From: a virus
Reading direction: 5' to 3' (one strand)
DNA: 43,133 bases
Virus record (IMG/VR): IMGVR_UViG_3300029787_000103
Location: 1 to 43,133 of that record
Part shown: piece after piece, positions 1 through 43,133 of the stretch
Numbering within the stretch: the first letter of the stretch is position 1
Layout: each line of letters begins with the position of its first letter
The notes under the pieces: generated by a model
Told to the model about the DNA's origin: nothing
The model's input: only the letters and a program-made list of their open reading frames with translations
Databases searched by the model: none
Program-made: the position numbers and the translations under genes

Positions 1-1
1 T

Positions 2-433
2 ACAGCTTCTGACCTATCAGAAACATCTATGGAGCAATCATTAATTGATATCGCTGCATTTGTTGACGAAAGAGGTCTTAAAGTTGCGTTACAAGGTGTT
101 AAATTAATCATTCCTAAAGAACTTCAGTTCACAGCGGAAAGAATATTGAAAACACCTCAGCGTGTCGGTACATCAGATAATGATATCAACGCTATGGCTT
201 CAATGGGTATGATCCCACAAGGCTACAGAGTTAATCATTATTTAACTGATACAGATGCTTTCTTCATTATGACTGATGCACCTAATGGACTTAAACAGTT
301 TGTTAGAGCACCAATCAAAACTGCTATGGAAGGTGACTTCGATACAGGTAATGTAAGATTCAAAGCAAGAGAAAGATACTCATTTGGATTCTCGGATCCA
401 AGAGGAATCTTTGGCTCTCCAGGGGCTGCGTAA
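2..433 (+). CDS. Major capsid protein, C-terminal part (partial)
   Basis: The frame is open from the left edge (codons readable from base 2), so only the C-terminal ~144 residues are present; the ATG at 29 is internal. The end contains a hydrophobic beta-rich stretch (YRVNHYLTDTDAFFIMTDAP), then an aromatic/arginine-rich tail (RFKARERYSFGFSDPRG), the style of ending I associate with HK97-fold major capsid proteins of marine podoviruses. A strong terminator follows within 20 bases, as expected for a highly expressed capsid gene. Portal, scaffold and terminase should lie upstream, outside the window. The family call is from pattern memory. Confidence 0.75.
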   Translation, partial: TASDLSETSMEQSLIDIAAFVDERGLKVALQGVKLIIPKELQFTAERILKTPQRVGTSDNDINAMASMGMIPQGYRVNHYLTDTDAFFIMTDAPNGLKQFVRAPIKTAMEGDFDTGNVRFKARERYSFGFSDPRGIFGSPGAA

Positions 434-451
434 GTAGTAATTTGGAGGACG

Positions 452-481
452 AAAAGGGGACTTTCGGGTCCCCTTTTTTTT
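452..481 (+). terminator. Intrinsic terminator after the capsid gene
   Basis: A perfect 10-bp stem (452-461 with 468-477, AAAAGGGGAC/GTCCCCTTTT) has a six-base TTTCGG loop and leads into a run of T to 481. It lies 19 bases after the capsid stop codon. Confidence 0.9.
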
Positions 482-484
482 GGT

Positions 485-490
485 TATAAT
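485..490 (+). promoter_or_regulatory. Possible -10 box (TATAAT) of the leader transcript
   Basis: A perfect TATAAT sits just after the terminator. It would place the transcript start near 497, right at the first arm of the structured leader. No convincing -35 element is visible because the terminator occupies that place, so this is weak. A phage-specific activator or readthrough from the capsid gene are alternatives. Confidence 0.3.
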
Positions 491-497
491 AAACTGA

Positions 498-552
498 CTA
501 TACAAAAACTTGAATACAGACGTGTATAGACGACGACCTAAAGACTGTATTC
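498..552 (+). promoter_or_regulatory. Structured leader: two interlocked inverted repeats (possible pseudoknot)
   Basis: Arm A is CTATACA (498-504) and pairs with TGTATAG (523-529). Arm B is GAATACAG (512-519) and pairs with CTGTATTC (545-552). The order A-B-A'-B' is that of an H-type pseudoknot with loops of 7, 3 and 15 bases. It ends 8 bases before the AGGAG (561-565) of the next gene, so it could affect translation. A DNA-level operator is also possible. Confidence 0.4.
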
Positions 553-571
553 TTATATTTAGGAGATAATT

Positions 572-1081
572 ATGGCTAATTCAACATTTTCAGGACCACT
601 AAGGTCGGAAAGCACAATAAAAACTATCAGTAAAAACTCAACAACTGGAGCTATAACAGAGGTAACAACTCTTGGTGGTGCACCAGTTAGTTTGTCTGAT
701 GGAAATGTAACTTTAACAAATGCAACTCATAGTGGTAGAGTATTACTTGTACCTGATGGAGGACAAGATAATACATATACACTACCTGCACCAATAGCTG
801 GATCTATGTTTAGATTTGTTTACGCTGGTGGAGCCGCTGATGCAACAGATGCTTTAATCGTTACACCGGGTAATACAAACTTTTACATTGGTGGAGTAAC
901 ATTTTTAGACACTGATGGAAATGAAGTAAGTTCAGTATTTTCAGACGGCAACTCAAACAGCAGTATTCAACTGAATGTTCCTGCTGGTTTTGACGTTATC
1001 GTAATGGGTATAGATACAACTAATTACCAAATTTTTGGAAATGTTACATCAACAACTGCACCAGCGTTTGCTGATCAGTAA
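572..1081 (+). CDS. Putative virion structural protein
   Basis: 169 residues; AGGAG at 561-565 gives a good start. The protein is Thr/Ser/Asn/Gly-rich and beta-prone, low in lysine after the first 30 residues, with an N-terminal Ser/Thr-rich arm followed by a compact part resembling capsid decoration or fibre-head proteins (for example LLVPDGGQDNTYTLP, residues 58-72). No signal peptide, membrane segment or enzyme motif is visible. Its position directly after the capsid gene suggests a head decoration or head-associated role. I do not recognise a named family. Confidence 0.8.
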   Translation: MANSTFSGPLRSESTIKTISKNSTTGAITEVTTLGGAPVSLSDGNVTLTNATHSGRVLLVPDGGQDNTYTLPAPIAGSMFRFVYAGGAADATDALIVTPGNTNFYIGGVTFLDTDGNEVSSVFSDGNSNSSIQLNVPAGFDVIVMGIDTTNYQIFGNVTSTTAPAFADQ

Positions 1082-1092
1082 GATAATAATTA

Positions 1093-1110
1093 GTGGGGCT
1101 ACGGCCCCAC
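1093..1110 (+). other. Stable UNCG-type hairpin between two structural genes
   Basis: A 7-bp stem GTGGGGC/GCCCCAC closes a TACG loop on a C-G pair, the unusually stable cUACGg class. It is followed only by AGTTTCTT, so termination would be weak. An mRNA-stabilising or processing role between two abundant virion messages fits as well. Confidence 0.55.
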
Positions 1111-1135
1111 AGTTTCTTGATTAAGGAGGGAAACC

Positions 1136-1558
1136 ATGGCAGATACAGTAACAGGACCTACAATCTTGCAAGAAAATGACAAGAGAGTAGTTATTAAAAT
1201 CGTAAATGAATCCGATGGCACAGGCGGTACAACAGTTTTTGCTGATGTATCAGCTCTTGCAGCAAACTCAAACGGACAGTCAGTCACTACAGTAAGTCCA
1301 CAAAGAATATGGTGGTCATGTGCTAATGGTGATGGTGGCGACTCATTTGCAAGATTAGACTTTGAAGACTCAGATGGTGATATACCGATCGTAACATTGG
1401 TAGATTCAGGTTATTGGGACTTTAGAGAATTTGGTGGTATTCCAGCTAACACTTCATCTAATTCTAACCAAAGTGATGTAAACTTTGTGGTGCCGGGTGC
1501 AGCTGATTCAGGTAATACTTATACAGTCATTGCAGAGTTCATTAAAAACTACGATTGA
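1136..1558 (+). CDS. Putative virion structural protein
   Basis: 140 residues, preceded by AAGGAGGG with good spacing. Sequence is beta-rich and acidic (SDGDIPIVTL; the pair WW at residues 59-60), ending in a hydrophobic strand VIAEFIKNYD. No export signal or catalytic motif. Gene order (capsid, decoration-like protein, this) suggests a head or head-tail component. Not assigned to a family. Confidence 0.8.
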   Translation: MADTVTGPTILQENDKRVVIKIVNESDGTGGTTVFADVSALAANSNGQSVTTVSPQRIWWSCANGDGGDSFARLDFEDSDGDIPIVTLVDSGYWDFREFGGIPANTSSNSNQSDVNFVVPGAADSGNTYTVIAEFIKNYD

Positions 1559-1560
1559 TT

Positions 1561-1884
1561 ATGGATATAACAGTTGAACAGTACACGAATGATTTAGTAG
1601 GTTTCAAAAAAGGCGGTATGCCTGCCCGTAATAAACGAAATTATAGATCAACAAAATCTGGTGCAGGTATGACACAAGCTGGTGTTAAAGCTTATCGTCG
1701 TATGAATCCTGGGAGTAAATTAAAAACTGCTGTAACAGGTGATGTGAAGAAAGGTAGCAAAGCAGCAAAAAGACGCAAGTCTTATTGTTCAAGAAGTGCT
1801 GGTCAAGCTAAAATGCACAATATTAATTGCCGTAAAACGCCTAATAAGCGTATATGTCAGGCAAGGAGAAGATGGAAATGTTAA
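1561..1884 (+). CDS. Small basic Cys-containing phage protein (DUF6321-like)
   Basis: 107 residues from the ATG at 1561; a TTG two codons earlier (1555) is the alternative. After a short acidic N-terminus comes a strongly basic body with the segments TKSGAGMTQAGVKAYRRMNPGSKLKTAVTG and KKGSKAAKRRKSYCSRSAG (each split here from longer matches) and a terminal RRRWKC. I recall this pattern as the phage-wide DUF6321 family, from memory only. Function unknown; the charge suggests nucleic acid binding, possibly with packaged DNA. It is followed by an overlapping small membrane ORF. Confidence 0.75.
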   Translation: MDITVEQYTNDLVGFKKGGMPARNKRNYRSTKSGAGMTQAGVKAYRRMNPGSKLKTAVTGDVKKGSKAAKRRKSYCSRSAGQAKMHNINCRKTPNKRICQARRRWKC

Positions 1885-2006
1885 CAAAACCTTATAAAGC
1901 TGTGAACAAGTTGTGGACTAAGTATAAAGATAGTTGGACTTGTGAAAGTTGTAAAATTAGAGATCTTGTAATTATTTTATTAGTTTTTTTAATTATTGTT
2001 TTATGA
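1872..2006 (+). CDS. 44-residue membrane microprotein upstream of the endolysin
   Basis: The start ATG at 1872 lies 3 bases after AAGGAG (1863-1868), inside the end of the previous gene; the stop TGA overlaps the endolysin ATG (ATGA at 2003-2006). The product has a basic N-terminal half with CESC (residues 24-27), then a single C-terminal hydrophobic segment, LVIILLVFLIIVL. Translational coupling to the M15 peptidase suggests a small holin- or spanin-like role, but this is inference; it could equally be a virion or inner-membrane accessory protein. Confidence 0.6.
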   Translation: MEMLTKPYKAVNKLWTKYKDSWTCESCKIRDLVIILLVFLIIVL

Positions 2007-2464
2007 AGCTAACTGATAATTTTACTTTAGCCGAACTTACTAAGTCACAGACAGCTGAAAGATGTGGTATAGATAATAATCCCGACAAGGAACACATTGA
2101 AAACTTACAAAGGCTTTGTAATAATATTTTACAGCCTGTAAGAGATTACTTTCAGAAACCTGTGACTATAAGTTCTGGTTATAGATCTCCAGAATTAAGT
2201 CAAAAAATTGGTTCTTCTTCAAGATCACAACATTGCAAAGGTGAAGCTGCAGATTTTGAAGTGCCTGGTGTTTCTAATAAAGAATTAGCTGATTTTATTA
2301 ATGAAAATTTAGATTATGACCAAGTAATTCTTGAATTTCATAATCCCGATGAAATAAATTCTGGTTGGGTTCACGCATCGTATGTGGGTGAAGGTAATAG
2401 AAGTGAATATTTATTAGCCGAAAAAGATGAAAATGGCAAAGTGAGGTACAGTAGATGCCTATAA
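2003..2464 (+). CDS. Peptidase M15 endolysin (zinc D-Ala/L-Ala peptidase)
   Basis: 153 residues, the usual size of single-domain phage M15A peptidases. Visible motifs: SSGYRS (57-62), the zinc motif SQH...EAADF with H77 and D84, E111 as possible catalytic acid, and WVH with the third ligand H124. The family cleaves peptide crosslinks of peptidoglycan. There is no signal peptide, so either a holin or an export partner is needed; the coupled 44-residue membrane protein is a candidate. Placement among virion genes also allows a virion-associated lysin. Confidence 0.9.
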   Translation: MKLTDNFTLAELTKSQTAERCGIDNNPDKEHIENLQRLCNNILQPVRDYFQKPVTISSGYRSPELSQKIGSSSRSQHCKGEAADFEVPGVSNKELADFINENLDYDQVILEFHNPDEINSGWVHASYVGEGNRSEYLLAEKDENGKVRYSRCL

Positions 2465-2556
2465 CAAGAGCTCAAATGACACAACAAATATCTAAACCTC
2501 CTTCTAAAAAAAAGAAAAAAAAGAAGAAAAAGAAGAAAAAAACAAGGTATAGATAG
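2455..2556 (+). CDS. 33-residue polylysine-tailed microprotein
   Basis: Begins ten bases inside the end of the endolysin gene, with GTGAGG at 2441-2446 as ribosome site. It reads MPITRAQMTQQISKPPS, then 12 consecutive lysines (codons 2506-2541), then TRYR. The A-rich lysine tract is slippery and could show length variation. Short MP-TRAQM proteins occur in related phages as far as I recall; function unknown, DNA or RNA binding is plausible from charge. Confidence 0.5.
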   Translation: MPITRAQMTQQISKPPSKKKKKKKKKKKKTRYR

Positions 2557-2596
2557 CTCATTGATAAACTGTTAAAATTTAAGTATAGGAGGATTT

Positions 2597-2887
2597 ATGG
2601 CTAAGAAAAAAGGACAAAAGTTATGCCCACGAGGTAAAGCTGCGGCTAAAGCTAAATTTGATGTGTACCCAAGTGCGTACGCTAATGCTTATGCTAGTAA
2701 AGTATGTGCAGGTAAAGTTAAAGGTCCTGGTGGTAAAAAGCGAAAGGATTTTAGAGGTCCAAAACCAGCAAAAGAGGGTACCTTTGTTGAAGCAGGTGAT
2801 ACATCTGGATCAGCAATTAGTGTTGATATTGACGGCATGACTATGAGTAATCCATCTACTGCTGCTTACTACAAAGATTTAATGTAA
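2597..2887 (+). CDS. Small basic phage protein (DUF5872-like N-terminus)
   Basis: 96 residues with a strong AGGAGG at 2587-2592. The N-terminal half has the segment LCPRGKAAAKAKFDVYPSAY followed by ANAYASKVCAG, resembling the phage DUF5872 pattern (AK-KFDVYPSAYANA) from memory, with two cysteines. A basic linker KGPGGKKRKDFRGPK leads to an acidic Ser/Thr-rich tail. The role is unknown. It may be a virion-associated DNA-binding protein. Its stop overlaps the next ATG. Confidence 0.75.
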   Translation: MAKKKGQKLCPRGKAAAKAKFDVYPSAYANAYASKVCAGKVKGPGGKKRKDFRGPKPAKEGTFVEAGDTSGSAISVDIDGMTMSNPSTAAYYKDLM

Positions 2888-3156
2888 TGAGTTTAAAAAA
2901 GTGGTTTAGTGAAAATTGGGTTGATATTGGTTCTCCAAAAAAAGGTGGAGGATATAAGAAGTGTGGGCGTAAAAGTGCAAAAGGCTCAAAACGTAAGTAT
3001 CCAAAATGTGTTCCAGCATCAAAAGCTGCCAAGATGTCAGACTCACAAAAACGATCTGCGGTTAAGCGTAAAAGACAGGCTGGTAATGTTGGACCGAAAC
3101 CAACTAATGTTAGAACGATTGATAAAAAGTATTACGGTGGATTAATAGATATATAG
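2887..3156 (+). CDS. Small basic Cys/Lys/Gly-rich phage protein
   Basis: 89 residues, start overlapping the previous stop (TAATGA). An N-terminal amphipathic piece (WFSENWVDIGSPKKGGG) precedes YKKCGRK and YPKCVPASKAAKM, then a very basic KRKRQAGNVGPKPTNV. This recurs in marine podoviruses as I recall but has no assigned activity. Together with its two neighbours it makes a cluster of small basic cysteine-bearing proteins, which might bind DNA in the head or cofactor ions; neither is shown. Confidence 0.75.
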   Translation: MSLKKWFSENWVDIGSPKKGGGYKKCGRKSAKGSKRKYPKCVPASKAAKMSDSQKRSAVKRKRQAGNVGPKPTNVRTIDKKYYGGLIDI

Positions 3157-3165
3157 GAGATTATT

Positions 3166-3576
3166 ATGGCAAGTAAAAAAACATACAAGAGTGATGCTGG
3201 GTTTAATTTTGATACATTTTCATCGAAAGGTGGCAATATTGGCAACATAGATATGTCAGATTTTAACAGAATCAGAAAAAGCGATATCATGGGTAAAAAT
3301 AATATTGGTAAAAAAATGTCACCTTCTTTTTCACGTTATAAAACAAAAATGAAAAATGAAAAAGAAGATGGTTTGTTATCAAAAATTTACAAAGCTTTAT
3401 CTACTAAAAGCACACCTTATGACCCAACTGTTGCAGGTTTAGGTGGATCTAGATTTGCACAAAGAAATAGTGGTGGTTTGATGGGTAATCAAAAAAAACT
3501 TGATTTAAACAACAATGGTAGAATTGATAGTGGTGATTTTAAACTTCTTAAAAAGAAGAAAAAGAAAAAGTCTTAA
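3166..3576 (+). CDS. Basic protein with an EF-hand/dockerin-like Ca2+ loop
   Basis: 136 residues; RBS TAGGAG. The body is Lys/Ser/Gly-rich with no membrane segment. Near the C-terminus residues 113-124 form a canonical 12-residue EF-hand loop, D113-x-N115-x-N117-G-x-I120-D121-x-x-D124, with ligands at all expected positions, followed by a polylysine tail (residues 129-135). This suggests calcium binding in an otherwise disordered virion-type protein. A single loop with no partner EF-hand is odd for intracellular EF proteins and closer to dockerin-type loops. Confidence 0.75.
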   Translation: MASKKTYKSDAGFNFDTFSSKGGNIGNIDMSDFNRIRKSDIMGKNNIGKKMSPSFSRYKTKMKNEKEDGLLSKIYKALSTKSTPYDPTVAGLGGSRFAQRNSGGLMGNQKKLDLNNNGRIDSGDFKLLKKKKKKKS

Positions 3577-3587
3577 TAGGAGGCTAG

Positions 3588-4277
3588 ATGGCAACTTCAG
3601 GTACAACAGCATTTGATCTAGACATAGATGATATCATCCAAGAAGCGTATGAGCGTTGTGCTATAAGAACAAATAGTGGTAATGATTTAAAGTCAGCCCG
3701 TAGAAGTTTAAATATTTTATTCTCTGAGTGGTCAAACCGTGGTATTCATTTGTGGAAAGTTGCACTAAATACACAAGCTTTAACATCTGGCACAGCAACT
3801 TATGATGCTCCAGCTGCTACAAGTGATGTATTAGAAGCTTATATAAGCACTTCAAGCGGAACAACTTCATCAACTAATGATGTTTCACTTACAAAAATAT
3901 CAAGAAGTGATTATGCCAGTAAGCCTAATAAAGGAGCTACAGGTCAGCCATCAGAGTATTATGTGGACAGACAAACAACACCAACTATTACTTTGTACCA
4001 AACACCAGATGCTAGTACCTACACACATTTAAAATTTTATTGTGTTAAACGAATTGAAGATGCGGGAGCATATACTAATCAAAGCGATGTCGCCTTTAGG
4101 TTTATACCTTGTATGGTAGCAGGTCTTGCTTATTATTTAGCTATGAAAGTTAATCCACAGTTAGTTCAACAGAATAAAATGATTTATGAAGATGAATTAC
4201 AAAGAGCTTTGTCCGAAGATGGTCAAAGAACTTCGGTTTATATAACACCGCAAAGTTATTTTCCATCAGGGAGTTAA
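3588..4277 (+). CDS. Head-tail adaptor protein (gp4/tail tubular A-like)
   Basis: 229 residues with AGGAGG before the start. The N-terminus (DIDDIIQEAYERCAIR, then SARRSLNILFSEWSNRG) is the helical pattern I associate with phage adaptor proteins that sit under the portal, followed by a beta part and a C-terminal helix (FIPCMVAGLAYYLAMKV) typical of the family. It would form part of the connector ring between portal and tail hub. A second, different adaptor is at 4971, so the two probably form successive rings. Confidence 0.75.
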   Translation: MATSGTTAFDLDIDDIIQEAYERCAIRTNSGNDLKSARRSLNILFSEWSNRGIHLWKVALNTQALTSGTATYDAPAATSDVLEAYISTSSGTTSSTNDVSLTKISRSDYASKPNKGATGQPSEYYVDRQTTPTITLYQTPDASTYTHLKFYCVKRIEDAGAYTNQSDVAFRFIPCMVAGLAYYLAMKVNPQLVQQNKMIYEDELQRALSEDGQRTSVYITPQSYFPSGS

Positions 4278-4279
4278 TT

Positions 4280-4624
4280 ATGGCAGTGCAGTTTATAGGT
4301 CCAGCAGCTTTATACTTTGCTAGAAAAGGAGTAAAGGGTTATATAAAATATAGAAATGCTTTAAAAGCAAATAAAAAATTAGTTAATAAACAAAAAAAAG
4401 GTAAAGAATTATCAGGTAAAGATTATGATGATTTTCAATCAAATAAAAATATTTACACTAACCCTGATAAACACACTTTAAAAACAGAAAAAAAATATTT
4501 AGGTAAAAAAGTTAACAAAGGATATATTTCAAAAAAAACTGATTTAATACCAAAAAAACGAAATGGTGGTAGTATTAAAGTTAAATGTAAACTAGGTCGT
4601 AATAGACCTACGAAACTTTTGTAG
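4280..4624 (+). CDS. Small basic protein, unknown function
   Basis: 114 residues, about a quarter lysine. A short hydrophobic N-terminal stretch (VQFIGPAALYFARKG) is too short and too close to basic residues for a confident membrane anchor. The C-terminus ends GGSIKVKCKLGRNRPTKL, a motif I recall from small proteins of related phages. It begins 2 bases after the adaptor stop. No family assigned. Confidence 0.7.
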   Translation: MAVQFIGPAALYFARKGVKGYIKYRNALKANKKLVNKQKKGKELSGKDYDDFQSNKNIYTNPDKHTLKTEKKYLGKKVNKGYISKKTDLIPKKRNGGSIKVKCKLGRNRPTKLL

Positions 4625-4632
4625 AGGAATAA

Positions 4633-4974
4633 ATGGCATACGCTAAAGGCAAATACGCAAAAGCAATATCTGACAGATCAGGCATGGAGTTTCCATATAC
4701 TGAAATGGTCAAGGAGTGGAATGGGTCATTTGTACACAGATCAGAGTATGAATCAAAACATCCACAAATCAGGCGTAGACAACATCAGTCTGATGCCATT
4801 GCTTTACAAAACCCAAGACCTTTAAGAAGTTCACCAACCGATGTAGATTTAAACCCAGCATTGTTTGCGAGTTTTGAAACAGATTCTCAAACTCCACCAG
4901 ATAGTGCAGATGAACAAAATAAACGTCGTCAAATTCAAATGAATGTTGGCGATGTAACGGTGACTGTATCATGA
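4633..4974 (+). CDS. Conserved phage protein, probably virion-associated
   Basis: 113 residues; AGAGGA ribosome site. The N-terminal region has a conserved-looking core DRSGMEFPYTEMVKEWNGSF then VHRSEYESKHPQIRRR. The middle is Pro/Ser-rich (NPRPLRSSPTD), and the tail is IQMNVGDVTVTVS. The core resembles a widespread small phage protein of unknown role encoded beside adaptors. Its stop overlaps the next ATG (ATGA). Confidence 0.75.
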   Translation: MAYAKGKYAKAISDRSGMEFPYTEMVKEWNGSFVHRSEYESKHPQIRRRQHQSDAIALQNPRPLRSSPTDVDLNPALFASFETDSQTPPDSADEQNKRRQIQMNVGDVTVTVS

Positions 4975-5639
4975 GTATTACACATGCAAATTTTTTAACA
5001 CAAGTAAGAAACTACACAGAGGTAGATTCTAATGTTTTATCAGACACTTTAATTGATCAATTTATAAGAAATGCTGAATTAGATATCGCAGGTAAAGTTG
5101 AATATGATGATTTAAAAGCATATAAAACATCTACAACAGTAGCATCACAAAGATATGTAAGTATGCCTGATGATTTTTTGTATTTAAGGTCGGTGCAAAT
5201 TACAAATAGTGGTAGTCGTGTGTTTTTAGAAAAAAGAGATACCAGTTTTATATCAGAGTTTAATCCTGGTGACTCTACTGGAACTCCGAAATATTATGCA
5301 AACTGGACTGATTCTTCTATAGTTTTAGCTCCAGTGCCATCAACTACTTTTACTATTCAAATTAATTATGTGATTGACCCCCCACATTTTAATAGTTCAA
5401 CTGCTACTTACTTGTCTACAAATCAAGAAAGTATGCTTTTACATGGTGTGTTAGTAGAGTGTTTTAGCTATTTAAAAGGACCTGCTGATATGTACACACT
5501 ATACAAACAGAAGTATAATGAAGAAATACAACAGTTTGCTATGCAACAAATGGGGCAAAGAAAACGTGGACAATATGAGGACGGTGAACCGAGGATGCCA
5601 ATTCCATCTATTTCACCTAATGTTAAGGGAGTAGGATAA
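4971..5639 (+). CDS. Head-tail adaptor / stopper protein (SU10-adaptor-like)
   Basis: 222 residues. The N-terminus FLTQVRNYTEVDSNVLSDTL with IDQFIRNAELDIAGKV, the central MPDDFLYLRSVQI, the beta hairpin YYANWTDSSIVLAPVPST and the late helix LLHGVLVECFSYLKG with YKQKYNEEI match the layout of T7 gp11/SU10-type adaptors. It would cap the portal ring and connect to the tail hub at 12953. Translationally coupled at both ends. Confidence 0.75.
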   Translation: MSITHANFLTQVRNYTEVDSNVLSDTLIDQFIRNAELDIAGKVEYDDLKAYKTSTTVASQRYVSMPDDFLYLRSVQITNSGSRVFLEKRDTSFISEFNPGDSTGTPKYYANWTDSSIVLAPVPSTTFTIQINYVIDPPHFNSSTATYLSTNQESMLLHGVLVECFSYLKGPADMYTLYKQKYNEEIQQFAMQQMGQRKRGQYEDGEPRMPIPSISPNVKGVG

Positions 5640-6076
5640 TGGCTATAACAACTAATGCAATATGTAATTCATTTAAAAAAGAATTGCTGGAAGGCACACA
5701 CAACTTTAAATCAAGTGGTGGTAATTCTTTTAAATTATCACTTTACACAAGCAGTGCTACTTTAGGAAAATCAACCACATCTTTTACTACAGATAATCAA
5801 GTTTCAGCATCAGGTCAATATGCTTCAGGTGGAAGTGCGTTAACTAATGGCGGAACATCTTTATCATCTGATACAGCTTTGGTTGATTTTGCTGACTTAT
5901 CTTTTACAGGTGTAACTTTAACTGCAAGAGGAGCTCTAATCTATAACGACACTGCTTCTGGCGATCCAGCAGTGTGTGTTTTAAATTTTGGTGCTGATAA
6001 AACAGCAACTTCAGGAACATTTACTATATCGTTTCCTGCTTTTTCATCCTCAGCTGCAATCATACGAATAGCTTAG
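5639..6076 (+). CDS. Virion structural protein, beta-rich
   Basis: 145 residues, start overlapping the previous stop (TAATG). It begins with a short helix (ICNSFKKELLEGTHNF) followed by a beta-sandwich-like sequence (FKLSLYTSSATLG, ARGALIYNDTASG, CVLNFGADKTATSGTFTISF). Proteins of this form are common in marine phage tail clusters. I do not know an experimentally assigned role; tail accessory or fibre-attachment is plausible. Confidence 0.75.
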   Translation: MAITTNAICNSFKKELLEGTHNFKSSGGNSFKLSLYTSSATLGKSTTSFTTDNQVSASGQYASGGSALTNGGTSLSSDTALVDFADLSFTGVTLTARGALIYNDTASGDPAVCVLNFGADKTATSGTFTISFPAFSSSAAIIRIA

Positions 6077-6086
6077 GAGTACAGAC

Positions 6087-8384
6087 ATGGCTCTAGTAAT
6101 TAATGACCGTGTAAAAGAAACTACCACGACCACAGGCACTGGTACGGTTACATTAGGTGGTGCCGTTTCTGGATTTGAAACATTTTCAGCAGGTATTGGT
6201 AATAGTAATACTACATACTATTGTATTGTTTTAAATGCTGAGTTTGAAGTTGGTTTAGGTACTTTATCTTCAGATAGTTCAACCCTTGCTCGTACTACAG
6301 TTATATCAAGTTCAAACAGCGATAGTGCTGTTAACTTCTCAGCAGGTACTAAATTTGTTTTTTGTTGTTTACCCGCTAGTAAGACAACAATATTAGACGC
6401 TAGTAATAACCTTACACTGCCTGGTAAATTAATTATGCCTGATGTTACTTCAGGTAAAATATTAGTCGCAGATGGCACTAGTTATGAAGAAGTTGCATTA
6501 AGTGGTGACGCAACAATAGCCTCAAGTGGAGCCCTTACTATTGCTAATGACGCTGTAGAACAAGCGATGATAGCAGATGATGCCGTTGGTGCTGATCAAT
6601 TAGCAGCTAGTGCTGTGGTAACAGCCTCAATCGTAGATGACAATGTAACTCAAGCTAAAATTGCTGATGATGCGGTAGGTGCTGATCAATTAGCCGCTAA
6701 CGCTGTGGTCAATGCAAGTGTGGCTTCAGACGCAGCGATTGTTGACACTAAATTAGCTACTATATCAACAGCAAACAAAGTAGACATAGGAGCACTAGAT
6801 ATAGATGGTGCATCAGACATTGGTGCTGCTTTAGCAGATGCTGATTTAATTATTGTTGATGATGGTGCTGGTGGCACAGAAAAGAAATGTGAAGTGTCTA
6901 GGGTTAAAACTTATATAGCTGATGTAACATTAACAACTGCGGCACAAACAAATATTACATCATTAGGAACACTTACAACATTAACTGTTGATAACATAAT
7001 TATTAATGGCACAAACATCGGACATACTAGTGACACTGATTCAATAGCGATAGCTTCAAACGGAGTGGTAACTTTTAGTCAAAGAGATGTACACTCAGGT
7101 GGTATTACTATAGCAGATGGCGGACAAATAGGTTCTGCTTCAGATACAGATGCTATAGCAATAGGATCTGATGGAGATGTGACATTAACACAAGATTTAG
7201 AATTACAACACGATGGTGCGATTCTATCGTTTGGTGCTAATGATGAAATAGCTCTAACACATGTGCATGACACTGGTTTATTGTTAACAGATTCTGGTGG
7301 CACACCTACTTTACAATTCCATGATGCAAACGAATCTTTTGCCTCTGATGGTAGTAAGATAATCATGACTTCTGGTGGTACTGCATTTAATATGCCGACA
7401 GCTGATGGCAGCGATGGGCATTTTTTAAAAACAGATGGTAGTGGAACGCTAACATTTGCAGCAGCTAGTGTTAGTTCATTGGCAGCAGATGACCTTACAG
7501 CAGGTGACGCAGCAGTCACTATATCAACATCGTCTGGAAACATTACAATTGATGCTGCTGCAAACGATTCAGACATTATTTTCAAAGGAACTGATGGTGG
7601 TGCTGATACTACATTTTTAACAATTGACGGTTCTGCTGCTGGAGCAGCAACCTTTAACGATAAGATTATTGCAACAGAATTAGATATTTCTGGTGATATA
7701 GATGTTGATGGTACTACCAATTTAGATGTGGTTGATATTGATGGTGCGGTTGATATGGCATCAACTCTCGGAGTTGCTGGAGTTGTAACTGCTAACGCTG
7801 GTGTAGTCGTAGATAATATAACTATTGATGGCACAGAGATTGACTTAAGTTCAGGTGATTTAACACTTGATGTTGCAGGGGATATTATCTTAGATGCTGA
7901 TGGTGGTGATGTTTTATTTAAAGATGCTGGCACATTAATTGGAAAAATAGCTAACAACGATAGCTCAAACTTTAGAATGGATGTTTCTGTGCAAGACAAA
8001 GATTTTATATTGGGTGGAAATGATGGGGGAACTATTATTTCAGCTATGGTGCTAGATATGAGTGCTGCTGGAGCTGCTACATTTAACAATGATGTTACTG
8101 CATTCTCTGATGAAAGATTAAAAAAAGATATAGAAACAATTCCGAATGCTTTAGATAAAGTATGTCAAATGCGTGGTGTTACATTTGAAAGAATAGATGA
8201 CGAAGGTCATAAAAGTATGGGTGTTATAGCTCAAGAAGTTGAAAAAATAATACCAGAAGTTGTAAGAGAGGATAAGTCAGAAGATAAGATTAAATCAGTT
8301 GCTTACGGCAATATGGTCGGACTTCTTATTGAAGCGATAAAAGATTTGAAGAATGAAGTTGATGAACTAAAGAATAGGAGCTAG
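6087..8384 (+). CDS. Tail fibre with C-terminal S74 intramolecular chaperone
   Basis: 765 residues. The N-terminal ~120 residues look like a virion-attachment domain, followed by a long Ala/Asp/Ile-rich repetitive shaft with two copies of ADDAVGADQLAA (residues ~166 and ~196). The C-terminal ~95 residues are the endosialidase-type S74 chaperone: AFSDERLKKDI at 673, GVIAQEV and SVAYGNMVGLLIEAIKDL. In this family the domain trimerises the fibre and is released by self-cleavage before the conserved Ser-Asp (S674-D675 here). The coiled end LKNEVDELKNRS follows. Likely host receptor binding. Confidence 0.9.
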   Translation: MALVINDRVKETTTTTGTGTVTLGGAVSGFETFSAGIGNSNTTYYCIVLNAEFEVGLGTLSSDSSTLARTTVISSSNSDSAVNFSAGTKFVFCCLPASKTTILDASNNLTLPGKLIMPDVTSGKILVADGTSYEEVALSGDATIASSGALTIANDAVEQAMIADDAVGADQLAASAVVTASIVDDNVTQAKIADDAVGADQLAANAVVNASVASDAAIVDTKLATISTANKVDIGALDIDGASDIGAALADADLIIVDDGAGGTEKKCEVSRVKTYIADVTLTTAAQTNITSLGTLTTLTVDNIIINGTNIGHTSDTDSIAIASNGVVTFSQRDVHSGGITIADGGQIGSASDTDAIAIGSDGDVTLTQDLELQHDGAILSFGANDEIALTHVHDTGLLLTDSGGTPTLQFHDANESFASDGSKIIMTSGGTAFNMPTADGSDGHFLKTDGSGTLTFAAASVSSLAADDLTAGDAAVTISTSSGNITIDAAANDSDIIFKGTDGGADTTFLTIDGSAAGAATFNDKIIATELDISGDIDVDGTTNLDVVDIDGAVDMASTLGVAGVVTANAGVVVDNITIDGTEIDLSSGDLTLDVAGDIILDADGGDVLFKDAGTLIGKIANNDSSNFRMDVSVQDKDFILGGNDGGTIISAMVLDMSAAGAATFNNDVTAFSDERLKKDIETIPNALDKVCQMRGVTFERIDDEGHKSMGVIAQEVEKIIPEVVREDKSEDKIKSVAYGNMVGLLIEAIKDLKNEVDELKNRS
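6573..6709 (+). repeat. Internal 90-bp period repeat in the fibre shaft
   Basis: Two ~47-base copies (6573-6619 and 6663-6709) differ mostly at third codon positions and encode the same 12-residue shaft motif 30 codons apart. The silent differences point to an old duplication kept by protein-level constraint. Confidence 0.6.
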
Positions 8385-8386
8385 TT

Positions 8387-8743
8387 ATGAGCTTCGGTAC
8401 AGTAGCATTTGCAGAACAGTCCTTTGCAACTATGCAACAGCAAGTATTAGCGGTTGCTGTTACTGGTTCTGCTTTAACATTGAATGCAGGTTCATCTTCC
8501 ACTGCAGCAGACGCTAATTTTACTGCTACTGGAATTTCAAGCACTTCTTCAATAGGATCAGTTTCAATCGTTATTGATGTTTCTGTGTCACCAACAGGTA
8601 TTAGCTTAACTTTCAATCAGGGTGTTGGAGGTACTGTAGCTTGGGAGACAGTAAGCACGGGTACAGCACAAACATGGACTGATGTAAGCACGGGTACAGC
8701 ACAGACATGGACTGTTGTGGATGAGGTTGAAAAGGTCGCATAG
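8387..8743 (+). CDS. Small tail-associated structural protein
   Basis: 118 residues; AGGAG in the end of the fibre gene. A Gln-rich start (AEQSFATMQQQV) is followed by a Ser/Thr/Val-rich beta region and two tandem copies of an 11-residue unit VSTGTAQTWTD encoded by a 33-bp direct repeat. It lies between two fibre genes, so a fibre accessory or tail-tip role is likely; family not recognised. Confidence 0.7.
   Translation: MSFGTVAFAEQSFATMQQQVLAVAVTGSALTLNAGSSSTAADANFTATGISSTSSIGSVSIVIDVSVSPTGISLTFNQGVGGTVAWETVSTGTAQTWTDVSTGTAQTWTVVDEVEKVA
8651..8716 (+). repeat. 33-bp tandem direct repeat, two copies
   Basis: Copies 8651-8683 and 8684-8716 are almost identical in DNA, unlike the older 90-bp fibre repeat, so this looks like a recent in-frame duplication adding 11 residues. 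Confidence 0.8.
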
Positions 8744-8782
8744 GAGTCTTATAATGAATTTAAACGAACAAAGTAGGTAATT

Positions 8783-9988
8783 ATGGCATCATCATACTCA
8801 AGTGACTTAAAAATCGAATTAATGGCTACTGGAGAGAATCCAGGAACATGGGGCGATAAAACAAACAACAACTTTAATGTCGTACAACAAGCTATAGCGG
8901 GTTATGAAGAAATAGCTGTTGCATCTTCCGATGTTACTTTAGCAATGAATAATGCCTCAGTATCAAATGCTCGTAATATGACACTTAAATTTACAGGTAC
9001 ATTAGCTGCAAATAGAACAGTAAACATGCCTGCTTCAATAGAAAAAATGTTTAATATATTTGACGGTACAGACCATGCTGGATTTACACTTACATTTAAG
9101 GTCACTAGTCAAACAGGTTTTAAATTATGTGAAGGACATCATTACATATGTCATTCAAATGGTACGGATATTGTCAAAGATCACGAAACAAAGTTTTGGC
9201 GTGTTATAAGTGCTAATGAAACTGTACAAGCAGGAGCACAGATATTAGCTGATACTTCAGGTGGAGCAAGAACAATAACTTTACCAGCATCTCCAGCAGC
9301 GGGTGATGAAGTAACTTTTATGGATTCTGAAAACACCTTTGATTCTAACAATCTTACAATTGGTAGAAACAGTTCTAATATAAATGGAGCTAGTTCTGAT
9401 TTAGTAGTTGCTAACGAAAGAGCGGCATTTACATTAGTTTACTCTGGTGACAGCACGGTTGGTTGGCAGTATAAAACAAGAGATCAATCTTTATTTGATG
9501 GTCAAGACATTGTTTTAGATGCTGATGGTGCAGATATTATTTTAAAAGATGGTGGCACTGAGTTTGGTCGTTTTACTAATAGTTCAACTGATTTTGTTAT
9601 GCAATCGGCTACCAGTGATAAAGACATTATTTTTAAAGGCAATGACGGTGGTTCAACAATTACTGCTTTGACATTAGATATGTCAGCAGCAGGTGCCGCT
9701 ACCTTTAACAATGATGTTACAGCTTTTTCTGATGAACGTTTGAAAGACGATATTCAAACAATAGAAAACGGATTAAGTAAAGTTAAAGAAATGCGAGGTG
9801 TTACATTTACCAGAGACGGTAGAGAAGGCACAGGTGTTATAGCTCAAGAAATGCAAAAAGTTATGCCACAAGTAGTACACGATGAAGGCGAATATATGTC
9901 AGTTGCTTACGGCAACCTCGTTGGTGTTCTTATTGAAGCAATTAAAGAACTAGAAAAGAAAGTGGAGAAACTAGAAAATGGCAGTTAA
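8783..9988 (+). CDS. Second tail fibre with S74 chaperone
   Basis: 401 residues. The N-terminus YSSDLKIELMATGENPGTWG then DKTNNNFNVVQQAIAG is a frequent start of marine phage fibre proteins. A beta region precedes a stretch nearly matching the first fibre (LDMSAAGAATFNNDVTAFSD) and the S74 domain from ~314 (S316-D317; GVIAQEMQKVMPQVV; VAYGNLVGVLIEAIKEL). Its end KKVEKLENGS is coiled. The shared C-terminal module with the 6087 gene suggests duplication or exchange. Overlaps the adhesin start by 11 bases. Confidence 0.88.
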   Translation: MASSYSSDLKIELMATGENPGTWGDKTNNNFNVVQQAIAGYEEIAVASSDVTLAMNNASVSNARNMTLKFTGTLAANRTVNMPASIEKMFNIFDGTDHAGFTLTFKVTSQTGFKLCEGHHYICHSNGTDIVKDHETKFWRVISANETVQAGAQILADTSGGARTITLPASPAAGDEVTFMDSENTFDSNNLTIGRNSSNINGASSDLVVANERAAFTLVYSGDSTVGWQYKTRDQSLFDGQDIVLDADGADIILKDGGTEFGRFTNSSTDFVMQSATSDKDIIFKGNDGGSTITALTLDMSAAGAATFNNDVTAFSDERLKDDIQTIENGLSKVKEMRGVTFTRDGREGTGVIAQEMQKVMPQVVHDEGEYMSVAYGNLVGVLIEAIKELEKKVEKLENGS

Positions 9989-10961
9989 AGATAGTGGTTC
10001 ATCCTTAGCAATATCAGAAATCGTAACAGAGTTCGGTGACAACGCTGGTGGAGCTGATTCTTTATCAGAGTATTATGCTGGTGGTGATAATGTTCCTTCA
10101 GGTGCAGCGGGTGAGTCTGGTAATATCCCAACTAGTGGCACTATTTCAATGTCTCAATTTTACGGTAGTACAAACCGTATAGCCATTGCACTTCAAATAT
10201 CAAGCACAACACAAAACTACAATATTTATTCCAACAAAGGTGGTACTTATTCTGCTGGTATTTCAGATGTAACTCTTACTGTACAAGCAGTCGTTGGTAG
10301 TTCTAGCACAGGTGGATATGGTATTGATACTGGTAACCAATGGACTTCTGGAGACACCGTAAAAATTATAAATAATAGTCAAATTACTGGTGCTGGTGGT
10401 GAAGGTGGTAATGGTGGTAATGCTGATGCTGCACATGCTGGACAAGCTGGTGCATCTGCTGGTGCCGCTATTAATTTAGGCTTTGACACAACTATCCAAA
10501 ACAACGGTGGGAACATCAAAGGTGGTGGCGGTGGTGGCGGTGGTGGCGGCGGTGGTCGTGGCGTTTATCAAATTGATAAAAACCAAACACAAACTATTGC
10601 TAGTGCTGGTGGCGGTGGCGGTGGTGGAGCTGGTCAAACTGGTGGCCCTGGTGGAGCTGTTGGTATGAACACAACACAGACTACTAATTTAGCCGCAGGT
10701 CAAGCTGGAAATATAACAGGTGCTGGTTCTGGTGGAGCTGGTGCAACTCCACAATCTCAACGAGGAGAGGGTGGTAATGGTGGTGCAGGCGGTGGTGCTG
10801 GTCAAGCTGGATCAGCTGGACAAGCTCATACACAAGGTGCTAACGGTGGACAATCAGGAGCTGGTGGAGCTGGTGGAGCAGCAGGTAAAGCTATTAATTT
10901 AAACGGTAATTCGGTAACATACGAAGATGGAAGTGGAAATGTCCAAGGAGCAGTATCATAA
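9978..10961 (+). CDS. Polyglycine-rich tail adhesin
   Basis: 327 residues. The N-terminal ~65 residues (AISEIVTEFGD, SLSEYYAGGD, GTISMSQFYGS) form a small attachment-type domain; a beta region follows to ~135. From ~138 the chain is dominated by glycine, with 12 consecutive Gly at 182-193, seven at 211-217, and GGAGG-type spacing to ~300. The alternation of Gly runs with hydrophobic segments such as AINLG and AINLNG recalls polyglycine-II sandwich adhesins (as in the T4-like gp38 tips), suggesting receptor contact. The tail ends acidic and short. Confidence 0.78.
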   Translation: MAVKDSGSSLAISEIVTEFGDNAGGADSLSEYYAGGDNVPSGAAGESGNIPTSGTISMSQFYGSTNRIAIALQISSTTQNYNIYSNKGGTYSAGISDVTLTVQAVVGSSSTGGYGIDTGNQWTSGDTVKIINNSQITGAGGEGGNGGNADAAHAGQAGASAGAAINLGFDTTIQNNGGNIKGGGGGGGGGGGGRGVYQIDKNQTQTIASAGGGGGGGAGQTGGPGGAVGMNTTQTTNLAAGQAGNITGAGSGGAGATPQSQRGEGGNGGAGGGAGQAGSAGQAHTQGANGGQSGAGGAGGAAGKAINLNGNSVTYEDGSGNVQGAVS

Positions 10962-11788
10962 TGAGTAACCCAGTTTTATATAGAGCATGGATTCAAAACA
11001 AAGCAGTAGTACATCGTACTTATTGGGCAGGAACTGATGACGATGAAGTTAAAAAAATTAAAGCTGAAATAGCAAAAAAATTTCCTGATGAAACATGGCC
11101 ACACGAACCGAACGTGTGGGGTGTAAAAATGGGAGCAAATAAGTACAGTTTACATGGTTGTAGTTGTGCTCCTGATTATAAAGATAGTAGTAAAATACAA
11201 AACAGTATTTTGTTAAACCATGACTTTATAAAATATTTTTATGACCTAGATAGCTCAACAAAAACAATGGAAGTAGTTTATAAAAAAGGAGCTGTTATGC
11301 CTGTAGTAACAGTCCCTAGCAACCTTACAGTAGAATATGTGACTGATATGTGTAATGCTTCTTTTCAAATGCAGGCTACACAAGCTGTATATGTTACTGG
11401 CACTAATGACAATGTTTGGGCGTGGGCTGAATCACTTAAATCAGATATAGTCATGCCTATTTCAAAAAATAAAAAATTAGCACATACAGATGACATGTAT
11501 AAATTTCAATTTAATAATGCAAAAGAATTAACTGAAGTGATATTACTTGCACATCTTGAAAGATATATGGTTTATGGAGAAGGCACTAAATTGTATGAAG
11601 AATACACTGCTGATTATGCAGATGAGCTTACTAACTTAGCTGATACTGAAATTGTAGTTCCAAAACTTGATAACCATGGCAATCGTATTGCACAAACACA
11701 AAGTAAAGAAAACATAAAGGAATATGTAAAAGTACCTAAATCTGATGGAAGTGGTGGCTATGACACAGTTCTTCTCAAAGATCTCTAA
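10961..11788 (+). CDS. Unknown protein in the tail fibre block
   Basis: 275 residues, start overlapping the adhesin stop (TAATGA). Mixed composition with a Trp-rich N-terminus (RAWIQNKAVVHRTYWAG; CSCAPDYKDSS at ~67-77), no export signal or membrane helix. Position between the adhesin and the oxygenase pair suggests a fibre assembly factor, a tail component or a partner of the modification enzymes. Family not recognised. Confidence 0.7.
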   Translation: MSNPVLYRAWIQNKAVVHRTYWAGTDDDEVKKIKAEIAKKFPDETWPHEPNVWGVKMGANKYSLHGCSCAPDYKDSSKIQNSILLNHDFIKYFYDLDSSTKTMEVVYKKGAVMPVVTVPSNLTVEYVTDMCNASFQMQATQAVYVTGTNDNVWAWAESLKSDIVMPISKNKKLAHTDDMYKFQFNNAKELTEVILLAHLERYMVYGEGTKLYEEYTADYADELTNLADTEIVVPKLDNHGNRIAQTQSKENIKEYVKVPKSDGSGGYDTVLLKDL

Positions 11789-12224
11789 GAAATTAAAAAT
11801 AGGGTACGGCAGTTGTCATGTAACTGGAGTAAATGGAATAAGGTATATTTCAAGATGGGGCATTTGGTCAACACCCTTGACTATACTGTTTTCTAAGATA
11901 CACCCTGTTTCTTCTACTGTAGAAGCTATACCTAATACTAAAGAAAACGCTAGTGTTATTTATCACAGTCACCCATTTAGTTTTTTATCTGTAATATTAA
12001 AAGGAACTTACACAGAAGAGATTAATGATAATGGTAATATTATTTTTAAAAAAAGAAAATGGTTTAATTTTGTAAGTAGAGACACATTTCACAAAATAAA
12101 TTGTGATGAAGATGTTTGGACAATACAAGCTGGTTTTGTAAAAACGAACAAAGTTCGTATTAAAATAGATAATAAAACCTATGCTCACAAAAGAATATTT
12201 ACTACTGGAGGTATAGACGATTAA
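11760..12224 (+). CDS. Cupin-fold protein, probable metal site
   Basis: 154 residues from ATG 11760 (ATG 11745 would add five residues; neither start has a classic ribosome site). Residues ~69-111 carry the cupin pattern: HSHPFSFLSVILKGTYTEE with H69 and H71 and E86, then SRDTFHKI with H111. This H-x-H...E...H set fits a single-metal cupin. It overlaps the 3' end of the previous gene and sits 2 bases before a 2OG-Fe(II) oxygenase, suggesting a joint role, perhaps hydroxylating a virion or glycan substrate. Substrate unknown. Confidence 0.75.
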   Translation: MTQFFSKISKKLKIGYGSCHVTGVNGIRYISRWGIWSTPLTILFSKIHPVSSTVEAIPNTKENASVIYHSHPFSFLSVILKGTYTEEINDNGNIIFKKRKWFNFVSRDTFHKINCDEDVWTIQAGFVKTNKVRIKIDNKTYAHKRIFTTGGIDD

Positions 12225-12226
12225 CC

Positions 12227-12889
12227 ATGACAAACATAGTAAAAGAAATAAAACAAGACTGGGATATAAAAATAAACAACCAAAGAAAAGAAGCTCCTTA
12301 TTTGGTTATTGATAATTGGTATACTCAAGAAGAAGTAAATGCTGTATGGCATGAGCTTGATATGTATGCAACACAACCAATCGTACAAAAAGCTGACGAC
12401 GAAGATAGTCCTGTTGCAAAGACTGTTAAGGGTAAAGCAAAATCTAATGCTTTTAGATTTCATGTATGGGACTATTACACACAAAAAGGTAGACTTATTT
12501 CACCGATATTAAGAACCATGTACAAGCAGACAAGTAAAGATTTTCACAATATTGTTTTAGATGCTATGCCATTACACCACAATAATTTTATAAATACTAA
12601 TACAGATGCGACTTTTATTAGTTATTATGATAAGTCTAAATATTATAAACCTCATTCTGATAGTGTGCAATTTACTTGTCTTATATGGATGTATAAAGAA
12701 CCAAAACAATTTTTTGGTGGTAATTTAAAATTAAGTGCAGCAAAGGCTACTATAGAATGTGTTAGTAATAGAATGGTATTTTTTCCAAGTTATTTAGAAC
12801 ATGAAGTAACAGAGGTCAAGTCTAAAGATGATATAAAATTTGGGCATGGTAGATACTGTATTACTCATTTTTACAACTGGGTATCTTAA
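12227..12889 (+). CDS. 2-oxoglutarate/Fe(II)-dependent oxygenase (prolyl hydroxylase-like)
   Basis: 220 residues, the size of single-domain P4H-like enzymes. The iron triad is H143-x-D145 (YYKPHSDSVQFTCLIWM) and H192 (FFPSYLEHEVTEV); R209 (HGRYCITHFYNW) fits the 2-oxoglutarate-binding arginine. FGGNL (163-167) is the usual central loop. Such genes are frequent in marine phage tail regions and may hydroxylate fibre proteins, but the substrate is not deducible here. Confidence 0.88.
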   Translation: MTNIVKEIKQDWDIKINNQRKEAPYLVIDNWYTQEEVNAVWHELDMYATQPIVQKADDEDSPVAKTVKGKAKSNAFRFHVWDYYTQKGRLISPILRTMYKQTSKDFHNIVLDAMPLHHNNFINTNTDATFISYYDKSKYYKPHSDSVQFTCLIWMYKEPKQFFGGNLKLSAAKATIECVSNRMVFFPSYLEHEVTEVKSKDDIKFGHGRYCITHFYNWVS

Positions 12890-12900
12890 AAATGCTCTGG

Positions 12901-12930
12901 TTGTCAACAGATAGAGTATTGAATTATACT
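12901..12930 (+). promoter_or_regulatory. Sigma70-type promoter for the tail hub gene
   Basis: TTGTCA (12901-12906) and TATACT (12925-12930) each match consensus at five of six positions, with an 18-bp spacer. The transcript would start near 12937, ahead of the AGAGGA ribosome site and ATG at 12953. Confidence 0.7.
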
Positions 12931-12952
12931 TATTTAAAAGAGGATATGTATT

Positions 12953-15121
12953 ATGCCACTAGTTAAAGTACCATTTAAACCAGGGTTCAATAAACAAATG
13001 ACACAATCAGCTGCCGAATACACATGGACAGATGGTGACTTTGTACGTTTTAGATATGGTGAACCAGAAAAAATAGGTGGTTGGCAACAGCTTACATCAA
13101 ATACTTTAGCTGGAGCTACTAGAGATTTACACAATTGGTCAGATTTAGACGGCAAAAAATATTTAGCCGTGGGTACTAACAAGATACTCGCTTTATACTA
13201 TGGCGATGCTTTTTATGACATTACACCTCTTGATACAGCTATAACATCTTGTACTTACACAACCACTAACAACTCAGCTACTTTAACAGTGAACAAAGCG
13301 TCACATGGGTTAGTGATAGGAGATCTATTTACATTTAGTAATATGACTATACCAGGAAGTGGCACAGGATTTGTTGCTTCTGACTTCACGACTAATACCT
13401 TTGAAGTTGTCACTAGAACATCTGATACCTTTACTGTAACAATGGGTAAAGTTGAATCTGGTGCTGGTGTAACTGGTGCAACAGGTTGTAATATAAACCC
13501 ATATGTTAAATTTGGACCTGCACAAGCAACAGCTGGTTATGGTTGGGGTGTTGCTCAATGGGGTGGTGAGTCAGCTTCACTTACAAAAAACGATCTTAAT
13601 GGTGCATTAGGTGATAACACCGCAGGTACAGGTGGTTCGGGTACAGCAGTAACATTAACTTCTACTTCTGGTTTTAGTTCATCTGGACACATATTGGTAG
13701 GTTCAGAATTAATTACTTACACAGGCATTTCCAGTAATGATTTAACAGGCATTACTAGAGCGGCTTTAGGTTCAACCAGAGCAGCACATGATGACGAGGC
13801 GGTCGTCACTGATGCGACTAATTTTGTTGCATGGGGTAATGCTGCACCGACTACTGATGTAACAATAGAACCAGCAAATTGGGCATTAGATAATTTTGGT
13901 TCAATTTTGATTGCTACTGTACATGACGGTAAAACATTTGAATGGAATCCTACTAGTGGCGTAGAAACACGAGCTACCGCATCTACTACAAATCCTACAG
14001 CAAGTGTCATGACTTTAGTGTCAGGTAGAGATAGACACCTTATTCATTTAGGTACAGAAACTACAGTAGGGAGCACAGGTACTCAAGACAAAATGTTTAT
14101 AAGATTTAGTGACCAAGAAGATAGAACTGATTATACACCTGTATCTACTAATACTGCGGGTACTTTTAGATTAGACTCTGGCAGTAAAATAGTAGGAGCC
14201 TTACGAGCAAAAGATTATATTTTTATATTAACAGATACTTCTGCTTATACGATGCAGTTTGTAGGACCACCTTTTACTTTTAATATTCAACAGGTAGGTT
14301 CTAACTGTGGTTTGATTGGTCAACACGCACTTGTCTATGTAGATGGTGCTGTATATTGGATGGGTGAGTCAGGTGGTTTCTTTGTGTTTGATGGTACTGT
14401 TAAACGACTACCTTGTTCGGTAGAAGATTTTGTATTTACTAATGTGGATAATGATGATTTAGGTATAAACTATGACTCTGGTGAAGTAGTTTATTGTAAC
14501 TACAATTCATTGTTTACAGAAATTAATTGGTTTTACCCTAAAGCAGGTTCTACAGCGATTGATAGGTGTGTAACTTTAAACTATCGTGAGGGAGCCTGGA
14601 CAACAAGTTCATTATCAAGAACTGCTTATGTGGATAAATATTTATTTGATAACCCTATTGCAACAGAGTTTACCAGTTCAAGCACTCCAACCTTTCCTAC
14701 TATACAAGGGGCTAGTACAAATTTAGGTAAGACAACTGTTTACGAACACGAGAAAGGTGTTAATGAATCGGACCAAAACGGTAATGCTACTGCAAGTATT
14801 GATGCCTTTATTGAATCAGGTAGTTTTACTTTAGACGCTGAAGGCGGACAAGGTGAGAACTTTATTAAGATAAGACGTTTCTTACCAGACTTTAAGGTGT
14901 TAAGTGGTAATGCGACAGTCACTATACAGCTCAAAGACTTTCCATCTGAAACAGAATCAAGTTCATCATTAGGACCGTTTACCGTAACCTCATCAACTAA
15001 AAAGATAGACACTAGGGCAAGAGGTCGATTTGCTTCATTAAAAATAGAAAACAATGCTCAAGATGAAAACTGGCGATTTGGTTCTTTTAGAGCAGATGTG
15101 CAACCAGACGGGAGAAGATAA
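12953..15121 (+). CDS. Tail hub/nozzle protein, beta-propeller-like (gp10/gp12-like)
   Basis: 722 residues. The N-terminus PLVKVPFKPGFNKQMTQSA then YTWTDGDFVRFRYGEPEKIG is characteristic of large podovirus tail proteins. The middle has recurrent beta blades (WGNAAPTTDVTIEPANWALD, SGRDRHLIHLG, GALRAKDYIFILTDTSAYTM) that fit a propeller, and the C-terminal region is a separate beta domain. By analogy with P22 gp10 or T7 gp12 it would form the hexameric tail hub below the adaptors. It has its own promoter; the stop overlaps the next ATG. Confidence 0.75.
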   Translation: MPLVKVPFKPGFNKQMTQSAAEYTWTDGDFVRFRYGEPEKIGGWQQLTSNTLAGATRDLHNWSDLDGKKYLAVGTNKILALYYGDAFYDITPLDTAITSCTYTTTNNSATLTVNKASHGLVIGDLFTFSNMTIPGSGTGFVASDFTTNTFEVVTRTSDTFTVTMGKVESGAGVTGATGCNINPYVKFGPAQATAGYGWGVAQWGGESASLTKNDLNGALGDNTAGTGGSGTAVTLTSTSGFSSSGHILVGSELITYTGISSNDLTGITRAALGSTRAAHDDEAVVTDATNFVAWGNAAPTTDVTIEPANWALDNFGSILIATVHDGKTFEWNPTSGVETRATASTTNPTASVMTLVSGRDRHLIHLGTETTVGSTGTQDKMFIRFSDQEDRTDYTPVSTNTAGTFRLDSGSKIVGALRAKDYIFILTDTSAYTMQFVGPPFTFNIQQVGSNCGLIGQHALVYVDGAVYWMGESGGFFVFDGTVKRLPCSVEDFVFTNVDNDDLGINYDSGEVVYCNYNSLFTEINWFYPKAGSTAIDRCVTLNYREGAWTTSSLSRTAYVDKYLFDNPIATEFTSSSTPTFPTIQGASTNLGKTTVYEHEKGVNESDQNGNATASIDAFIESGSFTLDAEGGQGENFIKIRRFLPDFKVLSGNATVTIQLKDFPSETESSSSLGPFTVTSSTKKIDTRARGRFASLKIENNAQDENWRFGSFRADVQPDGRR

Positions 15122-15285
15122 TGGCTAAAATAATTGTTAATATACCAGAACCTAAACCTGAATATGATGCGTCTAATCAAAGGCAAATTATGGATGCTTT
15201 GGCTACACTCAAAAATCAACTTAATTTTTCTTTTCAAGCAGATTTTAAAAACGAACAAGATACTTTTAACTGGTTTATTTCATGA
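15121..15285 (+). CDS. 54-residue conserved tail-associated protein
   Basis: Coupled at both ends: ATG at 15121 overlaps the hub stop (TAATG) and its TGA overlaps the next ATG at 15282. The product starts with a hydrophobic strand (MAKIIVNIPEPKPEYD), then a helix RQIMDALATLKNQLNF, and ends FNWFIS. There is no charge bias or membrane helix. Strict coupling supports a real virion component; function unknown. Confidence 0.7.
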   Translation: MAKIIVNIPEPKPEYDASNQRQIMDALATLKNQLNFSFQADFKNEQDTFNWFIS

Positions 15286-15623
15286 CAATACAATATAAAA
15301 ATCAAGGTTTTACTTTAGCCAATACCGATGAAACCTCAGTGTTAACTGCACCTAGTGATGCAAGATTATTAATTAAACAGATCCAAGCAGTTAATATACA
15401 CAGTAGTGCTGTTACATTAACAACTAAATTAACAGACACCTCAGCATCTGCTACACACACGATTGGCAATCAAGATATAGCTACGGTAAGCACGACAGAT
15501 ATTATTACGAACACGCTTGTATTAGAAGAGGGTGATATACTTAAAATGACCGCAGAAACAGCAGCTAAAATATCAGGTGTTATTTCATACGCTCAAATTG
15601 ACCGATCTCAAGAAAATGGTTAA
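15282..15623 (+). CDS. Small beta-rich tail structural protein
   Basis: 113 residues. The pattern LANTDETSVLTAPSDARLLI followed by VNIHSSAVTLTTKLTD and LEEGDILKMTAETAAKISG is that of small phage proteins with an alternating beta fold, seen beside tail hubs in related phages. No enzyme motif. Likely tail or fibre-attachment component. Confidence 0.75.
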   Translation: MTIQYKNQGFTLANTDETSVLTAPSDARLLIKQIQAVNIHSSAVTLTTKLTDTSASATHTIGNQDIATVSTTDIITNTLVLEEGDILKMTAETAAKISGVISYAQIDRSQENG

Positions 15624-15632
15624 AATACAGCC

Positions 15633-15824
15633 ATGACTATTACTATTGATTGCGAAGCAAAAACAAAAATAACTAATAAAAAGTCAGGCTTAGAATATTC
15701 TTCTGAAGAAGAGGCTCAAGCAGATATAGCAGATGCTGGTACTTCTACCAAAGAAGAAGACATTAGACGTGATGTAACCATTATTGTTCCAAAACTAGAC
15801 TTGTTTGGGGAGACGAATGAGTGA
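15633..15824 (+). CDS. Short acidic conserved protein
   Basis: 63 residues: a beta start TITIDCEAKTKITNKKSG, an acidic helix YSSEEEAQADIADAG, and a final strand DVTIIVPKLDLFGE. Similar short proteins occur in marine phage tail clusters as I recall; no role known. Its end overlaps the glycosyltransferase start by 8 bases. Confidence 0.65.
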   Translation: MTITIDCEAKTKITNKKSGLEYSSEEEAQADIADAGTSTKEEDIRRDVTIIVPKLDLFGETNE

Positions 15825-16749
15825 GCCTAAAGGCGGCACAGAATTACAATTAGGCTTTCTTCAAAAGTATGTAGATAACGAGTTACTTGATCACTTTCAA
15901 ATCTGCACCTCTATACCGGGCAAAGTTCCTATTGATGAAAACAAGATAAACATCTTGTGGCAGAAAAACAACTACAATCAACCTAACATACAACCCTGGT
16001 TTAGTGATAAAAAGAATCACGATCAATACGATTGGTATATATTTAACTCTCATTGGAGTGCAGAAAAGTATCGTATGATGTATGGATTACCGCTTGAAAA
16101 ATGTCATGTTATTAAAAACGCTATTACACACTTTCCAGAGCGTCAGCCTTATAAAGAAGGGGATAGGTTAAGATTAATTTTTCAACCAACACCTTGGCGT
16201 GGTCTTAATGTTTTGTTAGGTGCCATGGATCTTTTGAAGGATGAAAACATAGAATTAGATGTGTATAGTAGTTGCAATTTATATGGTAGTGAGTTTTCTA
16301 AAAATAATGATGAAACTTGGAAAAAACTGTATGAACAAGCTAGATCTCTCCCTAATGTAAATTATCTAGGTAATCGTCCAAATGAATTTATTTTAAATAA
16401 GCTCACTAATTACCACATGTTTGCCTACCCTTGTATTTGGGAAGAAACTTCTTGTATATCAGCAATTGAGTGTATGTCAGCAGGTTTGTATACAATCACG
16501 ACAAACTATGGTGCATTGTTTGAAACATGTGCTGATTTTCCAGTTTACATAAATTATGACAAAGACTACAAAAAATTAGCTTACAAGTTTGCCTATGCAA
16601 TTAAACACCTTATGTGTCAACTGCATAGAGATTACGCTCAAGATCATTTAGAATTACAACAAAACTATATGAAGCGTTTCTATAGTTGGGAAAGTAGAAA
16701 AACACAATGGACAAATTTTTTAATTGGTGCTAAAGGTGCAAAAAAATAA
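15817..16749 (+). CDS. GT4-like glycosyltransferase
   Basis: 310 residues from ATG 15817 (TTG 15805 is the alternative), with GGGGAG at 15806-15811. It begins PKGGTELQLGFLQK, the usual first loop of GT-B enzymes, and has the donor-side motifs RLIFQPTPWRGLNVLLGAM and, near 218-230, WEETSCISAIECMSAG (the family E-x7-E). Transfers a sugar from a nucleotide donor; acceptor unknown. It sits between virion genes next to a second transferase, so virion glycosylation or host surface modification are both possible. Confidence 0.82.
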   Translation: MSEPKGGTELQLGFLQKYVDNELLDHFQICTSIPGKVPIDENKINILWQKNNYNQPNIQPWFSDKKNHDQYDWYIFNSHWSAEKYRMMYGLPLEKCHVIKNAITHFPERQPYKEGDRLRLIFQPTPWRGLNVLLGAMDLLKDENIELDVYSSCNLYGSEFSKNNDETWKKLYEQARSLPNVNYLGNRPNEFILNKLTNYHMFAYPCIWEETSCISAIECMSAGLYTITTNYGALFETCADFPVYINYDKDYKKLAYKFAYAIKHLMCQLHRDYAQDHLELQQNYMKRFYSWESRKTQWTNFLIGAKGAKK

Positions 16750-17518
16750 CATATCAATATATTTAGCAACACCTGTGCATAGTGAAGTGTCTATACATTA
16801 TGTTCAAAGTATATTAGACTTTCAAAAAGAATGTCTTGTGAATAACATAGACATTACAGTACAGATGATGAAATCATCACTTGTCACCCAGGGTCGTAAT
16901 TTATGTGTGGCGGGTTTTTTAGAAAGCGGTATGTCACATTTATTGTTTATTGATAGTGATATAGCCTTTACCATTGATAGCATATGGAAAATGCTTGAGG
17001 CTGACAAGGATGTCATTTCTGTACCTTATCCACTTAAACACATTAAGTTTGACCGACTCATTGCTAAGATACAAGCGGGTGATGTGACCACAGCCAAACA
17101 AGCTCATGTCAATTGTAATACCTATCCTTTGCGATTAGAGGATGAAGAGGATATTAAAGTTGAAGGTGATGGTGTCATTGAAGTCACTCATGCACCCACT
17201 GGTTGTATGCTTATCAAAAGGAATGTATTTGAACAAATGATCAAGGCTTATCCCGACACAGAAATTACACAAGAGACCATTGTTGATGGTAGATTACAGA
17301 AAAAATCTTATTTGTATAACTTTTTTGACACATATCATGACAAAGAATCCAAACATTTTTTAGGTGAGGACTTTGCTTTTTGCCGTTTATGGCGTAATTT
17401 AGGCGGAAAATGTTACTGTTATATAATGGATTACATAACACATGTAGGAGAATTTCAATATACGGGTCGTTTATGGGATGAAATGAGACCAAGTAGTGTT
17501 GAAGACCCTACTAAATAA
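16724..17518 (+). CDS. GT-A-like glycosyltransferase
   Basis: 264 residues from a TTG at 16724; GTG at 16727 or 16736 are equally possible, and no ATG or clear ribosome site exists. The core NNISIYLATPVHSEVSI is strand 1 of a GT-A fold, followed by QGRNLCVAGFLES and the metal-binding LLFIDSDIAF (DxD-type, residues ~75-79), then TGCMLIKRNVFEQM and a late GEDFAFCRLWR with THVGEF. This matches small phage GT2/GT82-like enzymes. It overlaps the GT4-like gene, so the two likely act in series. Confidence 0.78.
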   Translation: MVLKVQKNNISIYLATPVHSEVSIHYVQSILDFQKECLVNNIDITVQMMKSSLVTQGRNLCVAGFLESGMSHLLFIDSDIAFTIDSIWKMLEADKDVISVPYPLKHIKFDRLIAKIQAGDVTTAKQAHVNCNTYPLRLEDEEDIKVEGDGVIEVTHAPTGCMLIKRNVFEQMIKAYPDTEITQETIVDGRLQKKSYLYNFFDTYHDKESKHFLGEDFAFCRLWRNLGGKCYCYIMDYITHVGEFQYTGRLWDEMRPSSVEDPTK

Positions 17519-17558
17519 GGGTAAACTTAGTAATATATATATATATTAGGAGTTGTTA

Positions 17559-18470
17559 ATGTTACCTCAAATTATCGCTGGATTAGCAAGTTTCGCTGTA
17601 GCAAAAATGTCTGGTGCCTCAACAAGAAATGCTTTGATATCTGGACTGACAGGTGGAGTTTTTTCTGGTGGAATACAAGCATTGTCTGGGATAGCAGGTT
17701 CTGCTGGTACGAGTGCAGGTGCTGGTTTAGCGGGTTCTGCTCTTCCTCAAGGTATGGTTGATCAAACCATTAAACAAGCTGCTACTCAAAGTGCAACTCA
17801 GGGTGCTGGAGGCATTACTGGGTTTCTTACAAAACAATTTGCAGAAAACAAAGAACTTGCAAAACAAGTAGCTGGTATGGGACAAGGACTTAACAAGTAC
17901 AATGTTTTATATCCAGCTATGGCGGCTGCAGCAACTACTAAATTTGATGATTACAATCCAGAATTTCAAGGCATCTCTGATATGGATGCAGAAAAAAGAG
18001 CTGAAGAGTATGATAAGGCATATGCACAAATGAAACCTATCATTCAAGGAAGAGAATATACTTTTGCTGATAGAGACTACTCAGTGCCTTATAAAGATAT
18101 AGTATTTGGTAACCCAGTGGCTACTGCAAACCAAGGTGGCATCATTGATGCTTTACCAAAATATAATCAAGGTGGGGTAAATTATCTACCAAGTAAAATT
18201 GACCACGATGAAAAAGATATTAACAACTATGTCAGAGCTCACGGTTATGTTGAAGACGGCTCTGGTAACGGTGATAAAGATGAAGATACCATGTTAGCAC
18301 AACTTGCCGATGGTGAGTTCGTGTCTCGTGCAGATGCTGTCTTAGGGGCAGGCATCATGGCAGGTGCAAATCCTGAGGACTTTAAAGAAATGCGTAAGAA
18401 AGGAGCTGCATTTTTCTACAATCAACAGGATCAGATGAAACGAATTTATGATCTTATAAATGCAAACTAA
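17559..18470 (+). CDS. Internal virion / ejection protein candidate
   Basis: 303 residues from ATG 17559, preceded by AGGAG at 17548-17552. The first 80 residues are Gly/Ala/Ser-rich and hydrophobic, able to insert in membranes. The C-terminal part has YEVEDGSGNGDKDEDTMLAQ-like chemistry: VEDGSGNGDKDEDTM followed by AQLADGEFVSRADAVLGAG, a motif frequent in phage tail/ejection proteins, then MRKKGAAFFYNQQDQM. It heads the block of internal core genes, so a role in the ejected core is likely. Confidence 0.65.
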   Translation: MLPQIIAGLASFAVAKMSGASTRNALISGLTGGVFSGGIQALSGIAGSAGTSAGAGLAGSALPQGMVDQTIKQAATQSATQGAGGITGFLTKQFAENKELAKQVAGMGQGLNKYNVLYPAMAAAATTKFDDYNPEFQGISDMDAEKRAEEYDKAYAQMKPIIQGREYTFADRDYSVPYKDIVFGNPVATANQGGIIDALPKYNQGGVNYLPSKIDHDEKDINNYVRAHGYVEDGSGNGDKDEDTMLAQLADGEFVSRADAVLGAGIMAGANPEDFKEMRKKGAAFFYNQQDQMKRIYDLINAN

Positions 18471-18873
18471 ATTTATTAAATTTACTAAGCATGAAGTAGA
18501 AAAGATATGGCCTTTAGCAAAAGATTTAGTCCAACTGGCATGTGATACAAACGGTGCTTTTGATTCAGACGATATAAAAGACCTTTGTAGACAAGGAGCC
18601 ATGCAACTTTGGTTAGTTGTTTCTGACTCCGATACAGTTCTTGCTACAGTTGTGACTGAACTTAGGAGTTATCCTAACTATAAAGTCTGTGATGCTCGTA
18701 TTGTCACGGGAACGCAGATGGAAAAGTGGCACCACCACGTTAGCGATTTAGAAAAGTGGGCTAAAGGAGAGGGTTGTAAAAAAATGGAGTTGTATGCAAG
18801 ACCGGGATGGGAAAAAATTATGAAACCAAAAGGTTATAAAAAAACACATGTACAAATAGAGAAAGACTTATGA
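18460..18873 (+). CDS. GNAT-like acetyltransferase-fold protein (T7 gp13-like position)
   Basis: 137 residues, overlapping its neighbours at both ends. The pattern LWLVVSDSDTVLATVVTELR in the centre and GCKKMELYARPGWEKIMKP with GYKKTHVQIEKDL at the end is that of GNAT-type folds (final strands around a bulged beta and 'RPGWE...GYKKTH'). T7-type phages carry a similar protein in the internal core region. Whether it binds acetyl-CoA is unclear since a clear Q/RxxGxG/A loop is missing. Confidence 0.7.
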   Translation: MQTKFIKFTKHEVEKIWPLAKDLVQLACDTNGAFDSDDIKDLCRQGAMQLWLVVSDSDTVLATVVTELRSYPNYKVCDARIVTGTQMEKWHHHVSDLEKWAKGEGCKKMELYARPGWEKIMKPKGYKKTHVQIEKDL

Positions 18874-19916
18874 GAGCAGACATTAGAAAACTTACTATAA
18901 AAGAAAAGATAGAGTTATTTGAAGAACTTTATTCTGACATCACGGCTCACGGAACAAATGGTGATGTGCATTTGGCACACATTAACGAATACGAAAGAAA
19001 ACTTCTTATTGCACATGGTGGTTCTGGCACAGTCAATAATGAGACCGGGCTAAAACAATACTTTGGTGGTGGAGGTTCTAGTGGTGGTGGAACACCAGAA
19101 AAACAAACTACAATTACTCGTGAAGCACCTGAAATTGAAGCTCGTAAATTAGCTTTATTTGATATTGGTGCAGACTTAGCAAGTACACCTGTAAATATTC
19201 CTGAGTTTCAAGTTGCAGGACCTAGCCCTTTAGAACAACAAGCATTTACTGCGGCAGCACAACCTGGAATAGGACAGCCATTAGTGCAACAAGGTATAAC
19301 CAGTGCGTTGGGTGCACAACAAACAGCAATGTTGCCCCCAGACATTAACGCTTTTATGAACCCATACATGGATAATGTAATTGGTGAAATACAAAGACAA
19401 GGTCAAATACAAAGACAAGGTATTGCAGCAAACGCTATACAGTCAGGTGCATTTGGTGGTGGCAGAGAAGGTGTGCAATTAGCAGAACAACAAGGTCGTG
19501 AACTTGGCACTATTGGTCAAGCACAAGCGGCAGGTTTTGGTCAAGCGTTAAGTGCAGCACAAGCTCAACAAGCGGCACAAGTAGCGGCACAACAAAATGC
19601 TGCCAAACAACTGTCTGGCTTTGCTGGTCAACAGCAACAAATGGCTCAAGCTGATATACAACAAGCTGCTCAATTAGGTCAAGCTCAAAGAGGTATTGGT
19701 CAAGCCGCATTAGAAGCACAGAGACAAACAGAACTGGCTAGAGCGTATGAGCCGTATCAAAGAGTTGAGTTCCAAAAAGGTATTATGACAGCGTTGCCAA
19801 CCGCAGCGAGTCAAGTTACACAAGCAGCATCTCCAAGATCTAATCCACTTGCACAAACAGTTGGAACAGGATTAGGTGCGTATGCTGCGTTTAGTGGCTT
19901 ACCAAAATCAGCATAG
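18870..19916 (+). CDS. Gln/Ala-rich internal virion protein (gp14-like)
   Basis: 348 residues. A helical N-terminus is followed by a Gly-rich linker (GGGGSSGGG) and then FMNPYMDNVIGEIQRQGQIQ and IQSGAFGGGREGVQLAE, a pair of motifs typical of the small ejection protein of marine podoviruses. Residues ~195-290 are long Gln/Ala helices. The family forms part of the trans-envelope channel during DNA ejection; assignment by composition and gene order. Confidence 0.72.
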   Translation: MRADIRKLTIKEKIELFEELYSDITAHGTNGDVHLAHINEYERKLLIAHGGSGTVNNETGLKQYFGGGGSSGGGTPEKQTTITREAPEIEARKLALFDIGADLASTPVNIPEFQVAGPSPLEQQAFTAAAQPGIGQPLVQQGITSALGAQQTAMLPPDINAFMNPYMDNVIGEIQRQGQIQRQGIAANAIQSGAFGGGREGVQLAEQQGRELGTIGQAQAAGFGQALSAAQAQQAAQVAAQQNAAKQLSGFAGQQQQMAQADIQQAAQLGQAQRGIGQAALEAQRQTELARAYEPYQRVEFQKGIMTALPTAASQVTQAASPRSNPLAQTVGTGLGAYAAFSGLPKSA

Positions 19917-19923
19917 GTGATAG

Positions 19924-21435
19924 ATGAAAGATAAAGTATTACAACGCAAGATGTTTAGAGAGAAAGCACTGAAGAAATATGGTGGCGATATGTTGCCTAA
20001 ATACAAAACAGGTGATTTAAATGTGGGTGAAGAACCACAAGGCATACTTGATTCTGGTATAGCAAGTATTAGAGAAGTTTTTCCTAATTTTTTAAATGTC
20101 ACAGGAGAAAATAATACAGCAGATACTGGTGCACCTTATGACTCAAAAAAGGCGATGGTACTTGCTATAGCAGGTCAACTATTACAAGCACAGCAAAGAC
20201 CAGGTGAAGGTATGTTTGCAGGTGTGGGTCGTGGTGTGGGTAGGGCTATTACTGAAGACTTTCCAAAAATTCAAAAATTAGATTTAACTGCAAGGGCAAC
20301 AGCAGCCGCCAAAAAAACTAGTGCAGTGAACAAAACAAAAGTTTGGGACACAAAAAAAGGTTCAGAAGGTGGTTTTGATCAAGTCTCTTTTGATGCTATT
20401 GAAGAAGATAGGCTTAGAGCAGAAGAGTTTAATACACCAAGACGATTTATTATTGGAGAAAACGAAAATTATTATATAAGCAAAGACTCAGAATATGGTG
20501 ATAAAGGAGATCCAATAACATTAAACCCACAAAGACAAAGAGAGATTAGACAAAAAATAGGTAACGAAGAATTTGAAAAATTATTTAGTCCAGTTGTTCC
20601 TGTAGATGTAGCGGCAGTTGGAATGGCAGAAAGAAAAGAAAGAGAACATAAATCTTGGTTAAAAGGGGAATCACAGTATTACGATAGTATGAAAAACATG
20701 GATACATTTAGAAAGCTTTCAAACCAAAGTCAAAAACTTTTGTTAAAAGATCGTGCTGAAGGTGGTGGAGCTTATACTAATTTTAAAAACTTTATAAGTG
20801 CAAGTATTGCTGAAGTAGACAAAGTGGTAAAAGATACAAATCCAAAACAATATCAACAAAGTTTAAATGATAGAAGAGAACTTTTACAACTTTTACAAAC
20901 AGGCACCGCTGAACAAATTATGAAATATCAGATAGGTGACAATTATATTTTTAAAGATGTTGCTGGAGTAAAAAGATTGATGCAACAAACTAAAAACAAT
21001 GCTGTGTTGCAATCTCTGTTTGTTGATCTAGCATATATGAAAGCGAAAGCAAGAGAACCAGGTGGAAGATTCTCTGTAACTGATATTGAACTTGCTATGA
21101 AAACAATTGGTCAAATTGGTGATCCACAAAAAGCAGCGTTTACTTTAAATCAAGCTTATCAAAATACATTAAACGAAGGCTTCTCTGGTTATATAAATCA
21201 TTTAAATAGAGACCCTTACAAAAACTATGAAAAAGTTAGTAAAACAGGTATTGGAAAAGACAGATTTGATTTATTATTTAAATCAGGTTATTACGCACCA
21301 AAAGTTAAAGGTTATGAAGACATAATTAATGATTATTTGAGATTTAATAACTACAGCTTTAGAGTGGGCGAAGCTGGTGACCCAAACAACCCAAACAACG
21401 TTCCAAACTCAAATAACCCTGACCCTTTTAGATAA
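19924..21435 (+). CDS. Internal virion protein (gp15-like)
   Basis: 503 residues. Basic N-terminus (DKVLQRKMFREKALKKYGGD), a segment AMVLAIAGQLLQAQQRPGEG then MFAGVGRGVGRAI that recurs in ejection proteins, and a long helical C-terminal half (FISASIAEVDKVVKDTNPKQ; DIELAMKTIGQIGDPQKAAF). It lies between the small and the very large core proteins, the usual place of the middle ejection protein. No enzymatic motif. Confidence 0.68.
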   Translation: MKDKVLQRKMFREKALKKYGGDMLPKYKTGDLNVGEEPQGILDSGIASIREVFPNFLNVTGENNTADTGAPYDSKKAMVLAIAGQLLQAQQRPGEGMFAGVGRGVGRAITEDFPKIQKLDLTARATAAAKKTSAVNKTKVWDTKKGSEGGFDQVSFDAIEEDRLRAEEFNTPRRFIIGENENYYISKDSEYGDKGDPITLNPQRQREIRQKIGNEEFEKLFSPVVPVDVAAVGMAERKEREHKSWLKGESQYYDSMKNMDTFRKLSNQSQKLLLKDRAEGGGAYTNFKNFISASIAEVDKVVKDTNPKQYQQSLNDRRELLQLLQTGTAEQIMKYQIGDNYIFKDVAGVKRLMQQTKNNAVLQSLFVDLAYMKAKAREPGGRFSVTDIELAMKTIGQIGDPQKAAFTLNQAYQNTLNEGFSGYINHLNRDPYKNYEKVSKTGIGKDRFDLLFKSGYYAPKVKGYEDIINDYLRFNNYSFRVGEAGDPNNPNNVPNSNNPDPFR

Positions 21436-21437
21436 TT

Positions 21438-24400
21438 ATGAGTAAAAGAATACAGCCAAAAGATCTTGAGTTTATTAACAATCTATCTGAACTACACAAA
21501 TTGCGTGAAGATAGAGGTTATGAACCTAAAGACGATTTGTCACTTTTAGAGGCGGCTTATAACAGTTATGCTGGTGACACTGATTATGCTGTTAAAAACC
21601 CAAATAAATCTTATTATGGTTTTACTTTTGAAGGATTTGTTAACGCTTTTGATGATATAGGCGTGACAAAAGAAATTGATATTTTTAAAGAAAGATTAAA
21701 TGATTTTCCAGAATATCAAGATCTATTGAAAGAAAACGATATTGATGTTGCGTCTAAATTATATGACACACTTAAATCTGCATCAAATACTTACAATCAA
21801 AATATGGGTTTATCAAAACAATTTGTAGACTTTTTAAATGACTTTGCACCAAAACAAAATAGATTTGAAAATAAAGTAGAGGAAAGTCAAAAATTTGATA
21901 AAAATTTAGGTTCCCCTTTTCATAGGGATAGACAAAAAAAACTTGCGGAAGAAGGGTTGTCTTATTCAAAAATGGAAATAGCAGAACATTTAGGTTTGTT
22001 AGATGTACAAAATAAAGTATTAGCTAACAAAGCTAAATTTGCAAAAAGTTTTGGAACAAACAAAATGGAAGGTTTGTTCTTTTTAGAAAATGTTGTTCAA
22101 GATTATTTTGATAATGAATTTGCTAGTATATCATATAATGACAAAGTTAATGAATTAATTGCATATGATGGCAAGGGCAAAGGTATTTTATTAGGTGCTC
22201 CTGGTAAAATAGATCTAACTGATTTTGCTGAATACATTGGTGGATCAATACCAACTTTAGCAGATATGATTGCATCATCTACGGCTTTCGTGGCTGGGTC
22301 AGCAGTGCCTGGAGTTGGCTTAGTAACAGGTCCTCTTGCAAGTGCAACTGCTTCAGGTTTTACAGTGCCTGTTGCTGAGGCACTTCGTTTCGCTATTGGT
22401 CATTCTCTCTTTGGAGAAGGTAAATCTTTTGTAGAAGCGTATAAACAAAAATATGGCGAAGAAAAATTTAGTTTAATAGACGCAGGTATCACAGGTGGTG
22501 TCGATACGATATACAATATAGGCAGAGTGGTAACGGGTACTTTTGGAAAAGTTGCCAGTCCACTTGTTGGTAAAAAATATACTGTAGGAGATATTGAAGA
22601 GTCAATTAAAGCACTAACAGACAATGTTCCTGGAGCTGGAGACAGCTTAGATGAAATAATAAATTTTGTAGATAAATTTAGAAGAAAACAATTAGAATTA
22701 GGTGCAACAAAAGAGGAGCTTTTAGATTTGAATTTAGGACAATTATCTGGCAACCCTATTTTAATTCAAAGATACCAAGCTATTAAAAAAGACCTTGAGA
22801 AATATGGGCCAAAAGCATTTAAACAAGCTCATGCAAAAGACATATCAAATGATAATGCAATAAACAACATGTTTGGAGCTATCAAAAAAACTTTTCAACC
22901 AGATTCTTTACGCTTAGATGGCTCAACAAACATAGATAAATCTTATTTATTAAAAGAAATAGATGATCTTTTTACGGAAGTAAAAGAACAAGAGTTTAAA
23001 TTATTAAATGATAAGTTAGTAAAATCAGAAAGCTCAATTGCAGATGAAGCTATAAAAGCTGGTGATAAAACATATGTTGAAAAAGGACAACATATTAAAA
23101 ATGCAATAGTAAAAATTCAAGATAAAGCTTTAAGTGGTTTTGATGATATTTATACTAAGATGAAATTTACAACTGGTAAAATGTATCCAACTGAAACAAA
23201 AAATATTACAAAAGTCTTAGATGAAATAGAGAATACATATAAAAAACAAGCAGTAGATGTTCAAGCACAAGCTAATGCTAAAAATTTTATTAATTTAGAT
23301 GAAGTAGAATCATTTGCAGATTTGGTGAACAATATTCAAATTTTTAGAAAAAAAAGATTAAAAGGTAAATATGACTATATTGACAACAAACTTTTAGATC
23401 AGTATGAAGAAGCAATCATGAGAGATGCAAAGTTAGCTACAATTGGATCTGACGGGGGTAGAGAAATATACAAAACATTAGAAGAAGTTGGTTTTAATTA
23501 CAAAAACTTTAAGAAAAAATTTAATCCTTTTATTTCTAAATTAATAAACGAAAACAATGGCAGATTACCTGATGGAAGTAATTTATTTGCAACGACATTT
23601 AAAACTACACCTGATACCACAAGTAGAAATAATATTAATGATATATATAATATTATAAAAGATGATTCATCTTTAATGAAAGATTATAGAGAATCAATTG
23701 AAAGTTTTTATTTAGATAAAGTTTTTAAATTTAAAGATGGCAAAAGAGTTTTTGATAAAAACGCTCATGCTAAATTCATGTCTGACTATGAGTACGGTTT
23801 GAAAAAGTTTTTTGGACCAAAAGGTTTTCAAAAAGCAAGAAGAATAGGCGGTTTAGAAAAAGAAGTTGATAGACTTACTAAACTGCATGACGATGCTTTA
23901 ACAGATTTTCAAAAAATATTTCCAAACGCTGATAAATTTAATGCACAATCAATATTTGAAGTTTATAAAAATGGAGATGTGCAAGGGTTTGAACAAGCTT
24001 TAAAAATTGTAAATTCTATTGCTGATAGAACTGGTAAAAAAGATTTAATAAATAATGTTAGAACAATTATTGCCGATAACATTTATGCAAATATTAAACC
24101 TATTGGTAAAGATGGTATTTTTAGGGTACAAGAGTTTAGTAAAATAATAGATGGTTTAGGTAATCCTAATATTGTACCAGCAGAGGGAAGTAAAGCTAAG
24201 TTGTTACAATTAGCTTTTGGCAATGATAAAGTTGGTAAAGAATATCTTGAAAATTTAGGAGATATAAATAGAGTCTTAAAAATGATGACAAAAAAAGGTG
24301 TTAAAGATCCAACTCAAGCAACACCTCAGTTATTTGTCAATGTTTTAAGATCTTGGATAGCACCACCTTTAACAAGAAAAGGTAGAATTTTAACTGGGGC

Positions 24401-24995
24401 TATTGGTTTAGCTCAAACAAATTTTGATAAAGCAATAGCAACCTTACTTACAGAACCAGACGCTTTAGCACAACTTGCAAAATTACAAAATATTAACATA
24501 GATAATCCATTAGCAGGTGACATTATTAATAAAACATTTGGTTTAAATATTACTTGGAATAAAAAAACTCTTGATAAATTAAGAAACTATGGTTCTAAAA
24601 TATACCAAGGCACAAAATTTGTCGTTAAAGGAGCTGCAAAAGAAGTTACTGGAATAGGCACAACTGGTAGACTTCCAAAACAAGTCATTAAAGATGTACT
24701 GACAACAGATGAACTTTTAGTTGATGAAATAAAAGATGAAGATATAAAAAAATATGAAGAAGAAAGAAACAGTGATGCTATTAAAAACAATCAATCAAAC
24801 TTATCTCAAGCACCGATTAATGTGGCACAGATGAATATGCCACAACCACAAACTACTAATGTAGCCAGTGCACCAGTAACTAATGTAAATAATCAACAAG
24901 GCATTGCTGCTTTACAACAGGCTCCCGGCTCAGAGACAAATGCACAAACAATAGCAAGAATGGATCAAGTCGGACTTCCGCTATTTAAAGGTTAA
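21438..24995 (+). CDS. Large internal virion/ejection protein (gp16-like)
   Basis: 1185 residues, the largest gene in the window. It is mostly lysine/asparagine-rich helix, interrupted at ~267-322 by a hydrophobic Gly/Ala/Ser stretch (LADMIASSTAFVAGSAVPGV and following) able to span a membrane. I do not see the lytic transglycosylase motifs of T7 gp16. The C-terminus is Gln/Asn-rich and flexible. Like other giant core proteins it probably extends through the cell envelope during ejection; possible cleavage during entry is unknown. Confidence 0.72.
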   Translation: MSKRIQPKDLEFINNLSELHKLREDRGYEPKDDLSLLEAAYNSYAGDTDYAVKNPNKSYYGFTFEGFVNAFDDIGVTKEIDIFKERLNDFPEYQDLLKENDIDVASKLYDTLKSASNTYNQNMGLSKQFVDFLNDFAPKQNRFENKVEESQKFDKNLGSPFHRDRQKKLAEEGLSYSKMEIAEHLGLLDVQNKVLANKAKFAKSFGTNKMEGLFFLENVVQDYFDNEFASISYNDKVNELIAYDGKGKGILLGAPGKIDLTDFAEYIGGSIPTLADMIASSTAFVAGSAVPGVGLVTGPLASATASGFTVPVAEALRFAIGHSLFGEGKSFVEAYKQKYGEEKFSLIDAGITGGVDTIYNIGRVVTGTFGKVASPLVGKKYTVGDIEESIKALTDNVPGAGDSLDEIINFVDKFRRKQLELGATKEELLDLNLGQLSGNPILIQRYQAIKKDLEKYGPKAFKQAHAKDISNDNAINNMFGAIKKTFQPDSLRLDGSTNIDKSYLLKEIDDLFTEVKEQEFKLLNDKLVKSESSIADEAIKAGDKTYVEKGQHIKNAIVKIQDKALSGFDDIYTKMKFTTGKMYPTETKNITKVLDEIENTYKKQAVDVQAQANAKNFINLDEVESFADLVNNIQIFRKKRLKGKYDYIDNKLLDQYEEAIMRDAKLATIGSDGGREIYKTLEEVGFNYKNFKKKFNPFISKLINENNGRLPDGSNLFATTFKTTPDTTSRNNINDIYNIIKDDSSLMKDYRESIESFYLDKVFKFKDGKRVFDKNAHAKFMSDYEYGLKKFFGPKGFQKARRIGGLEKEVDRLTKLHDDALTDFQKIFPNADKFNAQSIFEVYKNGDVQGFEQALKIVNSIADRTGKKDLINNVRTIIADNIYANIKPIGKDGIFRVQEFSKIIDGLGNPNIVPAEGSKAKLLQLAFGNDKVGKEYLENLGDINRVLKMMTKKGVKDPTQATPQLFVNVLRSWIAPPLTRKGRILTGAIGLAQTNFDKAIATLLTEPDALAQLAKLQNINIDNPLAGDIINKTFGLNITWNKKTLDKLRNYGSKIYQGTKFVVKGAAKEVTGIGTTGRLPKQVIKDVLTTDELLVDEIKDEDIKKYEEERNSDAIKNNQSNLSQAPINVAQMNMPQPQTTNVASAPVTNVNNQQGIAALQQAPGSETNAQTIARMDQVGLPLFKG

Positions 24996-24997
24996 CT

Positions 24998-25501
24998 ATG
25001 GTTAGATTAATCGTCAATTTATTCTTACTTATTTCACTGTTGAGTTTTAGCTCATTAATTTTTGGCAATGAAACCACGATTCGATATAAGGATCAACCGC
25101 CACCTTCATCTATAAGTCCTAGCTTATCTATAGGTAGTGGCAATGATGTTTGTGTCGTAGTAAGAAGTGGTGCTGTGGGCACAGGTATTTTCTCTGGTAG
25201 TTTTGGTACTCATGTAAGAGACATGAATTGTGAGCGTTTAAAATTGTCACGAGGATTAGCACAGCTTGGCCTCAAGGTATCGGCCACCGCAGTTCTCTGT
25301 CAAGACATCCGAGTATTTCGTGCAATGTTAGCTGCTGGGTCTCCGTGTCCAATAGACGGTTTAGTCGGTAAGGAAGCTAAAGCTAAATACATAGAACTAG
25401 GTATTATCAATGACAAAAATCATATCATGGTCAGTCCTAATGTTGTTCATGGTGGTGTTAACAAGCCACGCAGAAACGACTACGGACAACCTACTGAATA
25501 A
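24998..25501 (+). CDS. Exported protein of unknown function
   Basis: 167 residues. A clear signal peptide (LIVNLFLLISLLSFSSLIFG, cleavage near 23) precedes a Pro/Ser linker and a domain with spaced cysteines: NDVCVVVRSGAVGTGIFSG, VRDMNCERLKLSRG, SATAVLCQDIRV, GSPCPIDGLVG. The cysteines probably make disulfides in the periplasm. I recall this domain from many marine phages but know no function. Its last 92 bases also encode the start of the next exported protein. Confidence 0.78.
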   Translation: MVRLIVNLFLLISLLSFSSLIFGNETTIRYKDQPPPSSISPSLSIGSGNDVCVVVRSGAVGTGIFSGSFGTHVRDMNCERLKLSRGLAQLGLKVSATAVLCQDIRVFRAMLAAGSPCPIDGLVGKEAKAKYIELGIINDKNHIMVSPNVVHGGVNKPRRNDYGQPTE

Positions 25502-26777
25502 CGACAGCTTTACTACTGATACTTCTGATTGGGAGTTGTCTGATAACAATCAAAACAAAGTCAAGCGTGATCCAAATACTTATTCTGATTCTGCATCTAA
25601 GAGTATAAGATTTAGATATCAAGATGGTTACATTAGTCAAGATATAGACATGGATAAACTACCTGACAACCACATCGTCAAACAAATACACATGAACTTT
25701 CAAAGCATTGGTTGTGGTAATTCAGGCAGTCAATGGTGTACTGCTGGTGCTGATGATACGGTAACCAACACGGTTACCTTGACTTCAACTGATACCGCAG
25801 AAGTTATTAGCAATACAACTGCTGTGCCTTATGAAGATGGGTGGAGTGATTATTCTTTTACTGAAGATGTTACAGGTGATTTTAATACTGACAATTTAAA
25901 TATAAACCTTAATGTTGCGGGGGACGACACAGGCAATAGCAGTAACTGGTATGGCCCAATCGTAGATAATATTAGTTTTACTTTAACTATTGAAGAATAT
26001 ATTGCACCTGTGGTAGTAGAACCCATTGTTGTGCAACCCATTGTAGAAATTGTTGTAGAACCGATTGTAGAAACTGTTATAGAACCTATTATAGAAAACA
26101 CTGTAATTGAAGGTCTTAGTTTAGACACTGAAATTGTGACTGATGTAATAATTGATACTCCAGTGCAACCAGAGGTACCTGTAAATAATTTACCTGAGTT
26201 ACCTGATTTACCCTCTGTTGAAATAGAAATACCAACAGTGATTGAAGTACCACAAGAAATTGAAATTGTAGAGGAGATTCCAGAAATACAAGAAATAGAA
26301 GTAGAGGAAGTTGCAGAGGTAACTGAAGAAGTAGTAGAGCAACCAGAAGAATTAAAAGAAACTGACATGGAGGAAGACCTTGCTGAAAATGAAGAAATTG
26401 AAGAAACAGAAAGTTCTGAAGAAGAAGAAAAAGCCGAATCAGAGGAAGAAACAGAAGTTGCAGAATCAAAAGATGAGCCTAAAGTTGAAACTAAACAGAA
26501 GCCTAAGCAATCTAAATCTCAAGTTTCTGAAACTACTAAAAAGAATACAGGGATTGAGCAAGTAAATATGGTCAATTTGATTGGATTGCAAGAAATACCG
26601 CAAACGATTACAATATTAGAAACAGTGTCACTGACACAGGAGATGATATATGAGCAAGACATTAGTGCTTTCACCAGCAGTGCTACTTACGATAGTCTTA
26701 TCAGTAGTTCCAGCAGCAGGTGGGTTCGTATGGTGGATGTCAGACCTAAGCACTCGTTTGGTGGCTATGGAAGGTAG
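25410..26777 (+). CDS. Exported Val/Pro/Glu-repeat protein
   Basis: 455 residues. Signal peptide SWSVLMLFMVVLTSHA lies entirely over the 3' end of the previous gene, read in the +1 frame. Residues ~25-195 resemble a carbohydrate-binding jelly-roll (SDWELSDNN, SIRFRYQDGYISQDIDMDKL, NWYGPIVDNISFTL). Then VEPI/VQPI/IEPI repeats (~203-236) lead to a very acidic Glu-rich stalk (~300-400). The last ~43 codons overlap the next gene. It is likely a surface or periplasmic protein; a superinfection or envelope role is speculative. Confidence 0.75.
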   Translation: MTKIISWSVLMLFMVVLTSHAETTTDNLLNNDSFTTDTSDWELSDNNQNKVKRDPNTYSDSASKSIRFRYQDGYISQDIDMDKLPDNHIVKQIHMNFQSIGCGNSGSQWCTAGADDTVTNTVTLTSTDTAEVISNTTAVPYEDGWSDYSFTEDVTGDFNTDNLNINLNVAGDDTGNSSNWYGPIVDNISFTLTIEEYIAPVVVEPIVVQPIVEIVVEPIVETVIEPIIENTVIEGLSLDTEIVTDVIIDTPVQPEVPVNNLPELPDLPSVEIEIPTVIEVPQEIEIVEEIPEIQEIEVEEVAEVTEEVVEQPEELKETDMEEDLAENEEIEETESSEEEEKAESEEETEVAESKDEPKVETKQKPKQSKSQVSETTKKNTGIEQVNMVNLIGLQEIPQTITILETVSLTQEMIYEQDISAFTSSATYDSLISSSSSRWVRMVDVRPKHSFGGYGR

Positions 26778-26991
26778 TTTAGCCAGTAGTGATACGGGTA
26801 CATTAAATGACAGACTAACTCAAGCAGAAGAACGAGTACAATTCAATAGTGACAACATTGATGATGTATGGGAAAGCTTTGAAAAAATGGATACAGAAAT
26901 GGGAGATATGGAAGATAAACTCTCTGCTTGGATGGAAAGAGAACTATCTAAAGTTTACGACATCATTAACGACAACCCTTTAGGAAACTAA
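26650..26991 (+). CDS. Membrane-anchored coiled-coil protein, spanin/holin-like
   Basis: 113 residues. CAGGAG at 26637-26642 and the membrane segment (VLLTIVLSVVPAAGGFVWWM, residues ~10-29) support this start although the first 128 bases lie in the previous gene in another frame. The rest is an acidic coiled coil (LNDRLTQAEERVQFNSDNID; MGDMEDKLSAWMERELSKVY). An inner-membrane anchor with a periplasmic coiled coil fits an i-spanin or phage membrane accessory protein. Confidence 0.7.
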   Translation: MSKTLVLSPAVLLTIVLSVVPAAGGFVWWMSDLSTRLVAMEGSLASSDTGTLNDRLTQAEERVQFNSDNIDDVWESFEKMDTEMGDMEDKLSAWMERELSKVYDIINDNPLGN

Positions 26992-26992
26992 G

Positions 26993-27193
26993 ATGACTAA
27001 GCAAGAGCGTGATTGTTTACAAAGATTGGAAGAAAAGCTAGATCACATACACGCTGATGTCGAAAAAAACGCAAAAGAAATTTCAAAACTTAAAGCAGAT
27101 ATTAATATGGGTAAGGGTGCGGTGAAAGCTTTAGTATGGGTAGGATCAATTGTTGCAGTAATATTTGGTTTATTAAACATGGAGGTTAAATGA
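26993..27193 (+). CDS. Small coiled-coil plus transmembrane protein, XhlA-like
   Basis: 66 residues: a charged helix (RLEEKLDHIHADVEKNAKEI) then one C-terminal membrane segment (VKALVWVGSIVAVIFGLLNM). The layout is that of the XhlA/hemolysin-type holin-associated proteins. It directly precedes a holin candidate and overlaps it by 4 bases. Confidence 0.7.
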   Translation: MTKQERDCLQRLEEKLDHIHADVEKNAKEISKLKADINMGKGAVKALVWVGSIVAVIFGLLNMEVK

Positions 27194-27567
27194 TAGGACT
27201 CATTGTAAACGGCTTATCAAAAGCTGTGGGTGGTTATTTTGAACACTCCGCTAAGAAAGCCAAAGCTAAATCTGATTTAAAAATAGCAGAGATAGATGCA
27301 AAAACTGCTGTACAGAAAAAGGTAGCGGAAGGTAAAGTAGAATGGGAAACCACTATGGCAAAGGCTTCTGACGATAGCTGGAAAGACGAGGCTTGGACTA
27401 TATGCTTTATTGCTATAATAATTTTTAGCTTTATACCTTATTTTCAACCATTTGTTGCAAGAGGTATAGAGTTTCTAGCTACATTTCCAGAATGGTTACA
27501 GTGGTCAATTATGGCTTCCATTGGTGCCAGTTTTGGTTTAAAATCAATTGGTAAATTTAAACGATAG
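27190..27567 (+). CDS. Holin candidate (gene-transfer-agent 3-TM-like)
   Basis: 125 residues: a short hydrophobic N-terminus, a lysine-rich helix (KKAKAKSDLKIAEIDAKTAV), then hydrophobic segments AWTICFIAIIIFSFIPYF (~70-90) and WSIMASIGASFGL (~105-120). Charged-helix-plus-TM layout and the KDEAWT entry to the first segment match phage holins of the 3-TM gene-transfer-agent type. Encoded with an XhlA-like and a spanin-like gene, so this is the probable lysis cassette, distant from the endolysin at 2003. Confidence 0.65.
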   Translation: MIGLIVNGLSKAVGGYFEHSAKKAKAKSDLKIAEIDAKTAVQKKVAEGKVEWETTMAKASDDSWKDEAWTICFIAIIIFSFIPYFQPFVARGIEFLATFPEWLQWSIMASIGASFGLKSIGKFKR

Positions 27568-27577
27568 GAGTCAAATT

Positions 27578-27760
27578 ATGAAAATGAAAAGTAAAGGTTA
27601 CGCTAAAGGCGGAGCTAAAATGATGAAAGCTAAAGCTGGTAAAATGGCTAAAGGGTATTCTAAAGGCACTGGTAAGGGTGGTGTAAAAACTATGACCGCT
27701 GCTCAAATGGTTGCAGCACTAAAGAAAACAGGTAAATATACAATTAAGAAAAAAGTATAA
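27578..27760 (+). CDS. Small lysine/glycine-rich basic protein
   Basis: 60 residues from ATG 27578 with ATAGGAG at 27564-27570. MKMKSKGYAKGGAKMMKAKA and repeated GKG/KGG units make it strongly basic. It resembles the KGG-rich small proteins common in marine phages; nucleic-acid or virion-core association is a guess. Confidence 0.65.
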   Translation: MKMKSKGYAKGGAKMMKAKAGKMAKGYSKGTGKGGVKTMTAAQMVAALKKTGKYTIKKKV

Positions 27761-27762
27761 CC

Positions 27763-28449
27763 TTGTCACATTTAATATCTAATATACCTTTAGTTCTCAA
27801 GGCTTGGGTTAGAAAAGAATTTACACATAATCACCGTGCTTATCATGGTGAATTTCTACACTGTTATGTCATCGCAGTTAATTGTATACCAGACCGTTGT
27901 TTAAGTTTTCAAGTTATCTTTACGGGTTGTGAAGATGAAGAGAATCGTTTAGAAAATCCTCATGGTGGTGCTATGTGGGCTCGTATGCCAATCACCGCAT
28001 TGGTAGAAGATGAACCTTTAGATCAGATGCCACCACCTATGCCAACACATATCGCTCAACCTTGGGATGTGTCCTCTAGGGATCATTCTATTGTTGTATT
28101 TGACAGAACAAGTTCTAGTCCTTGGTTGGCTCGTATTGAAGGTGAGTTCTACACCGCTAAGTATTACTTTACCGTGGACTACACTAATAGTGAAATAGCA
28201 GACGATCCAGCTCAACATAAACAGTCGCATGTCTTGGCACTAACTGAAGGACCATGGAAAGGATGTTTTGTAGCATTACCAAACAACAGAGTAAGAGTCA
28301 CTTCTCCTGCTATGTGGGTCACGGGCAACGGACCACCTGATTTCATACCGTCACAATGGACACATAAAGCAGAAGCACATGACAGTTACATGGATTGGGA
28401 GTATACTTTTAACAACTTGTATGCACCTGAAGATAAGAACAAAAAATGA
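27763..28449 (+). CDS. Conserved phage protein with aromatic beta domain
   Basis: 228 residues. The only in-frame start before the core is TTG at 27763, just after the previous stop. The N-terminus LKAWVRKEFTHNHRAYHGEF with CYVIAVNCIPDRCLSFQVIF and the middle HIAQPWDVSSRDHSIVVF followed by FYTAKYYFTVDY are typical of a conserved small phage protein whose role I do not know. No signal or membrane helix. Its stop overlaps the next ATG. Confidence 0.7.
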   Translation: MSHLISNIPLVLKAWVRKEFTHNHRAYHGEFLHCYVIAVNCIPDRCLSFQVIFTGCEDEENRLENPHGGAMWARMPITALVEDEPLDQMPPPMPTHIAQPWDVSSRDHSIVVFDRTSSSPWLARIEGEFYTAKYYFTVDYTNSEIADDPAQHKQSHVLALTEGPWKGCFVALPNNRVRVTSPAMWVTGNGPPDFIPSQWTHKAEAHDSYMDWEYTFNNLYAPEDKNKK

Positions 28450-29201
28450 AAATTATCATTGTAGGTTACGGGTATGTCGGTAAGGCATTTGAATCTATTT
28501 TGTCTCCACATTACGAAATAGAAATTGTAGATCCGAAATATACTAATAATAAAATAAAAGAGGATAGTGATGCAGTCATCGTATGTGTGTCCACGCCACA
28601 GGGCAATGGCGGTGTTTGTGACATGCGTAATGTATACGAAGTGATTCGTGCTTGTCCCGATGTACCCATTTTAATTAAAAGCACGATTTCTTTAGAAGGT
28701 TGGAGACATTGCAAAAAAACTTATGAAAAACAAATGGCTTTTTCACCAGAGTTCCTACGAGAGAAAACCAGTTTTGAAGATGTAAAAAATTGTGAACATG
28801 TGTTAATTGGTGGAGACGAAATACCTTTTTGGACAAAAATTTTTCAAAAAATATATTTTGCACCTTATGTTGAAGTATTTGAACCAGAAGAATTAATCCT
28901 GGGGAAATATTTTAGAAATAGTTTTTTAGCTTTGAAGGTGTCGTTTTTCAACCAAGTCTATGACTTATGCACAGCATCGGGTTTAGATTACAACCAAGTG
29001 AGAAAAGCGATTACTGGGGATCCACGCATCGGTAAGTCTCACAGTTTAGTAACCAAAGAGCGTGGTTTTGGCGGAAGTTGTTTAATTAAAGATATTAATG
29101 CTATCTATGCTTCAGCTTTGTATTTTTCCACAAAATTAAGTATTATTGAGGAAACAATTAAATACAACAAGACAATAAGAAATGAAAATAATAAGGAATG
29201 A
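28446..29201 (+). CDS. UDP-sugar dehydrogenase-like protein, C-terminal domain missing
   Basis: 251 residues. The NAD site IIIVGYGYVGKAF has G7-x-G9-x-x-G12; VCVSTPQGN and PILIKSTIS follow. The middle domain contains LGKYFRNSFLALKVSF (K154, N158) and FGGSCLIKDI with the family catalytic cysteine C212. UDP-glucose/GDP-mannose dehydrogenases are ~400-450 residues; here the C-terminal sugar-nucleotide domain is absent. It may be a minimal enzyme or a repurposed Rossmann protein. It could supply sugars to the two glycosyltransferases. Overlaps the next gene by 20 bases. Confidence 0.8.
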   Translation: MKIIIVGYGYVGKAFESILSPHYEIEIVDPKYTNNKIKEDSDAVIVCVSTPQGNGGVCDMRNVYEVIRACPDVPILIKSTISLEGWRHCKKTYEKQMAFSPEFLREKTSFEDVKNCEHVLIGGDEIPFWTKIFQKIYFAPYVEVFEPEELILGKYFRNSFLALKVSFFNQVYDLCTASGLDYNQVRKAITGDPRIGKSHSLVTKERGFGGSCLIKDINAIYASALYFSTKLSIIEETIKYNKTIRNENNKE

Positions 29202-29901
29202 TACTTCTTTTACAATCACTGATTTTAAATTAAACCCAATATATAACTACAATCAGCTCACCAGGAATGATGAGGAGATTCGTACTTACAATGTAAAAGA
29301 TAAAAAAGTACCTAGCGTTACAACAATATTGTCAGGCACTCAATCAAAAGAAAAACAACAGTCATTAGATCGTTGGCGTGAACGAGTGGGCTATACTGAA
29401 GCATCACGGATCACGGCTCAAGCTGCAAAGCGTGGCACAGAAATGCACTATGTTTTAGAACAATACATGAAGGGTCAAGGATATTTAAACCTGGGTTCAG
29501 AAGGTTCGCTACCAAGAATGATGGCACACACTATCGTAGAAAACTTAAATAATCTTTCTGAGGTGTATGGAACAGAAGTAAATCTTGCGTATGAAGATAA
29601 ATGGGCGGGTTCAACTGATTTGGTTTGTGTCTACAATGGTAAACCAACCATCGCTGATTTTAAACAATCAAATAAACCAAAAAGAGAAGAATGGATTGAA
29701 GATTACTTTTATCAAATCGCTGCATATTCTTTGGCTCACAAAAAACAATACGGTAAAATTTTACAAGGTTTGATTTTAATTTGTACTAAAGATTTAGTTT
29801 TTCAACAATTTCTTATGAATGAGGTTATGTTAGACGAATATGAGAAAAAATGGATGAATCGGGTAGAAAAATACTATCAAAACAACAAAAATCAATCCTA
29901 A
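29182..29901 (+). CDS. PD-(D/E)XK exonuclease (Cas4/RecB/MGME1-like)
   Basis: 239 residues. Motifs in order: RGTEMHYVLEQYM (H89), DKWAGSTDLVCVYNG (D146), TIADFKQSNK (D159, K161) and YFYQIAAYSLA (Q178, Y182). This is the RecB-family nuclease order. Such proteins replace T7 gp6 as the 5'-3' exonuclease for recombination and host DNA degradation in many phages. It is the last forward gene before the reverse-strand helicase. Confidence 0.85.
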   Translation: MKIIRNDTSFTITDFKLNPIYNYNQLTRNDEEIRTYNVKDKKVPSVTTILSGTQSKEKQQSLDRWRERVGYTEASRITAQAAKRGTEMHYVLEQYMKGQGYLNLGSEGSLPRMMAHTIVENLNNLSEVYGTEVNLAYEDKWAGSTDLVCVYNGKPTIADFKQSNKPKREEWIEDYFYQIAAYSLAHKKQYGKILQGLILICTKDLVFQQFLMNEVMLDEYEKKWMNRVEKYYQNNKNQS

Positions 29902-29978
29902 GCCCTTTTATCGTACAATTTAAGCGGTTTATTTATTTTATGACTAATTGGGTTAGGGTGCTTCAAAAAAACTCAAAT

Positions 29979-30004
29979 ATAGCCTTGTAGAGGGCTATTA
30001 TTTT
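29979..30004. terminator. Probable bidirectional terminator between convergent genes
   Basis: ATAGCC (29979-29984) pairs with GGCTAT (29993-29998). Reading forward the hairpin leads to TATTATTTTC; reading reverse it leads, via ATATTTGAG, to a run of seven T (complement of 29964-29970). The position between convergent coding ends (29901 and 30004) fits. The stem is short, so efficiency is uncertain. The rest of 29902-30003 shows no gene. Confidence 0.5.
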
Positions 30005-31404
30005 CATAAATAGTTGTCAATTTCCTCTCCGAGCGTTTTTGACGAGATTTGTATTTTATTTTTTAAAGATTTGATAATTAATTCATCCACTGTATTTTTA
30101 CAGACTAAATCAATATATAAAACTTGTCCTTTTTGTCCAGCTCGGTGTGCACGATCTTCTGATTGCTGTCTATATTCTAAATTATAATTGTTACTATAAT
30201 AAATGACTGTGTTGGCACTGGTAAGATTTATTCCGTAACCTGCGGTTTGTGGATTACCTACAAAAAATTTAACAGCATTGTCGTTTTGAAAACGATGATT
30301 AATTCCTGGTCTATCTTTTGCGGGTATCTTTCCATAGATGGCAACCACACTATCCGTGCCATATTTTTTTTGTAAGGTCAAAATAATCTTTTCAATAGAT
30401 CTAACATAATTTGCCCAAATAATTACCTTGCCACTAGTCTCTTCTAATATGTGTAAAAGTTCATCCAGTTTTGCTGATGGTAGATCTTTCTTCTGGCCAT
30501 CATCAGATGTATAAAAACCATCAGTCAACTCGTGTAGTTTTAATATCTCTGTAAGTTTGTTGTTATAACTGATTTCATCGTTATGAATGATAGTCCTGGC
30601 GAACTCAGCTAACTGTGCATAAGCCTCTGCCTGATCTTTTTTCATACCAACAAATCTTTTTGTATATTCTTTTGGTTTAAGATCTAAACAATCTTTTTTC
30701 AATACTCTAAAAGAGTGTGCTTTTATTTTTGATTCTAGTTCATCTAAATTAATATAGTAGTTAGGTATACTGATTCGTTTGCCAGATGGTGACGGTATAT
30801 CGTGCATCACACAGTATTTTGCTCTAAATACATAAAAATTATCTGTCCCTAATAGGTTTGGTTTTAAAAACTGAAACTGAGAAAACAAATCTAAAGGTGA
30901 TTTAGTTACAGGTGATCCAGTCAAAATCCTACGATATTTACTCATTTTACCTAATTTAAGCAAAGATTTAGTTCGTTTTGCTGTCCTATTTTTTATTGTA
31001 GTTGATTCGTCAAGCACCACCATGGAGTATACCCCATAGTATTTAAGAATTTGTTCAAGGAAACTTACCCCAGACTTATGACTAAAAGCCTCTACATTCA
31101 TGAGAATAAAATTTAATTTGCCCTCAGTGTATTTAAAACCTTTATCAATTTTATACACGAAAATTGAATTAGATACCGGGCAGTGCATATTTATTTCGTC
31201 TTTCCAATTTTGATATACAGAATTAGGTGCTATAACTACACACATTTTTATTTTATTTTGTTGGTATAAATACGCAGCATTATCAATAGATACTTTAGTT
31301 TTACCTGTACCCATCTCCATAAGATAGGCATATACTTCTTTTTCAGCTCCATTGATTAAAGCTTCTCTTTGATGTTCAAACGGTTGTGTTTTATATTCAT
31401 ACAT
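30004..31404 (-). CDS. SNF2-family DEAD/H helicase
   Basis: 466 residues, the only clear reverse-strand gene. Motifs: Walker A MGTGKT (31-36), APNSVYQNWKDE (Ia), DEST box VVLDEST (129-135), LTGSP (161-165), and the C-terminal lobe FFVGNPQTAGYGINLTSA with SEDRAHRAGQ (415-424, the SNF2 motif VI). Similar compact SNF2 helicases occur beside phage replication genes and remodel protein-DNA or branched structures. No ribosome site precedes the start; the promoter is only about 10 bases upstream. Confidence 0.9.
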   Translation of the reverse strand: MYEYKTQPFEHQREALINGAEKEVYAYLMEMGTGKTKVSIDNAAYLYQQNKIKMCVVIAPNSVYQNWKDEINMHCPVSNSIFVYKIDKGFKYTEGKLNFILMNVEAFSHKSGVSFLEQILKYYGVYSMVVLDESTTIKNRTAKRTKSLLKLGKMSKYRRILTGSPVTKSPLDLFSQFQFLKPNLLGTDNFYVFRAKYCVMHDIPSPSGKRISIPNYYINLDELESKIKAHSFRVLKKDCLDLKPKEYTKRFVGMKKDQAEAYAQLAEFARTIIHNDEISYNNKLTEILKLHELTDGFYTSDDGQKKDLPSAKLDELLHILEETSGKVIIWANYVRSIEKIILTLQKKYGTDSVVAIYGKIPAKDRPGINHRFQNDNAVKFFVGNPQTAGYGINLTSANTVIYYSNNYNLEYRQQSEDRAHRAGQKGQVLYIDLVCKNTVDELIIKSLKNKIQISSKTLGEEIDNYL

Positions 31405-31413
31405 ATGGTAGGT

Positions 31414-31442
31414 ATTTTACAATCCTACTATTGACATTGCAA
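31414..31442 (-). promoter_or_regulatory. Reverse promoter for the SNF2 helicase
   Basis: On the reverse strand TTGCAA (31437-31442) and TAAAAT (31414-31419) are separated by 17 bp. The expected start near 31407 is only about 3 bases before the ATG (31402-31404), so the transcript would be nearly leaderless, in keeping with the absent Shine-Dalgarno. Confidence 0.5.
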
Positions 31443-31459
31443 GAAAATAAGAATATCTT
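31431..31459 (+). promoter_or_regulatory. Forward promoter of the replication operon
   Basis: A perfect -35 TTGACA (31431-31436), a 17-bp spacer and TATCTT (31454-31459). It lies back to back with the reverse promoter's -35. Transcription would begin near 31466, ahead of the strong AGGAGG before ATG 31492. Confidence 0.65.
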
Positions 31460-31491
31460 TGAGTTTCTATAAATAAATATAGGAGGGTCCT

Positions 31492-32028
31492 ATGGATCTT
31501 GAAGCATTATCTACGGTAAATGTAGATACAGCAATGACAACAGACATTGCAAAAGAGTGCAACAAGTTAATAGAGACTCAGAAAGAAGTAGCAGACATGG
31601 AAGAGCAATTAAAGAAGCTAAAGGAAACAGAGCGAACCCTTTCTGAGCAGTCTATACCTAACTTGATGCGTGAAGCTGGTATTAGTGAGATTAAACTTGA
31701 AGATGGCACTGCTATCGGAGTAAAACCTTACTATGCCGCAAGTATTTCTAAAGCTAAACAAGACGAAGCCTTTACTTGGTTGCGTGACAATGGCTTTGGG
31801 GATTTGATTAAAAATAATGTGATACTTCAATTTGGTAAAGCACAAGATACAGATGCAAATAATCTTGTAACTGAACTGAAAAGTAAAGGTCACAATGTTT
31901 CTCAAAAAATGAAAGTAGAACCAATGACATTAAAAGCCTTTGTTCGTAATGAAATAGAAGAAGGGCGAGAAGTGCCAATGGATTTATTTGGCGTTTTTGT
32001 TGGAAACAAAACCACGATTAAAAGTTAA
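31492..32028 (+). CDS. Conserved phage replication-operon protein
   Basis: 178 residues, first gene of the forward replication operon. An N-terminal coiled coil (ECNKLIETQKEVADMEEQLK then KLKETERTLSEQSIPNLM) precedes a compact domain with IKLEDGTAIGVKPYY, FTWLRDNGFGDLIKNNV and MTLKAFVRNEIEEG...PMDLFGVFVG. This family is widespread in phages directly upstream of the SSB-like gene; I recall no proven function. It may be a partner of the ssDNA-binding protein. Confidence 0.78.
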   Translation: MDLEALSTVNVDTAMTTDIAKECNKLIETQKEVADMEEQLKKLKETERTLSEQSIPNLMREAGISEIKLEDGTAIGVKPYYAASISKAKQDEAFTWLRDNGFGDLIKNNVILQFGKAQDTDANNLVTELKSKGHNVSQKMKVEPMTLKAFVRNEIEEGREVPMDLFGVFVGNKTTIKS

Positions 32029-32040
32029 CGGAGAAAGAAA

Positions 32041-32904
32041 ATGACAGAAAAGAAAATTGCGAAAGCAAAAAATACAGCGGTGTCAGTAGATACCATTTCT
32101 GACCTTGAAGCATTTGCTGGACAAGGCACAGAAAACATTGGAACAAGAGATGTTAAGTTACCAATCATAAAATTGCTGACAAAAATATCACCTGCCTTGG
32201 ATGAAGATAATGCCAAGTATGTTGCGGGTGCAAAACCTGGAGACATGTTGAACGAAGTCACAGGCTCAATTTACAAAGGTAAAGAAGGTATGTTGGTTGT
32301 TCCTTGCCACTACATTAATACATTTAATGAGTGGGCGGATCGTGGGTCACAAGATTCAACTGGTGCACCAGTAGCTATTCATAGAGATCCGACGGTAATG
32401 AAAGATACTAATAGAGCTGATGACGGTAAAGATAGACTATCAAACGGTCACTATATTGAAGATACAGCTAATCACTTTGTATATATCTTGAATGAGGAGT
32501 ACAAACCTATTGAGACAGCTTTAATTACAATGAAGTCAACTCAAAAGAAAAAATCTAGGTTATGGAACACTATGATGATGTCTAAAAAGATGGAAGGCAG
32601 TAAAGGGTTTTTTACTCCACCAACATGGGCTACTGCGTATAGACTTACTTCTATACAAGAGGAAAACTCTAAAGGTAAGTGGTATGGTTGGGCGATAAAC
32701 TTTGAGCGTTTTCTTGATCAACCTACTGATAGCGATACCCTTAAAGTAACTCAAGGGTTTAGTGAGAGTAGTAAAAAAATGGACATAGCTAACAAAGTTG
32801 ATTATTCAGAGGATGGCATTAAAGATGCAGTTGTTGTTGAAACAAAAAAGTCTGAAGCTGTCTCAAAAGATTCTGATTTTGAAAACGGCACAGTTCCATT
32901 CTAA
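32041..32904 (+). CDS. Single-stranded DNA-binding-like protein
   Basis: 287 residues. The N-terminal half has KLPIIKLLTKISPALDEDNA and VAGAKPGDMLNEVTG leading to GMLVVPCHYINTFNEWADRG, a pattern found in phage proteins placed as SSB. The C-terminal tail is acidic and ends SDFENGTVPF, resembling the acidic/aromatic tips (DIPF, gp2.5-type) that recruit replication partners. It immediately precedes the primase (1-base overlap). The SSB function is inference from tail and context. Confidence 0.7.
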   Translation: MTEKKIAKAKNTAVSVDTISDLEAFAGQGTENIGTRDVKLPIIKLLTKISPALDEDNAKYVAGAKPGDMLNEVTGSIYKGKEGMLVVPCHYINTFNEWADRGSQDSTGAPVAIHRDPTVMKDTNRADDGKDRLSNGHYIEDTANHFVYILNEEYKPIETALITMKSTQKKKSRLWNTMMMSKKMEGSKGFFTPPTWATAYRLTSIQEENSKGKWYGWAINFERFLDQPTDSDTLKVTQGFSESSKKMDIANKVDYSEDGIKDAVVVETKKSEAVSKDSDFENGTVPF

Positions 32905-34493
32905 TGATGCACAAAGAATTATTTTCTTTATTTGAAGGAGATGATAGTTCCTACTTGAAGTCCTCACTTACGGGTGAGGACGACGAGAGGGGCAAGAAAG
33001 GTGCACAATATGTCACTGTAAAAGAATCTCTAACCGCAGAACTCTGGAAAGAACACCTTGACGGAAAGACTCGTATCGGAGTCAGACCTGAAATCGGTGA
33101 CGAATGTTTTTGGGGTTGTATTGATGTAGACCCAAACAATTACAAAGATTACTCTGAGAAAAAGTATGTAGAGATAATAGCAAAATATAAATTACCTTTT
33201 GTACCCGTAAAATCAAAGTCGGGTGGTTTACATATATTTGTATTTTTCAAACAAAAGGCAAAAGTAATTAAAGTAAAGCAAAAGCTTAATGAGATAAACG
33301 AACAATATTTTTTATCTGATGAAGTTTTTCCAATGAACAAAGCCGTCAATATGCCGTATTTTAATTGTAATGCTACAATGGAGTATGGTTTTGATGACAG
33401 TAATACACCGATGATGGTTGGTCGTTTCATTGAATTTGCTAACAAAAGAAAGATTGACCCAGATGAATTTTATGAGTTTTCAGTGGCAGAATATGATGCC
33501 GAAAGTGAGTGGTCACACTATCCCCCTTGTGTGCAAAAATTAGTTCAAGAGGGTTGGTCTGGTAATAATCGTAATAATTATTTATTTAATGTCATGGTAT
33601 TAGAGATGAAAAAGAACCAAGGTTTATCTCTACAACAAATAGAAGAAGTTGCTTTTGAACGAAACAGTCAAATTTTTACAAAGCCTTTGGGACAGAATGA
33701 AGTTACTAATCTGTGTAAATCCGTACATAAACAAGGGTATGAGTTTCAATGTCCACCTAAACACCCAGAGTTTCAACCTATTTGTAACAAAGAATTATGT
33801 AAAACAAGACGACTTGGTATTGGTGAAGCAACACCTGACATTATTGATAAGTTTGACAACATTACTTATATCATGGATACCAAAACAATTTTTTATGAAT
33901 TTGATTATGAGGGTAAACATGTAATGATTACTCCTAGTGATATGAAAGATGAAAAATCTTTTCGGGTCAAACTTCTACAATATAAATTATTTTGGATGTC
34001 TTTACCTAAACCAAGAAAAGGTCCAGTGCCTTTTGAATTGTTGATGAAAGGCATTGTTGAGAAAGCAATAGAGAATAAAGATCATTTGTATGAGGACACT
34101 GTTGAAGAAGAACGATATAGAGTTTTAAAAGATTTCTTTGAGTCTCACATTGAACAAGATAAGTTTGACAAATTAAAAGATGGTTATGTCGTGCTGGATT
34201 CTAAAAGTAACATTTGTTATTTTAAAAAAATTACTTTATCTAACTTCTTGAAAAAAAAGGCAAATGGGGTATTTAACACTCCCGCTGATGCTCTTCGTCT
34301 GTTAGAATGTAAGCGTAAGGATTATCATGAGGGAGAGAAAAATATATGGTGGGTGAAGATGCCAGACTTTGTGAGTCATCAAGCAATAAAAAGCAAATCC
34401 AAAACAAAACACGCAGTAAGTGAGATTGACGACGATTATCATGCAAAATTCAGGACTGGAAAAACAGAAAGCTCTGCACCACAAGACCATTAA
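32904..34493 (+). CDS. Archaeo-eukaryotic-type primase (AEP/Prim-Pol)
   Basis: 529 residues. The catalytic site reads FWGCIDVDPNNY (D74, D76) and VKSKSGGLHIFVFF (H110), the AEP motifs I and II. A C-terminal PriCT-like part follows (LQQIEEVAFERNSQIFTKPL) and a zinc-type set C284, H288, C295, C300 (CPPKH...ICNKELC). Residues ~320-480 lack recognised motifs. It probably makes primers for the family A polymerase. No DnaB-type helicase domain is fused, so unwinding must come from the neighbouring helicases or the host. Confidence 0.82.
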   Translation: MMHKELFSLFEGDDSSYLKSSLTGEDDERGKKGAQYVTVKESLTAELWKEHLDGKTRIGVRPEIGDECFWGCIDVDPNNYKDYSEKKYVEIIAKYKLPFVPVKSKSGGLHIFVFFKQKAKVIKVKQKLNEINEQYFLSDEVFPMNKAVNMPYFNCNATMEYGFDDSNTPMMVGRFIEFANKRKIDPDEFYEFSVAEYDAESEWSHYPPCVQKLVQEGWSGNNRNNYLFNVMVLEMKKNQGLSLQQIEEVAFERNSQIFTKPLGQNEVTNLCKSVHKQGYEFQCPPKHPEFQPICNKELCKTRRLGIGEATPDIIDKFDNITYIMDTKTIFYEFDYEGKHVMITPSDMKDEKSFRVKLLQYKLFWMSLPKPRKGPVPFELLMKGIVEKAIENKDHLYEDTVEEERYRVLKDFFESHIEQDKFDKLKDGYVVLDSKSNICYFKKITLSNFLKKKANGVFNTPADALRLLECKRKDYHEGEKNIWWVKMPDFVSHQAIKSKSKTKHAVSEIDDDYHAKFRTGKTESSAPQDH

Positions 34494-36060
34494 GATATTT
34501 GGTCCACCAGGTACAGGTAAAACACACACTTTGATAGAGCGTGTATTAAAAGGTTATTTGAAAAAAGGAGTGCACCCAAACAATATTGCTTTTATTTCAT
34601 TTACCAATAAAGCTGTTAATACAGCACGAGACAGAGCATTAGCTGCCTTTCCACAGTTTACGACAGAAGATTTTACCCGTTTTAAAACACTACATAAGTA
34701 TTGTCGCCGTTACTTCAAAGAAGAAGTATTTGACCCAAAGAACTGTATGTTGGACTATGCTATGGAAGCTAAGATTATTAAAACATCTGATACTCGTTTA
34801 GCTGATGATAACTTTACTTACAAGGATTGGTCGTTGGGTGTGTATGACAAAGCACGGAACATGATGGAAGATCCAAGACTAACTTACAAGAAAGAGTCGT
34901 ACAAAAAAGATAACATGGATATTTATTTACGAAAAATATCAACTTACGAGCATTATAAAAAAGATTCGTTTATAGATTTTACGGACATGATTTTAAGAGC
35001 AGTAGATGAAATAAACTTTCCACCTTTAGATGTTTTGATTTTAGATGAAGCACAAGATTTTACACCATTACAATGGTCAGTCATTTACAAAATGGCGGAC
35101 AATGTAAAACGCATTTATTTAGCGGGTGATGACGATCAAGGTATTTATCGTTGGAATGGTGCAGACCCAAAATACTTTACAACTTATTTTCCTGGTCGCA
35201 AAGTTATTCTAAGAAAGACTCGCCGTTTTGGTGAGGCAATACATCATTTTTCTAAAGTTATTCGCCGTGGTATTTTAGACAGTGTTGAAAAAGAATACGA
35301 CTGTCAAGATAAACAAGGCACGGTAAAACGATATTTAAGTTTTCAAGAAGTTCCAATTACAGAACTTAAAGGTACTTGGTATATCTTAGGTCGTGTCAAC
35401 ACAACAGTGAATGAATTGCGTATGTGTGCTAAAGAAGCAGGTTTATATTTTTCTAACAACTCTGGCACAAAGTCTTTTGATAAAAAACAATGGATTGCAA
35501 TTAAAGCCTGGACTCGTTTGTCTAATCAAAAACCATTAAACCGAGAGTCAGCGGAAACTATGTATCAATACTTGCGTGATATAAAAGACCCAGATTATAG
35601 AACTCAAAAGTTTTGGTTGAAAATGCCAAATGCTGATATTTATGATTTTGATTATTTAGTTGAGTTTTGTGGTCTTGATTTACCTGTAGAAACAAAAGAA
35701 CTAGTATGGTGGAAAGTGTTACAGCGTAACTTTAAACCTGAACAAGTAAATTATTTTGTGCGTTTGTTAAAAAATTACGGACAAAAAGCTTTAGATAAAG
35801 AACCACAAATTATTATTGACACCATTCATTCGGTCAAAGGTGGAGAGGCGGATAATGTTTTATTGTACTCAAAAACCAACTGGCCTTCTGCCTTTAGTCA
35901 TAAGAACCGAGAAGAACAATCTGACGAAAAACGAGTGTATTATACAGGAGCAACAAGGGCTAAAGATACATTACATTTATTATCAACCGATCATCAATAT
36001 AACTACCCCATGGGTGAAGATTATTTTGTTTACTTACAGGAGAGTAAATATGAACAGTGA
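34441..36060 (+). CDS. UvrD/Rep-like superfamily 1 helicase
   Basis: 539 residues from ATG 34441, which overlaps the primase end by 53 bases; GTG 34420 is an alternative. Motifs: Walker A FGPPGTGKT (21-28), FISFTNKAVNTA (Ia), VLILDEAQDFTPLQWS (DEAQ 202-205), LAGDDDQGIYRW (III), IIDTIHSVKGGEADNVLL (V) and RVYYTGATRAKDTL (VI). Complete SF1A set, 3'-5' polarity expected. Likely the replicative or repair helicase of the phage, encoded between primase and polymerase. Confidence 0.9.
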   Translation: MQNSGLEKQKALHHKTIKIFGPPGTGKTHTLIERVLKGYLKKGVHPNNIAFISFTNKAVNTARDRALAAFPQFTTEDFTRFKTLHKYCRRYFKEEVFDPKNCMLDYAMEAKIIKTSDTRLADDNFTYKDWSLGVYDKARNMMEDPRLTYKKESYKKDNMDIYLRKISTYEHYKKDSFIDFTDMILRAVDEINFPPLDVLILDEAQDFTPLQWSVIYKMADNVKRIYLAGDDDQGIYRWNGADPKYFTTYFPGRKVILRKTRRFGEAIHHFSKVIRRGILDSVEKEYDCQDKQGTVKRYLSFQEVPITELKGTWYILGRVNTTVNELRMCAKEAGLYFSNNSGTKSFDKKQWIAIKAWTRLSNQKPLNRESAETMYQYLRDIKDPDYRTQKFWLKMPNADIYDFDYLVEFCGLDLPVETKELVWWKVLQRNFKPEQVNYFVRLLKNYGQKALDKEPQIIIDTIHSVKGGEADNVLLYSKTNWPSAFSHKNREEQSDEKRVYYTGATRAKDTLHLLSTDHQYNYPMGEDYFVYLQESKYEQ

Positions 36061-37927
36061 TGGATTACAGTTAAACTTTAGTTTTAAAAAATCAATATGG
36101 TCAGCTCCTAGTGAGTACAAAGATTTAAGTGGGTATGACGAAATCGCCATTGACTTGGAGACTCGTGATGATGGTATTAATTCAGGTAAAGGTGCAGGTT
36201 GGGCTACAAAGTCTGGTGAGATTGTTGGCTTTGCCGTTGCCGTTGCGGGTTGGCAAGGTTACTTTCCGTTTGGACATTTAGGTGGTGGTAATTTAATTAA
36301 GGAACAAGTTTGGCAATACATGAAAGATGTATGTGCTTTGCCAGGAACAAAAATATTTCACAATGCTCAGTACGATGTGGGTTGGTTACAAGCGTCAGGG
36401 ATCACGGTTCACGGAACAATTGTAGACACGATGGTGGCGGGTGCATTGATTGATGAAAACCGTTACAGCTATGCACTTAACAGTTTATCAAAAGATTATT
36501 TAGGTGAACTAAAAGCAGAAACTGAATTGATTGAAGCTGCACAACAGCATGGAGTAGATCCAAAAGGAGAAATGTGGAAATTACCCGCAGAGCATGTAGG
36601 GTTCTATGCAGAACAAGATGCAAGACTTACTTATATGTTGTGGCAAAGATTTAAGGTTGAGATACAAAATCAAAGTTTAAACACCATCTGGAATTTAGAA
36701 AGTAAACTATTGCCCCATTTAATTAATATGCGTATGCAAGGTATTAGAGTAGATGTTGATAGAGCAAACGAATTAAAAAAAGATTTTTCAAAACGAGAGA
36801 AAACAGTTTTACACGGTATAAAGATATTGACTGGAACTGATGTAGATATATGGGCAGCAAGACAGATTGGTCATGCGTTTGACAAACTTGGTATTGATTA
36901 CCCTAAAACAGCAAAATCAAAAGAACCTAGTTTTACGGCACAATGGTTGAACAACTCGCCACATAAACTTAGTAAATTGATAGTCCAGGCAAGAGAACTT
37001 AATAAGTTTCAAAACACTTTTATTAATTCTATTTTGAAGTTTGAACATAAAGGTCGTATTCACGGTGAGATAAGACAACTTAAAAACGAACAAGGTGGCA
37101 CAACCACTGGCAGATTAGCGATGTCTAATCCTAACTTGCAACAACTACCTGCCAGGAGTAAAGAGTTTGGGCCATTGATTAGAGGCTTGTTCTTACCTGA
37201 AAAAGATTGTCAGTGGGGTAGCTTTGATTACTCTCAACAAGAACCAAGACTTGTGGTGCATTATGCTGCTAGTGTAGGTGATGGTTTTGCGGGTTCAAAA
37301 GAGTTAGTTGAAGCTTATAAAAAAGGTGATGCTGACTTTCATCAAACGGTCGCTGATTTAGTTGGTATTGATCGTAAACAAGCAAAGACGATTGGTTTAG
37401 GTTTAATGTATGGCATGGGTAAAAATAAATTGGGTACACAATTAGGTGTGTCAAATGATGAAGCCCATGACTTAATAAATTTATACAATAGAAAAGTTCC
37501 TTTTGTAAAAGAGCTGTCTGCTATGTGTATGAAAAAGGCAGACAATGAAGGTGTTATTAGGACTAAATTAGGTCGTAAATGTAGGTTTGATATGTGGGAG
37601 CCTCGTGATTTTGGTATACATACAGCAGAGCGTTTTGAAAACGCATCGGCTAAGTACGGTCAAGCAAACATCAAAAGAGCATTTACTTATAAAGCACTTA
37701 ACCGTTTAATACAAGGTAGTGCTGCTGATCAAACCAAACAAGCTATTCTTGATTGTATTGAACTAGGACATCAACCTTTATTACAAGTGCATGATGAACT
37801 ATGTTTTAATGTTGAAAATGAAAAACAAGCTAAAGAAATTAAAGAAACAATGGAGAATTGTGTTGAACTTAAAGTACCAAGTGTTGTGGATGTAGCACTA
37901 GGTAATAACTTTGGAGAAGCGGTGTGA
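36050..37927 (+). CDS. Family A DNA polymerase with 3'-5' exonuclease
   Basis: 625 residues from ATG 36050 (CAGGAG at 36037-36042; 11-base overlap with the helicase). Exonuclease site: IDLET (D35, E37), FHNAQYDVGW (D109), YAEQDA (Y186, D190). Polymerase motifs: A DYSQQEPRL (D393), B RKQAKTIGLGLMYG (K446, L450, Y454), C QVHDELC (H581, D582). No 5'-3' exonuclease domain, as in T7. The residue at the E. coli F762 position is leucine. No thioredoxin-binding insertion is obvious. Confidence 0.95.
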   Translation: MNSDGLQLNFSFKKSIWSAPSEYKDLSGYDEIAIDLETRDDGINSGKGAGWATKSGEIVGFAVAVAGWQGYFPFGHLGGGNLIKEQVWQYMKDVCALPGTKIFHNAQYDVGWLQASGITVHGTIVDTMVAGALIDENRYSYALNSLSKDYLGELKAETELIEAAQQHGVDPKGEMWKLPAEHVGFYAEQDARLTYMLWQRFKVEIQNQSLNTIWNLESKLLPHLINMRMQGIRVDVDRANELKKDFSKREKTVLHGIKILTGTDVDIWAARQIGHAFDKLGIDYPKTAKSKEPSFTAQWLNNSPHKLSKLIVQARELNKFQNTFINSILKFEHKGRIHGEIRQLKNEQGGTTTGRLAMSNPNLQQLPARSKEFGPLIRGLFLPEKDCQWGSFDYSQQEPRLVVHYAASVGDGFAGSKELVEAYKKGDADFHQTVADLVGIDRKQAKTIGLGLMYGMGKNKLGTQLGVSNDEAHDLINLYNRKVPFVKELSAMCMKKADNEGVIRTKLGRKCRFDMWEPRDFGIHTAERFENASAKYGQANIKRAFTYKALNRLIQGSAADQTKQAILDCIELGHQPLLQVHDELCFNVENEKQAKEIKETMENCVELKVPSVVDVALGNNFGEAV

Positions 37928-38748
37928 AGACATTGCGAGTCTTGTCTCTTGGGGCAGGAGTGCAAAGCACGACGATTGCCTTGATGATTGAAAAAGGTGA
38001 ACTGCCCATGGTTGACGGAGCTGTGTTCTCGGATACCGGGGGAGAACCTAAAGATGTATATGATCACCTGGCTTGGCTAGAAAAACAACTATCCTATCCT
38101 GTCTACAAAGTGCAGTGGAGAAATTTAAAGGAAGATATTTTAGATGCTGCTGATGGGAAACTTAAAAAATTTACAGTGCCTTTTTATACCTTGGATAAAA
38201 AAACCAACAAGCGTGGTTCTTTATTGCGACAATGCACTAGGGATTATAAGGTAAGACCTGTAACCAATAGGGTTAGAGAGATGATGGGTTATCAAAGATA
38301 TCAGCATGTTGATAAGACTAAATGGAAAGTTGAAATGTTAATCGGTATTTCTAATGATGAAATGCAAAGGGTAAAAAAAAATATATTGAAGTACGCTGAA
38401 AATGTGTATCCATTAATTGAAAAAGACATGTCCAGGAATGATTGTCTTGCATGGATGAAGAAAAATAATTATCCAGAGCCACCAAGAAGTGCTTGTACTT
38501 TTTGTCCATATCATTCAAACAAAGAATGGCACAATTTAAAAAAAAATCAAAAAGAGTGGGATGAAGTAATTAAAATGGATCGTTTAATAAGAAATACAGA
38601 CGAAAACAAAAAGAGTCAAATAATTAATAATGAAATGTTTTTACATTATAGTTGTAAACCTTTAGATGAAATTAATTTTGATGAAAAATTAAGTGAACAG
38701 TTTGCTTTAGATTTTGCAGATGAATGTGAGGGAATGTGTGGCAATTAA
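37924..38748 (+). CDS. PAPS reductase-like PP-loop protein
   Basis: 274 residues from GTG 37924 overlapping the polymerase stop. The nucleotide loop is SLGAGVQSTT (8-17); FSDTGGEPKDVY, RQCTRDYKVRP (C104) and RSACTFCPYHS (C191, C194) follow, and the end is CEGMCGN. This adenine nucleotide alpha-hydrolase family includes PAPS reductases and sulfur-transfer enzymes such as DndC. Phage members often sit by DNA methyltransferases, as here, so nucleic-acid modification (sulfur or base) is a reasonable guess rather than sulfate reduction. Confidence 0.85.
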   Translation: MKTLRVLSLGAGVQSTTIALMIEKGELPMVDGAVFSDTGGEPKDVYDHLAWLEKQLSYPVYKVQWRNLKEDILDAADGKLKKFTVPFYTLDKKTNKRGSLLRQCTRDYKVRPVTNRVREMMGYQRYQHVDKTKWKVEMLIGISNDEMQRVKKNILKYAENVYPLIEKDMSRNDCLAWMKKNNYPEPPRSACTFCPYHSNKEWHNLKKNQKEWDEVIKMDRLIRNTDENKKSQIINNEMFLHYSCKPLDEINFDEKLSEQFALDFADECEGMCGN

Positions 38749-40120
38749 TCATTTAGACTTTTGTTCAGGTATTGGTGGTTGGGCTTTGGCTTTTCGTGAG
38801 CTAGGCATCAACACGGTTGCCTTTTGTGAGATAGAAAAATACCCACAAAAAGTCTTGCAGAAAAATTTCCCCGGTGTTCCAATATTTAATGACTTAAAGG
38901 AGTTGACTTATGAAGATATCAAAGAAAGAACAGGAGTTGATGGTATTGACATCCTCACTTGTTCCTACCCCTGCCAACCTTTTAGTGTCGCAGGGAAGCA
39001 AAAAGGCGAAGAAGATCCAAGACACCTCTGGCCAGACACTTTTAGACTTGTCCAAGAGTGCAGGCCCACTTGGTTTGTTGGAGAAAACGTTAGTGGACAC
39101 ATTAAACTCGGTCTCGACACCGTACTCGAGGACTTGGCGAGTGAAGGTTACGACACAAGGACATTTGTTATTCCAGCTTCATCCGTTGGTGCGTGGCACA
39201 AAAGGGAAAGACTCTGGATTATTGGCTACTCCGAACACAATGGATCACTTACCACCAAGAAGTCCAGAAAGCACCAAGAAACTGCAAGAGGGGCACCGCA
39301 AGGGCAGAACCAAACCGAGCAATCTGAGGGAGCAAGTAGACCCAGAAACCATGAGAATGTACCCAACACCAGTGGTAAGCGATCACCTACACAACGAGAG
39401 CGAGAGCATAGAGAACTGGAAAAAGAGAGCCAAGGAAAAGAAAAAACAAGGGGTGAATCTACAGTTCGCACTCCGTCATCATGTACAGATGTATCCGACA
39501 CCAACAACTCAGGAAATAGAACATCCAGACATGAAGCTGACCGAGAACAACCGCAGACTGACCAAGGATGGCAAGAACAGTCACAGCTTGAATTTGGCGG
39601 ACACAGTGAGAATGTATCCGACACCGAGAGCCTGCGATTTGGAAGGGGGAGTGGTGAAGAATGTAGAACTCCACAATGGCAGTTTCTCCAGGAAGAACAA
39701 GAAGGGCGTGAGGTATGGCGTGAAGCTGAAAGATGCGGTACATCACTTGATGAATCTACCGACGCCTCAAGCGTCGGATTGGAAGAACATGGACACAGCG
39801 AATCAAAAGATGTTGTCCAACACCGTGAAGAAACTATTTCCGACACCGAGTGCGAGAGATCACAAAGGTGGTTACCAAGGTGGCAGAATCAGGAACGGGA
39901 AAGTGAGTTGGGACACGCTGGATGTGGCAGTACAGCACACCTACAACAAGGAGAAAACTGGTGGAAAACTCAATCCGAACTTTGTGGAGTTCCTAATGGG
40001 ATTTCCGTTGAACTGGACAAAAATAGAGTCGGAAGAATCAAAGGATTAGGTAACGCTATAGTACCGCAAATCGCCTGGTTTATTGGTAATGCTATAATAA
40101 CCGCAGAAAAAAAGTCTTGA
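38738..40120 (+). CDS. C5-cytosine DNA methyltransferase, containing a nested gene
   Basis: 460 residues from GTG 38738 (AGGGA at 38729-38733); TTG 38714 or ATG 38720 are alternatives. Motif I FCSGIGG (8-14), IV SYPCQPFSVAG with catalytic C79, VI GENVSG (115-120), VIII HKRERLWIIGY (154-164), X IKGLGNAIVPQIAWFIGNAI (434-453). The target recognition region (~166-410) is hydrophilic, with VPNT/VSDT/ISDT repeats. The G/C content at third positions here is much higher than around it. A 379-codon frame is nested inside in +1. Target sequence unknown. Confidence 0.9.
   Translation: MAINHLDFCSGIGGWALAFRELGINTVAFCEIEKYPQKVLQKNFPGVPIFNDLKELTYEDIKERTGVDGIDILTCSYPCQPFSVAGKQKGEEDPRHLWPDTFRLVQECRPTWFVGENVSGHIKLGLDTVLEDLASEGYDTRTFVIPASSVGAWHKRERLWIIGYSEHNGSLTTKKSRKHQETARGAPQGQNQTEQSEGASRPRNHENVPNTSGKRSPTQREREHRELEKESQGKEKTRGESTVRTPSSCTDVSDTNNSGNRTSRHEADREQPQTDQGWQEQSQLEFGGHSENVSDTESLRFGRGSGEECRTPQWQFLQEEQEGREVWREAERCGTSLDESTDASSVGLEEHGHSESKDVVQHREETISDTECERSQRWLPRWQNQERESELGHAGCGSTAHLQQGENWWKTQSELCGVPNGISVELDKNRVGRIKGLGNAIVPQIAWFIGNAIITAEKKS
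38910..40049 (+). CDS. Overprinted gene nested in the methyltransferase: PTP-repeat protein
   Basis: 379 residues read in the +1 frame entirely inside the methyltransferase gene, from ATG 38910 with AAAGGAG at 38896-38902 (7-base spacing). Seven PTP-type motifs (18-21, 105-108, 151-154, 195-198, 236-239, 283-286, 310-313; for example MYPTP) and a closing GGKLNPNFVEFLMGFPLNW. Its composition (Lys, aromatic and hydrophobic residues in balance) is more protein-like than the methyltransferase frame in the same DNA. I recall proteins of this kind annotated as hypothetical in phages. It might be a specificity or partner subunit, inferred only from nesting. Confidence 0.7.
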   Translation: MKISKKEQELMVLTSSLVPTPANLLVSQGSKKAKKIQDTSGQTLLDLSKSAGPLGLLEKTLVDTLNSVSTPYSRTWRVKVTTQGHLLFQLHPLVRGTKGKDSGLLATPNTMDHLPPRSPESTKKLQEGHRKGRTKPSNLREQVDPETMRMYPTPVVSDHLHNESESIENWKKRAKEKKKQGVNLQFALRHHVQMYPTPTTQEIEHPDMKLTENNRRLTKDGKNSHSLNLADTVRMYPTPRACDLEGGVVKNVELHNGSFSRKNKKGVRYGVKLKDAVHHLMNLPTPQASDWKNMDTANQKMLSNTVKKLFPTPSARDHKGGYQGGRIRNGKVSWDTLDVAVQHTYNKEKTGGKLNPNFVEFLMGFPLNWTKIESEESKD

Positions 40121-40144
40121 ATGTCAGTCAATTTGATGTAATAT
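40117..40144 (+). promoter_or_regulatory. Possible promoter after the methyltransferase
   Basis: TTGAAT (40117-40122), a 16-bp spacer and TAATAT (40139-40144), each matching four of six consensus positions. It would start near 40151, upstream of the CGGGAG ribosome site of the next gene. Weak evidence. Confidence 0.3.
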
Positions 40145-40172
40145 TAAATTGTTTACTTACAACGGGAGACTT

Positions 40173-40562
40173 ATGAACAAGGATCTATATAAATTATTAA
40201 GTGAAACGATGGAAAAGAATAATAAAGAAGTTTTTTCTTTGTTAGAGATTATCCACTTTTACGAAACGGTTTTATTTGAGCTTAAATTAATGACAGATAA
40301 ACAGTTGTTATTGAATGAATCTCAATCAAAAAAAGCTGAATTTGTTAAACAACTAATAGATTTAGCAGAAAATAGGACAGAAAAGTTAATGAATGTGAAT
40401 CTTTATGATTTATACAAACAACAAGCTTTACTGCCGAAAAAAGCTATCACACGACCTCAACAACGCACAAAAATGCAACGCACTCATTTGGATATTTATA
40501 CGGTGTATGATTCATTTGTGTGTGGCGATGAAGTTAGTCCAAAAGATAGAAAACTTAACTGA
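40173..40562 (+). CDS. Unknown helical protein
   Basis: 129 residues from ATG 40173 (CGGGAG at 40163-40168). A long helix (VFSLLEIIHFYETVLFELKL) and a second (EFVKQLIDLAENRTEKLM) precede a basic linker KKAITRPQQRTKMQRTHLD. No family recognised. It starts the block of small early-type genes. Confidence 0.65.
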   Translation: MNKDLYKLLSETMEKNNKEVFSLLEIIHFYETVLFELKLMTDKQLLLNESQSKKAEFVKQLIDLAENRTEKLMNVNLYDLYKQQALLPKKAITRPQQRTKMQRTHLDIYTVYDSFVCGDEVSPKDRKLN

Positions 40563-40576
40563 CAATGGAGAACAAA

Positions 40577-40897
40577 ATGAAAGAATATGATTACACAGAA
40601 GAAAGACGATTACTGGGTAGATTTGGGGTTGATTCGGGTTCAGTCATGATAGGCGACCCTTGTTATATTGACACTTACTGGAATATAGAAGATAAAAATC
40701 CTCAAGCAGTCAAAAAACATCCGTTTTTAAAGGACTTCTGTATGGGTGGGGTTGCTGAAATACTTAGAAGTAAAAATAAAGGTGGGGAATTGAGCAGTGC
40801 TGTTGTATCAACTACGGGTTACGGTGATGGTGAGTACAAGGTGTTTGCTACCTATAAAGACGGTGCAGTAAAAAAACTAGAAATAGAATTTTTTTAG
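40577..40897 (+). CDS. DUF4241-like protein
   Basis: 106 residues from ATG 40577 (GGAG at 40567-40570; ATG 40565 has no ribosome site). VDSGSVMIGDPCYID near 20-34 and TGYGDGEYKVFATYKDGAV with LEIEF at the end give the GDP-C-Y...GDGxYxV pattern of DUF4241, from memory. Function unknown. Confidence 0.65.
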   Translation: MKEYDYTEERRLLGRFGVDSGSVMIGDPCYIDTYWNIEDKNPQAVKKHPFLKDFCMGGVAEILRSKNKGGELSSAVVSTTGYGDGEYKVFATYKDGAVKKLEIEFF

Positions 40898-40906
40898 GGG
40901 GTTACT

Positions 40907-41158
40907 ATGTTAGATAAACGAAAACTTAAAGATCTTAAAAATTTTTGTGAATATGCAGAGAATTTACAGATTTTAGTTGCATGGCTTATTCAATATTACG
41001 ACATACATGCCAAACTTAATGTTACGCAACACGATTGGGTAACTTTGGAAACTGCAAAAGAAACTGGAGTAGATATAAAAATGCTTTTGCAAAAACACAA
41101 ATTATTGATTGAACAATATAATGAAGAACTTTATAGTAGTATTAATGGGAGTAAATAA
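40907..41158 (+). CDS. Small helical protein, unknown
   Basis: 83 residues with AGGGGGT before the start. Amphipathic helices (LKDLKNFCEYAENLQILVAW; MLLQKHKLLIEQYNEELYSS) without membrane character. Its stop overlaps the next ATG (TAATG). Confidence 0.6.
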   Translation: MLDKRKLKDLKNFCEYAENLQILVAWLIQYYDIHAKLNVTQHDWVTLETAKETGVDIKMLLQKHKLLIEQYNEELYSSINGSK

Positions 41159-41325
41159 TGTCTTGCTTAAATAAAGAAAAATTACTAGAAGAATTGTATG
41201 ATAAGTTTATTAATTTAGGTTTATCGGATATTGATGCTCAAGTTGCCGCAGAAATAGAATTAGAGAGCTATCCAGATTTACAAGTGGTAAACGAGTATTA
41301 CGAAGATATACCTTTTGAAGATTAA
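41158..41325 (+). CDS. 55-residue acidic protein
   Basis: MSCLNKEKLLEELYDKFINL followed by GLSDIDAQVAAEIELES and the tail YYEDIPFED. Coupled to the preceding gene by TAATG. The acidic DIPF-containing end resembles SSB-type interaction tips. A terminator follows. Confidence 0.55.
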   Translation: MSCLNKEKLLEELYDKFINLGLSDIDAQVAAEIELESYPDLQVVNEYYEDIPFED

Positions 41326-41332
41326 TATCATT

Positions 41333-41351
41333 GTCAAGCCCCCCGCTTGAC
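41333..41351 (+). other. Hairpin with a five-C loop upstream of the terminator
   Basis: GTCAAGC (41333-41339) and GCTTGAC (41345-41351) form a perfect 7-bp inverted repeat around CCCCC. No T tract follows. It may assist termination, protect the 3' end, or act as an operator. Confidence 0.5.
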
Positions 41352-41358
41352 CCCCCTT

Positions 41359-41395
41359 GGATGACACACCTACCATTATGTGTCATCCTTTTTTT
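41359..41395 (+). terminator. Strong intrinsic terminator
   Basis: GGATGACACA (41359-41368) pairs perfectly with TGTGTCATCC (41379-41388) around a 10-base loop, followed by seven T (41389-41395). It ends the small-gene operon. Confidence 0.92.
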
Positions 41396-41626
41396 ATGGA
41401 AACTAAAAAAACAATAAAAAACATAGATTGGAGCGAAGTATTTGACAAAGAATTTTTCGCTCAAGGTTTGGTTGACCCTGAAACTTTGTCTGGGTTTGAG
41501 CGTTGTCATTTTTTGAACACTTTGTATGAGGATTATCTCTTTTACGAAAAGCAAGGTTACGATGATGAATTTTTACGCTTGTATGAAACTGCTCTATCGT
41601 ATATGGTTCAGTTATATGGACACTAA
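41396..41626 (+). CDS. Small acidic protein with start at the terminator end
   Basis: 76 residues if translated from ATG 41396, the base right after the terminator T run; there is no ribosome site. TTG 41357 or ATG 41378 upstream would run through the terminator hairpin. The body (IDWSEVFDKEFFAQGLVDPE; FERCHFLNTLYEDYLFYEKQ) has good coding composition. The start is uncertain and readthrough or a hidden promoter would be needed. Confidence 0.5.
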   Translation: METKKTIKNIDWSEVFDKEFFAQGLVDPETLSGFERCHFLNTLYEDYLFYEKQGYDDEFLRLYETALSYMVQLYGH

Positions 41627-41638
41627 TACGATGTGCTT

Positions 41639-42106
41639 ATGGATGAAAATAAAAAAAGCGTTGAATCTTATCAACTACACGCTGACTTTATAAATGATAA
41701 TAGTTATCTCCCGGAAACACGCCTTTGGCGACGAGTCATTGCTCACGCTTTAGAAGATACTTTAATAGAAAGCCACGAACGAAAACCATCCATTGCCAAA
41801 GCCATTGCTCACAATTGGATTTTAGAACAAGGTCAAGATTTTCAACACGCTTGTTATTGGGCAGATTTAGACCCAGATAATGTTCGTGATATTTACCTGC
41901 GGTTGATACGCCAGGGCTTAGTTAGGTTTAGTAACAGACAGCTTAAATGGCTTGAATACCAGCGTTTATGGAAAAGATTGAACATGAGCCACGGATCAAG
42001 GCAAAAAAGGCAAATAAGGGCAAAAATAAGAGACCTACGCTGTTTAATTATGCAATCATCTACCACATACCACACCACATTGTTCATAAACCCTTTAAAA
42101 ATATAA
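41639..42106 (+). CDS. Phage protein, possibly DNA-binding
   Basis: 155 residues from ATG 41639 (GTG 41633 alternative). The middle has SIAKAIAHNWILEQGQDFQH with ACYWADLDPDNVRDIYLRLI, similar to a small helical domain seen in many phages (DF..VC..AGLDPD..R), from memory. A basic helix WKRLNMSHGSRQKRQIRAKI follows. A transcription- or DNA-associated role is plausible but not shown. Confidence 0.6.
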   Translation: MDENKKSVESYQLHADFINDNSYLPETRLWRRVIAHALEDTLIESHERKPSIAKAIAHNWILEQGQDFQHACYWADLDPDNVRDIYLRLIRQGLVRFSNRQLKWLEYQRLWKRLNMSHGSRQKRQIRAKIRDLRCLIMQSSTTYHTTLFINPLKI

Positions 42107-42113
42107 CTAAAAC

Positions 42114-42142
42114 TTGATTTACTGACACATTATCTATAAGAT
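42114..42142 (+). promoter_or_regulatory. Possible promoter in the 42107-42318 gap
   Basis: TTGATT (42114-42119) with TAAGAT at 42137-42142 (17-bp spacer) or TATAAG at 42135-42140. Matches are moderate. The rest of this 212-base gap holds no gene except the inverted repeat annotated separately. Confidence 0.3.
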
Positions 42143-42205
42143 TAAGGCGTTCATTGTTTTTTTTCATTTAAACATTGAACTCCTTGTTGTTTAAAGTTGG
42201 TTGAG

Positions 42206-42256
42206 GGGTACCTGGCTCATTTTGTTATCTTCCGGGTTATTAATATCCAGGTACCC
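42206..42256. repeat. Perfect 10-bp inverted repeat with GGTACC in both arms
   Basis: GGGTACCTGG (42206-42215) and CCAGGTACCC (42247-42256) flank 31 bases. Each arm itself contains the palindrome GGTACC. There is no T run after the right arm, so a terminator is unlikely. It may be a protein-binding or recombination site. Confidence 0.75.
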
Positions 42257-42318
42257 TAAAATCACACTCCATTTAGCATGGATGACAAGCTAACCACATA
42301 AATTGTTTTGGAGAAATT

Positions 42319-42402
42319 ATGAACTTTTACTGGTTGGCAAAAATTCGTGCTGCAAGAGGTACTCGTCGTTTATATTATAAAGGTTTGACATTGAATAAAT
42401 AA
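42319..42402 (+). CDS. 27-residue basic micropeptide
   Basis: MNFYWLAKIRAARGTRRLYY then KGLTLNK. TTGGAG at 42308-42313 gives a good ribosome site 5 bases upstream. Basic and aromatic, with no family. It could be a real small gene or leader peptide ahead of the fusion gene. Confidence 0.4.
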   Translation: MNFYWLAKIRAARGTRRLYYKGLTLNK

Positions 42403-42403
42403 C

Positions 42404-42432
42404 TTGTTTTAAGTATTTGTTTTTGTTATAAA
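42404..42432 (+). promoter_or_regulatory. Extended -10 promoter of the fusion gene
   Basis: TTGTTT (42404-42409), 17-bp spacer, TATAAA (42427-42432) preceded by the TG of an extended -10 (42424-42425). The start near 42439 is only two bases before ATG 42441, and no ribosome site is present, so the message may be leaderless. Confidence 0.5.
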
Positions 42433-42440
42433 CCTTGAAT

Positions 42441-43124
42441 ATGAGTCGTTATCATTATAAAACGCCCGACTATAATAAAAAATCTGCAAAGGGTCGTACA
42501 CGCTCTGCTGATAAAGTCGTTGACCTCACGGATCATTTTTTAGTTGAGTGGCATGTCATGATGGCGGGGCGTCGTTCGTTTTATGTTCGTGATGCTAAAG
42601 TTAATTGCCTGTTGGTCAATTATTCTAAAAAAGGTAGTCATTCTTACGCTTACGACTATCGTTCGGGTTCGGTGCATAAGTCAAAAGTTTTTGGTTACTT
42701 CCCAAGTATGACGGTAAGTGAAGCAAGAGACAAAGCTCGTGAAATACAAAAGCGTTGTATTGAAGAGGGTTTGGACTATGACGAGTTGTTTGAAGTACAT
42801 CGCTTTCCTGCCATGATTTATTTTCTACAAAGTGATGACAAGATCAAGATTGGTAAATCCAATGACATTTGGAATCGTATGCGAGACCTGGTTGGCTCAC
42901 AAGAGGGTGTTTTTCTGTTAGGTATGCGAGAACAAAATGATGTGGTAACAGAGAGTAAGTTACATCATGTTTACCGGGCTTTCCGTCAACGAGGTAATGA
43001 ATATTTTGAAAGAAATTACCTGTTGTTAGAATTTATTCAGCGTTGGTGTGTGTCTAGAGCCAATGATTCTGATATTAAAAAACTCCTTAAAAGGCACGAG
43101 ACCGAGCTTTATGTAGATAAATAA
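42441..43124 (+). CDS. Integrase arm-binding-like domain fused to GIY-YIG nuclease-like domain
   Basis: 227 residues from ATG 42441 (TTG 42435 would add two). Residues ~28-110 read like the N-terminal arm-binding domain of tyrosine integrases (SFYVRDAKVNCLLVNYSKKG ... VFGYFPSMTVSEARDKAREI ... EEGLDYDE). Residues ~122-205 look like a T5orf172/MUG113-type GIY-YIG module: MIYFLQSDDKIKIGKSND (Y127), NRM (R146), VVTESKLHHVY (E171) and RGNEYFERNYLLLEFI. No tyrosine recombinase catalytic domain is present. Function is unknown; a sequence-guided nuclease is plausible. Confidence 0.7.
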   Translation: MSRYHYKTPDYNKKSAKGRTRSADKVVDLTDHFLVEWHVMMAGRRSFYVRDAKVNCLLVNYSKKGSHSYAYDYRSGSVHKSKVFGYFPSMTVSEARDKAREIQKRCIEEGLDYDELFEVHRFPAMIYFLQSDDKIKIGKSNDIWNRMRDLVGSQEGVFLLGMREQNDVVTESKLHHVYRAFRQRGNEYFERNYLLLEFIQRWCVSRANDSDIKKLLKRHETELYVDK

Positions 43125-43133
43125 CTACAAAAC

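Follow-up and report, generated by a model that had tools for sequence, protein, structure and literature searches.

A putative two-subunit cytosine methyltransferase in phages, with an array of recognition cassettes overprinted on the catalytic gene

Results

A second gene lies within the cytosine methyltransferase gene

The window analysed here is an IMG/VR virus record, and all coordinates are positions of the whole 43,133-nt stretch (Table 1). Adjoining a PAPS-reductase-like gene it carries a C5-cytosine methyltransferase gene, which we call alpha; its start is the GTG at 38738, although a TTG at 38714 is also possible within the open frame. A first-pass annotation of this DNA had described a 379-codon frame lying completely inside alpha in the +1 frame, with 1,140 dual-coding bases. 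Both open reading frames were found as described, the inner one, beta, running from ATG 38910 to 40049, and the bases that encode MYPTP in beta and VSDT in alpha are indeed identical and read one apart. The same annotation had taken as evidence for the inner gene that no inner codon beginning with AA, AG or GA follows a T-ending codon, a rule that restates the openness of the outer frame and brings no independent support.

When the codons of the outer gene were shuffled synonymously, the inner frame acquired 8.4 stops on average and never fewer than 2 in 5,000 shuffles, while recoding the outer gene with the phage's own codon usage gave 15.6 (minimum 7); the observed number is 0. A chance or compositional origin is ruled out by this shuffling together with the inner-frame selection beyond baseline reported below, and on this sequence evidence 38910-40049 is confirmed as a true overprinted gene. 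Beta had no match in Pfam or NCBIfam but belongs to the protein family phrog_1008.

Table 1. Features of the alpha and beta genes in the window.
Feature	Position	Strand	Basis or remark
Alpha (outer): C5-cytosine methyltransferase subunit, 460 aa, motifs I-VIII + X	38738..40120	+	PF00145 1.8e-41; phrog_363 1.3e-76; M.HhaI model fit
Alpha catalytic large domain	38738..39247	+	pLDDT about 80-97 over residues 1-170; HhaI match; A5 invariant columns
Shine-Dalgarno AAAGGAG of beta, within alpha codons	38896..38902	+	sequence; SD conserved at homologous inner starts
Beta (inner, +1 frame): specificity subunit (inferred role), 379 aa	38910..40049	+	phrog_1008 5.6e-38; co-occurrence with alpha; dual-frame selection
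N-terminal part of beta (conserved TW...LLFQL...T...SGL), sharing its bases with alpha motifs IV-VIII	38910..39218	+	inner-frame selection; invariant W76
Alpha motif IV PCQ	38969-38977	+	in catalytic large domain
Alpha motif VI ENV	39083-39091	+	in catalytic large domain
Alpha motif VIII KRERLW	39200-39217	+	in catalytic large domain
Beta cassette A (LLATPNTMDHLPPRS...NLREQVDP)	39219..39356	+	family F0, 47 loci
Alpha linker, read-through of beta cassettes	39248..39961	+	pLDDT about 33-54; outer dNN/dSN 1.13
Beta cassette B (MYPTPVVSDHL...NLQFALRH)	39357..39488	+	family F14, 8 loci
Beta cassette C (MYPTPTTQEIEHP...SLNLADTV)	39489..39611	+	family F1, 25 loci, array position varies
Beta cassette D (MYPTPRACDLEGG...GVKLKDAV)	39612..39752	+	family F5, 15 loci
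Beta cassette E (NLPTPQASDWKNMDTANQKMLSNTV)	39753..39833	+	family F10, 10 loci including phage C72C1
Beta cassette F (LFPTPSARDHKGGYQGGRIRNGKVSWDTLDVAV)	39834..39968	+	family F15, 8 loci
Beta motif IX (LNPNFVEFLMGFPLNWT)	39969..40019	+	in-frame counterpart in L044/L047; pattern; invariant residues
Alpha motif X (GLGNAIVPQ); C-terminal helix up to 40117	40043..40069	+	pLDDT 89-94 in helix

Alpha lacks motif IX and a recognisable TRD

Consistent with its membership of PF00145, alpha has motifs I, IV (PCQ), VI (ENV), VIII and X, and its residues L437, G438, N439, V442 and P443 are near-invariant in an alignment of 55 sequences. It had been credited with all catalytic motifs, which needs correcting: I-VIII and X are present, but motif IX and a recognisable TRD were looked for in alpha and are absent, both being assigned to the beta frame. 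The AlphaFold model of alpha is confident over residues 1-170 and in the C-terminal helix from about residue 440, with block-mean pLDDT of 33-54 in between, so that the linker between motifs VIII and X is predicted to be disordered. When this model was compared with known structures using Foldseek, only the large domain of HhaI was matched (168 columns, 1.8 Å).

Beta has a putative translation start of its own

The AAAGGAG sequence ends 7 nt upstream of the beta ATG, in agreement with the ideal spacing noticed in the first-pass annotation. Among 88 homologous inner starts, 83 are preceded by a Shine-Dalgarno match of at least 4 nt and 80 are ATG. A 6-nt match was found at 58% of these starts vs 0.4% of internal +1 ATGs; the starts were picked partly by their Shine-Dalgarno sequence, but this does not explain the enrichment because the background is far too low. 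The leaders typical of inner starts (TTAAAGGAGTTGACTT, GAGGAGGATATAAAAA, GATATAAGGAGTTTTA) vary among groups, and the Shine-Dalgarno sequence is retained inside the outer codons.

Beta is homologous to the TRD and motif IX of single-chain relatives

Two related phage contigs from the same metagenome, L044 and L047, encode in a single frame motifs I-VIII, PTP cassettes, LNPDWVALLMGFPVGW (an LMVFP variant in L044) and motif X, and their +1 frame is closed, full of stops. The beta profile matched these fused proteins with 104-108 bits, which shows, at the level of sequence, that beta is homologous to their TRD and motif IX part. The alignment of the fused-protein profile with HhaI extends only through motif VIII, and the assignment of motif IX in beta is based on pattern and position: its C-terminus, LNPNFVEFLMGFPLNW, has the motif IX pattern (compare LTPRECWRLQGFPDW in the single-chain L145). 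Its invariant residues in the A3 alignment are W76 in the N-terminal part and L354, P356, M363 and G364 in motif IX. A further arrangement, in which the two halves are split genes and beta carries both IX and X, was found in actinophages (L005, L143, L146), where the genes overlap, and in L095; phages with this arrangement include Gordonia Upyo and the mycobacteriophages MeeZee and Ovechkin. Judged by these fused and split relatives, alpha and beta would together make up one canonical enzyme, and the role of specificity subunit or enzyme partner proposed for beta in the first-pass annotation is the best-supported one, as beta supplies the parts that the outer frame lacks. Modelled alone, beta gave a pLDDT of 60 and a pTM of 0.25, and a Foldseek search with that model returned nothing below E = 1; perhaps beta needs alpha for folding.

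Beta is built of exchangeable cassettes

Cutting beta at each PTP-type motif in 165 loci yielded 573 modules with a median of 41 residues, from 1 to 7 per protein. They fall into 59 families of at least two members, common to loci in differing orders and numbers, plus 141 singletons. In the window a unit of family F20, which belongs to the N-terminal part, is followed by F0, F14, F1, F5, F10 and F15 and then by motif IX. Seven PTP-type motifs had been claimed for beta. VPTPAN, the most upstream of them, falls within the N-terminal part, and the other six (ATPNT and then five PTP) head cassettes.

Cassette A is 85-91% identical in amino acids to its counterparts in loci whose alpha is only 46-52% identical, and at the DNA level cassettes A and C reach 69-77% identity where alpha has 47-57%. 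The stretch GGYQGGRIRNGK of cassette F is near-identical in coliphage N15, Klebsiella LASTA and Salmonella SW3. We liken the cassettes to recognition domains because they are shared in new orders and are more alike than the surrounding alpha. Judging from these comparisons, beta most likely serves as a specificity subunit of modular build with several targets, and by analogy each cassette may read one of them.

The nested arrangement is widespread

A tblastn search with the inner protein matched 115 phage records. Paenibacillus phages annotate both overlapping coding sequences, whereas most other phages looked at annotate one. The nested layout is directly visible in phages of Bacteroides, Paenibacillus and Komagataeibacter and in marine phages; coliphage N15 (gene 58), Klebsiella LASTA, Salmonella SW3, Erwinia pEp_SNUABM_08 and Lactobacillus Lc-Nu have it too. 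Inner and outer matches occurred together in 133 of the first 135 loci, almost always in relative frame +1. Fetching 50 viral loci with the outer protein alone gave 46 nested ones, all in frame +1, besides 2 fused in one frame and 2 that were too short. The larger set comprised 204 nested loci, 15 overlapping ones in which the inner frame extends further, 2 with separate genes and 4 fused entries, which represent two contigs, each fetched twice. Whole-genome matches are spread over many phyla, and among the hosts whose phages and prophages have the arrangement are Bacillota, Bacteroidota, Pseudomonadota and Actinomycetota. Phage phiKX1, which by its annotation looked like a case of standalone beta, does have an outer frame with catalytic motifs overlapping beta.

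As a control we collected methyltransferases from 104 + 296 genomes of two bacterial families using the outer profile only. All 37 outer matches that were full-length (through the C-terminus) had the inner gene; in 36 of them the +1 frame stayed open for 150 codons, and in not one did the methyltransferase frame itself contain a canonical motif IX. The inner gene was absent from all 19 canonical methyltransferases, those that matched the catalytic half only, where the same 150 codons contained 3-14 stops (median 9). Seven intermediates combined a partial outer match with an inner match, in some cases a weak one. Homologues whose inner frame is freely interrupted, which the first-pass annotation had named as evidence against an inner gene, were thus looked for, and every one of the 37 full-length homologues proved to be nested.

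In a weakly rooted tree of the catalytic domain, L044 and L047 branch within the nested clade (support 0.93-0.97), and the split forms stand close to the base of that clade. This suggests, given the uncertain root, an order from canonical to split-overlapping to nested genes with later re-fusion. We had also considered the fused form as the ancestor, but its position within the nested clade looks, with the same caution about rooting, like a secondary fusion.

Selection acts on both frames

To compare substitutions, 325 pairs were formed among 68 nested loci belonging to five groups; pairs share loci, and intervals are locus bootstraps. For outer codon positions 1, 2 and 3 the per-site differences were 0.16/0.09/0.39 upstream of the overlap. 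Within it they were 0.13/0.06/0.16 (catalytic part) and 0.41/0.24/0.20 (cassette part), and downstream 0.21/0.15/0.51. The outer wobble position is therefore frozen from the start of the inner gene and released at its end, and in the cassette region the fastest-changing position is the inner wobble.

In the catalytic overlap outer dNN/dSN was 0.21 and inner dNN/dNS was 0.38 (0.37, interval 0.32-0.45, when set against the baseline below). In the cassette region the outer ratio was 1.13 (95% 1.04-1.24), that is, neutral, and the inner ratio 0.23 (0.19-0.28), that is, constrained. A fictitious +1 frame outside the overlap, used as a control, gave an inner ratio of 0.74 (0.62-0.86). The SN rate (outer synonymous, inner nonsynonymous) within the overlap was 0.34 (0.26-0.42) of that outside, whereas the NS (inner-synonymous) rate was unchanged at 1.04 (0.80-1.42). 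As judged from these substitution patterns, purifying selection acts on both frames in the catalytic part and on the inner frame only in the central part. The dN/dS comparison in both frames that the first-pass annotation had suggested accordingly indicates selection on the inner frame beyond what the outer one imposes (0.37 vs the 0.74 baseline).

Discussion

Our results very probably describe a two-subunit C5-cytosine methyltransferase with a catalytic alpha and a nested beta made of TRD cassettes and motif IX, which would give the phage DNA cassette-based protection at several targets. The alpha frame would encode the catalytic domain (I-VIII), a long unstructured linker and then the motif X helix, while beta would be initiated from its own Shine-Dalgarno sequence and ATG inside alpha and would provide the small domain that alpha is without, made up of successive target-recognition cassettes (six in the window) and motif IX. 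Alpha and beta may associate into a single enzyme in which each cassette probably reads a different short DNA sequence. Multiple targets could protect the phage DNA from several restriction enzymes, and swapping a cassette could alter that protection.

Four other explanations have to be weighed. Beta could provide motif IX and scaffolding only, with recognition left to the alpha linker, as stated for M.EcoHK31I, whose predicted TRD is given to the larger subunit in PMC3404938. We consider this improbable, since neutral evolution (outer dNN/dSN 1.13) and predicted disorder characterise the alpha linker, and it is the beta cassettes that are conserved and exchanged.

A shade less probable is that beta has no separate initiation and that ribosomes shift from the outer to the inner frame past motif VIII, yielding one chain. 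Such a shift would complete the enzyme in the split forms L005, L143 and L146, whose second frame contains IX and X, and L044 and L047 show that a single chain can exist. However, a shifted product of the nested genes would be without motif X, which their outer frame encodes; the N-terminal part of beta, upstream of plausible shift sites, is under inner-frame selection; and the conserved Shine-Dalgarno sequences and ATGs at homologous inner starts (83 and 80 of 88, respectively) also argue for separate initiation.

Overlapping genes often encode accessory proteins, and beta might be a regulator or inhibitor outside the active complex. This seems very unlikely to us, given that alpha is without motif IX and TRD, that beta and the fused relatives supply both, and that beta is present in all 37 full-length alpha genes. 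That the inner frame goes untranslated and arose only through codon bias in an outer gene full of repeats is hardly credible: the repeats of the two frames share their nucleotides and either could cause the other, but the shuffled genes never reached zero inner stops, the inner frame is under purifying selection beyond baseline, the cassette region conserves the inner and not the outer protein, the Shine-Dalgarno sequence is conserved at inner starts, and some inner homologues share a frame with motifs I-VIII (L044/L047) or have a gene largely to themselves.

Returning to the two-subunit enzyme, we think it likely, though with less confidence than for the enzyme itself, that it stands for a very widespread and mostly unannotated class in which a complete shuffled cassette array is overprinted on the catalytic subunit; phages would switch specificity by exchanging cassettes open in both frames, and the outer protein would pay with a neutral, disordered linker. 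If so, many genes annotated as 'DNA cytosine methyltransferase' (phrog_363 type) are half of a two-gene enzyme. It is seldom noticed in prokaryotes when two conserved proteins share a long stretch of one strand, and such overlaps are penalised by gene callers. Since the nested layout recurs across bacterial phyla, many annotated phage cytosine methyltransferases probably miss their specificity subunit. A nested beta would explain why such enzymes seem to be without a recognition domain and may explain failures on expressing the annotated gene alone. The loci would also offer a natural set of cassettes for matching modules to target sites, and a clean system for the evolution of overlapping genes, in which hundreds of bases are neutral in one of the two frames.

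The first-pass annotation knew of no description of such an arrangement, but M.EcoHK31I provides a precedent. That enzyme belongs to a host restriction-modification system, and its small gene is said to be nested in the large one in another frame, as beta is in the window and its homologues. According to PMC3404938, which cites Lee, Kam and Shaw 1995, it is a two-polypeptide C5 methyltransferase of YGGCCR; the large subunit contains motifs I-VIII and X and the small one IX, and both are needed. On that description, the distribution of motifs is the one found here, with I-VIII and X on alpha and IX on beta. The window enzyme differs from the EcoHK31I enzyme in being phage-borne with six cassettes and in having these on beta opposite a neutral, predicted-disordered alpha linker, whereas PMC3404938 assigns the TRD predicted for M.EcoHK31I to the larger of its subunits; that placement, itself a prediction, may deserve revision.

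Split C5 enzymes cut between motif VIII and the TRD reassemble, as PMC5944983 and PMC3404938 report, and the beta subunit of M.AquI is described in the latter as carrying IX, X and part of the TRD. The window enzyme shares with M.AquI, whose subunits reassemble, a natural split after motif VIII; it differs in having motif X on alpha and a nested beta, so that IX and X are not together on the small subunit as in AquI. The actinophage forms (L005, L143, L146) and L095, with IX and X on the small subunit, resemble AquI more. In the C5 methyltransferases of Bacillus phages SPR, SPbeta, phi3T and H2, tandem TRDs confer several target sites (PMC8936443). Several tandem modules between VIII and IX are found here too (six in the window, 1-7 in 165 betas), but those enzymes are one polypeptide in one frame, whereas our array is a separate overprinted subunit of up to 7 modules. 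The window enzyme would work as a hybrid between the EcoHK31I enzyme and a multispecific enzyme of the SPbeta type. In the literature that we searched, nested subunits of C5 methyltransferases were not described as a general class; the principle has precedent, while its breadth, the neutral outer linker and the shuffling of cassettes in an overprinted frame appear to be new.

The Type I specificity subunit HsdS likewise carries exchangeable recognition modules apart from the catalytic subunit, although its fold and chemistry (adenine methylation) are unrelated and hsdS is not nested in hsdM. In ShiLan, an out-of-frame HNH insertion is described in phage methylases (PMC11855218), so that a second protein is likewise encoded out of frame in a phage methylase gene; there it is a homing endonuclease within an insertion and no enzyme subunit.

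Beta in related loci

In the records of N15-like phage-plasmids of Enterobacteriaceae (L227-L229 and the plasmid matches), the outer methyltransferase gene, alpha, is listed alone and the nested +1-frame gene, beta, is omitted; the plasmid gene table is incomplete. The omitted beta homologues share 57-84% identity with the beta of coliphage N15. Inner-profile matches were weak (20-31 bits) at four other loci (L240, L241, L242 and L274), where the +1 frame of the outer genes is open or nearly so, and these are possibly further, more divergent betas that the profile catches poorly. On one Roseovarius MAG chromosome the nested methyltransferase occurs five times with equal match scores (L164-L168), perhaps as repeated prophages or through an assembly effect.

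Insertions and a possible frame shift at alpha loci

The annotated alpha gene of marine phage KM23C739 (L001, 2243-2400) is split by a frame change within KKIF/KNFPNVP, close to an A-run, which could be either a sequencing error or a real shift. At L054 (2968-4815) alpha carries a large in-frame insertion, intein-like in appearance, flanked by GGFPC and HNCQPFS (motif IV), and the nested beta downstream is intact. In the split form L095 (1103-3885), the alpha part (motifs I-VIII) and beta lie on either side of an insertion that contains an HNH-like protein, and a second copy of the motif VIII stretch GAWHKRER comes after this insertion. This insertion is to be compared with the HNH insertions of ShiLan, which are out of frame (PMC11855218).

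Antisense open frames

The shorter of the two antisense ORFs tabulated here sits inside the dual-coding region, so that three frames are open there; the limited choice of codons in that region probably accounts for this.

Antisense ORFs and the genes that they overlap
ORF	Window position	Strand	Location
336 codons	7079-8089	minus	antisense to tail-fibre gene 6087-8384
206 codons	39226-39846	minus	within dual-coding region of alpha/beta
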